From Hutsoniella sourekii ATCC 700629 (GTDB lineage: Bacteria; Bacillota; Bacilli; Lactobacillales; Aerococcaceae): a stretch of DNA of 64,000 nucleotides. Shown piece by piece: positions 1 through 64,000 of the stretch. A program made the position numbers and the translations under genes. The first letter of the stretch is position 1. Each line of letters starts with the position of its first letter. The stretch lies in NCBI RefSeq assembly GCF_000518205.1, contig NZ_KI912399.1, positions 82,027 through 146,026 of the forward strand. Direction: 5' to 3'. A model generated the notes under the pieces. That model saw only the letters and a program-made list of their open reading frames with translations, had not been told where the DNA came from and made no database searches.

Positions 1-745
1 TCCAATCCTTAACTAATAGTTGCTTCCGGTGGCTAAACATAGGGTCACTAATATCTAAGAACCAACGGTTCACTAGATCGTCAGCTAATTGACGGAAAGA
101 TTTATTTTTAAGATCTATCGTCTTCACCGAAGTCTTCAAATGGTTAGCAGAGGCTAGAATTTCCTGATTATTGACGTCCAATTGCTTAAAGTTTTCCTCT
201 CTGGCTAACTTGCCGTCTAAGGCGTGAGGATTTTTATACTCTTTAATAAAAGCTGGACTGGTTGGTTCTTTATTGACTAACTTCTTAGCAGCAGCTTGTA
301 GGCTATCATCTATTTCTAAGCTCGGCAGATTATTGAGTCGTCTTAATTCATTAACCGAATCCTTGACAGCCACCCCTAATTCCGTTTCAAGCTCTTCAAG
401 TGTAATTGTTTTATTTTCTTGAGAAGTGCTCAAACTGGTGCCTTCTACAGTGGAATTATCGGATCCCGTTGGTTGTGAGCTGATAGTTGGTTTACTCTCT
501 TTGCTCTCTTCTATAGGAACAGCTGGTTTTACTTTCTCTTCACTGGTCGCTTGACTGTCATTATTTGGACTGGTATTTTCTATTGGTTGGCCCGCTTCAT
601 CAGGTACCCCCTCCATATTTGGTTGCTCGACAGTGATCGCATCACTAATCTCCCCCTCACTCGCCTGCACCATTAAGTCTTCATAACTAACCCCAGCTAC
701 TGTCATCGCCGCCAGGACAAAGGCTAATCGATAATGTGACTTCAT
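1..745 (-). CDS. Secreted CAP (SCP/PR-1)-like domain protein, 3' end cut by the window edge
   Basis: Reading the minus strand from the ATG at 745-743 gives an open frame of about 248 codons that runs off the left edge with no stop. AAAGGAG lies just upstream of the ATG. The N-terminus has a basic start and a hydrophobic segment like a signal peptide. A Glu/Ser/Pro/Asn-rich linker of about 90 residues follows, then a region beginning near residue 125 with the pattern VNELRRLNNLPSLEIDDSL and, later, SHRKQLL. These resemble the first helix and the GHRxNLL segment of CAP-superfamily extracellular domains. Family assignment is by pattern only; the C-terminus is missing. It is separated from the rplT operon by a terminator, so it probably has its own promoter. 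Confidence 0.6.
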   Translation of the reverse strand, partial: MKSHYRLAFVLAAMTVAGVSYEDLMVQASEGEISDAITVEQPNMEGVPDEAGQPIENTSPNNDSQATSEEKVKPAVPIEESKESKPTISSQPTGSDNSTVEGTSLSTSQENKTITLEELETELGVAVKDSVNELRRLNNLPSLEIDDSLQAAAKKLVNKEPTSPAFIKEYKNPHALDGKLAREENFKQLDVNNQEILASANHLKTSVKTIDLKNKSFRQLADDLVNRWFLDISDPMFSHRKQLLVKDW

Positions 746-873
746 CTGTGTACTCCTTTAATTTTAATGATCGTTTTATTCTAAATATAGCACAATAAAA
801 AATTTATGGTCACAAGTCTTCCTGAAGTGTCGATTTTTGCCCCTGAACGGCAGATCGGTCCCAAAAATTCCCA

Positions 874-902
874 ACAAAAAAACCAGGTACCTAGTACCTG
901 GT
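874..902 (-). terminator. Rho-independent terminator of the infC-rpmI-rplT operon
   Basis: A 9-bp perfect stem (ACCAGGTAC / GTACCTGGT) with a 3-nt loop is followed on the minus strand by a run of seven T, 19 bases after the rplT stop. Confidence 0.85.
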
Positions 903-920
903 TCAAACTTGATATAATGA

Positions 921-1277
921 TTAGTTTAATGCACCTTTAGCTTGTTCAACTAATGCTTGGAAAGCTTGGCTATCGTTAACAGCGATGTCTGCTAACATCT
1001 TACGGTTGATTTCGATGCCTGCTTTGTTTAAGCCGTTCATTAATTGGCTATAGCTGATGCCGTTTTGGCGAGCAGCTGCGTTGATACGCGTAATCCATAG
1101 ACGACGGAAGTTACGCTTTCTTTGCTTACGGTCACGGAAGGCATACATTCCAGACTTCATGACTTGTTGTTTAGCTATCTTGTAAGAAATGCTCTTCGCT
1201 CCGTAATAACCTTTTGCTAATTTAATTGTACGTTTACGACGTTGACGGGTAACTGTACCACCTTTAACACGTGCCAT
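921..1277 (-). CDS. rplT: 50S ribosomal protein L20
   Basis: L20 binds 23S rRNA early in large-subunit assembly and, in Firmicutes, represses its own operon through the infC leader. The 118-residue product has the normal family length and the typical basic N-terminus [16 protein letters not shown] followed by the conserved KGYYGAKS segment. An AAGGAGG site lies just before the ATG. It is the last gene of infC-rpmI-rplT and is followed by a strong terminator. Identification is secure from sequence and gene order. Confidence 0.97.
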
Positions 1278-1316
1278 TTAATTTCCTCCTTAGTAGTCGA
1301 TATCTCTAGTGTCGTC

Positions 1317-1514
1317 TTATAGATGAGTGATCATTTGCTTGATACGCTTTTGATCAGATGGGTGTACTAACGCTGATTTAGCGAGTTGACGACGTTGTTT
1401 CTTTGTTTTGCTGTGCATCATATGGCTTCTGTATGCGCGAGAACGTTTTAATTTACCAGTTCCAGTTTTCTTAACGCGCTTAGCTAATCCACGGTGTGTT
1501 TTTTGTTTTGGCAT
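1317..1514 (-). CDS. rpmI: 50S ribosomal protein L35
   Basis: This small basic 65-residue protein of the large ribosomal subunit has the family hallmark [20 protein letters not shown] and a Lys/Arg-rich remainder. Length equals the usual 64-66 residues. A GGAGGA site precedes the ATG. It lies between infC and rplT, the canonical order, and is presumably translated from the same leader-controlled transcript. Confidence 0.97.
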
Positions 1515-1562
1515 GATGAGTCCTCCTAATATAATCGTTTAGTATGTGTATCTAGGGAATGG

Positions 1563-2081
1563 TTATTTGTCACTGATTGGCGCAAGGATAATGAACATGC
1601 TGCGGCCTTCCATCTTCGGCTTAACCTCAACAGTTGCGATATCGCTTGTGTCATCAATAAAGTCTTCCAAGACATCACGTCCTAGGTCTTTATGGGTAAT
1701 TGCCCGACCTCTAAAGCGGATGCTGGCCTTTACTTTATCGCCTTTTTCTAAGAATTTAACGGCTTGACGAAGTTTCGTCTGATAGTCGTGGTCTTCAATA
1801 GACGGGCTCAAGCGAACTTCCTTGGTATTCACAGAGCGTTGGTTCTTACGTTGTTCCTTAGCCTTCTTCTGTTGCTCATAACGGTACTTACCATAGTCCA
1901 TAATTCTAGCAACAGGCGGTTTAGCGTTAGGCGATACAAGAACCAAATCCAATTCAAAAGATTCCGCAATCGTTAGGGCATCTTGCAAGGACTTAACTCC
2001 CACTTGTTCACCGTCAGCACCTACCACGCGCAATTCTTTTGCACGAATCTGTCTATTGATTGGTAATTCTTTAACGATAAT
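1563..2081 (-). CDS. infC: Translation initiation factor IF-3, AUU start codon
   Basis: IF-3 binds the 30S subunit and checks the start codon-initiator tRNA pairing. The in-frame reading upstream of the first ATG/TTG-type start gives [20 protein letters not shown], the conserved IF-3 N-terminus. The only suitable start is ATT at 2081-2079, placed correctly behind GGAGGTGG. This gives 172 residues, the usual family length; starting at the TTG near 2033 would remove 16 conserved residues. A near-universal AUU start in infC is known to make its translation sensitive to IF-3 itself. An ATG at 2095 opens only a seven-codon out-of-frame ORF that overlaps the ribosome-binding site. Confidence 0.93.
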
Positions 2082-2253
2082 TTTCCACCTCCATAGTTGT
2101 TTAGAGACAAGTAAAATAAAAAAGCAAGTCTATGATCCATAAACTCGCCGCTCCAAAAAAGACAAACTTCCTCCCAGAAGTCTCATCCTCTATTTGCCAA
2201 CAAGAGTCATCCTGCTTGGCGAGAAACGGCTTGTTTCTACTTGTTAACTCAAC
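2082..2253 (-). promoter_or_regulatory. infC leader RNA (L20-type attenuation leader)
   Basis: The roughly 170-nt untranslated leader of infC-rpmI-rplT contains an upstream hairpin GAAAC-AAGCC-GTTTC near 2226-2240, a long central region, and a terminator at 2111-2147. In Firmicutes L20 binds such a leader and promotes premature termination. The position, length and terminator seen here fit that model; the L20-binding fold itself was not derived by computation. Confidence 0.65.
2111..2147 (-). terminator. Attenuator hairpin in the infC leader
   Basis: On the minus strand CGAGTTTATG pairs with CATAGACTTG around a 3-nt loop (10 bp, two G-T pairs) and is followed by CTTTTTTATTTT. It ends about 30 nt before the infC start, so it can terminate transcription before the operon. 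Confidence 0.8.
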
Positions 2254-2259
2254 TTCATT

Positions 2260-2288
2260 ATTCTAGCACAGCCATCCCAGCTTGTCTA
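2260..2288 (-). promoter_or_regulatory. Sigma-A promoter of infC-rpmI-rplT
   Basis: On the minus strand TAGACA (2288-2283) and TAGAAT (2265-2260) are separated by exactly 17 bases. The predicted start near 2253 leaves a leader of about 170 nt. Confidence 0.65.
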
Positions 2289-2303
2289 GCCCGAAAACAA
2301 ATA

Positions 2304-2335
2304 AAATTAAAAACTTCCAGAAAGTATCTGGAAGT
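2304..2335 (-). terminator. Terminator of the FetA/FetB-like operon
   Basis: A 9-bp perfect stem (ACTTCCAGA / TCTGGAAGT) with a 5-nt loop is followed by TTTTTAATTTT on the minus strand, nine bases past the stop at 2344. Confidence 0.85.
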
Positions 2336-2343
2336 CATCGTCA

Positions 2344-3120
2344 TTAATCATTAGTTGGATGATCTAACCGGTCCCGGTCATCAAAGAATTGCCGGTAGGA
2401 CAAGAGGCTCGTAATAAAAGTTGATAGCGCCGCAATGGACAGGGTCATAAAGATAATGATGGTCTGGTAGAGGACCGCCTGGAGCGGTGAAGTCCCAGCA
2501 AAGAGCATCCCCATCATCATCCCCGGTAGACTGACAATCCCCATTGTCTTGGCTGAATCGATGGTTGGAATCATCCCATTAGCAATCGTCTGCTGGATAA
2601 CCCCTTGGCTAGCCTGACGCGCGTTGGCACCTAGGGCCAGACGTTCCAGAATCATTTGCGACCAATCCTTGAAGTAGCGGATAAAATCCGTGTAAACTAA
2701 GCCGATAGCTGTCATGGAATTACCTACAATCATCCCGGTGATCGGCACAATCTCACTGACTTCGAAGCGGATGGTTCCAGACCCGACAAAGACGAGTAAG
2801 GTCAAGAGCACATTGGCCACCAGGGCGACCAAGGCAATCCAGAAGCTCCCCTTGATCTGAGGGCCTCGCTTGGAGGCATTCCGGGCCGCCATCAAGGTCA
2901 TAGCAGTCAAGAGAATCAAGCCCCAACCCGGCCAATCCGAAGTAAAAACATATTGGAAGATCAGACCCGCTAAGCCTAATTGCAGGACCAAGCGAATACC
3001 GGCCACCAATATATCTTGATGCAGTCCCAACTTGAAGAAACAGGACAAGGCAGCACTGGCTAAGACCAAGCCAAAGGACAAGGCAAAAGCTATGGGCGAC
3101 ATATCTAAGGCAATATTCAT
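2344..3120 (-). CDS. FetB-like (UPF0014/YbbM) ABC permease, second copy
   Basis: A 258-residue membrane protein with about seven hydrophobic segments. It shares with its upstream neighbour the family signatures ERLALGANARQAS, MTAIGLV and LPGMMMGMLFAGTSPLQAVLYQ. The family includes E. coli FetB, a putative iron exporter subunit. The ATG at 3120 is chosen because AAAGGGGAG lies just upstream; a longer reading frame would overlap the previous gene with non-family sequence. It begins 6 bases after the previous stop. Two different FetB paralogs beside one ATPase is unusual and suggests a heterodimeric permease. The substrate is not shown by the sequence. Confidence 0.85.
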   Translation of the reverse strand: MNIALDMSPIAFALSFGLVLASAALSCFFKLGLHQDILVAGIRLVLQLGLAGLIFQYVFTSDWPGWGLILLTAMTLMAARNASKRGPQIKGSFWIALVALVANVLLTLLVFVGSGTIRFEVSEIVPITGMIVGNSMTAIGLVYTDFIRYFKDWSQMILERLALGANARQASQGVIQQTIANGMIPTIDSAKTMGIVSLPGMMMGMLFAGTSPLQAVLYQTIIIFMTLSIAALSTFITSLLSYRQFFDDRDRLDHPTND

Positions 3121-3125
3121 TGGAT

Positions 3126-3914
3126 TCACTCCCCTTTCTCTTGAGCTTGGGGGTCTTTTAGGAGTTGCCCCTCTGTAAAGAAGCTCTGATAAGCCCAATA
3201 AGTACCGAGAAAGCCAGCCAAGGTCGCCGTTGAGATCTGGGTAAACATAATCACCGATTGATACATAACAGCCGTCAAGGGCGCGACACCTGACAACAAT
3301 AAGCCGTTCATAGTCCCAGGAAAGGTCACCAGACCCACAGCGCGGGCCTTATCCAAGGTAGGCCGTAAGGCTTTTTGCATAGATGCACGAATAATCTCCT
3401 CAGATGCCTGCTTGGGACTAGCACCTAGAGCCAAGCGCTCTAGAATCTGCTGGCGGTCTTGGTGAAAAGACTGGGTCATATGGGTGAAGACCAAGCCCAA
3501 GGCCGTCATACTCGCTGCCGATACGGTCCCCGATAAGGCAATCACTTGCGACGGTCTAAAATAAATGGCCCGAACAGCCACTAGAAAGCCAATCGTCAAG
3601 AAGACCGTGGTAGCGATCGTAACCAGAGAGATACGGTAGGCATGCTGAATGGCTTGCCCCCTTTTGGCTGCGTGGTGGCTGGCATTGAAGATAATCACAA
3701 CCATAAAGGCCAAGGTCACGAGCGGATGGTCGATCTGGAAGACATAAGTCAAGACAAAGCCCACCAAGTAAAGTTGGACAAAGGTGCGGAAGGCCCCGAC
3801 GGCTAAGTCTTTTTCTAAGCTGAGGGATTCCTTGAAGGAGATTCCCACCGCTACCAGAACCAAGGCTGTTGACATCAGAAGAGACCAGGGGTTAGCTTGT
3901 AGACTTCCTTCCAT
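3126..3914 (-). CDS. FetB-like (UPF0014/YbbM) ABC permease, first copy
   Basis: A 262-residue integral membrane protein of the same family as the downstream gene. It carries ERLALGASPKQASEE, SMTALGLVF and FPGTMNGLLLSGVAPLTAVMYQ. The stretch ERLALGA(S/N)(P/A)(K/R)QAS is the most conserved part of both proteins and probably forms the coupling helix that contacts the ATPase (inference). Its start overlaps the ATPase stop by one base, indicating translational coupling. The protein differs substantially from its paralog, so this is an old duplication or a heteromeric pair, not a recent copy. Confidence 0.87.
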   Translation of the reverse strand: MEGSLQANPWSLLMSTALVLVAVGISFKESLSLEKDLAVGAFRTFVQLYLVGFVLTYVFQIDHPLVTLAFMVVIIFNASHHAAKRGQAIQHAYRISLVTIATTVFLTIGFLVAVRAIYFRPSQVIALSGTVSAASMTALGLVFTHMTQSFHQDRQQILERLALGASPKQASEEIIRASMQKALRPTLDKARAVGLVTFPGTMNGLLLSGVAPLTAVMYQSVIMFTQISTATLAGFLGTYWAYQSFFTEGQLLKDPQAQEKGE

Positions 3915-4573
3915 TAATCTTCCTCCTCTCTGACCGTCTTCTTAAGCTGGATGGTTCGGTCAGTATAGTCATGGTCTTCTTCAACGTGGGAGACCATCAA
4001 GTAGGTCACTTCATGGTCCTGGCGGTAGTTGAGCAAGTAATGCCAGACATGGTCTCTAGAAGCTGGGTCCAAGGAAGATGTCACTTCATCTAACAAGAGA
4101 ACCTTAGGCGGAAAGAGCAAGTTTCTCACTAAGGCTACCCGTTGCTTCTCCCCGCCGGATAGACTCCCGATAGCCGCTTCTAGGAAGCTCTCATCCAGAC
4201 CAAAGTCCTCTAGTAGTTGAATGGCACGCCACTCATCAAAGGTCTCCTGGCGAATCTCATAAGGAAAGGCCAAGTTCTCCTTGACTGTATCGCCGAATAA
4301 GACAGGGTTTTGGAAGCAGTAGGAGACTTGCTTACGTAGCTGGGTAGCCTCATAATTCAAATAAGACTCGCCATTGAGCTCATAAGTTCCCTGGCAATCC
4401 AAGTTAGGATCAATTAATTGCGACAAGAACTTCAAGACCGTACTCTTACCGGATCCGGAAGGCCCCTTAATCCCCACAAATTCTCCGGCTTGAATCGCTA
4501 AAGACAGGTCATCAACAATGGTTTGCGTGCCTGCCTTGATGGTTAAATGTTCTAACTTAATGATTTCACTCAT
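3914..4573 (-). CDS. FetA-like (YbbL) ABC transporter ATP-binding protein
   Basis: A 219-residue ABC ATPase with Walker A GPSGSGKST (about residues 37-45), Q-loop CFQNP, signature SLSGGEKQR, Walker B VLLLDEVTS and switch His in MVSHVEED. It is first in a three-gene operon with two UPF0014 permeases, the FetAB arrangement linked to metal (iron) homeostasis in E. coli. Substrate specificity here is inferred only from that similarity. A poor TATAAT-like box could lie between 4573 and 4650; no metal-responsive operator was recognised. Confidence 0.88.
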   Translation of the reverse strand: MSEIIKLEHLTIKAGTQTIVDDLSLAIQAGEFVGIKGPSGSGKSTVLKFLSQLIDPNLDCQGTYELNGESYLNYEATQLRKQVSYCFQNPVLFGDTVKENLAFPYEIRQETFDEWRAIQLLEDFGLDESFLEAAIGSLSGGEKQRVALVRNLLFPPKVLLLDEVTSSLDPASRDHVWHYLLNYRQDHEVTYLMVSHVEEDHDYTDRTIQLKKTVREEED

Positions 4574-4650
4574 CCCTAATTTCCTTCCTTTGATTGTTTC
4601 TAAACTAGCTTATCACACTTGCAGGAGAATCCCAAATCCCCCGTCTGAAA

Positions 4651-4697
4651 TCAAAAACCTTCCCGTCCGCCAACAAGTGTGGCGCCTAGGAAGGTTG
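4651..4697 (-). terminator. Terminator after the O-antigen-ligase-like gene
   Basis: An 8-bp outer stem (AACCTTCC / GGAAGGTT) encloses a further GGCG/CGCC-type pairing region and is followed by TTTTTGATTT on the minus strand. Confidence 0.75.
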
Positions 4698-4720
4698 TAG
4701 TGGATTGAATTAAGACTGAT

Positions 4721-5920
4721 CTAACTATCTAACCCTTCAGCCTCGCTGAGATCGGTTTGACGAGCCAATTGATTCAGCAAGCCAGCCGGTACAAAGGCAC
4801 AGACCAAGTAGACATAGGCCGTCTGGGACCAGAAGATGGAGACATCCATCACCCCATGAGTCAGAATAATTAAGGTCAAACTCACTAAGAGCGCCCATTC
4901 ATACTTGGCCTGACGGTAGTTGAAGCGGCTCATAAATGTTCGAATATAAGCCAGCAAGGGAATCGCCGCTAGAACGAGCCCAATAAGACCATAATTAGCT
5001 AGAAAGTTAATATAAATCGAATGAGCATGCATCTGAGCCTTATCGGTAAAGAGATAATAATAGGTCAAGTAGGTCATTGGCCCGCGCCCTAAGAAGGGTT
5101 GGGACTTGAACAAGCGCCAACCCACACCCCACAAGTAGAAGCGGTCTTCAAAGGCATAAGCCAAGGTCGATAGCCTTGGAATCCACTCAGGATTCAAGAC
5201 AATCAAGCCCCCGCCCACACCAATCACAGCCAACAAGGGCCACAACCACTTACGGTTCGTTAATAGGACAAAGCTCACCAACCCCACAGCCAGGCAAGGC
5301 CAGATCCAGCGCGAAGCGGTTAGAACCAAGGAGACCCCGTTACAAGCGATTGCCAAGGGGTAGATCCAACGCCGATTTCCCTTAGTCTTCATAAACAAGT
5401 AACAAGCAATCACCACCATCATCAAGCAGAAGAGTCCGTAATAGTTAGCATTAAAGAAGGTCGCCTCCGCCCGCGTCTGAATGTTGGCATACTTGAAGAT
5501 ATATAAGGGACCATAACCATGACTGATACTATAGACTAGGTAATGAATCAAGGCATAAACGCTAAGCCCGATACTCCCCAAGACCAAGATCCGAAGCTGT
5601 CTAATATAATCGCTGACCTGAACTTCCTGGAAATAATAGACCATATAGAGGTAGAAGCTTAAATAGAGAAAGGATACCACCAAACCAGGCCAATTGACAA
5701 AGATCACCGAGACGACGGCGCAATACAAGATAAAGACCAAGGGCCATCGATGAGGCTTCCATTGAGCTAGCGACCAAGGCCTCTTGCGTATGGTCAGTCG
5801 TATCAAGGTCAACAAAAGGCAAGGCAAATGAATATAGAAGGGAAAAAGGATCGCCAGGGCATTGATCGCAATCCAATGCCGGTCAAAGAATTGCCAGCCT
5901 TTCTTTAATTGATTAACCAT
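4721..5920 (-). CDS. O-antigen ligase/polymerase-like (Wzy/WaaL family) membrane protein
   Basis: A 399-residue polytopic membrane protein with about 11 hydrophobic segments. In its second half the sequence RFYLWGVGWRLFKSQPFLGRGPMTY and later QMHAHSIYINFLANYGLIGL matches the periplasmic-loop pattern of O-antigen ligase-like proteins, where an H-N/S-xxL motif is typical. Such proteins polymerise or transfer surface glycans. No other glycan gene is adjacent, so the polymer is unknown. It is monocistronic, flanked by its own terminator and divergent from dacA. A teichoic acid or capsule role is possible but not shown. Confidence 0.72.
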   Translation of the reverse strand: MVNQLKKGWQFFDRHWIAINALAILFPFYIHLPCLLLTLIRLTIRKRPWSLAQWKPHRWPLVFILYCAVVSVIFVNWPGLVVSFLYLSFYLYMVYYFQEVQVSDYIRQLRILVLGSIGLSVYALIHYLVYSISHGYGPLYIFKYANIQTRAEATFFNANYYGLFCLMMVVIACYLFMKTKGNRRWIYPLAIACNGVSLVLTASRWIWPCLAVGLVSFVLLTNRKWLWPLLAVIGVGGGLIVLNPEWIPRLSTLAYAFEDRFYLWGVGWRLFKSQPFLGRGPMTYLTYYYLFTDKAQMHAHSIYINFLANYGLIGLVLAAIPLLAYIRTFMSRFNYRQAKYEWALLVSLTLIILTHGVMDVSIFWSQTAYVYLVCAFVPAGLLNQLARQTDLSEAEGLDS

Positions 5921-6055
5921 AATCTCCTCCTTCCCCAGATAGTCTCTTCTTATTATAATTGAGCTCGACTGATTTATCTACTCTCTGGAAAAAAGGTCAA
6001 GAATCATTCAAACTTAAACCATTTTATCCCAGGTGAAAGTTATTTAGAATTTGTA

Positions 6056-6120
6056 TTGATTATTAGCAAGCAAGTTCGATATAATAGGAAACGTTATAGG
6101 ATCGACGGCTCATTCGTCGA
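6056..6120 (+). promoter_or_regulatory. dacA promoter and 5'-UTR hairpin
   Basis: TTGATT (6056-6061) and TATAAT (6080-6085) are 18 bases apart. The transcript would carry a hairpin TCGACG (6102-6107) / CGTCGA (6115-6120) just ahead of AAGGAGG. The hairpin may insulate or modulate the ribosome-binding site; its role is unknown. Confidence 0.6.
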
Positions 6121-6144
6121 AATGATTTCAAGGAGGAATACCCT

Positions 6145-7317
6145 TTGTTTAAAAATAAATGGATGAAAGGCTTACTCGTTGCTAGCTTAGCCTTCACTAG
6201 CCTAAGTGTCACTGTGCCTACAGCTCTAGCCACCAGCAAGACACCTAATTTAACCGCTGATTCAAAGATTACCCAACCAGAAGAACCACTGACTCGTCCA
6301 GAGGACTACCCACAAGACTTGGTGGACTGGTATGACCAAAACATGGACGCTCGTTCTTATGTGGTCGTTGACAATGAAACCCACCGTATCCTAGCCCAAC
6401 ACGAAGGTAATACGCCTTACCCAATCGCTTCCATGTCCAAGGTTGTCTCCATCTACATGGTCTATAAGGCCATTGAAGAAGGCAAGTTATCCTTAGATGA
6501 TAAGATCACAGTCCCAAGTGAGATTGTCGAATATATCTCTGCTAACCCGAACTTATCTAACGTAGGCTTAACCACTGATGTTGAATACCCAGTCAAGGAC
6601 TTAATCTACGGCGTGATGTTAGCTTCAGGTAACGATGCCACTTCGGCCCTCTTGTGGCATATCTATGGTTCTGAGGAAGCGGCCGTTGAAGCCATCCGCG
6701 CTCAACTCAAGGAATGGGGAATCACTAATTTCCAATTCTATACAACTTCCGGAGCTCCTAACGAAGAATTACCAGAATCTCTCTGGGTAGCAGGTTCTAA
6801 CGCTGATAGCGAGAATGTTATGTCCGCAGCAGATGTAGCTTTAATGGCACAAAATACGGTTGAAGCTTACCCACAATTATTAGAAGTTACCTCCAGTGAG
6901 GGCTATACCTTCATGGAAGGCACACCTTACGAGCAACACCTGGGTAACCCTAATGAACTCCTACCTGGTCGCGCTTACGGACGCGAAGGTGTTACTGGCT
7001 TGAAGTCTGGCTTCACAGATGATGCTGGTAAGAACTTTGTTGCTACTAGTACCGAGAATGGTCGCAAGGTAGTAGCCGTAGCCATGGGTGTCTTCGGCGA
7101 AGGCATGTCTTCTTATTGGGAGATCGAGATCCTCTTAGACAAACTCGAGGAATACCCAGAACTCTACCAGAACGAAAACTTGCCAACCAACCTACCTGAT
7201 CCAAAAGAAGAAGCAGAAGCTCAAGAAGAAGCAGCATCCGAGGAATCCGAAAGTCAAGAACAATACGAGAACAAGCGGGATAACCCAGTTACTAACTTCT
7301 TCCGCAAATTCTTCTAA
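6145..7317 (+). CDS. dacA: D-alanyl-D-alanine carboxypeptidase, DacA/PBP5 type, short form
   Basis: Trims the terminal D-Ala from peptidoglycan pentapeptides outside the membrane. The TTG start at 6145 is supported by AGGAGG eight bases upstream; no ATG serves better. A signal peptide ends near residue 29. Active-site motifs are S96-M-S-K99 (SxxK), S161-G-N163 and K287-S-G289. Unlike B. subtilis DacA, no clear C-terminal PBP5 beta domain follows. Instead there is an acidic Glu-rich linker (about 335-370) and a short amphipathic basic tail (TNFFRKFF), which probably anchors the protein to the membrane. It stands alone between its promoter and a shared terminator. Confidence 0.9.
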   Translation: MFKNKWMKGLLVASLAFTSLSVTVPTALATSKTPNLTADSKITQPEEPLTRPEDYPQDLVDWYDQNMDARSYVVVDNETHRILAQHEGNTPYPIASMSKVVSIYMVYKAIEEGKLSLDDKITVPSEIVEYISANPNLSNVGLTTDVEYPVKDLIYGVMLASGNDATSALLWHIYGSEEAAVEAIRAQLKEWGITNFQFYTTSGAPNEELPESLWVAGSNADSENVMSAADVALMAQNTVEAYPQLLEVTSSEGYTFMEGTPYEQHLGNPNELLPGRAYGREGVTGLKSGFTDDAGKNFVATSTENGRKVVAVAMGVFGEGMSSYWEIEILLDKLEEYPELYQNENLPTNLPDPKEEAEAQEEAASEESESQEQYENKRDNPVTNFFRKFF

Positions 7318-7372
7318 TCTTGACCAGAGGCTGTCGCTTAAGCTGATCAATTAAATATTTCAAAACAAAAAG

Positions 7373-7446
7373 AACCCTCCTGACCTAGTATCAAGAGAGT
7401 CGGCGCCTATCCAGGCCCGTCCCACTAGGTCAGGAGGGTTTATTTT
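7373..7446. terminator. Bidirectional terminator between dacA and thrS
   Basis: A 17-bp perfect stem (7373-7389 with 7424-7440) has an unusually long 34-nt loop. T-rich runs follow on both strands (TTTATTTTT on plus, TTCTTTTTG on minus). It serves the convergent dacA and thrS transcripts. Confidence 0.85.
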
Positions 7447-7518
7447 TGATCTTGTTAGTAATTAATAGTTGGCTAGAAAACGGCTAACCATCTCATTACG
7501 ACTAAGACCGAAGCTTGA

Positions 7519-9468
7519 TTACTTGTCTAGTTCCCGGCTCTTACTAGCAACATCGCGGGCTAGTAGGTCTCGGAAGGCTTCTAGGCTAATCGTTTCAGAA
7601 TCTTTGGCACCGTAGCGACGGACATTCACGGTTCGATCGGCCACTTCTTGGTCCCCAATCACTAATTGGTAAGGCACCTTAGAAGTTTGAGCTTCCCGAA
7701 TCTTGTAGCCTAACTTCTCATTACGTAGGTCCATTTCAACCCGGTAACCAGCATCCTTCAAGAGGTGGTAAACTTCTTCTACATAGTCCCCGTGAAATTC
7801 GGCATTAACAGGCAATAGAACAGCTTGAACAGGTGCCAACCAAGTTGGGAAGGCTCCCTTGTATTCTTCTAATAGGTAGGCTACGAAGCGTTCCATGGTA
7901 GAGACTACCCCACGGTGGATAACTACTGGACGGTGGGTATCTTGACCGTCTTCACCAACATAAGTCAAGTCGAAGCGTTCTGGTAGCAAGAAGTCTAATT
8001 GAACGGTTGACACGGTCTCTTCAAGACCAATGGCTGTCTTCAACTGCACGTCTAATTTTGGTCCATAGAAGGCAGCTTCTCCCTCAGCTTCAAAGTAGTC
8101 TAAGCCCATGTCATCCATGGCTTCTTTTAACATGCTTTGAGCTGTTTCCCACATTTCATCATCATCGAAGTACTTATCTGTATCTTCTGGGTCACGGTAA
8201 GACAAGCGGAAGCGGTAGTCGGTGATGTTAAAGTCTTCGTAAACCTCACGAATCAGATGCAAGACCCGGGTGAATTCATCCTTGATTTGGTCTGGACGCA
8301 CAAAGATGTGAGCATCGTTCAAGGTCATCTCGCGAACCCGTTGTAGACCTGATAAGGCCCCGGATTTCTCATAGCGGTGCATCATACCAAGTTCGGCAAT
8401 ACGAATTGGTAATTCACGGTAGGAGTGGATATCATTCTTGTAGATAAGCATATGGTGTGGGCAGTTCATCGGACGTAAGACCAACATCTCTCCATCACCC
8501 ATATCCATAGGTGGGAACATGTCGTCTTTATAATGAGCCCAGTGACCAGATGTTTTATAGAGGTCAGACTTGGCCAAAATTGGCGTATAGACATGTTCAT
8601 ATCCAAGAGCAACTTCCTTATCCATGATGTAACGTTCAATCTGACGGCGGATAGTCGCACCCTTAGGTAACCAGAATGGTAGACCGGATCCGGCTTCTTG
8701 GCTGATCATAAAGATGCCTAGTTCTTTACCTAATTTACGGTGGTCGCGTTCTCTAGCTTCAGCTAGACGCTTGAGATGGTCATCCAAGTCGGCTTGCTTG
8801 AAGAAGGCGGTACCGTAGACCCGTTGCATCATGGTATTATCTGAGTTCCCGCGCCAATAAGCTCCCGCTAAGGATAAGAGCTTGAAGACCTTGATCTTAC
8901 CCGTAGAAGGAACGTGACCGCCCCGGCATAAGTCTGTAAAGTCTCCTTGAGTATAGACCGTTAGAGTCTCATCTTCTGGTAAGTCATTGATTAATTCTTG
9001 CTTGAATGGATCATCGGCAAAGATTTCCAAGGCTTCTTCCCGGCTAACCACCCGACCTTCAATCGGATAGTTTTGCGAAACGATCTTCTTCATTTCCTTC
9101 TCGATCTTAGGCAAATCTTCATCCGTAATCGGCTGTTCCTTATGGGTATCATAGTAGAAGCCGTTTTCGATGGCTGGACCTACGCCAAAGTTAATCTCAG
9201 GATAGAGACGCTTCAAGGCATGGGCTAATAGGTGAGCGGCTGAATGACGCAGCAAGTCCAAGGCTTCCGGACTCTTATCAGTAATGATTTCGATGGCTCC
9301 ATCTGCTTGAATGGGTTGATGGAAGTCGATAATTTCCCCATCTAGCTTACCGGCTAGGGCCGCTTTTTGTAATGATTTGCTGATTGATCCGGCAACGTCT
9401 TCAACCGTTACCCCTGCATCAAATTCCTTGACCTTTCCATCAGGGAAAGTTAGTTTCACTTGTTCCAT
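7519..9468 (-). CDS. thrS: Threonyl-tRNA synthetase
   Basis: Charges tRNA-Thr. The 649-residue protein has the standard layout: N-terminal TGS domain (1-60), the editing-type second domain with [11 protein letters not shown] (HxxxH), class II catalytic core with the motif 2 region [23 protein letters not shown], zinc-binding residues around MNCPHH, and the C-terminal anticodon domain from about 540. The ATG at 9468 yields the canonical [11 protein letters not shown] start. It is monocistronic behind a T-box leader, so expression is expected to rise when uncharged tRNA-Thr accumulates. Confidence 0.97.
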
Positions 9469-9489
9469 TTCTATTCCTCACTTTCTACC

Positions 9490-9742
9490 GAACAAAAAAA
9501 GCCCCACTGCCGCTAACGGCAATGGGACGTATCAACGTGGTTCCACCCAAACTTGTTAAGACGAATCTTAACCTCATTCATGGCTTAACGCGCCGGACGG
9601 TCTACTCTAATCGCCCAAAGGCTTTCAAGCAGACAACATCGCAAAGGGGTAAAATGAATCTTGTGTAAAGTGTCGCAGCAACCCACTTCTCTCTGTCAGC
9701 ACGCCAAGCATTTCTTGTCTTTACGGGTGTCTTTATTCGGTT
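9490..9742 (-). promoter_or_regulatory. T-box leader of thrS
   Basis: The minus strand contains the T-box core GGGTGGAACCACG (about 9535-9547) next to a terminator stem CCCA(T/C)TGCCG...CGGCAGTGGG (9503-9526) and a run of seven T. The upstream 200 nt are structured and include GAGAGAAGTGGG near 9690, as expected for Stem I. Uncharged tRNA-Thr is the expected ligand. The specifier codon was not assigned with certainty. Confidence 0.92.
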
Positions 9743-9748
9743 AGCCCT

Positions 9749-9777
9749 ATTGTACAACGATTGACTTTAAATAACAA
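9749..9777 (-). promoter_or_regulatory. Promoter of the thrS T-box transcript
   Basis: TTGTTA (9777-9772) and TACAAT (9754-9749) on the minus strand are separated by 17 bases, a few nucleotides ahead of the T-box leader. Confidence 0.65.
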
Positions 9778-9792
9778 GTCCTTTGCTAGGAA

Positions 9793-10725
9793 TTAACGCC
9801 GACCGCGCTGGCGCAAGTTCTCGCCTTGGAAGTTAATCTCTCGAGCCAAGTAACGAATCCGCTCCATAATTCGGTCCGCCTTCACCGTCTCCATTCCCCC
9901 ATCTCTGGTACTAGCTAGGTGTTGGGCTAATTCATTCATGGTCTTATTGGAAGAAAAGAAGGTCGCCAAAGACTCCTTCATCCGGTATTCCAAGATGATG
10001 GTTAAAACTTCATCACGAACCCAGACAGTATTAGCTTCTGCTCCAAGATCATCCAGGATCAGAACTGGCACCTTCTTGACCGCATCAATCATCTCCTTAT
10101 ATTGGCCAGATTGAATGTTTTGCTTGACCTCAGAAGTGAAGCTAGGGTAGTGAACCATGGTCACTTCGTAACCCAGATCCGCCAATTGATTGGCCATGGC
10201 ACCTAATAAATAGGTCTTACCCACCCCAAAAGGGCCGGTTAAATAAAAGGCCTGGACGTCATAAGGATTCTCCTGGTAAGCATCCAACCAATCTAAGGCC
10301 TGCTGCAAGAGGAAGGGGCGGAACTTGGACTGGGTATAGAAGCTATCAAAGCTTGCTTGCCGGACATCCTTGGACATCATCCGGTTATCAATCAAGGCGT
10401 CCCGCTTGCGAGTCTTCTCATGGATTAAATACTGGGGGGTCGGCTGGTAACTGACATCAATATAATTACCATTGATAAATAAGACCGGGGCAAAGCCAGG
10501 ATTTTGGCCAGGCTTCCCTGCCTTGATGCGTTCCATCTCCCGCCGGTATTCATTGAGCTTGGACCGGCTATTGGCAATCATCTCTTGGCTGATTTGGTCT
10601 TGGTGGTCATGGATAAAGCTTTGAATTTCTGGATAAGTCATAATCTTAGCCAGCGTATCCTGATAATCCGCTTCATTATAGTGGTCTTGCATGAATTTAT
10701 CCATGACTTGTCGAATTGACTGCAT
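9793..10725 (-). CDS. dnaI: Primosomal protein DnaI (helicase loader)
   Basis: AAA+ ATPase that loads the replicative helicase DnaC (DnaB-type) at the origin and at stalled forks. The 310-residue protein has an N-terminal helicase-binding region, then Walker A GPFGVGKTYL (about residues 165-174), Walker B VLILDDLGAE (about 226-235) and sensor SSNKTM. It directly follows dnaB with one base between stop and start. This dnaB-dnaI order is characteristic of Bacillales and Lactobacillales. Confidence 0.93.
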   Translation of the reverse strand: MQSIRQVMDKFMQDHYNEADYQDTLAKIMTYPEIQSFIHDHQDQISQEMIANSRSKLNEYRREMERIKAGKPGQNPGFAPVLFINGNYIDVSYQPTPQYLIHEKTRKRDALIDNRMMSKDVRQASFDSFYTQSKFRPFLLQQALDWLDAYQENPYDVQAFYLTGPFGVGKTYLLGAMANQLADLGYEVTMVHYPSFTSEVKQNIQSGQYKEMIDAVKKVPVLILDDLGAEANTVWVRDEVLTIILEYRMKESLATFFSSNKTMNELAQHLASTRDGGMETVKADRIMERIRYLAREINFQGENLRQRGRR

Positions 10726-10726
10726 C

Positions 10727-12091
10727 TTAATCCTCCTTCTTACGTTTCATCGCTTCTAGACGGCGACGAAGGGTCTCTTCATCTTGAAGTCTAGCAGGAT
10801 CAAACGGTAGGTCTTCATCCTTGACTTGGGACTCGTCATAGTCCTTACGGAACCATTCCGGCTCAGCTTCGACATAGGAGTTGCCCTTCTTACGACTTGG
10901 ATACGGGTTTCTTGCCTGGGTCTGTCCGGCTTCTTCTTGCTTACGAATAAAGGCAAAGGCTGCTTGAGGAGAATCCACTCCGGCTTGTTGCCAATGGCTA
11001 GCATTGGATTGGAGGCTGGACTTGTAAATATTAGGTAGCTTGCGAATCGCCAGCAAGTAATAGACCAAGACATTAACTACCGCTTGGTCCAGCTTGGTCT
11101 TAGATAAGAGATCTTGAACATAGAACTGTTCATTGTCTGTTGGAAATCCTCCCAAGGCCTTCTTGGTCTGCTTGAGAAAGTTAGTAACCGGTAATTGTTC
11201 CGCCAAAATAATAATCGCAATCTCCGCTTCGGTCAAGTCTGAATCTTCAGCTTGTAAGGCTGATTTACGATCAGCCTTCTCCTGGTCACTGTAGAGCTTT
11301 CCTGGGCCTGCTGGTTCGCTTTTTTTGAAGCGTCTTTCCGCAACGACCTTTAGCTGGTCCACTTGCACCTTGCCATTAAGCGAACTCTTAGCTAAGCGAA
11401 CCAATTGGACCATCTGCTCTTCGTCTAAGCCGTAGACCAAGTGAAGGGCCTGAATCTCCTCCTTGAGATTGTGGGTTAATTCTCGGTGGTCAATCCCTTC
11501 TGCCATCAAGAATTCCAAGAAGCGACTGTAATCAAAAGTCGATGCCCCCTCAGATACCGAAATCACTTCCTGTCTAGCAGGGCCTTGTCCCTTGATCTGG
11601 AAGCGGGAGGCCAAGTCAGTCGTCAATTCAACAAAACGTGGCTCTTTCAACTCCAAGGGACGCGCCGCTTGTTGCAGGCGGTCAAAGGCCTCATCCCCAA
11701 TTAACTCATACAGCAAGGTGGATAGACGGGCATCAGCCAAGAAGGCTTGGAGGCTTAAGGGTGCCTGGAGGGAGTAGATCAGGGTCTGCTTTTGCCATTG
11801 GTCATGAGACTGACTGTCTCGAAAGACCCGTAACAGACCGATCCCTTCCAAGTCCAAACGAGCCTCCAATAGGTCTTGCATGCCGATATTCATCCGCTCC
11901 AACAAGTACTTATGCATCAAGCGCTCACTGACTTGGCCCGACTCTCTAGGAGCAAAGCAGAAAGTCTGATACAAGCTCAAGGCCATGGGGCCAATGATTG
12001 GTTGGTAGGCCTGGGTTAATACGAGATCATTGAGATTAATGGCCGCTTCAGGCAAGAGAACCCGGAAGCTTTGCATAGGCGTAATAGACAC
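10727..12091 (-). CDS. dnaB: Replication initiation/membrane attachment protein DnaB (Firmicutes type)
   Basis: A 454-residue primosome component, not the E. coli DnaB helicase. It helps DnaI load helicase at oriC. The N-terminal region begins with LLPEAAINLNDLVLTQAYQPIIGPMALSLYQTF, typical of the family. The second DnaB/DnaD-type domain includes LDQAVVNVLVYYLLAIR and YKSSLQSNASHWQQAGV (about residues 335-390). A charged tail follows. It lies between nrdR and dnaI, the usual position. Confidence 0.92.
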   Translation of the reverse strand: MSITPMQSFRVLLPEAAINLNDLVLTQAYQPIIGPMALSLYQTFCFAPRESGQVSERLMHKYLLERMNIGMQDLLEARLDLEGIGLLRVFRDSQSHDQWQKQTLIYSLQAPLSLQAFLADARLSTLLYELIGDEAFDRLQQAARPLELKEPRFVELTTDLASRFQIKGQGPARQEVISVSEGASTFDYSRFLEFLMAEGIDHRELTHNLKEEIQALHLVYGLDEEQMVQLVRLAKSSLNGKVQVDQLKVVAERRFKKSEPAGPGKLYSDQEKADRKSALQAEDSDLTEAEIAIIILAEQLPVTNFLKQTKKALGGFPTDNEQFYVQDLLSKTKLDQAVVNVLVYYLLAIRKLPNIYKSSLQSNASHWQQAGVDSPQAAFAFIRKQEEAGQTQARNPYPSRKKGNSYVEAEPEWFRKDYDESQVKDEDLPFDPARLQDEETLRRRLEAMKRKKED

Positions 12092-12112
12092 TAGTTACCT
12101 CCTTCCAGAGGG

Positions 12113-12574
12113 CTAGTCTTCCTGACGACCCTCCATTGATTCTAACTCTTTAAGAAACATTTCCCGCGATTGAAATTCCCGGTAGACACTGGCGAAGCGA
12201 ATATAAGCAACCTCATCCAACTCCATTAGTAGAGGCATAATATAATCGCCGATCTTTTTGCTTTCGATTTCTTGATCGGTCTCCTCCCGGATTCTGGCTT
12301 CCACTTCATTGGTTAAGGTCTCCATCTGTTCACGAGTAATGGGCCGTTTCTCTGCTGACCGCATCACCCCGCGGAAGATCTTATCGCGGTTGAATTCCTC
12401 CCGGGTTCCGTCCCGCTTAACCACTAACAAGGTCGGCAGTTCCACCCGCTCATAAGAATTAAAGCGGTAACCACAATCCAGACACTCCCGCCGGCGACGA
12501 ATGGCCTCACCACCATCAACGGGTCTTGAATCAACGACCTTGGAATGATTTTCACCACATTTAGGACACTTCAT
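12113..12574 (-). CDS. nrdR: Transcriptional repressor NrdR
   Basis: Zinc-finger and ATP-cone repressor of ribonucleotide reductase genes. The product is 153 residues with MKCPKCG...CLDCGYRF (zinc ribbon, four Cys), then the ATP-cone beginning LLVVKRDGTREEFNRDKI. The ATG at 12574 is preferred to the ATG six bases upstream because AGAGG lies at proper distance and the family starts MKCP. Its beginning overlaps the end of coaE, showing tight packing. No nrd genes occur in the window. Confidence 0.95.
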   Translation of the reverse strand: MKCPKCGENHSKVVDSRPVDGGEAIRRRRECLDCGYRFNSYERVELPTLLVVKRDGTREEFNRDKIFRGVMRSAEKRPITREQMETLTNEVEARIREETDQEIESKKIGDYIMPLLMELDEVAYIRFASVYREFQSREMFLKELESMEGRQED

Positions 12575-13184
12575 TACCATCACCTCTTATCTTATGCTTC
12601 AGGCGCGCGAGTTCTTGATCAATTTGTTGGTAGGTTGCTTCAAGATCCTGGGAATTATCAATCACCCGGTCGGCCTGCTTGACCTTGTCTTGAATCGAGA
12701 ATTGATTGGCCATCAAGTTAGCGGCCTGGTCCGGGCTAATCTGGTTACGAACTTGGAGTCGTTGATGCTGGGTCATCGGATCAGTATAGACAACCCAGAC
12801 TTCATCACAGGCAAAAGGAGCTTCCGTCTCAAAATACAAGGGTACATCTAGAAAGACCAGGTCATGACCGGCCTGGCGGTAGGCTTCTACTTGGTCTTGG
12901 CTGGTCTGATGGATGAGTGGGTGGAGAATCTGATTGACTCTTTCTTTGACGGCTTTATCTGAGAAGAGTCGCTCCCCCAAGTAAGCCCGGTCCAACTGAC
13001 CTTGTGACGTTAACAGGTCGGGACCGAAGGCTTCAACCAATTGTTTCAGTCCCTGGCTTCCCGGTTCAACCACCTGGCGGGCCACTTGATCGGTATCAAC
13101 CAATGGGTAGCCCAAGTCTCTTAAGTAGCTAGAGACGGCCGACTTGCCAGTTGCGATCGATCCGGTTATGACAATGAGCTTCAT
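12561..13184 (-). CDS. coaE: Dephospho-CoA kinase
   Basis: Catalyses the last step of coenzyme A synthesis, phosphorylating dephospho-CoA. The 207-residue protein starts MKLIVITGSIATGKSAVS with a P-loop (GSIATGKS) and has the family's DTDQVARQVVEPG and LVFLDVPLYFET segments. The ATG at 13184 sits behind GAGGAG that overlaps the mutM stop; a longer frame would read into mutM. It is co-transcribed between mutM and nrdR. Confidence 0.94.
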   Translation of the reverse strand: MKLIVITGSIATGKSAVSSYLRDLGYPLVDTDQVARQVVEPGSQGLKQLVEAFGPDLLTSQGQLDRAYLGERLFSDKAVKERVNQILHPLIHQTSQDQVEAYRQAGHDLVFLDVPLYFETEAPFACDEVWVVYTDPMTQHQRLQVRNQISPDQAANLMANQFSIQDKVKQADRVIDNSQDLEATYQQIDQELARLKHKIRGDGNEVS

Positions 13185-13189
13185 ACTTG

Positions 13190-14032
13190 TTACTCCTCTT
13201 CTAGGCGTTGACAATTGGGACAAAAATGGGTGCCTCGTCCGGCTAATTTGATCTTCTCTATCGGTGTCTGACAGCGCGGGCAAGCCTGACCAGCTTGGTC
13301 GTAGACCTTAAGTGACTCTTGATAATTTCCCGCCTCACCCAAGGCATTCAAATAAGTCCGGATCGTTGATCCACCCGCTTGGGTGGCACGAGATAGGATA
13401 TCAATAATGGCTAGACGCAAAGTGGCTACTTCGTCTTCCTTTAGGCTATTAGCCAGTCTAGCTGGATGGATACGGGCTTGATAAAGCGCCTCATCCACAT
13501 AAATATTTCCCAATCCAGCCACTAAATGCTGGTCCAGTAAGGCAGGTTTAATCTTTTTGCGGCTTTTAGCCAAGGCCTGCTTAAAGGAAGATAGGTCAAA
13601 GTCTGATTGAGTGGGTTCCGGCCCCAACTTCTTGGCCTTAAAGTAAGCTTCCTTCTGGTCCGGAGCGATCAGTTCCATGCGACCAAACTTACGTACATCT
13701 TGATAGGCCAAGTAAGTACCATCTGTAAAGCAAAAGATCACATGAACATGCTTGTTGGCTTGAAAGGCCCTTAGATCTTGACCAAATAGGTACTTACCCT
13801 CCATTCGCAGATGGGAGACCAAGGTCCAATTAGTCAGCTCCAGGAGGAGGTATTTCCCCCGGCGATCAATGGCTTGAACCGTCTGCCCTTCCAGGAGAGC
13901 CTGCCATTGGCTTAAGCCCTCTGGGTGGTTAATAATCCGAGGCCAAGTCACTTGAACGTGGTCGATCGTTTTGCCGATAATTTTTTTGTTCAGGCCCCGG
14001 CGGACACTTTCAACTTCTGGCAATTCTGGCAT
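13190..14032 (-). CDS. mutM: Formamidopyrimidine-DNA glycosylase
   Basis: Removes oxidised purines such as 8-oxoguanine and nicks the strand. The 280-residue protein begins MPELPEVESVRRGL; the Pro after Met supplies the catalytic N-terminal amine and PELPEVE the conserved Glu. A C-terminal zinc finger CPRC...CPNC (about 251-274) is present, along with KPALLDQ and GLGNIYVDEAL. It lies directly after polA, with coaE following, the standard Firmicute arrangement. Confidence 0.96.
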   Translation of the reverse strand: MPELPEVESVRRGLNKKIIGKTIDHVQVTWPRIINHPEGLSQWQALLEGQTVQAIDRRGKYLLLELTNWTLVSHLRMEGKYLFGQDLRAFQANKHVHVIFCFTDGTYLAYQDVRKFGRMELIAPDQKEAYFKAKKLGPEPTQSDFDLSSFKQALAKSRKKIKPALLDQHLVAGLGNIYVDEALYQARIHPARLANSLKEDEVATLRLAIIDILSRATQAGGSTIRTYLNALGEAGNYQESLKVYDQAGQACPRCQTPIEKIKLAGRGTHFCPNCQRLEEE

Positions 14033-14052
14033 GCAATCACTCTTTCTGTAGA

Positions 14053-16719
14053 CTAGAGATCGTACCAGGTGTTTCCTTGATTATATTCTACCTCAATAGG
14101 CACCTGGAGTTCTACTGCGGATTCCATAATCTCAACCACCAAGTCGCTCAAGGTCTCCATCTCACTGTCTGGTGCTTCCAAGATCAATTCATCGTGAACT
14201 TGTAGGAGCAAGCGCGCTTCGAGACCGGCTTCTTGAATCGCTCGGTCCAGTCGGATCATCGCAATCTTAATAATATCCGCAGCCGTTCCTTGAATCGGGG
14301 AATTAATGGCCGTCCGCTCAGCAAAGGAGCGCACATTAAAGTTACTAGACTTCAAGTCAGGCAAGTAGCGCCGGCGGTTAAAGAGGGTCTCCACGTAACC
14401 CTTAGACTTGGCTTCTTTAACCACTTCTTCCATGTATTGGCTGACGCCTGGGTACTTTTCAAAGTAAGTGTCAATGAATTCCTTGGCTTCATAGCGGGGG
14501 ATATTCAAGTTTTGAGACAGGCCATAATCACTAATCCCGTAGACAATTCCAAAGTTAACCGCCTTGGCTTGCCGTCTGATGTTGCTGTCAATTTCCTGGT
14601 CCTTAGGAATACCGAAGACCCGGCGTGCGGTGGCGGCGTGAATATCTTCCCCGTCCTGGAAGGCCTGGATCATATGGGGATCCCCGGAAATATGGGCGAG
14701 CACCCGAAGTTCAATCTGGGAATAGTCTGCTGAGAAGAGTTTCCAATGGTCTTGACTCGGTATAAAGGCTTGGCGAATCCGGCGCCCTTCTTCCATCCGT
14801 GTTGGAATATTTTGCAAGTTAGGGTCTGCACTGGATAGACGCCCTGTTTGGGTCAAGGTCTGGATAAAGCGGGTATGGATGCGCCCATCTTCTTGGATAT
14901 ATTCGGGTAAGCCTGCTAGGTAAGTCCCCTGCAACTTGGCTACCTGTCGGTAATCGAGAATTTTTTGAATGATGGGGTGCTTATCTAGTAACTTCTCTAG
15001 GACGCCAGCCGCGGTTGAATAGCCGGTCTTAGTCTTCTTGATCACCGGAAGACCCAGGTCTTCAAAGAGGACCACGCCCAATTGCTTGGGCGAGTTCAAG
15101 TTGAATGCTTGACCCGCTAATTCAAAAATCTCTGCTTCCATCTCGCCTAATCGTTCAATCAGGACCTGGTTGCGCTCTTCAAGAGTTTCACCATCCACCT
15201 TAATTCCCAAGATCTCCATCTTGGCTAGAACCTCAGCTAGTGGAAATTCCATTTCTTCATAGAGACTCTTCATCTGGCTCTCTTCTAAGGCTTCCATCAG
15301 TGGTTCTTCCAAGATAGCCAGGGACTGGGTCTTACTGGCTAGGTGGCTAGCTAAGACATCCTCAGAAGGAAGCTTCATCTTAGCACCCTTGCCATAGACA
15401 GCCTCATCGAATTGCACCAAGGACGGCAGACCATAAGTCTCCAACATCTCAGCTAATTGGCCTGAATGATGACTATCCAATAAATAATCAGCAATCAAGA
15501 CGTCAAAGCGAATCCCTGCCAAGTGGACCCCCTGCCGGCTGGCTAGAACCCGGTCTCTTTTGGAGTCATAACTGATCTTGGACTTACTAGAATCTGCCAA
15601 CCAATCACAAAAGGCCTCAGATTCAAAGGCTTGGTCACCCGCTAGAAAATAAGCCTTTTCCTGGTCTAAGTCAGCGATCGCCACACCGACAATATCAGCA
15701 AAGTGATAGTTCTCTTCTAAGGTCTCTAGATAAAGGGCCGCCCGTTCAGGTAGGGAGATACCATCTAAAGATTCCAAGCTTTCTACCGGATAGAGGTCAA
15801 TGGAGTCTAGGGCTTGGTCTTCAATAGCCAGGCCTTCAAGGCCAAACTCTTCCTGCAAATGACTTAAGAAAGAATTGAAATTCATCTGCCGGTAGAAATC
15901 AGCCAAGGCCTCAGGGTCCTTGCCCTTGAAGTGAAGTTCGTCCAGAGAAAGATCTATCGGGGCATCTGTTAGGATCCGGGCTAACCGCTTGCTTAAGCGG
16001 GCCTGGTCTTCTTCATTAACCAAGTTCTCCTTCATCTTGGAAGGTTTCAATTCATCAATCTGGTCATACAAGTTCTCCACAGAGCCAAATTGATGCAAGA
16101 GCTTCAAGGCAGTCTTCTCACCAATCCTTGTGACTCCGGGGTAATTATCCGAAGAATCCCCCATTAGGCCCTTCATATCAATGATCTGTTCCGGGGTTAA
16201 GTCATACATTTCTCGGATAGAATCCGTTGTATAAGCGACCAAATCACTGACACCCTTGCGAGTAATATAGACATCTACATTGTCACTAGCCAGTTGAATC
16301 AAGTCCTTATCACCTGAGATGACTACCACCTGGTCTTCTGCTTCTACCTGACGAGACAAGGTGCCAATAATATCATCCGCTTCATATTCAGCCACAGAAT
16401 AATAAGGAATCCCATAACCATCCAATAGCACTCTAAAATAAGGCATCTGTTCTTGGAACTCTGAGGGGGTCTTCTGCCGGCCGCCCTTGTAGTCACTAAA
16501 TAATTCACTTCGAAAAGTCGGCCCCGACTGGTCAAAGGCGACCAAGATATGGGTGGGCTCAAATTGCTTCAAGACATTATCCAACATCCGGTTAAACGAG
16601 AATAAGGCGTTGGTATGAAGACCCGACTGGTTCTTGAAGCGGTCTAAATCTAGAATCGAATAGAAGGCCCGGAAAGCCAGGCTGCTTCCGTCAATTAGTA
16701 ATAATTTTTTCTCACTCAC
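14053..16719 (-). CDS. polA: DNA polymerase I
   Basis: Fills gaps and removes RNA primers. The 888-residue protein has an N-terminal 5'-3' exonuclease domain (LLIDGSSLAFRAF, AFDQ, EYEADDIIGT, ISGDKDLIQL, MGDSSDNYPGV). A central exonuclease-like region (about 310-490) appears to lack the acidic DxE residues of a proofreading site, as in Bacillus Pol I. The polymerase domain has DYSQIELRVLAHISGD, RRQAKAVNFGIVYG and QVHDELI. The gene heads the polA-mutM-coaE-nrdR-dnaB-dnaI row. Confidence 0.95.
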   Translation of the reverse strand: MSEKKLLLIDGSSLAFRAFYSILDLDRFKNQSGLHTNALFSFNRMLDNVLKQFEPTHILVAFDQSGPTFRSELFSDYKGGRQKTPSEFQEQMPYFRVLLDGYGIPYYSVAEYEADDIIGTLSRQVEAEDQVVVISGDKDLIQLASDNVDVYITRKGVSDLVAYTTDSIREMYDLTPEQIIDMKGLMGDSSDNYPGVTRIGEKTALKLLHQFGSVENLYDQIDELKPSKMKENLVNEEDQARLSKRLARILTDAPIDLSLDELHFKGKDPEALADFYRQMNFNSFLSHLQEEFGLEGLAIEDQALDSIDLYPVESLESLDGISLPERAALYLETLEENYHFADIVGVAIADLDQEKAYFLAGDQAFESEAFCDWLADSSKSKISYDSKRDRVLASRQGVHLAGIRFDVLIADYLLDSHHSGQLAEMLETYGLPSLVQFDEAVYGKGAKMKLPSEDVLASHLASKTQSLAILEEPLMEALEESQMKSLYEEMEFPLAEVLAKMEILGIKVDGETLEERNQVLIERLGEMEAEIFELAGQAFNLNSPKQLGVVLFEDLGLPVIKKTKTGYSTAAGVLEKLLDKHPIIQKILDYRQVAKLQGTYLAGLPEYIQEDGRIHTRFIQTLTQTGRLSSADPNLQNIPTRMEEGRRIRQAFIPSQDHWKLFSADYSQIELRVLAHISGDPHMIQAFQDGEDIHAATARRVFGIPKDQEIDSNIRRQAKAVNFGIVYGISDYGLSQNLNIPRYEAKEFIDTYFEKYPGVSQYMEEVVKEAKSKGYVETLFNRRRYLPDLKSSNFNVRSFAERTAINSPIQGTAADIIKIAMIRLDRAIQEAGLEARLLLQVHDELILEAPDSEMETLSDLVVEIMESAVELQVPIEVEYNQGNTWYDL

Positions 16720-16746
16720 GGCATTCTCCTCTTTCTGTGCTTTCTA

Positions 16747-16778
16747 GTCGAAAACGGCCAACTAAAAGCTGACCGTTT
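16747..16778 (-). terminator. Terminator between murC and polA
   Basis: An 11-bp stem with G-T pairs (16752-16762 with 16768-16778) is followed on the minus strand by TTTTCG. It ends the ytpR-murC transcript upstream of polA. Confidence 0.65.
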
Positions 16779-16783
16779 GAAAC

Positions 16784-18115
16784 TTATAATTGATTGGGAC
16801 GAAGTTGGGCGTAGGCTTGCTCAAATTGCTGGGACAGGTCATCAATATCGCCTGCACCCATAAACAAGACCACCGCTTCTTGATAATTCATTAAGGGGGA
16901 TAAGTGACTAGTTGAAATAATCTCGACTGGACGATCTATCTTATTGGCCAGATCTTCAATCGTTACATCCCCAGACTGTTCTCTAGCTGAGTTAAAGATA
17001 TCAACCAGATAAATATCATCGGCTAACTCTAAAGCCTCAGCAAATTCATTCAATAAGGCCACCGTCCGACTAAAGGTATGCGGTTGAAAAACTGCCACAA
17101 TCTCATGGTCGGGGTATTTTTGCCGGGCAGCATCAATGGTTGCCTTAATTTCTGATGGGTGGTGGGCATAGTCATCAATAATCGTTAATTGGCCGACTTG
17201 ACGGGCCGCAAAACGACGCTTAACCCCTTGGAAGCTAGCCAAATATTTAGCAATCTCGTCTGCTTGGAAGCCTTCCAATAAGACACTCGTAATAACCGCT
17301 AGGGCATTCAGGATATTATGGTTACCAAAGGCTGGTAAATGGAAGCGACCAACCTTCTCTCCTTGGAAGTAGACGTCAAAGTCCGATCCTTGGGTGGTCC
17401 GGTCAATGTTATTAGCGTAAACATCCAAGTCTTCACTGAATCCATAGTAATAAATCGGTTGGTCAAGCTTTAATTGCTTCAAGTACTCATCCTCACCACA
17501 AGCGATAATTCCTTTGCCAGCTTGGCCCGCAAAGCCCTCGATGGCTTGAAAAACATCCTCAATGGAATGGTAGTAATCCGGATGGTCAAAATCAACATTG
17601 GTCACAATGACATAGTCCGGTTGATAAGCCATAAAATGACGGCGGTACTCACAAGCTTCCAGGGCAAAGTAATCCGCCGCTTCATCACCAAAGCCTGTCC
17701 CATCGCCAATAAGATAAGAGGTCGGCGCCAGGTGGGAGAGCACATGGGACAACAAGCCTGTTGTGGACGTCTTACCATGAGATCCAGTGACCGCAATCGA
17801 GGTATAATTTTGGATCAGGTCACCTAGGAACTTGTGGTAGCGATAGACAGGCAAGCCCAATTCGCGCGCCTTCACCAGCTCAGGATGGTCATCACTAAAG
17901 GCATTACCTGCAATAACCGTCAATCCTTCGTGAATATTGTTCGCATCAAAGGAGTAAATAGGGATCTGGTGATTTTCTAATTCTTGCTGCGTGAAAAAAT
18001 ATTTATCAATATCGCTACCTTGAACACGGTAACCTTCTCCATGCAAAATTAAGGCCAAAGCACTCATCCCAGAGCCTTTAATGCCTACAAAGTGATAGGT
18101 TGTATCCCTATTCAT
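16784..18115 (-). CDS. murC: UDP-N-acetylmuramate--L-alanine ligase
   Basis: Adds L-Ala to UDP-MurNAc in the cytoplasmic peptidoglycan pathway. The 443-residue protein has the N-terminal Rossmann motif [20 protein letters not shown]-binding [14 protein letters not shown] (about 108-121), the central [10 protein letters not shown] segment and the C-terminal [10 protein letters not shown] motif. Its start overlaps the previous gene by 8 bases, suggesting coupling. Confidence 0.96.
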
Positions 18116-18614
18116 TTAACGATGCCTCCTTTTGATAGTCAAATAGTAAAAATGTTTCTTCTGCTTTAATTAACCGCTGGCTAATTGCTCTCAAATCACT
18201 GTCTTCCTTGACTTCTTCCACCTTAGATGACGGAAATAAGGAAGCATTTACTTGAGTTTCCTCGTGTTCAACCGGCGCCTTGAATTCAGGCCCCTTGAAG
18301 CTAGGCCGATAGATAAAGGGTTGGCTGTCTTGTCGAAGACGTTCCTGATCCTTATCCACTAATTCGGATGCCAGGCGTTCCTGGAAATCTTCCCGGTGCC
18401 CTCGCTCCTTGAGAAAGGGAACTTGATAAGTCTGGGACCGCCCACTTTCGTCCACCGGCTGAGGACGAGGGGTTGAGCGAGTAAAGTCCTTAGAACCGGC
18501 CTGACTAGCAGGAGGAGTAGCAGGCGACTGCCAATTCTTTCTGGCTGAGTGCGGTTTGGCCTGGGATCCCTTCTTGCGATTCAGGGCCGGACCATCATAA
18601 TTTCTCATCGCCAT
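18108..18614 (-). CDS. Uncharacterised disordered protein between ytpR and murC
   Basis: Not recognised. The 168-residue product is hydrophilic, with a basic N-terminal half rich in Pro, Ser, Lys and Arg and an acidic C-terminal half ending in a predicted helix ([28 protein letters not shown]). It has no membrane segment, signal peptide or known motif. Its frame overlaps murC by 8 bases and follows ytpR by 16. Its overlap with murC supports real translation. A cell-envelope or division-linked role is only a guess from the neighbour. Confidence 0.7.
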
Positions 18615-18630
18615 TCCTCCAATCTAGCTC

Positions 18631-19260
18631 TTAAGCTTGATAGTCAGCTACAACCTCTGATAGTGGCGTTCCCACCTCAAAGTGGCTCTCCAATTCCCAA
18701 ATACCTGGATAATCTTCAATCTGTTCCAAACCAAGTTCGCGAGTTGAACAAATCATCCCCATCGACTCTTCGCCGCGCAATTCACCTGGCCAAATAATCG
18801 CCCCAGAAGGCATGACTGCACCTGGCTTAGCCACTAGGACCTTCAAGCCTTGATCAATATTACTTGCTCCACAGACAATTTGAACCACTTGGTCCGGACT
18901 AACCCGGGTCTGAGTAATGGATAGGTGGTCACTATCCGGATGGTCCTCGCATGCTTCCACATAACCGACAACGAATTTCTCTTCGTTGTCAAAAGCTAGC
19001 TCCAAGTCGAAGCCGGCTTTTTGAATTCGCTGGTTGATGTAAGCCGTTTGGTCGTCATTTAACTTCACTTGCTCTTGGTTCTCTAAGCCTAATTGCTCTT
19101 GAACATCGAAGACATTCACCGCGACCACTTGACCATCTCGCTGGTCCTTGACTACCGTTACGCCGGCATTAGATTCGGCCTGAGCGAAATCATCAGCAAT
19201 ACTGGCCCGAGTCGCCATTAAGACATCCCCAACATTGGCATTATAAAAAGCTAACCACAT
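18631..19260 (-). CDS. ytpR: YtpR family tRNA-binding (EMAP/CsaA-like) domain protein
   Basis: A 209-residue protein with an N-terminal DUF4479-type region (about 1-85) and a C-terminal OB-fold tRNA-binding domain: FVVGYVEACEDHPDSDHLSITQTRV, then VQIVCGASNIDQGLKVLVAKPGAVMPSG and the SMGMICSTRELGL motif. This domain also occurs in PheT and in CsaA. The cellular role is not settled. It starts the ytpR-murC group and is divergent from the 19436 gene. Confidence 0.88.
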   Translation of the reverse strand: MWLAFYNANVGDVLMATRASIADDFAQAESNAGVTVVKDQRDGQVVAVNVFDVQEQLGLENQEQVKLNDDQTAYINQRIQKAGFDLELAFDNEEKFVVGYVEACEDHPDSDHLSITQTRVSPDQVVQIVCGASNIDQGLKVLVAKPGAVMPSGAIIWPGELRGEESMGMICSTRELGLEQIEDYPGIWELESHFEVGTPLSEVVADYQA

Positions 19261-19435
19261 TATTTAAAAACCTCTCTTTATTGTTGTGATTTTATTCGAT
19301 ATAATAGATTTTTCATTATCTATTGTATTATGACAAATCTCTTGAGATAAATCAATCCTTGTGCGCCAGTTCCAGGGCGTTACAGCTAGACTCAAATATG
19401 TTAAACTTGAAGCATTGACTAATAGGAGGTTGACC

Positions 19436-19774
19436 ATGGCTCAAAAAAATTCACAGCTCATTAAAGCATTGGCTCTTGCTACTGGACTAGCAAGTATCGG
19501 TGCACTAGCTAAAGTAATCAAAGAAAACACCCCTATCCAAGCAGGCAAAGCCTTGAAGCTGGTTCAAGCCGACTTTGCCCGTCGAGGTCCCGTCTTAGAC
19601 TCTTGGATTCATTATACGCCAACCCGCTACCAATTAATTGAAGAAGCACCCATGGCTTATTTGGGTGGGCTGTCAGTGAAAGAAGACCAGCAAGTGATCC
19701 ATTACCAATTTGCCTGTGATATCTTTACCGGGGAAGTACTCGATTATTTTATGGTTAAGTCTATTTCTGAGTAA
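19436..19774 (+). CDS. Small uncharacterised protein, possible PepSY-like fold
   Basis: A 112-residue product starting at the ATG at 19436, behind AGGAGG with proper spacing. It has a short hydrophobic N-terminus (ALALATGLASIGALAKVI), which could be a membrane anchor or signal segment, followed by a soluble part ending QVIHYQFACDIFTGEVLDYFMVK. The pattern of a helix and then YxFxxDxxTGEVLD is reminiscent of PepSY-type propeptide domains; this is a weak structural inference. It is the first gene of a plus-strand cluster with the phosphotransferase and trmB. Confidence 0.7.
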   Translation: MAQKNSQLIKALALATGLASIGALAKVIKENTPIQAGKALKLVQADFARRGPVLDSWIHYTPTRYQLIEEAPMAYLGGLSVKEDQQVIHYQFACDIFTGEVLDYFMVKSISE

Positions 19775-19818
19775 GCCCACCAGCAAGACTTATTTACAAG
19801 AGAAAGGAGGGTATTAGC

Positions 19819-20604
19819 TTGCTGAACCATTCCGATGATTGGGAATTCCATCCCATCCTAGGAGGAAGTGGTGAGTCCTTTATGGGCGTCAACCAAGAAG
19901 AAAAACTATTCTTTAAGCGTAATATCTCTCCTTTCGTCACTGCCTTATCTGCCAAGGGGATCACGCCCCGTTTGATGTGGACCAAGCGAACCTACTCTGG
20001 TGATACCTTAACTGCCCAAGAATGGAAAGAAGGCCGCCTGCTAGAGAAGAAAGAAATGGAGAAAGCTGAACTCATTCAACTACTCTACCAAGTCCACCAC
20101 TCTGACGATCTATTAGACATGCTGAAACGAGTCGGGGGTAAGGTCTACCGTCCTCTGGACTTCTTGGAAGAATACTTCCAAGAACTACCCCCTCACCTGG
20201 CATCCAACCACCTCTTTAATGAAGTGGTCTGCCACCTACAAGACAGTGTGACGGAAGAATTCTACCAGGTCGACTTGTCAGTTTGCCACGGAGACTTGCA
20301 CCACCATAATTTTATTATGGAATATAACAGCCAGAACCTTTACCTAGTGGATTGGGAGAAGGTCCGGATTTCTGATTATTTAAGTGACTTGTCTTACCTA
20401 TTGATTCAATACTTCCCACCTGGCCATTGGACCCAGTGGTTGACCACCTACCAGGCAGATTTTCAAGAGCCTAAGTTCTATGAACGCATCCGTTGGTATA
20501 GCTTGATCAACTGCCTCTTACTAATCAAACAATACTATCAAGAAAAACGTTATTTCAAGGTAAATGAACTCATCTTATTATTGAAGTCTATCTACCAAAA
20601 CTAA
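19819..20604 (+). CDS. YtmP-like phosphotransferase (choline/aminoglycoside kinase fold)
   Basis: A 261-residue kinase-like protein starting with TTG at 19819; AAAGGAGG ends eight bases upstream. The catalytic loop VCHGDLHHHNFIME (HGDxxxxN) and the metal-binding LVDWEKVRISD segment of the APH/ChoK family are clear. The substrate is unknown: in Firmicutes the gene is regularly found beside trmB and is annotated as ytmP. It precedes trmB by 18 bases and probably shares its transcript. Confidence 0.85.
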   Translation: MLNHSDDWEFHPILGGSGESFMGVNQEEKLFFKRNISPFVTALSAKGITPRLMWTKRTYSGDTLTAQEWKEGRLLEKKEMEKAELIQLLYQVHHSDDLLDMLKRVGGKVYRPLDFLEEYFQELPPHLASNHLFNEVVCHLQDSVTEEFYQVDLSVCHGDLHHHNFIMEYNSQNLYLVDWEKVRISDYLSDLSYLLIQYFPPGHWTQWLTTYQADFQEPKFYERIRWYSLINCLLLIKQYYQEKRYFKVNELILLLKSIYQN

Positions 20605-20622
20605 GATCGAAAGGTTGATGAT

Positions 20623-21267
20623 ATGCGCTTAAGAAATATACCTGGTGCTCAGGAGACATTAGACGCTTACCCACAATATGTGCCTCAAGATCCCGCAGCA
20701 TTAGCTGGTCAGTGGCAGACCCGCTTTCCCAACAAGCAACCGCTCTACTTGGAAGTGGGTTCGGGTAAGGGACAATTCATGGTAGAAATGGCTAAGGCCC
20801 ATCCGGACATTAACTTTATCGCCACTGAAGTCCAAACCAGCGTTGCCCTACGTATCTTACAGCGGCTAATTGAAGCCGACTTACCCAACTTACAAATCCT
20901 GCATGGAGATGGCCGCTTAATCAGCGACTACTTCGCTCCAGGCGAGGTAGACCGGCTCTACTTGAACTTCAGCGACCCTTGGCCTAAAAAGCGCCACGCC
21001 AAGCGTCGTTTAACTTCACCTGACTTTCTCCAAGCCTACCGTCAGATTCTCACAGCCGATGGAGAAATTCACTTCAAGACTGATAACCAAGGCCTCTTTG
21101 AATATTCGCTTGCCAGCATGTCCCAATCTGGCCTAGCCTTTAAGGCTATCTGGTTAGATTTACATCAAAGTGACTTTGAAGGCAATATTATGACCGAGTA
21201 TGAAGAAAAGTTCTCTGACCGCGGCCATCCGATCTATCGCTTGGAAGCTTACTTCAGGGAGGCATAA
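20623..21267 (+). CDS. trmB: tRNA (guanine-N7-)-methyltransferase
   Basis: Makes m7G46 in tRNA using S-adenosylmethionine. The 214-residue protein has the usual MRLRNIPGA start, SAM motif I LEVGSGKGQF (about residues 45-54) and LNFSDPWPKKRHAKRRLT, the TrmB signature. The ATG at 20623 has an AAGG-type site upstream. It is the last gene of its cluster and is followed by the structured repeat at 21283-21490. Confidence 0.95.
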   Translation: MRLRNIPGAQETLDAYPQYVPQDPAALAGQWQTRFPNKQPLYLEVGSGKGQFMVEMAKAHPDINFIATEVQTSVALRILQRLIEADLPNLQILHGDGRLISDYFAPGEVDRLYLNFSDPWPKKRHAKRRLTSPDFLQAYRQILTADGEIHFKTDNQGLFEYSLASMSQSGLAFKAIWLDLHQSDFEGNIMTEYEEKFSDRGHPIYRLEAYFREA

Positions 21268-21282
21268 GGATAGTACAAACCA

Positions 21283-21490
21283 AATAAAATCGATAAAAAG
21301 CTTCGAAAGTAACTATTCCCTCAGCTGTAGTGGACCGCATCCAGAGCGATGCGTCAATTGTCCTAATACTACTGCTGAGGGAATAGTTGTTTTTTCGCAA
21401 TGATCGACATTTTTTAAATACAAATAAACGTTACAAATCAAAATGATTGCTTAAGATTAAAGATCGTATGATTAACTTGTCTTAAAGTCG
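21283..21490 (+). repeat. Intergenic structured repeat, copy 1 (compact form)
   Basis: The core is an inverted repeat: 15 bp perfect (21311-21325 with 21374-21388), then GTAGT/ACTAC and GGAC/GTCC pairings. It encloses a hairpin CGCATC/GATGCG. A T-run follows on the plus strand. Shared with copy 2 are the 5' flank ATAAAAAGCTTC, the segments CCCTCAGCTG and AGTGGACCGC, GCGTCAATT and ACTACTGCTGAGGGA, and the 3' flank with GTTACAAATCA. It probably terminates trmB transcription, but the conservation of loops and flanks goes beyond a simple terminator. Confidence 0.85.
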
Positions 21491-21502
21491 GTCTATTTTG
21501 AC

Positions 21503-22615
21503 CTAATCAAGCGCTCGGTCAATCCGGCGACTGATCACTTGGCTGGATATGATAGGACTGGCTTCATGTTGCTGCCAGCGATCCAGTTGATAGTACAAGG
21601 ACCCTGGGGTCTTGATACCTGCTAGTAACACTTGGTCCAAGCCAGCCGGTGCTAGGATATCTTCAACCAAAACCACACAATTAGTCCCAAACAAGAAGTA
21701 CTGCTGGTAGATTCCTTCGATAATCCGGAAGGCCAAACCTTGAGTCTGCTTCAAGAGCTGGCTAATCGCTGACTGGTTTTCTTTCTGGGGTTGATAGGCT
21801 TGGGTGATTCGGTTAAAGGACATTAATCGCTTTTCAATGGCTAATTTCTGCCGGTCACTTAATTCAAAGGCAAAGCGGAACACAGTCGCTCCATCCCCGA
21901 CCATAAAGTCCAAGTATTCTTCTTGGCTACATTGGAAAACTAAGCCGTCCCCTAGAACTCCCTTGATCAAGTTGTTAGCCAAGTCATAACAACCGTAGCT
22001 ATAAACCTGCCCTTCGTAGGCAAAGTCAACGTGACCGAGGACGCCAAACTTACGTTCATAGACGTGGACAAATAACTCCAAGTCAGCCTGCCGTCCCTTC
22101 ACCTCCTGGCTACTGGCCAAGTTGAAGGGGGTCTGAGGTTTCTTAGACTTCAGGGCTTGGTTAACAGACTGCATAGCCATATAAGGCATTAAGGCGGTCA
22201 GAATAACTGGTTCGCTGACCCGGTAGTGACGCTTTTTGACTAAGGCTTGGGCATTGGGGATTACATCCACAAAGACATCCACCAAGTAATTGGCTGCTAG
22301 TAAGAGCAAATACAAGCTCAAGACAAAGAGGAGTAAGGCTACTTTTTGAGGGCCAAGCCACAAATAAATAATAGCAAGAGCAGCAAGACCTGGCACAAGC
22401 AAGAGTCGAAAATCCTGTTCTTCTCGCCAAATAACCAGGGCATTAACCACTTGAGCAAGAACTAAGAAGGTCCAATAAATCAAGGTCAAGCTATAAATAA
22501 AGACTGCTAGACCATGGTCAGGTTGACCTAGCAAATAGCCCAAGCCCACACTAGTAAATAACAAGGCAAAGGCAAGCGCTAGATTTTGTAGGCGCGTGAT
22601 TTGTTTACGGTCCAT
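21503..22615 (-). CDS. Uncharacterised membrane protein with large C-terminal cytosolic region
   Basis: Not recognised. The 370-residue product (ATG at 22615, AAGGTG upstream) has four or five hydrophobic segments in residues 10-125, arranged in pairs. A soluble region of about 235 residues follows, without known motifs (starting KKRHYRVSEPVILTALMPYMAMQSV). The C-terminal segment contains alternating hydrophobic and polar stretches. It follows pepF with near-overlap, so the two are likely co-transcribed. A signalling or envelope role is possible, but no motif supports a function. Confidence 0.75.
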   Translation of the reverse strand: MDRKQITRLQNLALAFALLFTSVGLGYLLGQPDHGLAVFIYSLTLIYWTFLVLAQVVNALVIWREEQDFRLLLVPGLAALAIIYLWLGPQKVALLLFVLSLYLLLLAANYLVDVFVDVIPNAQALVKKRHYRVSEPVILTALMPYMAMQSVNQALKSKKPQTPFNLASSQEVKGRQADLELFVHVYERKFGVLGHVDFAYEGQVYSYGCYDLANNLIKGVLGDGLVFQCSQEEYLDFMVGDGATVFRFAFELSDRQKLAIEKRLMSFNRITQAYQPQKENQSAISQLLKQTQGLAFRIIEGIYQQYFLFGTNCVVLVEDILAPAGLDQVLLAGIKTPGSLYYQLDRWQQHEASPIISSQVISRRIDRALD

Positions 22616-22616
22616 C

Positions 22617-24434
22617 TTATTCACCTTCTTTTGAAGCTAGTAATTGTTTGAATTCCTCTAGACGGTCTTTGAAGACTGCAAAGGTTGACAATAAGTAATC
22701 AGGTTGGGTCATATCAATCCCGGCTTCTTGCATGATAGCAATCGGATAGTCACTACTACCTGCCTTCAAGAAGCTCAAGTAACCCGACACCGCTCCTGCT
22801 TCTCCTTGGCTGATGCGACGGGCAAATTCGGTGGCCGCTGCAAAGCCGGTCGCATATTGATAGACATAGAAATTATAATAAAAATGCGGAATACGCGTCC
22901 ATTCCAAGGCGATTTGTGACTGGGAATTAACACTGGAACCATAGTACTTAGCATTTAGTTCCTGATAGGCCTGGTTCAAGAAGTTAGCGGTCAAAGGTTG
23001 CCCCTTGGCGTCTTCTTGATAGATAAACTGTTCGAATTCCGCAAATTGACTTTGACGGAAGACCGTTCCTTTAACCCCATCCAGGAAGTGGTTCAAGATA
23101 TAGAGGCGTACTTCCTTGTCTGGATAAGTCTTCAGTAGGTAGTCCGTCAGTAAATTCTCATTGGTCGTTGAGGCCATTTCCGCTAAGAAGATGGAGTAAT
23201 GGGAATCAACATAACTTTGGGCTTGGTTGGTTAAATAAGAATGGGCACTGTGTCCTAATTCATGAACCAAGGTATACAAGTTATTCAAGTTATCTTGCCA
23301 ATTCAAGAGAATATAAGGGTAGCTGTCATAAGTACCTGACGAATAAGCGCCACTGCGTTTGCCTTGATTCTCATAGACATCAATCCAACCCTGGTCAAAA
23401 GCCTGCTTGATGATCGCTAGATAATCTTCGCCTAGAGGAGCTAGCGCTTCTAGGACAATCTCCTTGGCTTCATCATAGCTAAAGGCCAAGGGCGCCTGAC
23501 CTAATAGGGGTGTGTACATGTCATACATCTCTAATTGATCAAGTTCTAGAACTTCCTTACGCAAGTCCACATACTCATGCAACAAATCCAAGTGATCATG
23601 GACCGTTTCTAAGAGAAGATCATAGACCACCTCTGGAATATTATCATCAAATAAGGCTGCCTGGCGGGCTGATTGATAATTTCTCAGCTTGGCCTGAAGG
23701 TTGCCTTTTTTCATTTGGGCTGACAATAAGGCCGCAAAGGTATTTTGGAACTGGTCATAAACGCTATAGTATTGCTTGAAGGTCGACTCTCTTAACTGAC
23801 GGTCATTGCTTTCTAAATAGCGACTATATGTTCCATGACTCAATGGATAAGTCTGCCCCTTCTGATCTTGGGCATCCGGGAACTTCAAGTCAGCGTTATT
23901 CAAGAGTCCAAAGGTCTTGGTATTGGTTGAGAAGATTTCTCCCGCTTGAGCGAGGATACTTTCTTGGTCTTTGGTCAAGGTATGGGCCCGGTAGCGAACC
24001 GCATCGTCTAGGAATTGACGGTATTTGGCTAAGCGTGAGTCAGCCGCCATGAATGCCTGCAAGGTGTCAGGGTCCATAGCCATAAGTTCAGGTTGTAAGA
24101 AGGCGAGCTTCTCACTCAAAGCAACAGCCACTTGACTCGCTTGCGCTTCCAGAGTCTGATAGTGGTCATTGCCCTGGTCTTGATCATTCTTGAGGTGACT
24201 ATAGACATATAGGTTGCCCATGGTCCGCTGGTAATCACTAATTAATTCCAAGGCCTCAAACAAATGATCACTCGATTCACTCAGGCTACCTGGCAGTTGA
24301 TCTAAGTCACCTAGACGCCCTTGAAACTCCTCTAAGGCTTCTAGAAAATCTTGATCACTAGCATACATGGGGGTTAAGTCCCATTGGTATTGGCTTGAGA
24401 CTTCTTCTCGTTTGGGTAATTGGGATGTCTTCAT
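22617..24434 (-). CDS. pepF: Oligoendopeptidase F (M3B zinc metallopeptidase)
   Basis: Cytosolic peptidase that cleaves 7-17-residue peptides. The 605-residue protein has the zinc motif LVHELGHSAHS (HExxH) at about residues 388-398 and the downstream conserved ASTTNE helix with the third ligand Glu. Family hallmarks such as YSSGTYDSYPYILLNW and FYVYQYATGFAAA are also present. Length is typical (about 600). It starts with ATG at 24434 behind GGAGGGG. The neighbouring coiA and mecA match the coiA-pepF neighbourhood known from Bacillales and Lactobacillales. Confidence 0.95.
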   Translation of the reverse strand: MKTSQLPKREEVSSQYQWDLTPMYASDQDFLEALEEFQGRLGDLDQLPGSLSESSDHLFEALELISDYQRTMGNLYVYSHLKNDQDQGNDHYQTLEAQASQVAVALSEKLAFLQPELMAMDPDTLQAFMAADSRLAKYRQFLDDAVRYRAHTLTKDQESILAQAGEIFSTNTKTFGLLNNADLKFPDAQDQKGQTYPLSHGTYSRYLESNDRQLRESTFKQYYSVYDQFQNTFAALLSAQMKKGNLQAKLRNYQSARQAALFDDNIPEVVYDLLLETVHDHLDLLHEYVDLRKEVLELDQLEMYDMYTPLLGQAPLAFSYDEAKEIVLEALAPLGEDYLAIIKQAFDQGWIDVYENQGKRSGAYSSGTYDSYPYILLNWQDNLNNLYTLVHELGHSAHSYLTNQAQSYVDSHYSIFLAEMASTTNENLLTDYLLKTYPDKEVRLYILNHFLDGVKGTVFRQSQFAEFEQFIYQEDAKGQPLTANFLNQAYQELNAKYYGSSVNSQSQIALEWTRIPHFYYNFYVYQYATGFAAATEFARRISQGEAGAVSGYLSFLKAGSSDYPIAIMQEAGIDMTQPDYLLSTFAVFKDRLEEFKQLLASKEGE

Positions 24435-24511
24435 TATATCCCCTCCTTTTCAAATCGCTTCACCTTTATTATAGCTAAATTAAGGCCTAAATCCCAATCT
24501 TTTAACACTTT

Positions 24512-25593
24512 CTAGCCATCTTTAGCCAAATAAAGTTGGTAAATTTGCCCCATTCCCTTGAATAATTGCCACCGCCTTGACGGATCAGCTAATAAAGGGT
24601 GGAAATCACCGAGGTCGCCCCGGTCAAAAGCCTGGTCCAAGAAGAAAGCCACTTCATCAATATCACCAGCCGCTTGGTCTAGTGCCCAAGCTGTCCAAGC
24701 CCATAGATACCAAGCAGGCTGCTGGAAGAGCAGAAAGTGAAGTGGCCGGTCGAAAATACGACTGGAGAGCTGGTCTAAGCGAAAACCGTGCTGATAGAGA
24801 CGGGCGAGACGTGGCTGGTTATGGGCTTGCTTACGGATCAGCGTTAGGGGATTGGGATGACTTGAATAGATGCGGGAGGAATAGACAGGATAGCCGACTT
24901 GCCTCTTAGGACTTGATGAGTGAGGGAAGCGTAATAGCAAGTCTTCGCTGGTCCAGACTTGAAGATCCATAATCCCCTTCGATGGATCATAAATCATAGC
25001 TAACTGACTAAAGCTTCGAATCACTCGCTCACCAGCATCAAAAGTCAACAAATAATAACCTAGGTCTTGATGATAATTAATATTCCGCTTCACCCAAGCC
25101 GCTTCCAAGCCCCGCTGACTAAAATAATTATGGTCTATTAACCAATCATGCTGGATGCCCAAGCGGTCATAGGCATCAAACCTGGCCGTCAAGTTACTTT
25201 GGGAAAGTGGAGAATGTTGGTATTCAAATACGCGAACCAGCCTTTCTGATTCAATCAAGGCAATATCGGCAATGACTTGTCCTTCTAAGAGCGGATACTC
25301 GCTACTAGCTGATACTTGGTCCCTAGATCGGCTTCCAGCAGATAGGACTTGAAGGCACGGTGGCTAGCCGTCTCTCCTAGTCCTTGGGAAGGAAGAGCCA
25401 CTTGCCCACAAGGCCGAGAGTGGCTAAAGAAGGCTCGCCCCCGGCGACTTCGCTTAAGGATCAGTGACTGACCACACTTCGGGCAATGATAAGTCTCTTT
25501 TGATGGTTGAACGACCTGGCTGGCATAAATTAAGCTACCGCTTTTATTGATGGCTGCATACAAAAAAATCACTCCTTCGTCTATTAAATACAC
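24512..25593 (-). pseudogene. coiA: Competence protein CoiA, interrupted by a frameshift
   Basis: Two adjacent frames together make one CoiA-like protein. The upstream frame (25593-25285) gives a zinc-ribbon N-terminus (YHCPKCGQSLILKRSRRGRAFFSHSRP) and ends at YQLVASIRS. The downstream frame (to 24512) is open across the junction and reads SSEYPLLEGQVIADIALIESE then VFEYQHSPLSQSNL, the CoiA nuclease-like core (D...E-x-Q). Joining at about 25290-25310 requires a -1 shift (one missing base). No slippery heptamer is seen, so mutation or sequencing error is more likely than programmed frameshifting. Combined length is about 350 residues, normal for CoiA. In streptococci CoiA aids DNA uptake or recombination in competence. 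Confidence 0.82.
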
Positions 25594-25618
25594 GAAAAAG
25601 TGATAATTGCATTATTTA

Positions 25619-26272
25619 TTATAAATTTTTGCCAAAATAAGTCAGAGCATCTTCAGATCGGATCAACTGACCGTACTCTTGTAAGGTATTGACAGTAATA
25701 TGGGCCCGTTCCCCAAATTCATTAATCCAAGCAAAGATAGAATACAAGCCGTCTTCACTCAGATACTGGTCCGCATCCTTGATTGCTAGATAATAATTAT
25801 TCTTGAAGTGATACAAGTCAGCTGGTAAGTCCAAGTCGGCTAATTCGCGAGCCAACAAGATGAAATCCTCTAAGTCTTCAAAGAAGAAAATCTGCAAACT
25901 CAAAATACTCAACCACTGGTCCTCTGGGTCTTCTTCTAGCTTGGCTTCTTCCTTGGATTGGATAATCTGCTTGCGTCGCTCGTTGATAATTTGCTTGGCT
26001 AATTGTTCATCAAAGACCCCATCCGTCTCATCAAAGCTAGAACGACTAATATAAAGTTCTAGACCATTCCGGTTAGGCATCACTTGAAAAGTAACCGCAT
26101 CAGACTCCTGGAAGTGTTTATCAATATCAACCTCTTCAAGGATGGAATAGAAGAATTTCTCAATACTCAATTGGTCACTGATTAGATCTAGAAAATCAAT
26201 ACCTCGTTCAGCCAGATCTTCCGCATCAATCATGACCTTGATCAAATTCTCGTTGATTCTCTCCATTTCCAT
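25619..26272 (-). CDS. mecA: Adapter protein MecA
   Basis: Adapter that delivers substrates (ComK or ComX, unfolded proteins) to the ClpC protease. The 217-residue protein starts MEMERINENLIKVMIDAEDLAERGIDFLDL, the classical MecA N-terminus. An acidic linker follows, then a C-terminal domain (FEDLEDFILLARELADLDLPADLYHFKNNYYLAI) that binds ClpC. The ATG at 26272 is chosen by similarity to the family start. It stands next to coiA and near spx, as in related genomes. A TATAAT box lies near 26304-26299. Confidence 0.94.
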   Translation of the reverse strand: MEMERINENLIKVMIDAEDLAERGIDFLDLISDQLSIEKFFYSILEEVDIDKHFQESDAVTFQVMPNRNGLELYISRSSFDETDGVFDEQLAKQIINERRKQIIQSKEEAKLEEDPEDQWLSILSLQIFFFEDLEDFILLARELADLDLPADLYHFKNNYYLAIKDADQYLSEDGLYSIFAWINEFGERAHITVNTLQEYGQLIRSEDALTYFGKNL

Positions 26273-26492
26273 CACATCACCCCCTAATCACTATCTTCAT
26301 TATACTACAAGTTAATAAATATTAAAGCTTTGCCAATTATTTATGATGTAAACCTGATTCTAACAGACAGCTAGTGGACTTTCAAGCTTGACCATTCTGA
26401 AGTAAGCTTAAAATTCTGCTGAGAATCATACCGATTCCTATTAAGGCAGCTCGACTTCTCATTTTTCTTTTTGAGAAATAAAAGTAAATCGA

Positions 26493-26521
26493 AAGACAAA
26501 TATATTTCTTTTTGTTATAAT
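26493..26521 (+). promoter_or_regulatory. Promoter of the 26528 RNA candidate
   Basis: AAGACA (26493-26498) and a perfect TATAAT (26516-26521) are 17 bases apart on the plus strand. No coding frame follows; the transcript would begin near 26528. Confidence 0.7.
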
Positions 26522-26527
26522 TCCTCT

Positions 26528-26778
26528 AGGCCTTGATAGCCTTTATTTGAAGTGAGCTAAGGTAAGAGGTTTGCCTGATTACAATACCCATCCTATCCAA
26601 TAATAACAACAAATCGCTTATTCCGACCAGTTATCAAGCAAACTTCTTACCTTAGCCCATTCTCCTTCAAGGTCACCTACTGAAAACTATACACTTAGAT
26701 TTCTACTACTACCCTCACACCTGAAGGGGGTTAAATGGGCAGAACCGGCTTCCACAATCTCGTGCGAAGCCGGTTTTT
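26528..26778 (+). ncRNA. Structured RNA candidate, 6S-like rod
   Basis: Between a good promoter and a strong terminator the plus strand has no ORF of note but has a long fold. GGCCTTGA near 26529 pairs with TCAAGGTC near 26667. Inside, an 18-bp stem (26557-26574 with 26638-26655, one G-T) is separated from the outer stem by an asymmetric bubble of about 20 and 11 nt. A closing stem, large bubble and long inner rod is the layout of 6S RNA, which binds the housekeeping RNA polymerase. tmRNA, RNase P RNA and SRP RNA hallmarks are absent. Identity as 6S is an inference; existence of an RNA is better supported. Confidence 0.55.
26744..26778 (+). terminator. Terminator of the 26528 RNA candidate
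   Basis: ACCGGCTTC (26744-26752) pairs perfectly with GAAGCCGGT (26766-26774) and is followed by TTTTTG on the plus strand. Confidence 0.85.
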
Positions 26779-26836
26779 GTCTATTATGATATGATAAAAT
26801 AAAAAAAGAGGTCAAAGACCTTTCTTACAATACCGA

Positions 26837-27235
26837 TCACTCATTCACTAAAGCTCTGGCTCTTTGTAATTCTTGAGCGCGCACTTTACGTGGTAAGAAT
26901 CGACGAATTTCATCTTCATTATAACCAATTTGTAGTCGCTTATCATCCAAGATAATTGGACGGCGCAGTAGGCCGGGCTGTTCTTGAACCATGACAAAGA
27001 AATCATTCAATGGAATTTCACTCAACTCAACTGTTAATTCAGAATAAGCCTTGGAACGAGTCGAAACAATGTCTTCAGTCCCGTTCTCAGTCATGCGTAA
27101 AATTTCTTTGATTTCAGTTTCAGTTAATGGATCAGTGAAGATATTACGTTCTTTATATGGAATTTCATGCTCTTCTAGCCATGCGCGTGCCTTTCTACAA
27201 GACGTACAACTTGGTGTGATATATAATGTTACCAT
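26837..27235 (-). CDS. spx: Transcriptional regulator Spx
   Basis: Redox-sensing regulator of the ArsC-like fold that binds the RNA polymerase alpha subunit and activates thiol-stress genes. The 132-residue product from the ATG at 27235 has the usual length and starts [16 protein letters not shown]; Cys10 and Cys13 form the CxxC redox switch. The RPI motif (LLRRPIILD) of the ArsC/Spx family is present, near the conserved Arg. An AGAGGAA site lies upstream. Spx is normally degraded by ClpXP. The mecA neighbour reflects a conserved order. Confidence 0.95.
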
Positions 27236-27488
27236 CAGGAAACCATTCCTCTCATAAGTGCCTAAAGAATCAGTCGTTGGTGCTAAGTAGAAATAATGTA
27301 GAAGTTGATTATGCAAAGAAATACCATTGAAGAGACGTTCTAAAATTAAAATAAGTCTAATTTAAGGTCTCTTATGTCGTTAATTATAACATTATTTCTC
27401 ATTTCATTCAATATCTTATGAAAATATTGTTTTAATTTCTAAATAGTCAATATTCACCGAATGACTAGCCCTTCAACTGAATTGTCTT

Positions 27489-27517
27489 TTGTGATTTATC
27501 TATCTATAGCGTATAAT
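27489..27517 (+). promoter_or_regulatory. trpS promoter
   Basis: TTGTGA (27489-27494) and TATAAT (27512-27517) have a 17-base spacer. The leader is only about 35 nt, so no T-box is present. Confidence 0.75.
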
Positions 27518-27547
27518 ACTTTTATAAACTAAATGTTAATTAATTGA

Positions 27548-28543
<996 letters not shown>

Positions 28544-28565
28544 TCCAGACTGATAATCTTTTTAA

Positions 28566-28618
28566 ATCCCTTCCCACTCTTACTGGCTAACACTCCAGAG
28601 TGGGGAAGGGATCTTTTG
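28566..28618 (+). terminator. trpS terminator
   Basis: A 15-bp stem with one bulged G (28566-28580 with 28597-28612) is followed by CTTTTGTTTT. Confidence 0.85.
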
Positions 28619-28707
28619 TTTTCCTTTTCGACTAATCCTCTGATTTTACATCTATCTTTATTTGCGTTACCATCAAATTAGAAAAATATTCGAGGAGGCA
28701 TTATTTT

Positions 28708-29313
28708 ATGAATTGGCTTATTGTTCTTCAAGTCTTTGCCATCAACCTGGTCTATATTATGCTCAACACCATCCGAACCCTCCTAACCATGCGCGGCTAC
28801 CGTAATGTAGCCCCCTTTATTGCGATTGTGGAGATTACCATCTATACACTGGGTTTGTCGATGGTGATGAATTACTTGCAAGAAAACATCTTCTATCTAG
28901 TCTTCTATGCCCTAGGCTTCAGTATTGGTATTTACCTGGGCATGTTAGTTGAAGACCGGATTGCCCTAGGCTACTCCGTCCTACAAGTCTTCACCCAAGG
29001 AGACAACCATGCCCTAGCTCAACACTTACGCCAAGAAGGCTACGGTGTGACCATCCAAACTGGCTATGGTCGTGACGGCGACCGCTTGATCTTAACCATC
29101 CTAACCCCCCGTTCCAGAGAAGTGGAGCTGAGAAACCGAATCCTAGAAATCAGTCCTCAAGCCTTCTTTATCGCTCATGAAGCCAAGTATATTCAAGGGG
29201 GCTTCTGGAGTCGCCGGATGAAGCGACAAGAACAAGCGGTACACACTCACGAGCCCATCCAGGAAGAAGTCAGCAAGGAAGATTTCGTCGATTACGAGAC
29301 TTCAAAACAATAG
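28708..29313 (+). CDS. UPF0316 (DUF2179) membrane protein
   Basis: A 201-residue protein with three hydrophobic segments in residues 1-85 (including NLVYIMLNTIRTLLTMRGYR and LGFSIGIYLGMLVEDRIALG) and a soluble DUF2179 domain after residue 90 (VLQVFTQGDNHALAQHLRQ then TILTPRSREVELRNRI). The layout matches the YebE-like UPF0316 family; its function is unknown, though the soluble domain resembles ligand-binding regulatory folds. ATG at 28708 follows GAGGAGG. No co-transcribed partner. Confidence 0.88.
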   Translation: MNWLIVLQVFAINLVYIMLNTIRTLLTMRGYRNVAPFIAIVEITIYTLGLSMVMNYLQENIFYLVFYALGFSIGIYLGMLVEDRIALGYSVLQVFTQGDNHALAQHLRQEGYGVTIQTGYGRDGDRLILTILTPRSREVELRNRILEISPQAFFIAHEAKYIQGGFWSRRMKRQEQAVHTHEPIQEEVSKEDFVDYETSKQ

Positions 29314-29337
29314 ACCCTTAATTATTTTTACGTGAAT

Positions 29338-29386
29338 AAAGAAGTTCCCCGACTCACCTATCAGGTGAATCGAGGAACTTTTTGGC
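29338..29386. terminator. Bidirectional terminator between UPF0316 gene and the Fur-family gene
   Basis: A long hairpin (29342-29359 with 29363-29380; AAGTTCC...GGAACTT, few mismatches) has TTTTTGG on the plus strand and TTCTTTATTC on the minus strand. Confidence 0.8.
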
Positions 29387-29397
29387 TATCAGTGGTA

Positions 29398-29859
29398 CTA
29401 TTGGTCGCTAGCTTGTTTTTTCTGACATTCTGGACAGATTCCATAGAGTTCCAGACGTGTCTGGTTAACCAGGTAGCCGGTTTGGTCACGGGCTGCTTGG
29501 TTAATAGCGGAGACATCATCAAAGACAAAGTCCCCAATCTTTCCACATTCCGTACATAAAATATGTTGGTGGTTGCGGTCCAAGAAGTCGTAGCGACTGG
29601 TAATATCGCTAAACTTCATCTCTTCCACTAAACCTAACTCCACCAAGGTATTCAAATTGTTGTAGACCGTCGCTAAGCTCATCTCGAAGTCATCATCCAT
29701 TAAATCATGATAAATCTCATCAATTGTCGGGTGTGACTTACTTTTAATCATGTAAGATAAGATGGCCTTACGTTGAGGCGTCATTCGTATATTGGCTTGC
29801 TTTAAGCGGTCAACAGAGTCTTGATAATACTGTTGAAACTCCTCCTGGCTCATCGTCAT
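29398..29859 (-). CDS. Fur-family regulator, PerR-like
   Basis: A 153-residue metal-dependent repressor. The winged-helix region carries MTPQRKAILSYM and DIYHDL-type helices followed by SLATVYNNLNTLVELGLV, the DNA-recognition helix. Zinc-site cysteines are present: CTECGK (about 103-108) and CPECQK near the C-terminus. The His/Asp pattern (YDFLDRNHQHILC) fits the PerR/Fur metal site. PerR is favoured because it is the common Fur-like regulator in Lactobacillales without haem respiration; the sequence alone does not decide between Fur, Zur and PerR. Start at ATG 29859 behind GGAGGG. A TATAAT lies just upstream on the minus strand. Confidence 0.82.
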   Translation of the reverse strand: MTMSQEEFQQYYQDSVDRLKQANIRMTPQRKAILSYMIKSKSHPTIDEIYHDLMDDDFEMSLATVYNNLNTLVELGLVEEMKFSDITSRYDFLDRNHQHILCTECGKIGDFVFDDVSAINQAARDQTGYLVNQTRLELYGICPECQKKQASDQ

Positions 29860-30018
29860 ATTACTTCACCCTCCTCTTCTAACACTATTATACACCTAAT
29901 TCATTCCAATCTCCTTTAATTATATCCCTTCCAGATTATTTGAGCAATAGCAAGTCAAATGATTTATTTAGACAAATTTCTAGTATATAATAGGAATAAT
30001 AGAAAGAGGTGAATCTTG

Positions 30019-31116
30019 ATGCGTATAGGTGCTCGTGTCTTGAAGACCGGCTTAGCAATTGCTTTGGCAATTTTTCTATCCATGCTTCTTATTCCTGATA
30101 ATAGCCCATCCCTAGCTGCGATTGCGGCCATTACCACTACCCTCCCCTCGGTCAAGAAATCTTACGATAACTTTACCAAGCGTGTCGTTGCCAATATTAT
30201 CGGCGGGATCATTGCAGTCTGTATGTCTTTATTAATTGGTGAGAATCCCTTAACCATCGGGATTGCAGCCATTATCTGTATTACCATTCTGGATTCCTTG
30301 AAACTTAATGATGTGATTAACCTAGCGGTGATTACCGTGGTGGCCGTCATGGCCTCCAGTTCACGCAATCCCATTTATCTGATTGCCCTCTACCGAGTGT
30401 TGGAGACCATTATCGGGGTAACCGTTTCGTTCTTGGTTAATATCTTTGTCTACCCCCCACGCTATGACCAGAAGTTTTATGAGGCCTTGACCAACTTTAC
30501 CAACGAACTCTTAGTGCTCATCCGAGCCAGTCTGAGGAAAAACTTATCTTTTTCGATTATGCACCGTGACCAAGTCTGGGCCGAGAAAGAGTATGCTAAT
30601 ATTCAGACCATCTTTAACTTGATGCGCAATGAGTTTATCTGGTCCAAGTCCCAACGCCTGGTTGTTGCCCGGCGCTTAGTGGTCTACCGCCATATGATGC
30701 AGACGCTTCAAGCAACCATTGCTCTTCTGGGGGCTCTTCATAGTTATGAGCATGTCTACAATGCCTTTAGTCGTGAGCTTCAGGATCTCATTCGTGAACG
30801 AGTAGAGCTCTTAATGGCCGCTCAAGAGCAGATCTTGATGAAGTTTAGTGGCCGGGTGTCTTCTGAAGAAGTAGGCTATATCACGGTCCCAGATGACTAC
30901 CGCCAAGACTACTTGAAGCACTTCTTTGATGAGGCCAAACTAGCCCTTGAAGACCATCAAGCTTACGGAGACATCTCCGTTAATGGTGTCATTCACATTA
31001 TGTCAACCATCTATACCTACGAAGAAGAAATCAATTCCTTGAATAATATTCTGACTATCTATGCTGGCCGTTACCAAGAAGAAATTGAAGACATTGATGA
31101 TGTCTACCAGACTTAA
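30019..31116 (+). CDS. FUSC/aromatic acid exporter family membrane protein
   Basis: A 365-residue protein. Residues 1-150 contain about six hydrophobic segments, beginning MRIGARVLKTGLAIALAIFL and including SPSLAAIAAITTTLPSVKKSYDNFTKRV and ISVNPxxI-like turns, the pattern of the YqjA/ArAE (DUF939) family. The C-terminal half is a helical soluble domain. Either TTG at 30016 or ATG at 30019 is possible; the ATG has the better spacing from AGAGGTG. Family members are thought to export aromatic or amphiphilic compounds; the substrate here is unknown. Confidence 0.82.
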   Translation: MRIGARVLKTGLAIALAIFLSMLLIPDNSPSLAAIAAITTTLPSVKKSYDNFTKRVVANIIGGIIAVCMSLLIGENPLTIGIAAIICITILDSLKLNDVINLAVITVVAVMASSSRNPIYLIALYRVLETIIGVTVSFLVNIFVYPPRYDQKFYEALTNFTNELLVLIRASLRKNLSFSIMHRDQVWAEKEYANIQTIFNLMRNEFIWSKSQRLVVARRLVVYRHMMQTLQATIALLGALHSYEHVYNAFSRELQDLIRERVELLMAAQEQILMKFSGRVSSEEVGYITVPDDYRQDYLKHFFDEAKLALEDHQAYGDISVNGVIHIMSTIYTYEEEINSLNNILTIYAGRYQEEIEDIDDVYQT

Positions 31117-31125
31117 TCTAAATGC

Positions 31126-31178
31126 AAAACAGTCCTCATCCAAAGTGGCTCTTTCTACTCTGGATGAGGACTGTTTTT
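31126..31178. terminator. Bidirectional terminator between FUSC gene and L,D-transpeptidase
   Basis: A 17-bp perfect stem (31126-31142 with 31161-31177) with an 18-nt loop has T-runs on both strands. Confidence 0.88.
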
Positions 31179-31192
31179 GGCTGGGATTAATC

Positions 31193-32599
31193 TTAGAAAA
31201 TCATGACTGGCATTCCATAATCCACTAATTCAAAGACTTGTCCCATCACATCAGGCGGTGTGTTGATACAACCTAAGGAACCGGCGGTTAAATAAGCACC
31301 TCCACCAAAATTCCCCTGCCAAGAGGCATCGTGAATCCCTTGGGCTTGGTCATCAAAGGCAATCCAGTATTGAACCGGTTGAACATAATCGACATTCGTA
31401 ACCGGGTTATAACCTCTTAAGTTAGATGGAGACTCCTTGTTCCAGACTTGGTAGGCTCCAGGAATGGTGACCGTTCCGTTACCGGCATTACCCGAGACAA
31501 TCGGCGTCTGTAAGACAAGCTGACCTCCCTTATAGATAGACATCATCTGATAAGTAAGATCCACTTCGACATAATCCGGACCTACTCCCAGACCCCAACC
31601 ATAGCCAGAACCTGAAATAATGGGCTCTCTAACGGTTTGTTGACCGCTAGCAATTAATTGCACCACTTCAGGGACTTCACTATCCAAATCAATCGACCAA
31701 CCAAAGGTACCAGGCTGAACGGCCACTTCCCCTTGATAAGTAGACTGAAAAGGACGTACTTGAAAGATCGAAGCATATTGAGCGTTCAAATCTCCCAGAT
31801 ACTGGCGGACCGCATCTGCATCCACACTGGGTTCCCCGCTAGCTGGGTCAATATAGATCCAAGAATCAATCACATCCGTCGGCACTTCAACCTGCTGGTC
31901 TTCTAATTGGAAGGTCAACTGGCTTTGAAGCATGGTCTGAAGTTGACTTGCTCGCTCTTTCATGGCTTGGTTATCACTAGTATATTCAGGTAAGGCGTAG
32001 GCATCTTTTAGGTCTACTTGACTTTGGTTTTGACTGAGAGCCACTTGAATGGCCGCCTGCAAGCGGTCAGCAGATACTTGCTTACCATAAGTTTCCGGTT
32101 GGATGATATAAGAGCCATCTTCTTGCTTGATTAATTGAGCGGACTCACTGGCCGGCCGTTCCTCATTATTAATGCCTAATTGCTGAATCAATTGCTCTAC
32201 TTGGTCAAGACCCAGTGAGAAAGCGGGTGCCAAGTCCTTAGCGCCATTTGTAAAAAATCCCTGAACCGGCCAGAGAAAAGCAGTCTGTTGGTCTAACTTC
32301 TTAGCTAAAGCTTCCTGGCCATCAAATTGAATAGCCAAATCCTTTAAACTAACTTGTCCTAAAGCCTGCCCATCTTCAACTAGGTCTAACTTGACTTCTG
32401 GTAATTTTTGATTCAAGTGTTCTTGGGCTTGGCTGACCGTATCCTGAGAAATCGAAACCAGTCCCAGCTTACTACCCGGTTGAAAATGAGAATTAAAATA
32501 AATAATACCCATTAAATAAATAAGCACCAACAAGCCTAGGCTTGCTATAGCCCAGAGCTTCGGTTGTTTCCAATTAATGGAAGCAAGTGACTCCCTCAT
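31193..32599 (-). CDS. L,D-transpeptidase (YkuD) with N-terminal peptidoglycan-binding-like region
   Basis: Forms 3-3 peptidoglycan cross-links or attaches surface material outside the cell. The 468-residue protein has one N-terminal membrane segment (LWAIASLGLLVLIYLMGIIYF). Two PG_binding_4-like repeats follow (about 55-310). The C-terminal YkuD domain begins YVEVDLTYQMMSIYKGGQLVLQTPIVSG and ends with the catalytic pattern IHDASWQGNFGGG...AGSLGCINTPP, where Cys is the nucleophile and His and Arg/Asn partners are visible. Length is normal for the Enterococcus Ldt-fm type. Followed by an RDD protein upstream in the same orientation. Confidence 0.93.
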   Translation of the reverse strand: MRESLASINWKQPKLWAIASLGLLVLIYLMGIIYFNSHFQPGSKLGLVSISQDTVSQAQEHLNQKLPEVKLDLVEDGQALGQVSLKDLAIQFDGQEALAKKLDQQTAFLWPVQGFFTNGAKDLAPAFSLGLDQVEQLIQQLGINNEERPASESAQLIKQEDGSYIIQPETYGKQVSADRLQAAIQVALSQNQSQVDLKDAYALPEYTSDNQAMKERASQLQTMLQSQLTFQLEDQQVEVPTDVIDSWIYIDPASGEPSVDADAVRQYLGDLNAQYASIFQVRPFQSTYQGEVAVQPGTFGWSIDLDSEVPEVVQLIASGQQTVREPIISGSGYGWGLGVGPDYVEVDLTYQMMSIYKGGQLVLQTPIVSGNAGNGTVTIPGAYQVWNKESPSNLRGYNPVTNVDYVQPVQYWIAFDDQAQGIHDASWQGNFGGGAYLTAGSLGCINTPPDVMGQVFELVDYGMPVMIF

Positions 32600-32617
32600 A
32601 ATATACCTCCCAAATAT

Positions 32618-33187
32618 TTAATCTTCGATAATCTTTCCATCGACTTCCCTTGCTAGCTCTCTGGGATCCACTTCAACCAGATAAGATCCAACAAGCACAT
32701 CCACTAGGTGACGGTGTTCCCGACTAAAGGTCAGCCAGGCCATGTTCAAGATAACTAGCGCGATACTAAGAATCAATAGCACCAAGCCTAATCGCCGGTG
32801 AGCTTGTGTCAAGATCAATAGCAAACCACTCGTTGAAATGGCAATCAGAACCGTCTTCAGAAAGTTACGAACAAAAGGACGCGCCGGTCCGCGGTAACAA
32901 ACACGTTGTTGCAGGAGCTGCTTACCCAAGCTGGCCGACAGCTGCCGGTCAAAATAAAGATTCAAGATAAAATAAGGCAAGCAAACGAGAAGTAAGACCA
33001 AAACCTGGAGCATGTAAATAGGCAAGTTTTCCCGCCAGAAAATACGGTTGATATAATTAGCCACCATAATCACAGCTAACCCTGCCATAATGTGCACCAT
33101 AAAGATCAGCCAATCCGCTAACAGCGAAGTCCAGCGTCCCTTTAAACTCACCGGTGATAGCTGACCGTTAGGGTTCTGTTCAGACAT
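32618..33187 (-). CDS. RDD family membrane protein
   Basis: A 189-residue protein with about four hydrophobic segments. The first begins SLKGRWTSLLADWLIFMVHIMAGLAV, an RDD-like (R..D..D) pattern with D replaced in part. The next segments include MLQVLVLLLVCLPYFILNLYFDRQLSASLGKQLL, where SLGK is typical of the family. It precedes the L,D-transpeptidase by 19 bases. The ATG at 33187 has GGAGGAATGG before it, which is close but acceptable. Function is unknown. Confidence 0.75.
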   Translation of the reverse strand: MSEQNPNGQLSPVSLKGRWTSLLADWLIFMVHIMAGLAVIMVANYINRIFWRENLPIYMLQVLVLLLVCLPYFILNLYFDRQLSASLGKQLLQQRVCYRGPARPFVRNFLKTVLIAISTSGLLLILTQAHRRLGLVLLILSIALVILNMAWLTFSREHRHLVDVLVGSYLVEVDPRELAREVDGKIIED

Positions 33188-33256
33188 CTTCCATTCCTCC
33201 TTGTTAAGTTTTACTATACCATGTTTTATCAAAAAGAGATATTCTTTTGTTAGGCC

Positions 33257-33284
33257 TTGCATTAAATATTGAATCCTGTATAAT
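33257..33284 (+). promoter_or_regulatory. Promoter of tRNA-Val
   Basis: TTGCAT and TATAAT are separated by 16 bases and lie 12 bases ahead of the mature tRNA 5' end. Confidence 0.7.
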
Positions 33285-33295
33285 GATAGCTGTTC

Positions 33296-33368
33296 GGTTC
33301 CTTAGCTCAGTTGGGAGAGCGCCAGCTCGACAAGCTGGAGGTCGCTGGTTCGAGACCGGCAGGGACCA
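33296..33368 (+). tRNA. tRNA-Val (anticodon GAC)
   Basis: The 73-nt sequence folds as a cloverleaf: acceptor GGTTCCT/AGGGACC, D arm GCTC/GAGC, anticodon stem CCAGC/GCTGG and T arm with TTCGAGA. The anticodon loop is TCGACAA, giving GAC at positions 34-36. Position 33 reads C instead of the near-universal U. CCA is not encoded. It is transcribed alone. Confidence 0.93.
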
Positions 33369-33376
33369 TTTGATCG

Positions 33377-33403
33377 GCGCAACCTTTGGGTGCGCTTTTT
33401 TTT
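33377..33403 (+). terminator. Terminator of tRNA-Val
   Basis: GCGCAACC/GGGTGCGC hairpin with TTT loop is followed by eight T, directly after the tRNA and before the next gene. Confidence 0.85.
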
Positions 33404-33429
33404 ATTATTTCGAGTATCAGGAGGTCTCT

Positions 33430-34116
33430 ATGAATACACTCACTCAAAATATTCAAGCCATTAACCAAAGCGTCCAAGCAGCCCAAGAGCAGGCAAATAA
33501 TCAAGAGGCTGTAAAGGTGGTAGCTGTTACCAAGACAGTGGAAGCTGACACCATGCGTCAATTGTTCGACTTAGGTATACACCGCTTCGGTGAAAACCGC
33601 GACCAAGTCCTATTAGCCAAGCAAGAAGCGCTGGCAGATATTAATGACCAGATTGAGTGGCATTTTATCGGCCGCCTGCAAAGTCGCAAGGTCAAGTCGA
33701 TCATCAACCAGATCGACTACTTGCATTCCTTGGACCGACTCTCCCTAGCCAAGGAAATTCAAAAAAGAGCCGACCAGCCAGTCAAGTGTTTTCTCCAAGT
33801 TAACGTATCAGGTGAAGCCTCTAAGGCCGGCTTTGCTCCTGAAGAAGTGGTCTCTGCTATCGAAGCTCTAGCTCCTTATGACAAGGTTCAGATCGTTGGT
33901 TTGATGACCATGGCGCCTTATGAAGCCAGTGAAAGCGACCTGCACCGTTACTTTGCTGACTTGAAACAACTGCAAGAAACGGTTAGTCAACTTAAGCTAC
34001 CCTATGCTCCTTGCCAAGACCTGTCTATGGGTATGAGCCGGGACTATCCAATAGCGATTGTTGAAGGCGCAACCTATGTCCGCATTGGGACCGCCTTCTT
34101 CCAGGGACTAGAATAA
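33430..34116 (+). CDS. YggS/YlmE-family PLP homeostasis protein
   Basis: A 228-residue TIM-barrel protein that binds pyridoxal phosphate and influences PLP and amino-acid homeostasis. It has the VVAVTKTVEADTMRQL segment with the PLP lysine (VTK), FGENRDQVLLAK, IEWHFIGRLQSRKVK and the C-terminal LSMGMSRDYPIAIVEGATYVRIG. The ATG at 33430 follows AGGAGG; a longer frame would run through the tRNA and was rejected. Monocistronic. Confidence 0.93.
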   Translation: MNTLTQNIQAINQSVQAAQEQANNQEAVKVVAVTKTVEADTMRQLFDLGIHRFGENRDQVLLAKQEALADINDQIEWHFIGRLQSRKVKSIINQIDYLHSLDRLSLAKEIQKRADQPVKCFLQVNVSGEASKAGFAPEEVVSAIEALAPYDKVQIVGLMTMAPYEASESDLHRYFADLKQLQETVSQLKLPYAPCQDLSMGMSRDYPIAIVEGATYVRIGTAFFQGLE

Positions 34117-34127
34117 AGACAAGTATC

Positions 34128-34174
34128 AAAATAAGCCTCCAGCTTGGCTCTCGACCAAGCTTGGAGGCTTATTT
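34128..34174. terminator. Bidirectional terminator between the YggS-like gene and the CAAX protease
   Basis: An almost perfect 19-bp stem (34128-34146 with 34155-34174) with T-rich ends on both strands. Confidence 0.88.
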
Positions 34175-34187
34175 ATTTGTCGACTAT

Positions 34188-34847
34188 TTACATATTGAGT
34201 GGTAGATTCATCACGGCGAAGGCCAAGAGATTATTCAAGAAGTGAATACCCATTGGCACAGCTAATTTACCTGTCTTGATGTAAGCTAGCCCCATCACTA
34301 AGCCCATGGACGCATAGATCAAGTAACTGATCGGATTATCAGACAGATGTAGGCCTCCAAATATCAAGGCTGAGGCCAGTAAGCCCCATTTTTCTTGGCC
34401 TTGGAAGAGACGACCAATAATCAGTCCACGGAAGATGGCTTCTTCAGTAACCGCCGCAAAAACTGTCACCAGTAGAAAGCTCAGATAGGAGGGGATCTGC
34501 CCCATCACTTGCGCAATGAGTTCTTGATTAACCGTAGTTTCCCCCATGCCTAAGGCTTCCATCAACAAGCTCAAAATAACGTTAACCCCCCACATAGCCA
34601 GGAGACCCCCAGCTAGCCAGTAGGTATCTTGGCGGGTCCATTGACTATTTTGAAGCCTTTCTGGTAACACCCAGAGTCCTAGCCGTTTCATGCTCCAGAT
34701 GAAGAAGGCAATCAAGAGCAGAATAGCCACTGAAAGGCCGATCGCATAAGCAGGCTGACTGCCAAAAATGATAGCCAAGGTCATGGGCACTTGAGTAAGC
34801 ACGAAGGCCGCGATAATTAGACCTATATCAATTAAAATTCGCTTCAT
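34188..34847 (-). CDS. CPBP family intramembrane metalloprotease
   Basis: A 219-residue protein with about seven membrane segments. The CAAX/Abi protease motifs are present: VTEEAIFRGLIIGRL (EExxxR, about 138-152) and SALIFGGLHLSD (FxxxH) and PMGIHFLNNLLA (HxxxN) near the C-terminus. In Gram-positives such proteins are linked to bacteriocin immunity or signal processing. No bacteriocin gene was seen near it. ATG at 34847 follows GGAGG closely. Confidence 0.87.
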   Translation of the reverse strand: MKRILIDIGLIIAAFVLTQVPMTLAIIFGSQPAYAIGLSVAILLLIAFFIWSMKRLGLWVLPERLQNSQWTRQDTYWLAGGLLAMWGVNVILSLLMEALGMGETTVNQELIAQVMGQIPSYLSFLLVTVFAAVTEEAIFRGLIIGRLFQGQEKWGLLASALIFGGLHLSDNPISYLIYASMGLVMGLAYIKTGKLAVPMGIHFLNNLLAFAVMNLPLNM

Positions 34848-34867
34848 AACTTCCTCCAATCAGTTGG

Positions 34868-35620
34868 CTATTGATTCTTCAAAATAAAACCTTGGTCTTC
34901 AGCTACTTGTAGTAGATTGGCCCGCTTAGGCTTAACGGTCTCAATTTGGCGGTAGAGCTGGTCAGTATAAGTGTCAGAGCGTTGATTTTTCTTACGAGTA
35001 TCGTAGTAGTGAGTCATCTCTTGGTCGTAGTCGGCTAATAGGTCCAGGTAATCATCTTCAACCTGATAAGTATTCTCACTTAGTCGCAAGTCAAGATCCA
35101 TACGCGGCTTCAATTCCGGTTGGTCATCCGGATAGCCAAAGGCCACTCCCACTAAGGGGAAGGTCAATTCAGGTAGTTCCAATAAGTCCACTAGAGCTTG
35201 AGAGTCATTGAGAACAGAGCCTAGAAAGACCGCTCCCAAACCTAAGGATTCAACCACAGTGGTTAAATTTTGAGCTGCTAGATAGGCATCGGCCACTCCC
35301 TTGAAGAATTGGTCCATAGACCGATAATTTTCTTCTTGGTAACCTTTCTCTTGTAAAATCCGCTTGGCACGGTACAAGTCCACGAGAAAGATCACTAATT
35401 CCGGCGCCCGGGCAACATAGTCTTGCTGGCAGATTTCTGCTAACTTGGCCTTCTGAGCGGGATCGGTGATTCGAATCATCGACGACAACTGTAATCCATT
35501 GGACGTGGCGGTCCGCTGGGTCACTTGGAAGATCAAGTCTAATTCTTGGGGATCAACCGCTTGATCCTTAAAAAATCGGATGGAACGGTGGTTGAGCTGG
35601 TGTTTAATCGTTTCGTTCAT
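34868..35620 (-). CDS. Nitroreductase-family NAD(P)H oxidoreductase
   Basis: A 250-residue flavoprotein similar to NfsA/FRP-type reductases. It begins MNETIKHQLNHRSIRFFKDQAVD and has the FMN-binding HRSIR-like segment. TSNGLQLSSMIRITDP and GLGAVFLGSVLND are typical of the family, as is AFGYPDDQPELKPRMD. It probably reduces quinones, nitro-compounds or flavins with NAD(P)H in the cytosol. It lies 15 bases downstream of the HAD gene with the same orientation, so an operon with YaaA and the HAD protein is likely. Confidence 0.88.
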   Translation of the reverse strand: MNETIKHQLNHRSIRFFKDQAVDPQELDLIFQVTQRTATSNGLQLSSMIRITDPAQKAKLAEICQQDYVARAPELVIFLVDLYRAKRILQEKGYQEENYRSMDQFFKGVADAYLAAQNLTTVVESLGLGAVFLGSVLNDSQALVDLLELPELTFPLVGVAFGYPDDQPELKPRMDLDLRLSENTYQVEDDYLDLLADYDQEMTHYYDTRKKNQRSDTYTDQLYRQIETVKPKRANLLQVAEDQGFILKNQ

Positions 35621-35634
35621 ATAATTCCTCCTTA

Positions 35635-36768
35635 TTATTTGCGCATCAATTGAATCGTATCCGGCTGACTCAGGCTGACCGACTCTAGTCTAGGCCACAG
35701 GCTCCCTTCAACTTCGTTGCGTCCTTGCAAGAGATAGCTAGCTGTTTTTTGACCGTGTTGATCTAACGCTCGTTGGGCCAGCAACCGGGTGTCGTCCATA
35801 GCAAGACAGTTAAAGAGCAAGCGGAGTTCCACTTGGTCTAGCTGGGTCATCATATCAAAGTCTCCCATACTATCGCCAAATAAGGCTAAAGGCTGGCGCC
35901 CAGCTTCTTGAGGGCCAATCAAGTCACGAATCAGGTGAGTCTTACCGGCTTGCTTGGTAATATAACCTTCTGGTGCCATTACTGCTTGAATCTGCCCTCC
36001 GTCAGCCACTTGATAACACATTCCATAGATGGCTTCTGAATCTGTAGGATAGGCCAAATAGTTGGCTGCTTCTACTACCAAATGGTAGGGACTCGCGCTG
36101 ACAATATAGGTCTTAATGCCCCCAGCCTCTAAGGCCCGGTATAAGTTCATTAGTTCATCAGGCACGCGCAACCCTTGATCAAAGTAGGCTTCAAGTTGAA
36201 CCGGAGCTTGATCACTAGTCTGGAATAAACGCCGTTGAATCGGCAAAGCCAGGGCCCAGTCCAACATCTGCCGGCACAAGTCCTGGAATTCAGCTACCGA
36301 ATAGCCCGCAAACCAATAGGTCACCCAAGGCTGACCTGGTTGACGTTGCCAATGGCCGTTACAATATTGGTAGAAGACTCGCAAGTAAGTAGCAAAGTCT
36401 CTATAGGCCACCATTTCCTTGACCCTAGCTAGAGGAGTGCCTAACTCTAATGCTTGGTAGACTTCCTGGTAGGATTGGTCAATTAAGGGCAATAGATCAC
36501 TGACACGCACAGACCCGGCGGAGTCTACCGGATCAGAATAATCAAAGTTCCCCTGGCTAATAATCTCAAGAAGCTCTTGAGGGGTCAACTTGTAAGCGAC
36601 TTGGTCTAGCATATAGACCATCAAATGATCTTCGATATCATGAATAATACTGGTATTATCAAAGTCAAACACCACATAAGCATTAACCTCACCTTGATGG
36701 TCAGCAATCAACTGATCAAGCCGTTGGTAGACATGTTGCTCCCACTGGCCGGGACGTAACTGGGTCAT
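35635..36768 (-). CDS. HAD-superfamily hydrolase (phosphoserine phosphatase-like)
   Basis: A 377-residue cytosolic phosphatase candidate. Motif I is VVFDFDNTSIIHD (DxDxT), motif II TYIVSASPYH (Ser) and the late motif is ALFGDSMGDFDMM (GDSxxD), with a Lys in KQAGKTHLI. The large cap region (about 90-230) is typical of subclass I HAD enzymes related to SerB and to phosphocholine phosphatases. Substrate unknown. Its ATG overlaps the YaaA stop by 4 bases (ATGA), indicating coupled translation. Confidence 0.85.
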   Translation of the reverse strand: MTQLRPGQWEQHVYQRLDQLIADHQGEVNAYVVFDFDNTSIIHDIEDHLMVYMLDQVAYKLTPQELLEIISQGNFDYSDPVDSAGSVRVSDLLPLIDQSYQEVYQALELGTPLARVKEMVAYRDFATYLRVFYQYCNGHWQRQPGQPWVTYWFAGYSVAEFQDLCRQMLDWALALPIQRRLFQTSDQAPVQLEAYFDQGLRVPDELMNLYRALEAGGIKTYIVSASPYHLVVEAANYLAYPTDSEAIYGMCYQVADGGQIQAVMAPEGYITKQAGKTHLIRDLIGPQEAGRQPLALFGDSMGDFDMMTQLDQVELRLLFNCLAMDDTRLLAQRALDQHGQKTASYLLQGRNEVEGSLWPRLESVSLSQPDTIQLMRK

Positions 36769-37487
36769 AGAATTCCTCCTTCATAATTAGCATAAATATA
36801 ATGATTAGCCGTCGACTCTGGATGGAGCCGGTAACCTTGATATTGGAAGGAGGCAAAGGTGTCTTTACTTAGGCTAGCTTCTCCTAAGAGATGATTTACT
36901 AACTGATCTCTTAACTTCTTAGCTGTTGGTGAAGCAGCCTTCTTGCCCGATTTCCAATCACTATAAAAGTCAATGGCCACCCAATCGGCGACTTGATTCT
37001 GGTCCACCCGGTCGCTGAATTCTTTGGAAGCCAAGTTATAGACCCGACTTCCCTTGAAGAAGTGAGTATAATTCGCTTTTTGTAGGCTGGATAAACTCTG
37101 ACCTTCTACTGTCAAGGCCTTGCTAAAGTCCAAACGATACGGATTAATAGGCGTCAAGGGATGCAAGGGCCCATACAAGGCTGACAAAATAACCAAGTGG
37201 TCTTGTGCAAATTCACTCTGGCCCAGTTGCGGGTCGATTTGCCGGAAAGCCAAGCCTTGGTAAGTTGCTATAGCAGGCTTGGCTCGAGCTTGAGTGAGCC
37301 TTAAATAATCCTGGTAAACTTCATGAGCCACTGAATCAGACAACTTCAGCCATTGGCCCAAGTCGGCCTCTGACAGAGATCCGATCGCTTGATAGATAGA
37401 CTGACTGGTCGAATCCAAGGCCGGCTCCAATATACCTGGACTTTTGTCCATCTCCTTGCTAGGAGACAAGATGATCCATTCCTTCAC
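36765..37487 (-). CDS. yaaA: YaaA family (UPF0246/DUF328) peroxide-stress protein
   Basis: A 240-residue member of a family that in E. coli lowers free intracellular iron during peroxide stress. It has the start MKEWIILSPSKEMD (SPxKxM), LSALYGPLHPLTPINPYRLDF and YNLASKEFSDRV, all family signatures. First gene of the yaaA-HAD-nitroreductase row; a redox or stress link between them is an inference. Confidence 0.92.
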   Translation of the reverse strand: MKEWIILSPSKEMDKSPGILEPALDSTSQSIYQAIGSLSEADLGQWLKLSDSVAHEVYQDYLRLTQARAKPAIATYQGLAFRQIDPQLGQSEFAQDHLVILSALYGPLHPLTPINPYRLDFSKALTVEGQSLSSLQKANYTHFFKGSRVYNLASKEFSDRVDQNQVADWVAIDFYSDWKSGKKAASPTAKKLRDQLVNHLLGEASLSKDTFASFQYQGYRLHPESTANHYIYANYEGGIL

Positions 37488-37540
37488 TTTATCACACCCT
37501 TTCTTCCCTCTTATAAGTTACCATTCTCCTAGTCTAATTT

Positions 37541-38179
37541 CTAGTCAGACACTAGGCTTTGAATGCCAGCTTCAAGGTCTTGAGCGCTGAGCTGACCGCG
37601 GTGAATTTGTTGAACAATCCCCCGCTCATCAATAAAGACCGTCAGAGGAATCATCGCTGCTCCAAACATAACCTGGCTATCCTGGTCCAAGTCATAATAG
37701 ACCGGAAAGCTAAAATCATAGTCAGCTAAGTAAGCCTGAGCGCTCTCAAGAGTTTCAACACCATTAGATCCGGTAGCTGACGTCATCAAAAATTGAACCT
37801 GGTCACCGTAAGTCTGATAGGCCTCCTCGAATAGAGGCATCTCTTCGCGGCAAGGCTCACACCATGAAGCCCAAATATTAATGACCATCGGCTGACCAAC
37901 AAAGTCACGCAATTCCCGAAAGTCACCCGACGCCTGATAAAACTTAACATCATACATAGGGCTAGCTTCATTGACTTGGCCCACTTGAGAGGATTCACTG
38001 GATTCCGTTTCACTATTTAAGCGATTAGACATCGCTTCATCTGACTGGGAAGCCGCCAGGGGCGCGCTCGCTTGTGAGTCAGCAACTTGGGGTTCTTGCT
38101 TTTGCCCTTCCTGGTAGAAGTAAGCTGCTGTGAATAATAAGACCAACAATATACCTAAATATAAACCTGCTTTTTTCAT
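37541..38179 (-). CDS. Membrane-anchored thioredoxin-like protein (TlpA/ResA type)
   Basis: A 212-residue protein with one N-terminal membrane anchor (GLYLGILLVLLFTAAYFY). A Ser/Ala/Gln/Glu-rich linker (about 27-73) follows, then a thioredoxin-like domain with MVINIWASWCEPCREEMPLFEEAY, active site WCEPC. IPLTVFIDERGIV holds the cis-Pro. No lipobox Cys is present. It sits 8 bases after ccdA, which would supply electrons from the cytosol. Such pairs maintain extracytoplasmic thiol enzymes such as MsrAB in streptococci. Confidence 0.92.
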   Translation of the reverse strand: MKKAGLYLGILLVLLFTAAYFYQEGQKQEPQVADSQASAPLAASQSDEAMSNRLNSETESSESSQVGQVNEASPMYDVKFYQASGDFRELRDFVGQPMVINIWASWCEPCREEMPLFEEAYQTYGDQVQFLMTSATGSNGVETLESAQAYLADYDFSFPVYYDLDQDSQVMFGAAMIPLTVFIDERGIVQQIHRGQLSAQDLEAGIQSLVSD

Positions 38180-38187
38180 TTTTTCTC

Positions 38188-38841
38188 CTATCCTAATGTT
38201 ATTAAGACTTGTGACAAGTGTCCGCTCATCATCAATAAGCCCATCACCAACAAGACCAAGGCTGACCCGCGACGAACCAGGTCACCGTGCTCCTTGAACC
38301 AAGTTAAACTAGTCTGCATCTCATCAATAAATAAACTAAACAAGATAAACGGCAGGCCCAAGCCCAAACAATAAGTCACCAGCATGAGCGAGCTCTGCCA
38401 AATAGAAGCTGATGAGGCCGCCATCGTCAGGGCCGTCGCCAGAAAGGTCCCCACACAAGGTGTCCAAGCCAAGGCAAAAATCATCCCAAAGACAAAGGGC
38501 TGGCCCTTAGGTGACCCAAACTGAGGCAAGGCCCCTGATAACCGGCTCATCAAGGGATTGGCCAACCAAGTATCCAAAGCTAAGACAAGCACCAAGAGAC
38601 CTAAGACGCGGTTCAACCACAGGCGATTGCTAACCAAGAGCCCAGCTAAATGACGAGTAAAAAGGCCCAAACTAACAAAAATAAGGCTAAAACCAAGAAT
38701 AAAGGCCAAGACTTGCCCCAATTGCCTGGTCTTACCTTGAGGCCCAGAACCAGTGATATAGGCAATATACAAGGGAAGTAGAGGCAAGAGACAGGGAGAG
38801 ATAAAAGTTAGAATCCCTTCCAGAAATAATAGTAGATACAT
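38188..38841 (-). CDS. CcdA-type thiol:disulfide interchange membrane protein
   Basis: A 217-residue protein with six membrane helices. The two redox Cys motifs are EGILTFISPCLLPLLPLY (helix 1) and ALAWTPCVGTFLATAL (helix 4). It passes electrons from cytosolic thioredoxin to extracytoplasmic partners, here most likely the adjacent TlpA-like protein. Start at ATG 38841 follows GAGGG. In organisms without cytochrome c maturation, such CcdA proteins serve other thioredoxin-like proteins. Confidence 0.92.
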   Translation of the reverse strand: MYLLLFLEGILTFISPCLLPLLPLYIAYITGSGPQGKTRQLGQVLAFILGFSLIFVSLGLFTRHLAGLLVSNRLWLNRVLGLLVLVLALDTWLANPLMSRLSGALPQFGSPKGQPFVFGMIFALAWTPCVGTFLATALTMAASSASIWQSSLMLVTYCLGLGLPFILFSLFIDEMQTSLTWFKEHGDLVRRGSALVLLVMGLLMMSGHLSQVLITLG

Positions 38842-38891
38842 TTGGATCCCTCTTTTCACACAGTAAACTATAATAAAAAGCTGGCCTAAGA

Positions 38892-38927
38892 ACAAAAGAA
38901 AAGCTCAAGCACACCTTGGCTTGAGCT
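38892..38927 (-). terminator. Terminator of the pyr operon
   Basis: AGCTCAAG (38902-38909) pairs with CTTGAGCT (38920-38927), followed on the minus strand by TTTTCTTTTG. Confidence 0.78.
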
Positions 38928-38935
38928 GAAATTTA

Positions 38936-39868
38936 TTATTTTTGATTAGCTAGTTGTCTGTGAAGATGGCCGGTAACACTGGCTACACTGTCAAAGCCTA
39001 ATTCACTCAGGCGTCCTGGTAGGGCTTGAATGATTTCTGGGCAGACAAGGGGTTTAGCATAGTTGGCCGTTCCTATCTCAACGGCACTAGCTCCAACCAT
39101 GAGCATAGCAATCACATCATCCACACTTTCAATGCCCCCGACTCCAATGATCGGAATAGCCACTTCAGAATAGACTTGGTAGACCATCCGCAAGGCCAAG
39201 TGTCGAATAGATGGACCGGAGATGCCTCCTGTAATATTGGCTAGTTGAGGAAGTCCTGTTTCCACATCAACAGCCAGCCCGGTCAAGGTATTGATCATAA
39301 CCAAGGCGTCAGCACCGGCTTCTTCCACTGCCTTAGCAATGGCTACAATATCGGTTACGTTAGGGGTTAACTTGACCCATAAGGGCAGATGAGTGGCTTC
39401 CTTGCATAAGCGCGTCAAGCGAGCAGCTACTTGAGGATCCGTCCCGAAGCTGACGCCCCCTTCCTTGACGTTAGGGCAAGAAATATTGAGTTCAATTGCC
39501 TTGACGGTCTCTTCTTGAGACAAGGCCTTCACCACTTCAACATAGTCTTCTTCTTTAGATCCTGCCACTGAAGCAATCACAGCCAAGTCTTCAAATTGAG
39601 CGAGAAAAGGAATTTTCTCTTGGCGGACAGTCGCTAAGCCTGGGTTCTTCAAACCAACCGCATTCAAGACCGCTGACGGGGTATGAGCATATTGAGGCGC
39701 CGGGTTACCCGCCCGCTCTTCAAGTGTAGTCGACTTAAAGACCAAACCACCCAATAAGTTCAAGTCAAACTTTTGGGACATAGATTCTCCGTAGCCACAG
39801 CATCCAGAAGCTGGAATAATTGGATTCTTTAATTCAAGACCTGCAATATTTACTGATAAATCAACCAT
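38936..39868 (-). CDS. pyrD: Dihydroorotate dehydrogenase, class 1B catalytic subunit
   Basis: Oxidises dihydroorotate to orotate in UMP synthesis. The 310-residue protein has ELNISCPNV (catalytic Cys), LKNPIIPASGCCGYG, VKLTPNVTDI, INTLTG and ISGPSIRHLALRMVY. The pattern follows B. subtilis PyrD (PyrDB). The class 1B enzyme normally needs the electron-transfer subunit PyrK, which is not in the operon here. The ATG (39868-39866) overlaps the pyrC stop by one base. Confidence 0.93.
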   Translation of the reverse strand: MVDLSVNIAGLELKNPIIPASGCCGYGESMSQKFDLNLLGGLVFKSTTLEERAGNPAPQYAHTPSAVLNAVGLKNPGLATVRQEKIPFLAQFEDLAVIASVAGSKEEDYVEVVKALSQEETVKAIELNISCPNVKEGGVSFGTDPQVAARLTRLCKEATHLPLWVKLTPNVTDIVAIAKAVEEAGADALVMINTLTGLAVDVETGLPQLANITGGISGPSIRHLALRMVYQVYSEVAIPIIGVGGIESVDDVIAMLMVGASAVEIGTANYAKPLVCPEIIQALPGRLSELGFDSVASVTGHLHRQLANQK

Positions 39869-41145
39869 TAGTGATCTCCTCCCAACTGATTCCACACAAT
39901 TTCTCCATGACAAATAGTCAAATCACACATACCACGTACGTTCTCGCCATTAAATGGCGTATTATCACTCTTAGACTGATAATCAGCCGGATCAATGACA
40001 TAATCTCTTTCCAAGTCGAAGACCGCCAGATTAGCCTCTGCCCCTACTTCCAAGCGTGGGACCGGTAAGTTAAAGAGTTGAGCCGGCAAGCTAGACATCC
40101 GGTCTAAGGCGAAGGCTAGGGTCATCTTGCCAGTTTCGACAAAATGAGTATAGATCATAGCAAAAGAAGTCTCAATACCGACAATTCCAAACGGTGAATC
40201 CAAGAAGCCTCCTGATTTTTCCTGGCGGGTATGAGGGGCATGGTCGGTGGCGATAATATCGATGGTACCATCAAGTAGACCTTCAATGAGGGATTCTTGG
40301 TCGGCTTGACCTCTAAGTGGTGGGTTCATCTTATAGATCGCCTGATCCTCAGGGATATCCATCTCATTTAGCAGTAGATGGTGTGGGGTCACTTCGGCGG
40401 TTACCTTGATCCCTAGCTGCTTACCTAGGCGGATCATAGCCACCGATTCTTTGCTGGAAACGTGGCAGACATGGTAGTGTACGCCAGCTTCTTGGGCTAA
40501 CAAGATATCTCTAGCAATTTGTGAGCTTTCAACCGCACCTATAATTCCTGGTAGGCCAAGCTCTTTGTTGCGGATCCCTTCATGCATGACACCGCCGTAG
40601 AGAATACTCTCATCTTCCGTATGGGCAACAATCGGCTTACCTAAGCGAGCGGCTTCTACCATCGCTTCATACATCACACCCGCTGTTTGAACGCCCACGC
40701 CATCATTGGTATAAGCAAAGGCATTGATCCCTTCCATATCCACCAATTCATCGCTTCTTAATCCATGGGTGATCGGTGCGTAGTGGTAGACATCAATCAC
40801 CGCATCTTGGTCAATGATCGCTTGGATTGCTTGAAAGTTCTCTACTGTATCGGGTACCGGATTGGTATTTGGCATTGCTCCAACAGCTACAAAGCCACCT
40901 CTAGCAGCTGCCCGGCTTCCGGTTTTGATTGTTTCCTTGTCAGTGAATCCTGGCTCTCTAAAGTGAACGTGAACATCTACCAGACCTGGCGCCAGTAGGC
41001 GTCCATCTAGATTGACCACTTGGTGGTCAGCTGGCTCAATGCTTGTTGCCATTTCCACAATGTGGCCATCTTCAATCAAGACATCACAGGCTAATAGGTC
41101 ATTAGCGCGTGTATTTATCTTAGCATTTTGTAGTAGTAATCCCAT
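39868..41145 (-). CDS. pyrC: Dihydroorotase, class I
   Basis: Zinc amidohydrolase that cyclises carbamoyl aspartate. The 425-residue protein has the zinc-binding GLVDVHVHFREPG (HxH), the AYTNDG turn, HTEDESI and HVSSKES histidines and DHAPHT near the end. The second ATG (41145) is favoured over the one three bases upstream because of better spacing from AAAGGAG, which overlaps the pyrB stop. It lies between pyrB and pyrD. Confidence 0.95.
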   Translation of the reverse strand: MGLLLQNAKINTRANDLLACDVLIEDGHIVEMATSIEPADHQVVNLDGRLLAPGLVDVHVHFREPGFTDKETIKTGSRAAARGGFVAVGAMPNTNPVPDTVENFQAIQAIIDQDAVIDVYHYAPITHGLRSDELVDMEGINAFAYTNDGVGVQTAGVMYEAMVEAARLGKPIVAHTEDESILYGGVMHEGIRNKELGLPGIIGAVESSQIARDILLAQEAGVHYHVCHVSSKESVAMIRLGKQLGIKVTAEVTPHHLLLNEMDIPEDQAIYKMNPPLRGQADQESLIEGLLDGTIDIIATDHAPHTRQEKSGGFLDSPFGIVGIETSFAMIYTHFVETGKMTLAFALDRMSSLPAQLFNLPVPRLEVGAEANLAVFDLERDYVIDPADYQSKSDNTPFNGENVRGMCDLTICHGEIVWNQLGGDH

Positions 41146-41156
41146 CATTGTCTCCT

Positions 41157-42056
41157 TTAATATTCTTCTTTGACTTGGCCGGCGATGACCCATTCTAAGA
41201 TTGCCATCCGGGCATAGACTCCATTAGTCATCTGGGCCACAATCCGGCTCTTGGAACATTCCACTAGTTCATCTGCTAACTCAACATCACGGTTAACAGG
41301 CGCGGGGTGCATAATAATCGCATGATCTTTCATCAAGTGGTAACGTTCACGAGTCAGCCCGTACTCTTGATGGTAACGGTCTTTAGTGAAGCTAGCTCCA
41401 TGATCTGCGTGGCGTTCCAGCTGAACCCGTAGCATCATGACTACATCTGCTTCTTGGACGGCCTGATCGACACTCATCAAGGTACCGTATTGCTCGAAGT
41501 TTCTCTCAAAGTAATCATTCGGTCCCGCAAATAAGACTTCTGCTCCCAATTGGTTCAATAAGTACATATTGGACATGGCCACCCGGGAGTGGTTGATATC
41601 GCCGATAATAGCTACCTTAAGGTCTTCAAAATACCCGAATTCCTTATAAATTGTCATCATATCTAGAAGGGATTGGGATGGGTGCTGGCCAGATCCACTT
41701 CCTCCGTTGATGATTTGAATATTCAAGTTCACTAGTTGGTCCATGTAATTGCTGTCTTGGTGACGAATCACCGCAATATCCATTCCCAAAGCTTGCATGG
41801 TCAAGACCGAATCGTACAAGGTCTCCCCTTTGTTAACAGAAGAAGATCCCACATCAAAGTTAAAGAAGTTAGCTCCTACCAAGTGTTCTGCCATCTCAAA
41901 ACTATGCTTGGTCCGGGTTGAACTCTCAAAAAACATATTCACGATCTTAGCGTCGGTCTTAAAGCTAGCCTCCCCTTTTTGAAAGGCTAGTGCCCGTTGA
42001 ATAAGTGTCATAATTTCTTCATTGGTAAACTGTTCCACAGATACAAAATTTCTCAT
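41157..42056 (-). CDS. pyrB: Aspartate carbamoyltransferase catalytic subunit
   Basis: Commits carbamoyl phosphate and aspartate to pyrimidine synthesis. The 299-residue protein has the carbamoyl phosphate motif FFESSTRTKHSFEMAE, INGGSGSGQHPSQSLLDMMTI, the DINHSRVAMSN loop and MHPAPVNRDVEL. No regulatory PyrI gene follows, as in other Firmicutes. It lies downstream of a second PyrR-site-like sequence. Confidence 0.96.
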   Translation of the reverse strand: MRNFVSVEQFTNEEIMTLIQRALAFQKGEASFKTDAKIVNMFFESSTRTKHSFEMAEHLVGANFFNFDVGSSSVNKGETLYDSVLTMQALGMDIAVIRHQDSNYMDQLVNLNIQIINGGSGSGQHPSQSLLDMMTIYKEFGYFEDLKVAIIGDINHSRVAMSNMYLLNQLGAEVLFAGPNDYFERNFEQYGTLMSVDQAVQEADVVMMLRVQLERHADHGASFTKDRYHQEYGLTRERYHLMKDHAIIMHPAPVNRDVELADELVECSKSRIVAQMTNGVYARMAILEWVIAGQVKEEY

Positions 42057-42059
42057 TTC

Positions 42060-42140
42060 ATCCCCCTCAATCTGGCCTCATCCTCAGGCCAATCGCCCTC
42101 TAGGAGAGTGGCGACTTTTGGTCTCTCGGATCCAATTAAA
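42060..42140 (-). promoter_or_regulatory. Second PyrR-site-like sequence between pyrR and pyrB
   Basis: The minus strand reads TTTAATTGGATCCGAGAGACC, close to the PyrR anti-antiterminator loop upstream of pyrR (TTTAATTGCGTCCAGAGAGGC). It is followed by two hairpins (TCGCC-A-CTC...GAGGGCGA and GGCCT...AGGCC) and then by GAGGGGG, the pyrB ribosome-binding site. There is no T-run, so control by translation is more likely than by termination. Confidence 0.6.
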
Positions 42141-42156
42141 GTCTTGCTCGGCTGGT

Positions 42157-42660
42157 CTATGAAATTAGGACCGCATCTTGGTCATCCAATTCAGCCACTT
42201 GCACCTTGACATGCTCGCTGGCGCTGGTTGGAATGTTCTTACCAATAAAGTCGGCCCGGATCGGTAATTCACGGTGACCCCGGTCCACTAGGGCCGCCAA
42301 GGTCGTAGAAGCTGGACGTCCATGTACCAAGCAAGCATCCATCGCTGCCCGAACGGTCCGACCAGTATAGAGAACATCATCCACCAAGACCACTCGCTTA
42401 TCTTGTAACTGCTCATCCACTAAGATCTTCTCAGGCTTATTGTCACTATCATCACGGTAAGGACGGGTATCCAAGGCTAGAAATGGAACGGGTCCTTCAA
42501 TGGTTTCAATCTTCTCCGCTAGGCGTTGACCTAAGTACTTGCCACGGGTTTCGATTCCGACAATCACGACATCTTCAATTCCCTTATAATGTTCAACAAT
42601 TTCAAAGGCAATACGGGTTAAAGCACGAGACATCTCTGCAGCATTCATGATTACTTTCAT
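42157..42660 (-). CDS. pyrR: Bifunctional PyrR: pyr mRNA-binding attenuator and uracil phosphoribosyltransferase
   Basis: Binds UMP and then the pyr leader, and can make UMP from uracil and PRPP. The 167-residue protein has the PRPP-binding motif VVLVDDVLYTGRTVRAAM (about 95-112) and the N-terminal AEMSRALTRIAFEIVE helix. GIETRGKYLGQRLAEKI is another family signature. It heads pyrR-pyrB-pyrC-pyrD behind an attenuator. Confidence 0.96.
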   Translation of the reverse strand: MKVIMNAAEMSRALTRIAFEIVEHYKGIEDVVIVGIETRGKYLGQRLAEKIETIEGPVPFLALDTRPYRDDSDNKPEKILVDEQLQDKRVVLVDDVLYTGRTVRAAMDACLVHGRPASTTLAALVDRGHRELPIRADFIGKNIPTSASEHVKVQVAELDDQDAVLIS

Positions 42661-42675
42661 TTTCTACCTCCATAA

Positions 42676-42776
42676 TTAAAAGCCCCTCCTTTTTTGCGTA
42701 CCAAAAGGAGGGGCTAAGATGGGCAGACTGAGCCCATGTTAAACCGAGTGCCCTTTTTCGCCTCTCTGGACGCAAT
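42676..42776 (-). promoter_or_regulatory. PyrR-regulated attenuator of the pyr operon
   Basis: The minus strand has the PyrR-binding loop TCCAGAGAGGC (about 42760-42770), then a putative antiterminator segment, then a 13-bp terminator stem (42681-42693 with 42703-42715) with T-run. This is the arrangement known from Bacillus pyr operons. Confidence 0.92.
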
Positions 42777-42803
42777 TAAAGGAATTCATCTTAAATTGTC
42801 ATT

Positions 42804-42832
42804 ATTATAACTACTTGTTCACAAAATTGCAA
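42804..42832 (-). promoter_or_regulatory. pyr operon promoter
   Basis: TTGCAA (42832-42827) and TATAAT (42809-42804), 17 bases apart on the minus strand, overlap the 3' end of the threonine aldolase gene. Confidence 0.75.
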
Positions 42833-43868
42833 GTGGAAATTGCATGAGATTAATGAGAGCTTCCACATCTTCCGCCCGGGTTGCCCATGATGTGGCTAAG
42901 CGGATCACCGTCCGGTCAGGTCCATCCGGCATCCAAGTAGAGAAAGCCACTTCCCTAGCCAACTGGTCCCGTTGTTGATTGTCAATGATGACAAACTGTT
43001 GGTTGGTCGGTGAATCAATAAAGAAATCATAACCCTTGGCTTGAAGTGCCTGTTTGAGGCGGTTGGCCATCTGGATAGCATGACGCGAAATATCAAGGTA
43101 GAGACCGTCGGTAAACAAGCAGTCAAACTGAACCCCCAGCACCCGCCCCTTGGCTAGAAGCGCTCCATCTTGCTTCATAATCTGGGTAAAGCCCTTAAGA
43201 ACGGCAGGATTAGAGACCACCACCGCCTCACCTAATAAGGCGCCGATCTTGGTACCACCGATAAAGAGAACATCGCACAGATGAGCAATCGCTTCAAGCG
43301 TCAAGTCTGCTTCTTCAGCCATCAAACCATAGCCCAAGCGGGCCCCGTCGATATACAAGGGAATCTGATAAGCCTGGCAAACTTGGTATAAAGCCTCTAG
43401 TTCAGCCTGGCTATAAATTGTTCCAAATTCACTAGGATAAGAAATATAGACCATCCCCGGCCGTACCACATGGTCATTATTGGGGTCGTCCTGGTAAGCC
43501 TTCAAATAAGCTTCCACTTGACTAGCCTCCAACTTACCTTCTTGGTGGTCAAGGGCTAGAACCTTGTGGCCCCTGGTCTCAATCGCACCTGCTTCATGAT
43601 CATTAATATGGCCAGAGGTCGCTGAGATAACTCCTTCATAAGGGCGTAAGATTCCTTTGATCACGGCTGCATTGGTCTGTGTCCCCCCAGACATAAAGTA
43701 AACAGGCGCCTGGTCGGATAGTCCACAAGACTTACGAATTTTCTGGCGAGCGGATTCACTGTAAGGATCCGTGCCGTAACCCAACATTTGCTGGTCGTTA
43801 CTAGCAACAAGGGCTTCTAATAACTTGGGATGGGCCCCTTCCTGGTAATCATTGGCAAAGTATAACAT
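42819..43868 (-). CDS. Low-specificity L-threonine aldolase
   Basis: PLP enzyme that cleaves threonine to glycine and acetaldehyde. The 349-residue protein has FANDYQEGAHPKLLEAL, GTQTNAAVIKGIL, the dinucleotide-like loop IDGARLGYGLMAEE and the PLP lysine in FIGGTKIGALLGEA. It starts at ATG 43868 behind GGAGGAG. Related PLP lyases of the same fold (beta-eliminating) cannot be excluded. The pyr promoter lies in its 3' end. Confidence 0.85.
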   Translation of the reverse strand: MLYFANDYQEGAHPKLLEALVASNDQQMLGYGTDPYSESARQKIRKSCGLSDQAPVYFMSGGTQTNAAVIKGILRPYEGVISATSGHINDHEAGAIETRGHKVLALDHQEGKLEASQVEAYLKAYQDDPNNDHVVRPGMVYISYPSEFGTIYSQAELEALYQVCQAYQIPLYIDGARLGYGLMAEEADLTLEAIAHLCDVLFIGGTKIGALLGEAVVVSNPAVLKGFTQIMKQDGALLAKGRVLGVQFDCLFTDGLYLDISRHAIQMANRLKQALQAKGYDFFIDSPTNQQFVIIDNQQRDQLAREVAFSTWMPDGPDRTVIRLATSWATRAEDVEALINLMQFPLAIL

Positions 43869-43884
43869 CAAGATCTCCTCCTAT

Positions 43885-43910
43885 AATAAAAAGGCACCGA
43901 AGTGCCTTTT
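43885..43910 (-). terminator. Terminator after the CofE-like gene
   Basis: AAAAGGCAC/GTGCCTTTT hairpin with a CGAA loop is followed by TTTATTAT on the minus strand. The CofE-like gene ends at 43930, just upstream. Confidence 0.8.
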
Positions 43911-43929
43911 GTGTTGATATGACTATCTA

Positions 43930-45126
43930 TTAATCTGCTAAATTATCAAAGTAACCTTGGATATAGATAAATGGTGTCCCCTTATCCCCACTACCACTCG
44001 TCAAGTCAGCCAATGAGCCAATCAAGTCAGTGTAACGTCTAGGCGTGGTACCTAGGGCGACATTATTACCCGCTTCATCCACTGGGTCATGCTCTTGAAT
44101 ATAAGATAGCACAGCATCCTTTAACTCATCACCAGACAAGTCCTTGAATTGGTTATCAGCCAGATATTTCAACTTGACCTCATCCGGCGTTCCTTCTAAG
44201 CCCTTAGTATAACCCGGTGAAACAACAGGATCCGCTAGCTCCCAAATACCACCTACAGGATCCTTGAAGGCACCGTCTCCATAGACAAGGACTTCAATGG
44301 TTTTGCCGGTTTTGTCCTTAACTAGTGCTTGAACTTCCTCAGCAAATTCTTGAGAATGTCTAGGGAATAGCTTCAAGCCATTATCACCAGCTAAGTTAGA
44401 GCCCAGAAGGCCAAACTCATCGTTATAACCTTTTCCTCCATTAACCGGTTGGTTATTAATGTCAGCCAAGGTAAGCACCTTCTTGCCACCAGCCGCTTCC
44501 AATTGGCGCTTAGTCTTTTGGCGGGCGTGAATGTTGCTGACTAGGACGTGGTCGGTATAGTCCAAGATAGCTGCTACTTGATTAGAGAAGATAATTTGGC
44601 ATTCTGCTCCTTCGGATTCAACGGTCTCCCGGTATAACTTGACATAGTCTTCTTGAGTAAAGCGGTGAGAAATAGTTGGAAAATGACTTCTAAACTCGTC
44701 TTCACTTAAAGTATCAGACCAAGGATCAATGCTAGAAGCGCTTAATTCTTCGGTGGTAACTAATTGGTTTCCTTGTTCATCAGCAGGATAGGCCAACTGG
44801 ATCACCACTCGCTTACAGGCACGGGCAACTCCTCTAAGAATAGATAAGTAACGGTTACGACTAAGAATCGGGTAAAGAATTCCGACGGTATCACTTTCGA
44901 ACTTGGCCTTAACATCTTGGGCCACTTCATCCAAGCTCACAATATTGCCTTGAGAACGAGCCAAGATAGACTCGGTGACGGCCATAATATCACGGTCTTG
45001 AATCGTAAAATTGGCTTGATCGCTAGCTTGAAGCAAAGTCTCAACAACGATGGCTGGTAAATCGTCGCCTTCTTTAATGATTGGCGCGCGAAGTCCTCTA
45101 GAAACTGTACCAATTACTCGTGTCAT
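43930..45126 (-). CDS. Coenzyme F420:L-glutamate ligase (CofE)-like protein
   Basis: A 398-residue protein with the CofE/COG1478-type pattern: VIGTVSRGLRAPIIKEGDDL at the N-terminus, DIMAVTESILARSQGNIV (the conserved DIxVxTxKIVS-like stretch) and VLVYGDGAFKDPVGGIWELADPV later. The family joins gamma-glutamates to F420-0. The organism group is not known for F420, and none of its biosynthesis genes are near, so the true substrate is probably another glutamylated small molecule (inference). ATG at 45126 has AAGGA at suitable distance. Monocistronic. Confidence 0.72.
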   Translation of the reverse strand: MTRVIGTVSRGLRAPIIKEGDDLPAIVVETLLQASDQANFTIQDRDIMAVTESILARSQGNIVSLDEVAQDVKAKFESDTVGILYPILSRNRYLSILRGVARACKRVVIQLAYPADEQGNQLVTTEELSASSIDPWSDTLSEDEFRSHFPTISHRFTQEDYVKLYRETVESEGAECQIIFSNQVAAILDYTDHVLVSNIHARQKTKRQLEAAGGKKVLTLADINNQPVNGGKGYNDEFGLLGSNLAGDNGLKLFPRHSQEFAEEVQALVKDKTGKTIEVLVYGDGAFKDPVGGIWELADPVVSPGYTKGLEGTPDEVKLKYLADNQFKDLSGDELKDAVLSYIQEHDPVDEAGNNVALGTTPRRYTDLIGSLADLTSGSGDKGTPFIYIQGYFDNLAD

Positions 45127-45302
45127 TTTCATCATCCTTATTATAAATTTGTCTCTCGACAACAGATTAATGATACCACTTTTTTGCCTTGTCGCCTAAT
45201 ATTTTTCGGTTAAATCTCTGATAAGATTCGGATTTGGATTAGATCGAAGCTGGTGGGGTGGATTCTAATGATAATCTGCTATAATAGCTAGGAGGTGATT
45301 AG

Positions 45303-45962
45303 ATGCTCTCCAATGAGAATGCACGCTACGTGCTTGAAAAAATTATTGAACTTTATCCAGAAGTTGAGACCGAACTCAACCACCGCAATGATTTCGAACT
45401 TCTGATTGCGGTCATCCTTAGCGCTCAAGCAACCGACCGTGGGGTTAACGGAATTAGTAAGAAACTATTTGAAGATTATCCCACTCCCCAGGCTATGGCC
45501 CAAGCTGACCCTAAAGACTTGGAGCCTTACATTGAACCCATTGGCCTCTATAAGAACAAGTCTAAATATATTCAAGCCTGCGCCCAGGCGCTGGTTGACA
45601 AGTTTGACGGCCAGGTACCTGCCAACCGCAAAGACCTTGAATCCCTACCGGGTGTAGGCCGCAAAACGGCCAGTGTGGTCTTGAGTATTGCCTTTGATGT
45701 ACCAGCCTTTGCTGTAGATACCCATGTCACCCGAGTCTGCAAACGCCACCGGATTGTCGCCCAAAATGCTAGTGTCCGCCAAATTGAAGACCGGGTGACC
45801 TCGCTACTACCACCCGAGCAATGGAAACAGGCCCATCAAGCCTTGGTCCGATTTGGCCGCTATATCTGCACCGCCCGCAAACCAACTTGCGACCAGCACC
45901 CTCAACTATGGACCCCCCCTAACCCCAAGCAAGAAAAGCAACTTCAGGGGCAACATGATTAA
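45303..45962 (+). CDS. nth: Endonuclease III family DNA glycosylase, [4Fe-4S] ligands incomplete
   Basis: Removes oxidised pyrimidines and nicks abasic sites. The 219-residue protein has the HhH motif LESLPGVGRKTASVVLSI with catalytic Lys (GVGRKTA), and AVDTHVTRVCKR with the catalytic Asp. The C-terminal iron-sulfur loop, normally C-x6-C-x2-C-x5-C, reads CTARKPTCDQHPQLW: the third Cys is His and the fourth is missing. No alternative frame restores them. It starts with ATG at 45303 behind AGGAGGTG. The neighbouring repeat follows it. Confidence 0.93.
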   Translation: MLSNENARYVLEKIIELYPEVETELNHRNDFELLIAVILSAQATDRGVNGISKKLFEDYPTPQAMAQADPKDLEPYIEPIGLYKNKSKYIQACAQALVDKFDGQVPANRKDLESLPGVGRKTASVVLSIAFDVPAFAVDTHVTRVCKRHRIVAQNASVRQIEDRVTSLLPPEQWKQAHQALVRFGRYICTARKPTCDQHPQLWTPPNPKQEKQLQGQHD

Positions 45963-45999
45963 TCCCTTTAGGAAAATCAAGAAGCTGTAGAATAAGTTC

Positions 46000-46370
46000 A
46001 AATAGAACTATAAAAAGCTTCAAAAACCAAAGATTCCCTCAGCTGCAGTGGACCGCCTTCAGAGCGCGCACGCTCTTCCGGCGCGTTGCATACTGGGGCT
46101 CTAAGTTGCTAAAGCAACAAGAGTCCCAGCATTAATTGACTACTTAGAGCTTCTTTACGCGTTAGCGTTTAGAAGCTCTTGTGCGTTAGCTGCTCTCCCT
46201 AAACGCCACAGGCGCAAGGGAGAGCTATGCGTCAATTATCCTAAAACTACTGCTGAGGGATTCTTTGGTTTTCTTCGCTATTATCAACTTTTCTTTTTTT
46301 ATACGCAAAACGGTTACAAATCATTGCGATTTGTTTTATTAAAGAAGGTGTTATTGACTTATCTTACAGC
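46000..46370 (+). repeat. Intergenic structured repeat, copy 2 (expanded form with four hairpins)
   Basis: The outer stem is ACCAAAGATTCCCTCAGC (46026-46043) with its complement at 46252-46269 (one T-T mismatch). Inside lie hairpins at 46061-46076 (AGAGCG/CGCTCT), 46093-46129, 46146-46179 and 46192-46225. An 8-bp TAATTGAC/GTCAATTA pairing encloses the last two. Sequence shared with copy 1 covers both ends of the core and the flanks (AAAAAGCTTC upstream, GTTACAAATCA downstream). The bases of the outer stem differ from copy 1 but still pair. Confidence 0.85.
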
Positions 46371-46498
46371 CTCTTGATCTTCATATAGCCTTCTATCCGA
46401 CTCTAGCTTAGACCCATGCAATTACTGGCAAGCAATAGACCTTCACTGGATCCATTTGACGGAAAGCTTGGAGGTCTGTTAAAAACTTGTTCTGATAG

Positions 46499-47635
46499 TT
46501 AGTTAGCTTTTTGAGCGGCCAGGTAATCATCTACCAAGGCGCGGATGTGAATTTGTTGGAGGCGGTAAGATGGCAAGACGCCATGGCTAGCCAGCACCGA
46601 ATAAACGGCTTGGTCTGGCCAGGCAGAGCGGTAGGGCTCAGGAACTTCACTGGCTCGAACTTGATATTGGCCAAGGGGAATGGGACTTGGGATACTTGCC
46701 AACAAGTCGGCCAAAGTCGGCCCCTTGAAAGTCCAAAGATAATAATGGCCAGGGTATTCTCCTTGCAACCATTGGCAGAAGTCTTCTATGTCAACTACTT
46801 GATTTAACCAAGCTCGAAAGTCAGACCAAGCAGGCAATGGGTAGACCAAAGGCTCGAGCTGGCGCAAGTGATTGACCATGACTTGAATTCCATGATCCGA
46901 GACCTGGAAGGTCTGCTCGCCTAAATAGCGCCCCCGACTGCCTGGTTGGACCATAGCCACCCCATTGGGGCCTATAGCTGCACTGGTAAAGTGCTGGTGG
47001 CCACAAATCAAGCCATCGATGGCTGGAAACTGATCCATCAATTGATAGGCCTGGTCTTCAAGGTTAGGGTAATACCACAAATGATGGTGGACCGGATCTT
47101 GGTAAAGTCCCCCATGATAAGCCACTAGAATCAAATCCGCCTGCTCTTCCAACTCCAACAAATAATCGCCCACCACCTCTAATGGTGGCAGTACCGTCAT
47201 TTCAGTAATTAGATGAGGCGCTTGCAACTGGCTGAGGGCTCCAGTCATCAGACCAATCACCCCGACCCTCAGGTCACCAACGGCCTTGATAACATAGGGC
47301 GCAAAGGCTAATTGACCATTTTTATCGAATAAGTTGGCACACACGTAGTCCGCTTCAAGCGCTTGAACTTGATCTTTCAGCCAATCCAAGCCAAAGTCTA
47401 AATCATGGTTTCCTGGAATCATCACGTCATAACCCACTTGATTGGCCAATTCAACAAGAGGCGAAATGCCTCCTTGACTATAGCCAAAGGAAGCATAAGG
47501 GGATCCCACCAAGAAATCCCCATTATCGATCAGTAAGCTAGCTGGCGTCTGGTCTTTTATTTGCTTGATCTGGCCAAATCCTTCTTGGAAATAACCATGA
47601 ACATCTGTTGTCGAAAAGATAGTTGCCTGCTTCAT
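46499..47635 (-). CDS. Cytosolic metallophosphoesterase, 5'-nucleotidase (UshA)-like
   Basis: A 378-residue two-metal phosphoesterase: TTDVHGYF (DxH), IDNGDFLVGSP (GDxxxG), MIPGNHDLDFG (GNHD), VAYHGGLY and CGHQHFTS. The N-terminal metallophosphatase domain covers about 1-250; the C-terminal part (about 270-378) is a short version of the 5'-nucleotidase substrate domain. There is no signal peptide, unlike UshA, so it works in the cytosol. It is the last gene of phnD-phnC-phnE1-phnE2 and starts 8 bases after phnE2. It may release phosphate from the imported compound (inference). Confidence 0.85.
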   Translation of the reverse strand: MKQATIFSTTDVHGYFQEGFGQIKQIKDQTPASLLIDNGDFLVGSPYASFGYSQGGISPLVELANQVGYDVMIPGNHDLDFGLDWLKDQVQALEADYVCANLFDKNGQLAFAPYVIKAVGDLRVGVIGLMTGALSQLQAPHLITEMTVLPPLEVVGDYLLELEEQADLILVAYHGGLYQDPVHHHLWYYPNLEDQAYQLMDQFPAIDGLICGHQHFTSAAIGPNGVAMVQPGSRGRYLGEQTFQVSDHGIQVMVNHLRQLEPLVYPLPAWSDFRAWLNQVVDIEDFCQWLQGEYPGHYYLWTFKGPTLADLLASIPSPIPLGQYQVRASEVPEPYRSAWPDQAVYSVLASHGVLPSYRLQQIHIRALVDDYLAAQKAN

Positions 47636-47643
47636 AAAGCCTC

Positions 47644-48429
47644 CTATTTCAATCGTTTACGTACTTGAGTGCTCAACAAGTCAATGATGAGTACGACCAC
47701 AATAATAGCCAATAAGATAATCGATACCCGACTCCAATTACGTTGTTGTAAGGCGAAGATGATCGGCGCACCAATCCCTCCGGCACCAACCAGTCCAAGT
47801 GTGGTCGCACTTCGAACATTAATCTCAAAATGGTTGAGAATATGTGAAGCCGCTAGAGGTAACACTTGTGGTAAACGGGCATACTGAAAGGCTTGAACAC
47901 CTGATGCTCCGGCTGCCGTCATCGCTTCAACTGGCGCTTCATCCGCCCGGTCCAACTCTTCACTGATCAACTTACCTAGCATACCGATTAATTGAACCCC
48001 TAAGGCCAAGGATCCAGCAAAGGCTCCAGGACCCACGATCCGAACAAAGAGAATCCCATAAATCAAAGCTGGCACGGACCGCATCAAGTTCAAGAGCCCT
48101 CTACCCAAGCGGGGAATCAAGGTCCAAGAGCCCCAGACAGCATCTGAAGCCAAGAGTACAAAAGGAATACACAAGATACTTCCCACTACCGTTCCATAGA
48201 AGGCAATCGCGATGGTCTCTAACATCAGGTGGGTCAAGTCTTCAGAAGAGCCATCCCAGACATAAGACCAATCCGGGGCCAGTAAGCCCTTGAAGATATT
48301 GCCAATATCCGCCAGTCTTAGGTTGGATAAGTTGGAATAATCCAAACTCACAAAGGTGATAATTAAGATTAAGGCCAAGGCTAAGAGCAAGCTTTTGTGA
48401 CTGGTTTTCATCTTAGAAATTGTAGGCAT
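47644..48429 (-). CDS. phnE: Phosphonate/phosphate ABC transporter permease (second PhnE)
   Basis: A 261-residue integral membrane subunit with about six helices. The permease motif ELDRADEAPVEAMTAAGASGVQAFQYARLPQVLP (EAA loop) and FEINVRSATTLGLVGAGGIG are typical of PhnE. It differs from the preceding permease; together they form a heterodimer. Start ATG overlaps the phnE1 stop by one base. Confidence 0.93.
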   Translation of the reverse strand: MPTISKMKTSHKSLLLALALILIITFVSLDYSNLSNLRLADIGNIFKGLLAPDWSYVWDGSSEDLTHLMLETIAIAFYGTVVGSILCIPFVLLASDAVWGSWTLIPRLGRGLLNLMRSVPALIYGILFVRIVGPGAFAGSLALGVQLIGMLGKLISEELDRADEAPVEAMTAAGASGVQAFQYARLPQVLPLAASHILNHFEINVRSATTLGLVGAGGIGAPIIFALQQRNWSRVSIILLAIIVVVLIIDLLSTQVRKRLK

Positions 48430-49208
48430 TAGATAACCTCCTTACGGATATAGTGGCTCAACCAACTGGTAAGGGCAACCATAACCAAGATAATTAAGAT
48501 AATCAAGCTCACCCGTCCGAATTGGAAGAAGGATAAGGCCGAGTTCAACATAACCCCGATCCCCCCAGCTCCGACATAACCTAGGACAGCGGAAGCTCGA
48601 ATGTTGACCTCAAAGGCATACAAGGCATAGCCAAAAACACTCTGATTCACCTGTGGCCAGACTGAGTTGACGGCAATTTGAAAGCGGGTCGCTCCGATAG
48701 AATCATCCGCTTCAATCGGCCCTTGGTCAATCGTCTCTATCGCTGCAAAAATCAGCTGAGACACCATCCCAAAGGTGAAGACTGCAATCGTTAAGACTCC
48801 CGTAAATTCACCAATCCCCACAATCGCCACAAAAATCGCAGCCAAGAGCAAATTAGGAATGGTCCGAATCAAGGAGAAAATCAAACGAAACAAATAGGTC
48901 ACAAAATGATTACGAGTCACCACATAGGTTCCCAAGAACGCAGCAGGAATGGCAAAAACAACCCCCAAAAAGGTTCCCGCAACCGACATCAAGAGTGTCT
49001 CAATCATGGGTCCAATCAATTCTGGCAAATAGGACCACTCCGGCTTCAAAAAGCCAGACAAAAACATCGCGGCTTGATTACTATTCTCACTTACCTCTGA
49101 CCAATCCGCATCAATCAGCGAGCCAGCCATCAGAAAGAGTAGAATTATCAAGAGAGTCAGACCTAGCTGTTGAGGAAGTTGATCATGAATGGTATCTTTA
49201 CGCTTCAT
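48429..49208 (-). CDS. phnE: Phosphonate/phosphate ABC transporter permease (first PhnE)
   Basis: A 259-residue membrane permease. It carries the EAA-type loop IDQGPIEADDSIGATRFQIAVNSVWPQV and FEVNIRASAVLGYVGAGGIGV, the PhnE signature. N-terminal residues 12-35 form a membrane segment. It follows phnC by 10 bases. Two PhnE genes with one PhnC and PhnD is a frequent arrangement in Lactobacillales. Confidence 0.93.
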   Translation of the reverse strand: MKRKDTIHDQLPQQLGLTLLIILLFLMAGSLIDADWSEVSENSNQAAMFLSGFLKPEWSYLPELIGPMIETLLMSVAGTFLGVVFAIPAAFLGTYVVTRNHFVTYLFRLIFSLIRTIPNLLLAAIFVAIVGIGEFTGVLTIAVFTFGMVSQLIFAAIETIDQGPIEADDSIGATRFQIAVNSVWPQVNQSVFGYALYAFEVNIRASAVLGYVGAGGIGVMLNSALSFFQFGRVSLIILIILVMVALTSWLSHYIRKEVI

Positions 49209-49218
49209 TGTCTACCTC

Positions 49219-50055
49219 CTATAACTGCTTAGCCAGTTGGTCTGCTAATTCTTGTTCAGCCTCGGCCTTAGCGGCTTCTTTGATTGCTGAGGCTTGATTG
49301 GCTTCTTCTTCCTTGAATATCTCTGCACCATAAATCTCTCCTAAACGTTGGTCTGTTGCCTCACTGGCTGGCCCATCAAAGACAACCTCCCCAGCCCGCA
49401 TACCAATAATTCGGGTCGCATACTGGCGTGCTAGCGCAATCGAGTGGATATTAATAATGACAGTCCGATTATCTTCTTCATTCAGACGCTTAAAGTCATT
49501 CATGACGGTCTGAGAAGTCACTGGATCCAACGCAGATACAGGTTCATCCGCCAAGATAATATCTGCTTCTTGGACAATAGTTCTTGCTATCGAGACCCGT
49601 TGTTGCTGCCCTCCGGATAAGGCATCTGAGCGGACCTTTAACTTATCAGACAAATTGACCGTCGCTAGGGCCCGCTCTACACGCTCATAGTCTTCCTTAG
49701 AGAAGTGGCCGATTAGGGTCTGCCAATTGTTGTAGTAGCCTAAACGTCCGGATAAGACATTCTTTTGGACAGTATTCTTACGAACTAGGTTGAATTGCTG
49801 GAAGACCATCCCAATATGACGACGCATGCGACGTAATTCCTTAGGAGAAGCGTGAGTGAGAGACTCCCCATTAATGACAATCTCTCCTTCACTGATCTCA
49901 TTCAAGCGGTTCAAGCTACGAAGCAAGGTCGACTTCCCGGCTCCAGATAAACCAATAATACAGATGAATTCGCCATCTTCAATCGTTAAGTTAATATTCT
50001 TCAGACCAACGACACCATTATCAAAGACCTTGCTGACATTTTTTATTTCAATCAT
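49219..50055 (-). CDS. phnC: Phosphonate/phosphate ABC transporter ATP-binding protein
   Basis: A 278-residue ABC ATPase with Walker A GLSGAGKST, Q-loop MVFQQFNLV, signature LSGGQQQRV, Walker B ADEPVSALDP and the switch His in IINIHSIALA. VVGLKNINLTIEDG and VRKNTVQKNVLSGRLGY are typical of PhnC. The C-terminus is a long Ala/Glu-rich helix (about 250-278). ATG at 50055 follows GGAGG; the frame extends further upstream but lacks family sequence. A hairpin precedes it. Confidence 0.93.
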   Translation of the reverse strand: MIEIKNVSKVFDNGVVGLKNINLTIEDGEFICIIGLSGAGKSTLLRSLNRLNEISEGEIVINGESLTHASPKELRRMRRHIGMVFQQFNLVRKNTVQKNVLSGRLGYYNNWQTLIGHFSKEDYERVERALATVNLSDKLKVRSDALSGGQQQRVSIARTIVQEADIILADEPVSALDPVTSQTVMNDFKRLNEEDNRTVIINIHSIALARQYATRIIGMRAGEVVFDGPASEATDQRLGEIYGAEIFKEEEANQASAIKEAAKAEAEQELADQLAKQL

Positions 50056-50069
50056 TTTATTCCTCCATA

Positions 50070-50110
50070 TGAAAAGACCGCACGCCCAAGCTCTCACTCT
50101 AGACGTGCGG
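50070..50110 (-). terminator. Intercistronic hairpin between phnD and phnC
   Basis: A 7-bp stem CCGCACG/CGTGCGG with a 19-nt loop is followed on the minus strand by TCTTTTC. It probably acts as a partial terminator or 3' stabiliser, so that binding protein is made in excess of the membrane subunits. Confidence 0.65.
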
Positions 50111-50128
50111 CTCAATTAAGCGCAACGA

Positions 50129-51046
50129 TTATTGTGCAGCAATCGCTGTGTATTCTTGGACTGTATCGTAAGACTCTTCTTTGGCTTCAGTATAGCCAAC
50201 GTGTCCCCAAAGTGACATGATTTCCTTACCTTCTTCGCTATCAGCCATACTCAAGAAGGCTTCCTTGATAGCATCTCTTAGTTCTTGATCCATTTCAGGA
50301 TGAACGGCAATCGCATCATTAGGAATCTCACCTTCCGTTAGGTAAAGAACACGTAGGTCCTTCATTAAGTCATTATCTGGGAAAGCATTCGCAAACACCA
50401 CGCGAGTTCCTTCAAATGAGAACATGGCATCTTGCTGACCATTCAAGACCGAAGTGATCATAGATGGGATGTCATTAACGGTTGTTAGAGTAGCATCCTT
50501 GGTTGGATCCATGCCAGCTTGCTTTAATTCGGCTACTGGGTAGATGTAACCAGAAGCTGATGTTGGGCTCAAGGTAGCAATTTTCTTACCCTTCAAGTCT
50601 TCTAGGGTTTGAATATCGCTATCAGCAGGCACTAAAATCTCAGCCTTGAATGAACCCGCTGTCTCACCTTCGATTGGTAGACCTGTCTCATCATCATAAG
50701 CCCCTAATTCAGAGGTAAGAATAGCTTCAGCTGCATTCATTCCACGTGCTTGCACGTAAGCAGCTGGAGGCATAATCCCGAGGTCCACTTGGCCTGAGGC
50801 CATCGCTTGAACAATGGTTGAATAGTCAGTAGCTAGGGTAACCTTTACTTCACGACCTAACTTATCAGACAAATACTTAGCAAAAGGTTCAGAACGTGCT
50901 TCCATGGAACCATCGTTGTTTGTTGGAACAAATTGCACTTCTAAGGCTTCTTCTTGCGCAGCTACCGGACTAGCCGTTGCCAAAGCTCCGGATACTCCAC
51001 TTAGTAATAATCCAGCAACAAATACTTTCTTTAATGCTTTAAACAT
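50129..51046 (-). CDS. phnD: Phosphonate/phosphate ABC transporter substrate-binding protein, no lipobox
   Basis: A 305-residue PhnD-family binding protein: VQFVPTNNDGSMEARSEPFAKYL, DYSTIVQAMASGQVDLGIMPPAAYV and SPTSASGYIYPV are family patterns. The N-terminal signal region ends ...LLSGVSGALATASPVAAQ. At the place of a lipobox (LSGC) Val stands instead of Cys, so it cannot be a lipoprotein. Cleavage by signal peptidase I after AQA-type Ala is more likely. In a Gram-positive that would release it or leave it cell-wall associated by other means. Pho-box-like sites precede the gene. Confidence 0.93.
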   Translation of the reverse strand: MFKALKKVFVAGLLLSGVSGALATASPVAAQEEALEVQFVPTNNDGSMEARSEPFAKYLSDKLGREVKVTLATDYSTIVQAMASGQVDLGIMPPAAYVQARGMNAAEAILTSELGAYDDETGLPIEGETAGSFKAEILVPADSDIQTLEDLKGKKIATLSPTSASGYIYPVAELKQAGMDPTKDATLTTVNDIPSMITSVLNGQQDAMFSFEGTRVVFANAFPDNDLMKDLRVLYLTEGEIPNDAIAVHPEMDQELRDAIKEAFLSMADSEEGKEIMSLWGHVGYTEAKEESYDTVQEYTAIAAQ

Positions 51047-51082
51047 GACTTTCTCCTTTTAGTCTAAATTTTTTATAACTCC

Positions 51083-51114
51083 ATTATATCAGCAAATTGT
51101 AAATTTTATGTAAA
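51083..51114 (-). promoter_or_regulatory. phnD promoter with Pho-box-like repeats
   Basis: Minus strand: TTTACA (51114-51109) and TTTACA (51103-51098) are 11 bases apart (5-base gap); TATAAT is at 51088-51083. The direct repeats TTTACA match the PhoP box of B. subtilis (TT(A/T/C)ACA, 4-6 base gap). One repeat overlaps the -35 region. This points to induction by phosphate starvation. Confidence 0.62.
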
Positions 51115-51240
51115 TTTGAACAATCTTTTGCTATTAATTTAGTGATTGTTCCCAAAAAATTGAATCGCTTACAAAAGATAGATCCAAAAGCTCACCCTTG
51201 TGATATAATGAACTTACCAAACAACAAAAGGAGATTTGAA

Positions 51241-52002
51241 ATGGAATTTAAAGATAAAACAGTCATTGTCACAGGCGCCAGTTCAGGAATTGGCCATCAA
51301 GTCGCTTACGACTTCGCCAAGGAAGGTGCTAAGGTTATTGCTGTCGCTCGTCGTCAACAACGGCTAGAAGAACTTCAGGCCAGTTGCCAAGACTTTGAAG
51401 GGGAGATTCTACCCTTTGTAGCCGATATCACTGACAAGGATAAGGTTGTAGAGATGGTTGACTTTGCTGTCCAAGCTGGTGGTAGAGTAGATATTCTAGT
51501 CAACAACGCCGGCGTGATGGATAAGTTCAAGCCAATCGGTGAAGTGGATGATGATTTGTGGGAGTGGGTGTTTGAAGTCAACGTTGACGGACCTCGAAGA
51601 GCCATGACTCATACCGTCAATAAGATGCGAGAAGATGGTAAAGGTGGCGTGATTATCAACGTAGCCTCCATCGGTGGTGTCAATGGTTGCCGGGCAGGAG
51701 CTGCCTATACTGCTTCAAAACACGCGATTGTAGGGCTCACTCAAAATACGGCTTACATGTACGCCAAGGAAGGAATCCGTGCCTTAACGATTTGTCCGGG
51801 TGGAGTTGAAACAGAAGTTAACGATGATACAGAAGGAATGAGCGAATTTGGAATTGGTCGCGTAATGGCAGGACTAGACGCTAGCATGCGACAAGCCGTT
51901 CCTGAGGAAATCTCCTCCGTAGTCTTATTCAACGCCAGCGATAAAGCTTCATTTGTCAATGGGGCTAATATTGTTGTCGACGGTGGTACAAGCGCTAATT
52001 AA
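51241..52002 (+). CDS. SDR-family NAD(P)-dependent oxidoreductase
   Basis: A 253-residue Rossmann-fold enzyme. It starts MEFKDKTVIVTGASSGIGHQVA (TGxxxGxG at 12-18). NNAGVMD is the NNAG motif, and YTASKHAIVG carries the catalytic YxxxK with a nearby Ser in INVASIGG. ATG 51241 follows AAAGGAG. Substrate unknown; SDR enzymes of this type often act on alcohols, sugars or fatty-acyl intermediates. It is followed by a bidirectional terminator. Confidence 0.9.
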   Translation: MEFKDKTVIVTGASSGIGHQVAYDFAKEGAKVIAVARRQQRLEELQASCQDFEGEILPFVADITDKDKVVEMVDFAVQAGGRVDILVNNAGVMDKFKPIGEVDDDLWEWVFEVNVDGPRRAMTHTVNKMREDGKGGVIINVASIGGVNGCRAGAAYTASKHAIVGLTQNTAYMYAKEGIRALTICPGGVETEVNDDTEGMSEFGIGRVMAGLDASMRQAVPEEISSVVLFNASDKASFVNGANIVVDGGTSAN

Positions 52003-52021
52003 TGAGATGACTACAAGCAAT

Positions 52022-52062
52022 AAGCCCCCAGATAGAGTTTCTCTCTAATCTGGGGGTTTATT
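52022..52062. terminator. Bidirectional terminator between SDR and M20 peptidase genes
   Basis: CCCCCAGAT (52025-52033) pairs with ATCTGGGGG (52048-52056), flanked by TTTATTTG on plus and T-rich sequence on minus. Confidence 0.8.
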
Positions 52063-52069
52063 TGTTGGG

Positions 52070-53320
52070 CTAGTGGTCGTCAGCAACTAGATAATCAGCT
52101 ATAATTCGCTGATAGATAGTAATAAAATCAAGGTATTGGTCGACTTGGATATATTCATCCACCTGGTGGCACAGCTGTAACTCACCAGGGCCATAGACGG
52201 CAATCTCTAATTGAGGATTAGCTTGGAAGAAGTTGGTCGCATCAGTGGCTCCCTTCATGGCCACTACCGGTAGGGTGATAGCTGATTCATCGGCAAATAA
52301 CTGGTCCAGAACCTCTTGATCCTCAACGGGCCAATTAAGAAGAGGCATGGCTTCTTCTAAGACTGGACGAGTCACCTTGGGCGCGTTCTGCTGAATGGCT
52401 CGAATTAAGGCTGAATCCCTCGGCGCTTGAACCGGGCCAAAGTCATTAACCACCTCAAGTTCCAAGCGTGATCCTTCTTCTTGATTGGCTTGCTGGACCA
52501 ATTCTTGAAGCAGGTCGGTAATCTGACCATGACTGAATTCAGGAATCGTCCGCATATCCGCTTCGTATTCGGCATAATCTGGCACTGAATTTACCTGATG
52601 CCCACCCTGAATCTTAGATATCGTATGCAAGGTCCGGCCTAGAATTGGATTTTCATAGGCTTGGTAGACTTGATCCATTGCTGGTAATACCCGGTTTATG
52701 AATCGTCTCAAATGATCGATCGCATTCATTCCCCGCTGAGGCGCTGAGCTATGAACGGCCTTGCCTCTGGAAATTAGTTTATAACTATAAGACCCTTTAT
52801 GGGCATGAACCACCCCACTAGAGATCGGTTCGCCAAAGATAATCGCATCTAAATCATCAGCGTAGCCTGCCTGGCTCAAATCCTTAGAACCAGCAAAGTC
52901 AGTCTCTTCAGCTATGGTTACCAGTAGCCGCAAGGTTCCATGGAAATCAATCGACTCCTTAGCTTCAATCATGGCGGCGACCATGGCAGCTAGGCCACCC
53001 TTCATGTCACTGGAGCCACGACCATACAAGCGTCCCTCGTGGACCTCCCCGGCATAGGGTGGGTAGATCCAGTCCTGAACTTCACCACTAGCTACCACAT
53101 CACTATGGCCACACAAGCCTAGCTTAGGCCCTTCCCCCTTGGTCACCTCAGCAACTAAGTTAGCCCGACCGGGCTCATGAATGACTAACTTGGACTCGAT
53201 TCCGTGTTCAGCCAACCAGTCTTGAATATAGCGGGCAACCGCCTCCTCATTGGCATCAACAGTCGGGATTTGAATCAATTCTTGTAAGCGACGAATATAA
53301 GTTTCTTTCATTCTAGCCAC
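52070..53320 (-). CDS. M20-family metallopeptidase (ArgE/DapE type)
   Basis: A 416-residue zinc hydrolase of N-acyl amino acids or dipeptides. It carries LGLCGHSDVVASGE (metal His with Asp), GRGSSDMKGGLAAM (DMK with metal Asp), TIAEETDFAGS (catalytic Glu Glu) and the C-terminal His of CHQVDEYI. A central dimerisation domain (about 175-295) is normal. Substrate could be acetylornithine, succinyl-DAP or a related compound; no arg or dap genes are near. Start ATG at 53320; divergently placed beside tRNA-Leu. Confidence 0.87.
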   Translation of the reverse strand: MARMKETYIRRLQELIQIPTVDANEEAVARYIQDWLAEHGIESKLVIHEPGRANLVAEVTKGEGPKLGLCGHSDVVASGEVQDWIYPPYAGEVHEGRLYGRGSSDMKGGLAAMVAAMIEAKESIDFHGTLRLLVTIAEETDFAGSKDLSQAGYADDLDAIIFGEPISSGVVHAHKGSYSYKLISRGKAVHSSAPQRGMNAIDHLRRFINRVLPAMDQVYQAYENPILGRTLHTISKIQGGHQVNSVPDYAEYEADMRTIPEFSHGQITDLLQELVQQANQEEGSRLELEVVNDFGPVQAPRDSALIRAIQQNAPKVTRPVLEEAMPLLNWPVEDQEVLDQLFADESAITLPVVAMKGATDATNFFQANPQLEIAVYGPGELQLCHQVDEYIQVDQYLDFITIYQRIIADYLVADDH

Positions 53321-53440
53321 CCTTTCTCTTACCTATTATAGCATAGGAAGGCTCCTTATTCTCATGAATATTTAATCATTCACTCTCACGAGTCATTGAC
53401 AGATTATTAATTATCAGTTATACTATAAAAGTTAGATTAA

Positions 53441-53525
53441 GCGGTCATGGCGGAATCGGCAGACGCGCCAGCTTGAGGGGCTGGTGGGAGTTAATCCCGT
53501 GGAGGTTCAAGTCCTCTTGGCCGCA
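53441..53525 (+). tRNA. tRNA-Leu (anticodon GAG)
   Basis: An 85-nt class II tRNA with acceptor GCGGTCA/TGGCCGC, a D arm, anticodon stem CCAGC/GCTGG with loop TTGAGGG (GAG at 34-36, U33 normal). A long variable arm (TGGGAGTTAATCCCGT) and the TTCAAGT T loop follow. CCA is not encoded. Confidence 0.95.
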
Positions 53526-53552
53526 TCCAGACGATCTATTAAGATCAAGCTC

Positions 53553-53593
53553 AAAAGACTAGACACGTCTAGAAGATGTGTCTAGTCTTTTTT
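53553..53593 (+). terminator. Terminator of tRNA-Leu
   Basis: A 14-bp perfect stem (53553-53566 with 53578-53591; AAAAGACTAGACAC) and six T follow the tRNA. Confidence 0.88.
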
Positions 53594-53659
53594 ATTGGCT
53601 TAATTAGAGTCTCCGTCTCCTCCAATCATTCAAAACTTTCTCCTTTGAAATCTTTTAAT

Positions 53660-53704
53660 AAAGACGCCCCCAAAGAAGCTTTCCAGCAATCTTTGAGGGC
53701 GTCG
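53660..53704 (-). terminator. Terminator after tex
   Basis: GACGCCCTCAAAGA (53703-53690, minus) pairs with TCTTTGGGGGCGTC (53676-53663), one G-T pair, with a T-rich run TTTATT behind. Confidence 0.85.
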
Positions 53705-53723
53705 TTCTAGCCATTAATCCCAC

Positions 53724-55898
53724 TTATTTAACCAATCGCTTAAGTCCAATTCGGTGCTTGGCTAAGTCTAATTGAATCACTTCCACTTCAACAATATCTC
53801 CCACCGCTACCACTTCGGATGGGTGCTTGATGAATTTATTGGATAACTTAGAAATATGAATCAAGCCATCTTCCTTGACTCCAATATCCACAAAGGCGCC
53901 AAAGTCGACTACATTACGAACCACACCTTGCATCTGCATGCCTAGTTCTAAGTCTTCCATAGTTAGGACATCTTCTCTTAAGATCGGAGCGGGTTGACCA
54001 TCACGGACGTCTGCCGTTGGGTGCTTAAGGCCTGCCAGAATATCTGCTAGCGACTCGCTTCCAAGTTCTTCAAATTCTTGGGCTAGTTGGTCTACGGATA
54101 CAGCTTCCAAGCGGTCAGTCGCTTCAGAACTTCCCAAGTCGTCCAAGGCCACACCCACCTTGTCCAAGATGGCAGTAGCCACATCGTAGGATTCCGGGTG
54201 AATACTGGTCTGATCTAGAGGATTCTCGCCGCCTAAGATCCGGATAAATCCAACCGATTGCTCATAGGTCTTAGGCCCTAATCGCTTCACATCCTTGATC
54301 TGATCACGGCTTGTATAAGCGCCGATCTGATCGCGGTGGGCAATAATATTCTTAGCCGTCGTCTGGGTTAGACCAGAGACATGTTCCAAGAGTTGGATAC
54401 TGGCTGTATTAATATCAACTCCAACTTGGTTGACGGTAATATTAACCACAAAGTCCAAGGCATCGGTTAATTCTTTCTGGGCCACATCGTGTTGGTATTG
54501 ACCGACTCCCATTGACTTAGGATCAATCTTGATCAATTCAGCTAGGGGATCTTGTAGACGGCGAGCAATAGAGACTGCACTTCGCTCCTCTACTTGATAA
54601 TCAGGAAATTCTGCCCGGGCAATCACACTGGCACTATAGACGGAAGCTCCAGCTTCATTAACTACAATAAACTGCGTATTCAAGTGGTAGTCCTTGATCA
54701 TCTGGCTGACAAATTGTTCCGTCTCCCGGCTGGCTGTTCCGTTACCAATAGCAATCACTTCGACTTGGTGGTCGCTGACGGCCTTAGCCAAACTAGGGGC
54801 AGCGGCTTGTCTTTGGCTGGTGCTAGCCGGCTTATGCGGATAGATGACACCCTTATCCAAGACGCGGCCTGTTGGATCAATAATAGCCCACTTACAACCG
54901 GTCCGGTAGGCAGGGTCTAAGCCCATAATGACTTGCCCTTTAAGGGGCGCTTGTAGCAACAAGTGACGCAAATTCTCACCAAAGACTTCAATTGCCTGAC
55001 GGTCAGCCTTCTCAGTCTGTTCATTACGCATCTCCCGTTCAATCGCGGGTTGAATAAAGCGCTTATAAGCATCCTCAATGGCAGCAAGTACTCGCTCAGC
55101 CTTTTCTTGTTCTAGGCCTTCAGCCACGAAGCGTTGGCGCATATAGTTTATAGCAGGCTCTTCATCTGCTTCCACCTTAACCGTTAAGACCCCCTCCTTC
55201 TCAGCCCGGTTAATAGCTAGAGTCCGGTGTTCAGGTAGGTCTGTTAACTTCTCTTTGAAATCATAATACATCTCATAGACTTCCTCTGGGTCGGCTTCTT
55301 GGTCCTTTAGTTTAGTGACCATCAAGCCATTGTAACGGATGTACTTGCGGATGAATTCTCTAAACAAGGCATTATCCGATACAGACTCAGCAATAATCTC
55401 ATGAGCCCCCGCTAAGGCTGCTGTCACATCTTCCACTTCCTCATTGACGAATTGACTCGCCTTGTCTTCAATGCTCTGGTCCAAGCCAGGTGTTTGTAGC
55501 CAATCAGCTAGACCTTCTAGTCCTTGTTCTTTGGCAATCATAGCCTTGGTCCGGCGCTTTTGCTTGTAGGGACGGTAGATATCTTCTACTTGTTGCAAGG
55601 TCGCAGCCTGGTCAATGCTTTGGGCTAGTTCAGGGGTTAACTTATCCTGCTCATCAATCAAGCGCTTGACATCTGCCTTCCGGTCTAGGAGTTGGGTAAT
55701 GGATTGGTGGGCCTGTTGAATATCATGGATTTGAACTTCATCAAGAGCCCCCGTTACCTCCTTACGGTAGCGGGCAATAAAGGGAATCGTGTTCCCTTCT
55801 TCTAACAAGTCCAAGACCGCTTGCACTTGCTTGGCTTTAATCTTGGTTTCTCGGGTGACTAATTGAATAATTTCTGCTGTATCTAATGTTTCGCTCAC
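53724..55898 (-). CDS. Tex family RNA-binding transcriptional accessory protein
   Basis: A 724-residue protein with the standard Tex layout: N-terminal helical region (IPFIARYRKEVTGALDEVQI), a YqgF/RuvX-like RNase H-fold domain (VIMGLDPAYRTGCKWAIID, about 320-445), helix-hairpin-helix repeats (VGVDINTASIQLLEHVSGL), and a C-terminal S1 domain (LGMQMQGVVRNVVDFGAFVDIGVKEDGLIHISKL). GTG start at 55898 overlaps the phosphatase stop (GTGA) and follows GGAGG, so the two genes are coupled. Tex binds RNA polymerase and affects expression of various genes. Confidence 0.94.
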   Translation of the reverse strand: MSETLDTAEIIQLVTRETKIKAKQVQAVLDLLEEGNTIPFIARYRKEVTGALDEVQIHDIQQAHQSITQLLDRKADVKRLIDEQDKLTPELAQSIDQAATLQQVEDIYRPYKQKRRTKAMIAKEQGLEGLADWLQTPGLDQSIEDKASQFVNEEVEDVTAALAGAHEIIAESVSDNALFREFIRKYIRYNGLMVTKLKDQEADPEEVYEMYYDFKEKLTDLPEHRTLAINRAEKEGVLTVKVEADEEPAINYMRQRFVAEGLEQEKAERVLAAIEDAYKRFIQPAIEREMRNEQTEKADRQAIEVFGENLRHLLLQAPLKGQVIMGLDPAYRTGCKWAIIDPTGRVLDKGVIYPHKPASTSQRQAAAPSLAKAVSDHQVEVIAIGNGTASRETEQFVSQMIKDYHLNTQFIVVNEAGASVYSASVIARAEFPDYQVEERSAVSIARRLQDPLAELIKIDPKSMGVGQYQHDVAQKELTDALDFVVNITVNQVGVDINTASIQLLEHVSGLTQTTAKNIIAHRDQIGAYTSRDQIKDVKRLGPKTYEQSVGFIRILGGENPLDQTSIHPESYDVATAILDKVGVALDDLGSSEATDRLEAVSVDQLAQEFEELGSESLADILAGLKHPTADVRDGQPAPILREDVLTMEDLELGMQMQGVVRNVVDFGAFVDIGVKEDGLIHISKLSNKFIKHPSEVVAVGDIVEVEVIQLDLAKHRIGLKRLVK

Positions 55899-56611
55899 GC
55901 TTCATCCTCCAATATACTGATCGAATCTAATATTTCCTTGTCATTGATGGTTATGGCTAATAAGGCCCCACCAAAAACGGCTCCACCATCAATCCCAATC
56001 TTATCATCTTGAACCCAAGGTTGGTCTTCCTTACCAAATAATTGAATCGGTGTATGGCCAAAGATAATCTTCTTACCCGTTCGATTGTCCGCCTCAAAGA
56101 AAGGCTCACGAATCCACAGACAATCATCTTCAGATATCTGACGCCAGTCAGCTAAGCTCAAGTTAAGTCCAGCATGAACCATAACGAAGTCGCCAAATTC
56201 ATAATAATAAGGCAGTTGGTCCAACCAGTCTCTCAGCCAAGGGTAGGCTTCTTGAACGAGCCTGGCTAACTCAACTAGATCAACTGGATCTGGTAATAGC
56301 TGATCTCCTAAGAGATCCTGTAGGGTCTCCATCCCACCATTATAGAGATAGAGGTCACCGTGTTCCTTAGGATAATCGAGAAAGTTCAAGAGCATCTGCT
56401 CATGATTGCCTCTCAAGCAAATAGCCCCGCGATAATCTGCCATCGACTTGACACGCTCTAGACAAGCCCTGGAACGGGGACCCCGGTCCACATAATCACC
56501 GATAAAGACCAATTGTTGGCGGCGGGGTTGCCAGTGTTCGATTATTTGGTTTAGGGGTTGGATCATGCCGTGAATATCTCCCACGACAAAGACTTCTCTT
56601 AACTCACTCAT
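55895..56611 (-). CDS. PPP-family metallophosphoesterase (protein phosphatase/ApaH-like)
   Basis: A 238-residue enzyme with the PPP motifs in order: VVGDIHGMIQPL (GDxHG), FIGDYVDRGPRS (GDxxDRG) and CLRGNHEQML (GNHE). A later conserved VHAG and FGHTP are also present. This fits bacterial Ser/Thr phosphatases and diadenosine tetraphosphatases; the exact substrate cannot be decided. Start ATG at 56611 behind GGAGG. It overlaps tex by four bases. Confidence 0.9.
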   Translation of the reverse strand: MSELREVFVVGDIHGMIQPLNQIIEHWQPRRQQLVFIGDYVDRGPRSRACLERVKSMADYRGAICLRGNHEQMLLNFLDYPKEHGDLYLYNGGMETLQDLLGDQLLPDPVDLVELARLVQEAYPWLRDWLDQLPYYYEFGDFVMVHAGLNLSLADWRQISEDDCLWIREPFFEADNRTGKKIIFGHTPIQLFGKEDQPWVQDDKIGIDGGAVFGGALLAITINDKEILDSISILEDEA

Positions 56612-56695
56612 ATCAGCCCTCCTTGAGTCCGTCATCTACTTATTATAACATAAGAGACTCATTGATAAAGCTCCTTTTAGGTGAGGCTGATAATA

Positions 56696-56723
56696 CAAAA
56701 AAACACGAGCAAATCGCTCGTGT
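56696..56723 (-). terminator. Terminator after the LysM protein gene
   Basis: ACACGAGC/GCTCGTGT (8 bp, 5-nt loop) with seven T on the minus strand. Confidence 0.85.
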
Positions 56724-56746
56724 TAATCACTTTCTATTAGCTGGGA

Positions 56747-57799
56747 TTAATACCAACCATTAGCTTCCCAGAAAGCCTTGGCTGCTGTCCATGAACCATA
56801 ACGCTTAGCTACATAATCATCTGCTACTCGTTCTTGGTTTTCAGGTGAGTGGTCACCGTTTAGATAAGAATCAGTTAATTGGTAACGACCGATATACTTA
56901 CCACTTGGGTTCACTGCGTTATAATCACCATTAGATTCTTTCTGGGCGATCCATTCCTTAGCTGCATGTTCAGCTCCGGATACATTAGAAGTATAAGTGC
57001 TGGTTGCAGGGGCTTCTTCTACAACTGGAGCTGGGGTAGCTTCAACGGGTGCTACTTCTTCTACTGCTGGACTAGCCACTGCTTCACTTGCTGCAGGACT
57101 TGCTTCAACCGCTGGAGCTACAGTTTCAGCAGGAGCCTCTTCTTCAACAGAAGCTACTTCTACTGGTGCTTCATTGACAGGAGCCGCAGACTCTTCTACC
57201 GCACTTGGTGCTGGACTTGCATCGGTCACTTCGGCTACCACTGGTTCTGGTTGAACTGCTGGTTCAGCGACTGCTTCTACGGACTCTTCAACAGGTGCTG
57301 TCCATTCGCTAACTGCTGCTGGAGCAACTACTTCTGCTTCCGCTTCAACGGCTGGAGCTGCTTGGTCATTATTAACGACTGCTGGAGCTGGCGTTGTGGC
57401 CGCAAAGTCAGTCCACTCATTAACACTTGAAGGCGCTAGCGTCTGGCTAGCTGGCTCAATCACTTCACCGGTCTCAAGCGAGTATGTAACTGGCTCTTGA
57501 TCTTCTTCTTCAAAGGTAATTGTATATTCGTCAAAGTCAACAGAGATCTTCATTCCTGCTAAGATGAAGTCAGGATCTTCTATATCATTGATGACCATTA
57601 ATTGTTCAACTGTTAAACCAAAAGCTTGAGCGATTGTTGATAGGGTATCTCCCCATTGAACAACATATTCATCAGTCGTTGCTGCTTGGTTAATTGAATC
57701 AAGGCTAGCAGTGGTTTGGGCTTGAACCGCTTGACTAGCTGGTAGTGTAGCAGAGACACCTGCGACTAGAGCTAAGATTGTTTTAAATGTTTTATTCAT
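56747..57799 (-). CDS. Secreted LysM protein with Apf/transglycosylase-like C-terminus
   Basis: A 350-residue cell-wall protein. The signal peptide ends near residue 27. One LysM domain (about 44-90, YVVQWGDTLSTIAQAFGLT) should bind peptidoglycan. A Val/Ala/Pro/Glu-rich linker (about 110-270) spans the wall. The C-terminal domain (about 277-350) reads KEWIAQKESNGDYNAVNPSG and RYGSWTAAKAFWEANGWY, like the aggregation-promoting-factor and lytic transglycosylase-like proteins of lactobacilli, with Glu in KESNG as possible catalytic residue. Upstream lies a strong promoter and a WalR-like motif. No sortase motif. Confidence 0.88.
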   Translation of the reverse strand: MNKTFKTILALVAGVSATLPASQAVQAQTTASLDSINQAATTDEYVVQWGDTLSTIAQAFGLTVEQLMVINDIEDPDFILAGMKISVDFDEYTITFEEEDQEPVTYSLETGEVIEPASQTLAPSSVNEWTDFAATTPAPAVVNNDQAAPAVEAEAEVVAPAAVSEWTAPVEESVEAVAEPAVQPEPVVAEVTDASPAPSAVEESAAPVNEAPVEVASVEEEAPAETVAPAVEASPAASEAVASPAVEEVAPVEATPAPVVEEAPATSTYTSNVSGAEHAAKEWIAQKESNGDYNAVNPSGKYIGRYQLTDSYLNGDHSPENQERVADDYVAKRYGSWTAAKAFWEANGWY

Positions 57800-57900
57800 T
57801 ATATAAATTCTCCTTTATGATTAGGGCTTATCATCTTAACTAGGGCTCCTGTCCACTAGTTTGTGAGGCGGAATAATGCTTCCGCTCAAGTACAAGTAAT

Positions 57901-57929
57901 ATCATAACGCCCCTCAAGCGGGAAAACAA
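57901..57929 (-). promoter_or_regulatory. Promoter of the LysM protein gene
   Basis: TTGTTT (57929-57924) and TATGAT (57906-57901) have a 17-base spacer on the minus strand; the leader would be about 95 nt. Confidence 0.6.
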
Positions 57930-58006
57930 TAGCCTCCAAGCACTTGTTAACTAGCTTTAGCTGACTTGCAATCAACTGTCATAATTCCCCTAGCTAGTGC
58001 AATATT

Positions 58007-58023
58007 TGTTACCTTTTTGTAAC
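58007..58023. promoter_or_regulatory. WalR (YycF)-type binding motif
   Basis: Plus strand TGTTAC-CTTTT-TGTAAC matches the WalR consensus TGT(A/T)A(A/T/C)-N5-TGT(A/T)A(A/T/C) exactly. It lies about 80 bases ahead of the LysM-gene -35 box. The motif can also fold as a small hairpin. Confidence 0.5.
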
Positions 58024-58177
58024 AAAGTATCGCTTGGTTGATTATTTGATACTGGAATTGAATTCAGAACAAGCTGTTCTTTTTTTGTCAGATATAGAAA
58101 GCTAGCAAAATTCCCGCTCAAGATGCCTGGTCTTATAGCCTTTGTCATAAGGGGGCAAAGTTTGGATACCTAAGTGT

Positions 58178-58229
58178 ATTAAATATTTAATCTTTTTTTA
58201 ATTGTATCTAGCCATATTAATGTTAGAAT
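58178..58229 (+). promoter_or_regulatory. Promoter and possible operator of the ArsR-type regulator gene
   Basis: TTGTAT (58202-58207) and TAGAAT (58224-58229) are 16 bases apart. A 14-bp perfect palindrome ATTAAATATTTAAT lies just upstream and may be an operator for the encoded regulator; this link is an inference. Confidence 0.55.
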
Positions 58230-58265
58230 AGGGGATGTTAGAAATGTATATAAGGAGGAATGTAG

Positions 58266-58556
58266 ATGTCTAAGTCTATTGATGTAAATTCAGAGACTAT
58301 CTTAGATGACGTTAGTGTCGTAAAAATTTTGGCGCACCCCATTCGTTATTCAATTGCCCTAGTTCTAGACGAGAATGGTGTAATGAACGTTAGCTCGATT
58401 CAAAATCTACTACAACTGCCACAATCTACTGTATCACAACATATCAGTAAGATGCGTGAAGCAGGCGTGGTAACAGCTAAACGTGATGGCACTAAGATTT
58501 ACTATGAATTAACCAATCCGAAAGCGCAAAAAGTTATTGGAGCGCTTAAAAAGTAA
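58266..58556 (+). CDS. ArsR-family winged-helix transcriptional regulator without cysteines
   Basis: A 96-residue regulator. HPIRYSIALVLDENGVMNVSSI begins the helix region; LPQSTVSQHISKMREAGVVTAKRDGTKIYYEL is the recognition helix and beta wing. There is no Cys, so the ELCVCDL-type metal site of classic ArsR/SmtB sensors is missing; ligand unknown. ATG 58266 follows AAGGAGG. It is followed by a terminator and has no partner gene on its strand. Confidence 0.9.
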   Translation: MSKSIDVNSETILDDVSVVKILAHPIRYSIALVLDENGVMNVSSIQNLLQLPQSTVSQHISKMREAGVVTAKRDGTKIYYELTNPKAQKVIGALKK

Positions 58557-58584
58557 TTAAAGCGTTATGAAATAAGCCAAATAA

Positions 58585-58613
58585 CCGGATTCCAATGGAA
58601 TCCGGCTTTTTTA
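58585..58613 (+). terminator. Terminator of the ArsR-type gene
   Basis: CCGGATTCC/GGAATCCGG, 9 bp with 3-nt loop and six T. Confidence 0.9.
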
Positions 58614-58642
58614 TATAAAAAAAGCCTACTAATGTAGGCTTT
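58613..58642 (-). terminator. Terminator of the Ser-rich secreted protein gene
   Basis: AGCCTAC/GTAGGCT hairpin followed by TTTTTTTATA on the minus strand. Confidence 0.85.
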
Positions 58643-58658
58643 TAGAGCTTATTAATAA

Positions 58659-59828
58659 TTAGTTAGTCGCGTGGGATCCTTCTAGATAAAGATTTGAATC
58701 AGGTTGACCTGCCCCAGCATCTCCACCTTCGTTACCAGTAGAAGTTCCTCCATCATAAGAATGGAAGTTCTCTGAAGTACCTCCAGGTTGATTACCAGAA
58801 GACTCTTGATTGCCGGTTGAACTTGAACCAGTTTCAGGAGCAGAGCTAGATTCTACTTTTGATTCATTAGCTTGTGGGGTGGATTGTGAACTCTCAGATT
58901 TTTTATGTTCAGCTGAAGAACCTGCATTCTCATCTTTTTTATTCTCAGTTGCAGATGATGATTGAGCACCTGAATTATTCGAGCTACTTGAAGATGATGA
59001 ACTTGCCACTTGATTTTGGCGTTGAGGTGTTACTGCTGATCCAGAACTAATGGTTCCTGATTGTCTTGAATAGTCAGGAGTATAATTATTTTGAATATAG
59101 CGATTGTAATTTGATGAAGCAGATTGAGTTGTGGTTTCTTCCTTATCTGTAGATTCCGCTGACTCTAAAGATTCGCTGCTTTCGTCAGATTCTTTTTCTT
59201 CTTCTTTTTCTTCGCCTTCAATAGGGATGATATTTTCATTCTTAGTAGAAGCAGCTAATAAGAAATATTCATTCGTGTGTTCATTCTTGACTTCGAATAG
59301 AACAATATCATTATCGCTTGGTAAATTCTCAGCAACCGCTTCTACGATTTTTTGAATTGATTTTACAAAATCCTTATCTTCATCTGTTGCTGTTCTATCT
59401 TGGATACGGCTATAAACGTCCATTAGAACAGACATATAAGCTTCATTGCTCGGATTAACAACGATTTCTGTATGCGGTTTTGAAATAGCTTCCTTAACTT
59501 CCTCAGATGGATTAAATTCATCGTATTCCCCAGCTATTGTTACTACATCATCATACTGGTTAACCACAGCTAAATCTTCATTTACATTAAATAATTCCAA
59601 AAGCTTAGCTTGAATAGCTTTGTAAATCTCTTCTTCTGTCATACCTTCAGTATCGATTTTTGCATCAATTTCTTTTTCTTCAGATTGAACAGATTCTTCC
59701 GATTCAAGTTCAATTACACTCACTTCTTCTTCAGCAAAAGCAGCTGAAGCTGGAATAACTGCTGCAGATACAGAAGACAGTAAAATCCCACTCGAGATTA
59801 ATGAAAGTAATGATCTAGATAATTTCAT
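58659..59828 (-). CDS. Secreted protein with Ser/Asn/Gly-rich low-complexity tail
   Basis: Not recognised. The 389-residue product has a signal peptide ending near residue 32 (ASAAFA). A folded-looking, acidic domain follows (about 33-210, TEEEIYKAIQAKLLELFNVNEDLAVV and KPHTEIVVNPSNEAYMSVLMDVYSRI). A long low-complexity tail (about 215-389) is rich in Ser, Glu, Asn and Gly and contains a run of eight Ser. There is no LPXTG motif and no membrane anchor, so it may be released or bound to the wall by charge. It precedes two LPXTG genes on the same strand, each with its own terminator or gap. Confidence 0.78.
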   Translation of the reverse strand: MKLSRSLLSLISSGILLSSVSAAVIPASAAFAEEEVSVIELESEESVQSEEKEIDAKIDTEGMTEEEIYKAIQAKLLELFNVNEDLAVVNQYDDVVTIAGEYDEFNPSEEVKEAISKPHTEIVVNPSNEAYMSVLMDVYSRIQDRTATDEDKDFVKSIQKIVEAVAENLPSDNDIVLFEVKNEHTNEYFLLAASTKNENIIPIEGEEKEEEKESDESSESLESAESTDKEETTTQSASSNYNRYIQNNYTPDYSRQSGTISSGSAVTPQRQNQVASSSSSSSSNNSGAQSSSATENKKDENAGSSAEHKKSESSQSTPQANESKVESSSAPETGSSSTGNQESSGNQPGGTSENFHSYDGGTSTGNEGGDAGAGQPDSNLYLEGSHATN

Positions 59829-59898
59829 ATATTAACACTCCTTATTGTTGATAATTTCATTATACTATATCAGTGTTACAAAGATATTATATTGTATT

Positions 59899-59929
59899 AA
59901 AAAAGCTTGGAAAAAATCCAAGCTTTTTT
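59899..59929. terminator. Terminator after the LPETG protein gene
   Basis: AAAAGCTTGG/CCAAGCTTTT hairpin (59901-59910 with 59918-59927) with T-runs on both strands; on minus it ends the 59951 gene. Confidence 0.85.
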
Positions 59930-59950
59930 GTTAATTAATTTTGAAATTAA

Positions 59951-60844
59951 TTAGTCTTTTTTGAATTTAGGAGCTACAAGTCCTAGACCAGCTAGTACAG
60001 ATAATGCAGCTGCACCAAATACTGCGTATGAAGAAGCTTCACCAGTTTCTGGCAATTTAGCTACGTCAGCTTTCTTGTCTTCTTTCTTAGCAGGATCTTT
60101 TACTGATTCTTTAGATTCTGGTTTAGCAGTATCTTCAGCTTTCTTGTCAGGATTGATTAGTAATTGGATATACCATTTACCATCTGCACCTTGAGCTACT
60201 TTATAATCATTATTGATTTTTGAATTAGCTACTAATGCTTTAGCTGATTGAATAGCTTCTTCTTTTGTAGCAAAGCCATTGTCAGGGTTGAACAAGCTTT
60301 CAGCTGGAGCTAATGGGTTGGCTGGCATAGTAACACCAGTCTCTTCAACAGCTTCAATAGTTAATTGATAGAAATAACGGCCAGTATCTGGACGTTGAAC
60401 AATACGGTAACCTTTGTTTAGGTCATCATTCTTCAAAGCAGCTTTAGCAGCTTTAACTGCAGCAGCTTCAGTTAAATATCCGTAAACTTCATTTTCTTCT
60501 GCTGGTGTTTCATGTTTGCCAGTCTTAGGATCAGTTTTTGCATTTGGATTTGCATATTCGTGAGAGTTTAAGTTACCACTTTCATCATAATCAGCGTATG
60601 CATTTCCAGCTGCATCTTCACTATTTTGTCTGTTAGCTTCTGAAGCAATTTCTTCTGAAGTCTTTACAGAAACTGATGAAGTTTCTTTTTCAGGCTCTAC
60701 ATATGAAGTTTCTTCATCATAAGTTCCTGGATTTGATGGATCATACATTTCGAAATTAACTTTTGCAGCAAATACTGGTGACGTTGCTAATACTGATGAA
60801 GCCGCTAATGATAGAGCTGTTAATTTAACTAATGATTTTTTCAT
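59951..60844 (-). CDS. LPXTG cell-wall protein with two copies of a 45-residue repeat domain
   Basis: A 297-residue sortase substrate. The signal peptide ends at residue 26 (SPVFA). After a polar region (27-115) come two repeats: about 120-163 (GYLTEAAAVKAAKAALKNDD, NKGYRIVQRPDTGRYFYQL) and about 188-231 (GFATKEEAIQSAKALVAN, NDYKVAQGADGKWYIQL). A Lys/Pro-rich linker, LPETG (about 263-267), a membrane helix and KFKKD end the protein. Upstream is the related 61112 gene. Function unknown; surface exposure is clear. Confidence 0.88.
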   Translation of the reverse strand: MKKSLVKLTALSLAASSVLATSPVFAAKVNFEMYDPSNPGTYDEETSYVEPEKETSSVSVKTSEEIASEANRQNSEDAAGNAYADYDESGNLNSHEYANPNAKTDPKTGKHETPAEENEVYGYLTEAAAVKAAKAALKNDDLNKGYRIVQRPDTGRYFYQLTIEAVEETGVTMPANPLAPAESLFNPDNGFATKEEAIQSAKALVANSKINNDYKVAQGADGKWYIQLLINPDKKAEDTAKPESKESVKDPAKKEDKKADVAKLPETGEASSYAVFGAAALSVLAGLGLVAPKFKKD

Positions 60845-61111
60845 TGATAAATCCTTCTTTCTTTTAATAAATAATGAGTTAAGTTCTTCCTAATCTCAAG
60901 TATATATTAACATAAACATTGAATATTGCAAGGTTATTTTGGAAATTCTTAAATTTTTTAATAATTCCTTAAACTTTTGATTAGTTTTCTTAATCTCTTA
61001 TATAAGAATACCTGATTTTTTTATAAAATCCAAGCTTTAATATTTACGTTTATATAACAAAATCATTACAAAGGTCGAGCGAACTGTTCAACTGTCCTTT
61101 ATAAATATAAT

Positions 61112-62641
61112 TTAATTACGTTTATACTGAGGTAATGCAATGCCTAAGCCAGCTAAAATAGATACTAATGCTGCTCCTAACATACCATATGTAGTAGATT
61201 CCCCAGTATTAGGAAGTCCTTTCTGCGCTGGTTTCACAGCCTGAACAATTTGAGAAACAGATTTACCGTTGGCAGAAATAGTTACTACCTGACCAGCTTT
61301 GAGTACTTCAGTATTAGAAGAGAAGTAACCATCCTTATTAGCTTGAGCCGTGTAAGCTCCTGCTGCATAGACCTTGTTCCCAGCTTCTTGAGCACGACGA
61401 TCTTCAACATTAATCGTTACCGTAGAATTAACAGGAGCAGTACCAGACACAACAGCTTCTCCTTCATATAATTGTTTAGCAAATGCTAAAGCAACTTCTT
61501 TTGTAGTGTCGTTTGCATCCTGATTATCAATATGCTTGCCATCAACCACCTTGTTAGGCTCAATGGTCAATTGAATATACCATTTACCATCTGTACCTTT
61601 AGCAATATTGTATCCCTTGTTAATGTCGGATTTCTTAATAATTGCTTCAGCAGCTTTGATTGCATCTTCTTTTGTGGCATAACCTTTATCAGCATCAAAT
61701 TCTTTTTCAGCTGGTTGGCTTTCTTTCTTATCATCTTTCACTTGTGGAGCTGGACGAGTTTCTGCTTGTTTTTCAGTTGTTAAAGAATAGTACCACAATT
61801 TATTGTTAGGATTTTGTGATAAGACATAACCTTTATTTACTTTATCAGATTTCAATGCTTTCTCAGCAGCTGCTTTAGCTTCTGCTTCAGTCTTAAACCC
61901 TTTTTCAGTTTCATCAGCGCTAGATGAACCAGACTCACTTGATACAGACTCACTTGAAGTTGATTGACTTGACTCATCAGTAGATTCGTCCACTACTGGA
62001 TTTGATGTTGAGCTTGCTGATTCACTGCTTTGAGATTCAGATGAAGATTCAGATGATTCTTCAGCAGCTGGAGTAAGTTCTGTCAGCGGAACAATCTTCT
62101 TACCAGATTGATTTAGAAGATAGCTATATGTTTTTGAATTTGAGTTATAAACAATTTGATACCCGTTTGCTAGCCCAGTAACATCTGCTGCTAAAGCTGC
62201 ATCCGCTGCGGTTATTGCTGCTTGCAATGTCGAATATCCATCTTCATTATTTTCCTCTTCTGCTTCAACCTTATCCGCTGATTGGTCAGTAGATTCATCA
62301 GAAGTCACTTCTGTCTTTGAACTTTCAGCACTTTGTGCTTGCGTAGAACCGCCTGAAGCGTAGGTTGCTCTAACAGTTCCCAAAATTTGATCTATATCTT
62401 CTTGAGTCGTTGCTGCCTTAATTTGGGCAATAAAATTATCTTTTTCTTCTTGAGAAGGACCGAAGATACCTTCAATTTCTGAAATAGCTTTTTCCTTAGC
62501 TTCTGCCAGAACTTGATCAACTGTTTCATTTTGAGTTGTATCGGTTGTTGTATCGGCCGCAATAGCTGCAATTGGGGCTACACCTACTAATATAGATGAA
62601 GCTAGTGATAATGTTGTTAATTTAAGAAATTTCTTTTTCAT
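61112..62641 (-). CDS. LPXTG cell-wall protein with three repeat domains and an Ig-like module
   Basis: A 509-residue sortase substrate starting at ATG 62641 behind AAAGGA (a longer frame is less likely). Signal peptide to about 29. A helical segment (about 40-92) is followed by an acidic Ser-rich part. Repeat domains lie at about 134-176, 247-290 and 319-361, each starting G(Y/F)xT and ending with an aromatic-rich strand (YSYLL, WYYSL, WYIQL). Ser/Glu-rich linkers separate them. A beta-sandwich-like module (about 395-470, VVSGTAPVNSTVTINV) precedes LPNTG (476-480), a membrane helix and a basic tail. Confidence 0.88.
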   Translation of the reverse strand: MKKKFLKLTTLSLASSILVGVAPIAAIAADTTTDTTQNETVDQVLAEAKEKAISEIEGIFGPSQEEKDNFIAQIKAATTQEDIDQILGTVRATYASGGSTQAQSAESSKTEVTSDESTDQSADKVEAEEENNEDGYSTLQAAITAADAALAADVTGLANGYQIVYNSNSKTYSYLLNQSGKKIVPLTELTPAAEESSESSSESQSSESASSTSNPVVDESTDESSQSTSSESVSSESGSSSADETEKGFKTEAEAKAAAEKALKSDKVNKGYVLSQNPNNKLWYYSLTTEKQAETRPAPQVKDDKKESQPAEKEFDADKGYATKEDAIKAAEAIIKKSDINKGYNIAKGTDGKWYIQLTIEPNKVVDGKHIDNQDANDTTKEVALAFAKQLYEGEAVVSGTAPVNSTVTINVEDRRAQEAGNKVYAAGAYTAQANKDGYFSSNTEVLKAGQVVTISANGKSVSQIVQAVKPAQKGLPNTGESTTYGMLGAALVSILAGLGIALPQYKRN

Positions 62642-62811
62642 AACATAACATCCTTTCATTCATTGATAACTAAGTCATAGAATCTATAGGATAGTCTATA
62701 ACTACATATCCTACGCTTAGAATACTACTATTTTAATATTTAATCAAGTAAGTAGATAAATTACTTAATAAAATTAATATTTTCTTAACATTTGTGAAAT
62801 AATATAAATTT

Positions 62812-64000
62812 TTATTCTGAATTTCCATACATCATCGACTGATAATGTACAAATATCTGATAGACCGCTAGACTGAGTTGGTCGGCTTGGGCAGCGACGC
62901 CATCGCGCCAGGCCGGTTCTGCCGTATAGACGGCCAAGGAATAAGAGCCATAGTCAGTCACGAAGGTGGCCACATCATTTTGTTCAGTGCCACCGATTCC
63001 AGACTTGTTCCAAGAATAAGTAGGCACATAATTCTTAATATAAGAGTGAGTATTCATGCCGAACTTACTAATTAACATCTCGTCCCACGGAGCGCCGTTG
63101 ACCTGGTCGTTATAGAGCAGGGCAAAGAGTCTGGCAGCATCATGGGGCGTGGTGACGAAGTAAGCATCATTGTAGTACTTACCAGAGACAACTGTATCCG
63201 TTAAGCCCAGTTCTTGGACAAATGGATTAATATGTTCACCGTCACCTACCGCATCAATCAACATATTGGCTGCGGTGTTATCACTATAGATAGCAACATA
63301 ATTCACCAGCTCATCTAAGGTATAAGCCGATCCGACGCCGTATCCACCGATGACCCCGGCACCAGGCACTGGATCAGTTGGCTCCATATAGACTACTTGG
63401 TCTGGGGAGAGTTCACCTGTCTTATACTGGTTATAAAGTTCAGCTAGGACATAAATCTTCTGAGTGGATGCTGGGAAGAAGATCTGGTTATTAATATCCA
63501 CTTGGGCCATGGTCTCGTTATTAATGAAGGACACGCCTACTCTGGCTGGCATCTCTTCAATATGGCGCCAGACTTCAGCTTCAATAGCATCCAACATCTC
63601 AAGCTCACTATAATCAGTATAGACATAGTCCGTCTCGGATTCATCCTTAGGCATCCAGCCCAAGTCTTGGTAGCCAATATTCACATGGATCCACTCTTGA
63701 CCATCCAAGGTGATCGCTTCTTCGACGACTTCCATGGGCATATCAAAGTAGTCAGCCGTGGTCGCTACTAGGGTAGCCCCTCTTGTTCTAGGTGGCTTGG
63801 AGAGAATGACTTGATCCTTGGACTTATTGATAATCGAATAAGCGACAGGCGTCACTCGGGTATAGACAGGTTGGTCTAATTCTTCAATCCGTTGAATATT
63901 GGTCTGAACACCGGCTACTAGGGGGAGAACTTGACGCATCAAGCGAGCTAGTTCTAGGGAATCTCCAAGTTCAACCCGGCTTAAGGCTCGCTCGGTCTCT
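62812..64000 (-). CDS. Beta-lactamase-like serine hydrolase with SH3-like region, 5' end beyond the window
   Basis: The frame is open to the right edge with no start inside the window that is needed; upstream codons encode more protein, so the gene is 5' truncated. A GW/SH3-like segment (GATLVATTADYFDMPM, IHVNIGYQDLGWMPK) precedes a penicillin-recognising domain. That domain has SxxK in PASTQKIYVL, SDN in YSDNTAAN and KSG in WNKSGIGG, the three motifs of class A beta-lactamases and related hydrolases. Acidic residue near the 'Glu166' position was not assigned. Drug resistance cannot be inferred; a cell-wall or surface role is as likely. The truncated N-terminus probably contains a signal or anchor. 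Confidence 0.85.
   Translation of the reverse strand, partial: ETERALSRVELGDSLELARLMRQVLPLVAGVQTNIQRIEELDQPVYTRVTPVAYSIINKSKDQVILSKPPRTRGATLVATTADYFDMPMEVVEEAITLDGQEWIHVNIGYQDLGWMPKDESETDYVYTDYSELEMLDAIEAEVWRHIEEMPARVGVSFINNETMAQVDINNQIFFPASTQKIYVLAELYNQYKTGELSPDQVVYMEPTDPVPGAGVIGGYGVGSAYTLDELVNYVAIYSDNTAANMLIDAVGDGEHINPFVQELGLTDTVVSGKYYNDAYFVTTPHDAARLFALLYNDQVNGAPWDEMLISKFGMNTHSYIKNYVPTYSWNKSGIGGTEQNDVATFVTDYGSYSLAVYTAEPAWRDGVAAQADQLSLAVYQIFVHYQSMMYGNSE

Follow-up and report, generated by a model that had tools for sequence, protein, structure and literature searches.

The locus and its secondary structure

Within the window, by which we mean the whole stretch of 64,000 nucleotides of Hutsoniella sourekii DNA that was analysed, a strongly palindromic region lies between two convergent genes, one encoding an endonuclease III-like DNA glycosylase and the other a calcineurin-like phosphoesterase (Table 1). 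A preliminary description of this DNA had delimited the region as 46026-46269 and presented it as the second copy of a hairpin whose interior had been expanded by about 165 bases, nearly all of them folded into four consecutive hairpins. When the interval was folded thermodynamically, the plus strand reached -124.4 kcal/mol (shuffled sequences -74.2 ± 5.1; z = -9.89; 0 of 200 as good) and the minus strand -130.3 kcal/mol (shuffled sequences -76.3 ± 4.4; z = -12.18). The fold is far beyond chance on both strands. The minimum-energy structure contained the outer stem, all four hairpins where they had been placed, and the TAATTGAC/GTCAATTA stem that encloses the last two of them. The extra length amounted to 160 bases between the conserved arms (226 versus 66 in copy 1), and the interval was indeed free of coding capacity, with no ORF of at least 60 amino acids overlapping it.

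The hairpin interior had thus been drawn correctly, but the extent had not. The conservation in an alignment of the copies ran beyond the limits of 46026-46269, and the real unit is 45980-46374, which is bounded by terminal inverted repeats (TIRs). Rfam gave no relevant match for the interval or for the hairpin described below at either gathering or relaxed thresholds, where only sub-threshold chance matches appeared. Elsewhere in the window, a PyrR binding-site RNA (RF00515, 57.3 bits) was found at 42675-42786 on the minus strand, in a pyrimidine gene region. The relaxed-threshold scan also turned up one true T-box, at another place on a Clostridia locus.

Table 1. Parts of the element, its smaller copy in the window and the flanking genes (window coordinates).
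Feature	Position	Strand	Basis or remark
DNA glycosylase, HhH-GPD, endonuclease III-like (upstream gene)	45303..45962	+	Pfam PF00730; stop 17 bp before the element
Whole MITE-like element	45980..46374	.	395 bp; TIRs and conserved spacing in other copies
Left TIR AGAAGCTGTAGAATAAGT	45980..45997	+	3 mismatches to AGAGGCTGTMAGATAAGT (resident IS1182-family end)
Outer stem, left arm	46026..46042	+	Fold; compensatory changes in other copies (helix 2)
Hairpin 1	46061..46076	.	Fold; loop houses an extra R1-type hairpin in L031 and L033
Hairpin 2	46088..46134 (stem 46093-46129)	+	Fold; R1-family hairpin
Inner stem, left arm TAATTGAC	46134..46141	+	Fold; A-U/G-C compensation in other copies (helix 7)
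Hairpin 3	46146..46179	-	Motif scan; two-tier plan like that of hairpin 2 when the minus strand is read
Hairpin 4	46192..46225	+	Motif scan; two-tier plan (CCC-TAAA-CGCC...GGCG-CA-AGGG)
Inner stem, right arm GTCAATTA	46231..46238	+	Fold
Outer stem, right arm	46253..46269	+	Fold; compensatory changes
Right TIR AGAGGCTGTAAGATAAGT	46357..46374	-	0 mismatches to the IS1182-family end
Calcineurin-like phosphoesterase (downstream convergent gene)	46499..47635	-	Pfam PF00149
Copy 1, mini form of the element	21308..21391	+	Interior lost; unpaired ATGCGTCAATTG remnant

Copies of the element and variation of its modules

A search of the genome (2.07 Mb in 48 contigs) with a 21-base arm pattern revealed 15 copies of the element, all intergenic, while the reversed control gave none; the pair noticed in the preliminary description is therefore real but represents only two of 15. 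In intact copies, the inverted repeats AGAGGCTGTMAGATAAGT are separated from the arm by a constant 55 bp on the left side and by about 116 bp on the right. The full-length element had no match in plasmids and phages and occurred in 0 of 59 relatives, and the exact arm pattern was found in none of 84,980 species genomes.

The length of the core varied from 66 to 269 bp, and the copies differed by whole hairpin modules. The usual short form contains hairpins 1 and 4, whereas in four long copies, including that of the window, hairpins 2 and 3 are added together; in one copy (L036) hairpin 3 is truncated. In two mini forms, copy 1 of the window and L034, the inner stem is reduced to its right arm, ATGCGTCAATTG, and the partner arm is missing. 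Because this arm persists alone, the mini forms, copy 1 among them, are probably deletion derivatives rather than a simpler ancestor. At one locus (L040, contig C14:41930-42273) the right half of the element occurs a second time beyond a stretch of N, which may be a partial tandem duplication or an artefact of an assembly gap.

A tree built on the shared arms interleaved long copies with short ones, even inside a group with a support of 1.0, which means that gain, loss or exchange of modules took place more than once. The earlier suggestion that hairpins were inserted stepwise into a hairpin agrees well with these copies, as each module is either complete or lacking at its own fixed place, and the loop of hairpin 1 houses one more R1-type hairpin in L031 and L033 (matches to the R1 model described below at L111 1676-1723 and in L033). 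Given the interleaving and the deletion-like copy 1, however, the change may have been gain, loss or exchange between copies.

Pairing is maintained among the copies

In an alignment of 11 copies, 96.1% of the cells in the stems pair, and 12 pairs have changed on both sides. The number of two-sided cells was 36, compared with 14 ± 2.9 after shuffling (0 of 500 as high); sliding the structure along the alignment gave no more than 9. For example, the outer-stem position 17-305 is G-C, C-G or U-A among the copies, hairpin 2 has changed from C-G to G-C between subfamilies, and three pairs of hairpin 4 show two-sided compensation (helix 10). Thus, the pairing of the stems is kept by compensatory changes.

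Hairpin 2 belongs to a widespread hairpin family

When relatives throughout the family Aerococcaceae were searched with the largest copy, other genera matched at hairpin 2 alone. When up to one mismatch was allowed, the 19-base apex of this hairpin, TAAGTTGCTAAAGCAACAA, gave about 55 matches, spread over 26 of the 395 Lactobacillales genomes searched, against a single match for the control. A covariance model of the hairpin, termed R1 and built from a hand-picked alignment of 22 sequences, detected members in 29 of the 76 Aerococcaceae genomes searched, a set that includes Facklamia hominis and Jeotgalibaca, and in 13 of the 21 genera. A single genome had as many as 43 copies, and they were often arranged in tandem at a spacing of 115-119 bp. 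Hairpin 2 of the window, which has a TAAG...CTAAAG...CAA apex and GCATA/CAGCA feet, scored 67.7 bits (E = 1e-18) with this model, its sequence being among those used for building it. The counterpart of hairpin 3 in L031 gave a weak match on the minus strand (18.6 bits, E = 0.0046), and the window's own hairpin 3 was not reported by the model.

In a sample taken across the phylum, R1 hairpins were present in 7 of 249 genomes, our own genome counted. Five of these seven belong to one Clostridia-like family, in which nested palindromes roughly 300 bp long enclose the hairpin, and in two Clostridia MAGs from rabbit gut it lies within a dispersed palindromic repeat. Four loci of one Clostridia-like family (L252, L254, L255, L256) carried such palindromes around the R1 hairpin, with GC-rich stems and a common neighbouring hairpin. 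Three loci of F. hominis (L112, L117 and L120 of genome G074) consisted of tandem multi-hairpin arrays with units of about 110-170 bp; these units are bounded by AGAGTGCGA and GAGCACGTTTT, their outer stems differ yet remain complementary, and each holds R1 or other hairpins. In the genome studied here, seven of the eight R1 hits were inside copies of the element and the remaining one was solitary, adjoining a tRNA gene. R1-type hairpins abut tRNA genes at L183, L246 and L257 (the last at contig C23:30709-30755 of our genome), in three genomes altogether, which might reflect a preference for tRNA ends. The hairpin had no match in plasmids, and no description of its sequence was found in the part of the literature covered, so the family is apparently undescribed.

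The hairpin has a length of 47 nt and follows the plan GYRTA - stem - TAA - stem - TRAA - stem - A - stem - CA. Among 65 distinct hits, the unpaired positions, that is, the G-Y-R-T-A foot, the TAA bulge, the TRAA loop, the A bulge and the CA foot, were about 85-98% conserved. The alignment of these hits contained 227 two-sided cells, compared with 71 ± 8.5 after shuffling and at most 51 with the structure slid, although the 65 rows had been fitted to the R1 model and this figure leans towards it. As the alignment behind the model was hand-picked and the 65-row alignment model-fitted, safer and less biased evidence is provided by 36 distinct, unselected apex loci. Their lower stems differ in sequence but pair at 4.9 of 8 positions, as opposed to 3.48 ± 0.21 with reshuffled partners.

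The ends of the element match resident IS1182-family elements

The 18-bp TIR pattern, searched with up to two mismatches, was present at 29 genomic sites, including the ends of IS1182-type elements, and its reversed control at none. Since the ends match those of resident IS1182-family elements (NF033551), many of which lie at contig breaks, the sequence 45980-46374 is best read as an IS1182-type MITE. In keeping with this, its TIRs correspond to an autonomous-type element of the same genome, its length is below 600 bp, and it is devoid of ORFs of at least 60 amino acids. Against this reading count the three mismatches in the window copy's left TIR and the decayed ends of several copies. The best copies of the IS1182 ORFs in this genome were split or carried stops and others were broken at contig ends; no intact transposase could be read from them, and none scored over the curated cut-off.

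In 13 of the 15 copies, an end lies at most 30 bp from the stop codon of an ORF reading towards it, and the same was true for 7 of 13 IS1182 ends tested. This is the expected pattern, as IS1272, a member of the IS1182 family, is directed to terminator stem-loops and takes their place without duplicating the target (PMC4923244, PMC5678879); short intergenic regions alone could, however, produce much of this closeness. The window copy is flanked by GAAAATCA and TGATCTTC, which are complementary at 7 of 8 positions, as a partly replaced stem-loop would leave them, but over nine copies the flank complementarity of 35 against 29.9 expected was not significant (p = 0.09). Resident IS1182 elements (L098-L109, at contig ends) had a strong hairpin just inside their ends beside the TIR, which may be an insulating terminator. 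The string GGCTGTAAG is common to the IS1182 end and some hairpin stems, possibly by coincidence.

For the complete element, IS1182 is a plausible mover. At the same time, IS1182 transposases were present in 9 of 12 genomes with at least five hairpins and absent from G064, G071 and G084; because these three are rich in hairpins, IS1182 does not explain the hairpin family overall.

Proposed origin and alternative explanations

We consider an IS1182-mobilised modular MITE with an embedded REP-like hairpin module to be the best explanation of the element, and a reasonably probable one. The element would be a non-autonomous MITE spread by an IS1182-family transposase recognising the 18-bp ends, and the window copy would have landed just past the end of the upstream gene. 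Insertion would have aimed at a stem-loop or taken the place of one. The interior of the element would consist of hairpin modules, each of which may be present, absent or truncated, and selection or structure-dependent copying would hold the stems paired while their sequence drifts. At least one of the modules, hairpin 2, would represent an older, widespread REP-like family moving among intergenic sites, and R1 hairpins may sometimes lodge within other hairpins, giving rise to the hairpin-in-hairpin appearance.

The conserved unpaired bases and covarying paired ones are also what would be seen in a structured non-coding RNA, acting in cis as a 3' UTR or as a free RNA, with loops that bind a protein or a small molecule; the fold is very stable, and an RNA with several functional loops had been raised in the preliminary description. 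However, both strands fold about equally well, no promoter above chance was found, Rfam offered no match, and R1 hairpins show no strand preference relative to the neighbouring genes (++ at 10 and -- at 14 of the 44 sites tabulated, with none within an ORF). Together with a copy number ranging from 0 to 43 among related genomes, where tandem arrays also occur, this neutrality points to a mobile DNA repeat instead of a transcribed regulator read from one strand, and makes the RNA explanation rather improbable. As a mobile repeat, the hairpin has the architecture of REPs, with a foot tag, an imperfect palindrome with a conserved bulge and an intergenic location. Its mover could be a Y1 (HUH) transposase that recognises the 5' foot together with the bulges on single-stranded DNA, in the way that TnpA-REP recognises GTAG-tagged REPs. 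Yet the foot is GYRTA, not GTAG or CGTC, and the Y1_Tnp domain (PF01797, RAYT/IS200) had no hits in our genome or in the five richest ones (G003, G022, G063, G064, G071), so we hold a Y1-driven origin to be doubtful. We tentatively propose that the 47-nt hairpin may be a new widespread class of mobile palindromes in Bacillota that is read via its unpaired bases, moves without Y1 transposases and builds composites by lodging in hairpins.

Two further explanations were considered. The element begins 17 bp past the end of one gene and is flanked by convergent genes, and 15 of the 44 tabulated sites are convergent as opposed to 5 divergent; this would fit a bidirectional terminator or a stabiliser of mRNA ends serving convergent neighbours. 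No terminator-like stem with a T-run was found, gene ends are also where insertions are best tolerated, and such a function leaves the TIRs, the copy number and the modules unexplained; we regard it as unlikely. Passive growth, in which template switching during replication extends and corrects palindromes and pairing is a by-product of copying rather than of selection or transposition, would yield both compensatory changes and hairpin loss, of which the remnant of hairpin 3 in L036 and the mini copies L028 and L034 could be examples. It accounts neither for unpaired bases conserved in common by several genera nor for dispersal to new intergenic sites, and hence appears to be an explanation of low probability. 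The IS1182-mobilised modular MITE remains our preferred reading.

Comparison with known repeats

REP and BOX repeats shape the intergenic DNA of many bacteria, and a dedicated mobiliser has been assigned to some of them only, such as the GTAG-tagged REPs. With its occurrence in 13 genera of one family and in Clostridia, and with its richest genomes lacking Y1 transposases, the R1 family allows a direct test of what recognises and mobilises hairpins of this kind, and the nested R1 structures offer a natural series for how composite repeats grow. Palindromic MITEs of the ERIC/Correia type are likewise imperfect palindromic intergenic repeats, a likeness of kind. Internal insertions are present in ERIC copies. 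Sites resembling attC were dropped as a candidate identity because the R-box core appears to be missing.

The BOX elements of Streptococcus pneumoniae and S. suis are small intergenic MITE-like repeats with TIRs and strong RNA or DNA secondary structure, in which, as here, the outer modules pair with each other and the inner modules may be absent or present in multiple copies (PMC3049150). Judged from that description rather than by alignment, their sequence is different; moreover, the modules here are single two-tier hairpins, one of which also occurs outside the element in many genera. With IS1182/IS1272 the element shares TIRs common with resident elements, a position near stop codons where terminators lie, and no evident target duplication (PMC5678879, PMC4923244), but it is non-autonomous and transposase-less, and its insertion by stem-loop replacement is putative (p = 0.09 in the flank test).

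Like the R1 hairpins, GTAG and CGTC REPs are tagged, bulged intergenic palindromes that occur singly or in arrays, and the CGTC class has no known dedicated transposase (PMC3733652, PMC8266576). TnpA-REP reads the foot tag in single-stranded DNA and in E. coli also needs the unpaired bulge (PMC8266576). The R1 hairpins differ in their GYRTA foot, TAA and A bulges and TRAA loop, in their occurrence in Bacillota, in their covarying stems and in a host without a Y1 transposase. The element is BOX-like in its modular design and REP-like in its hairpin anatomy, and is not a GTAG or CGTC REP by either tag or transposase.
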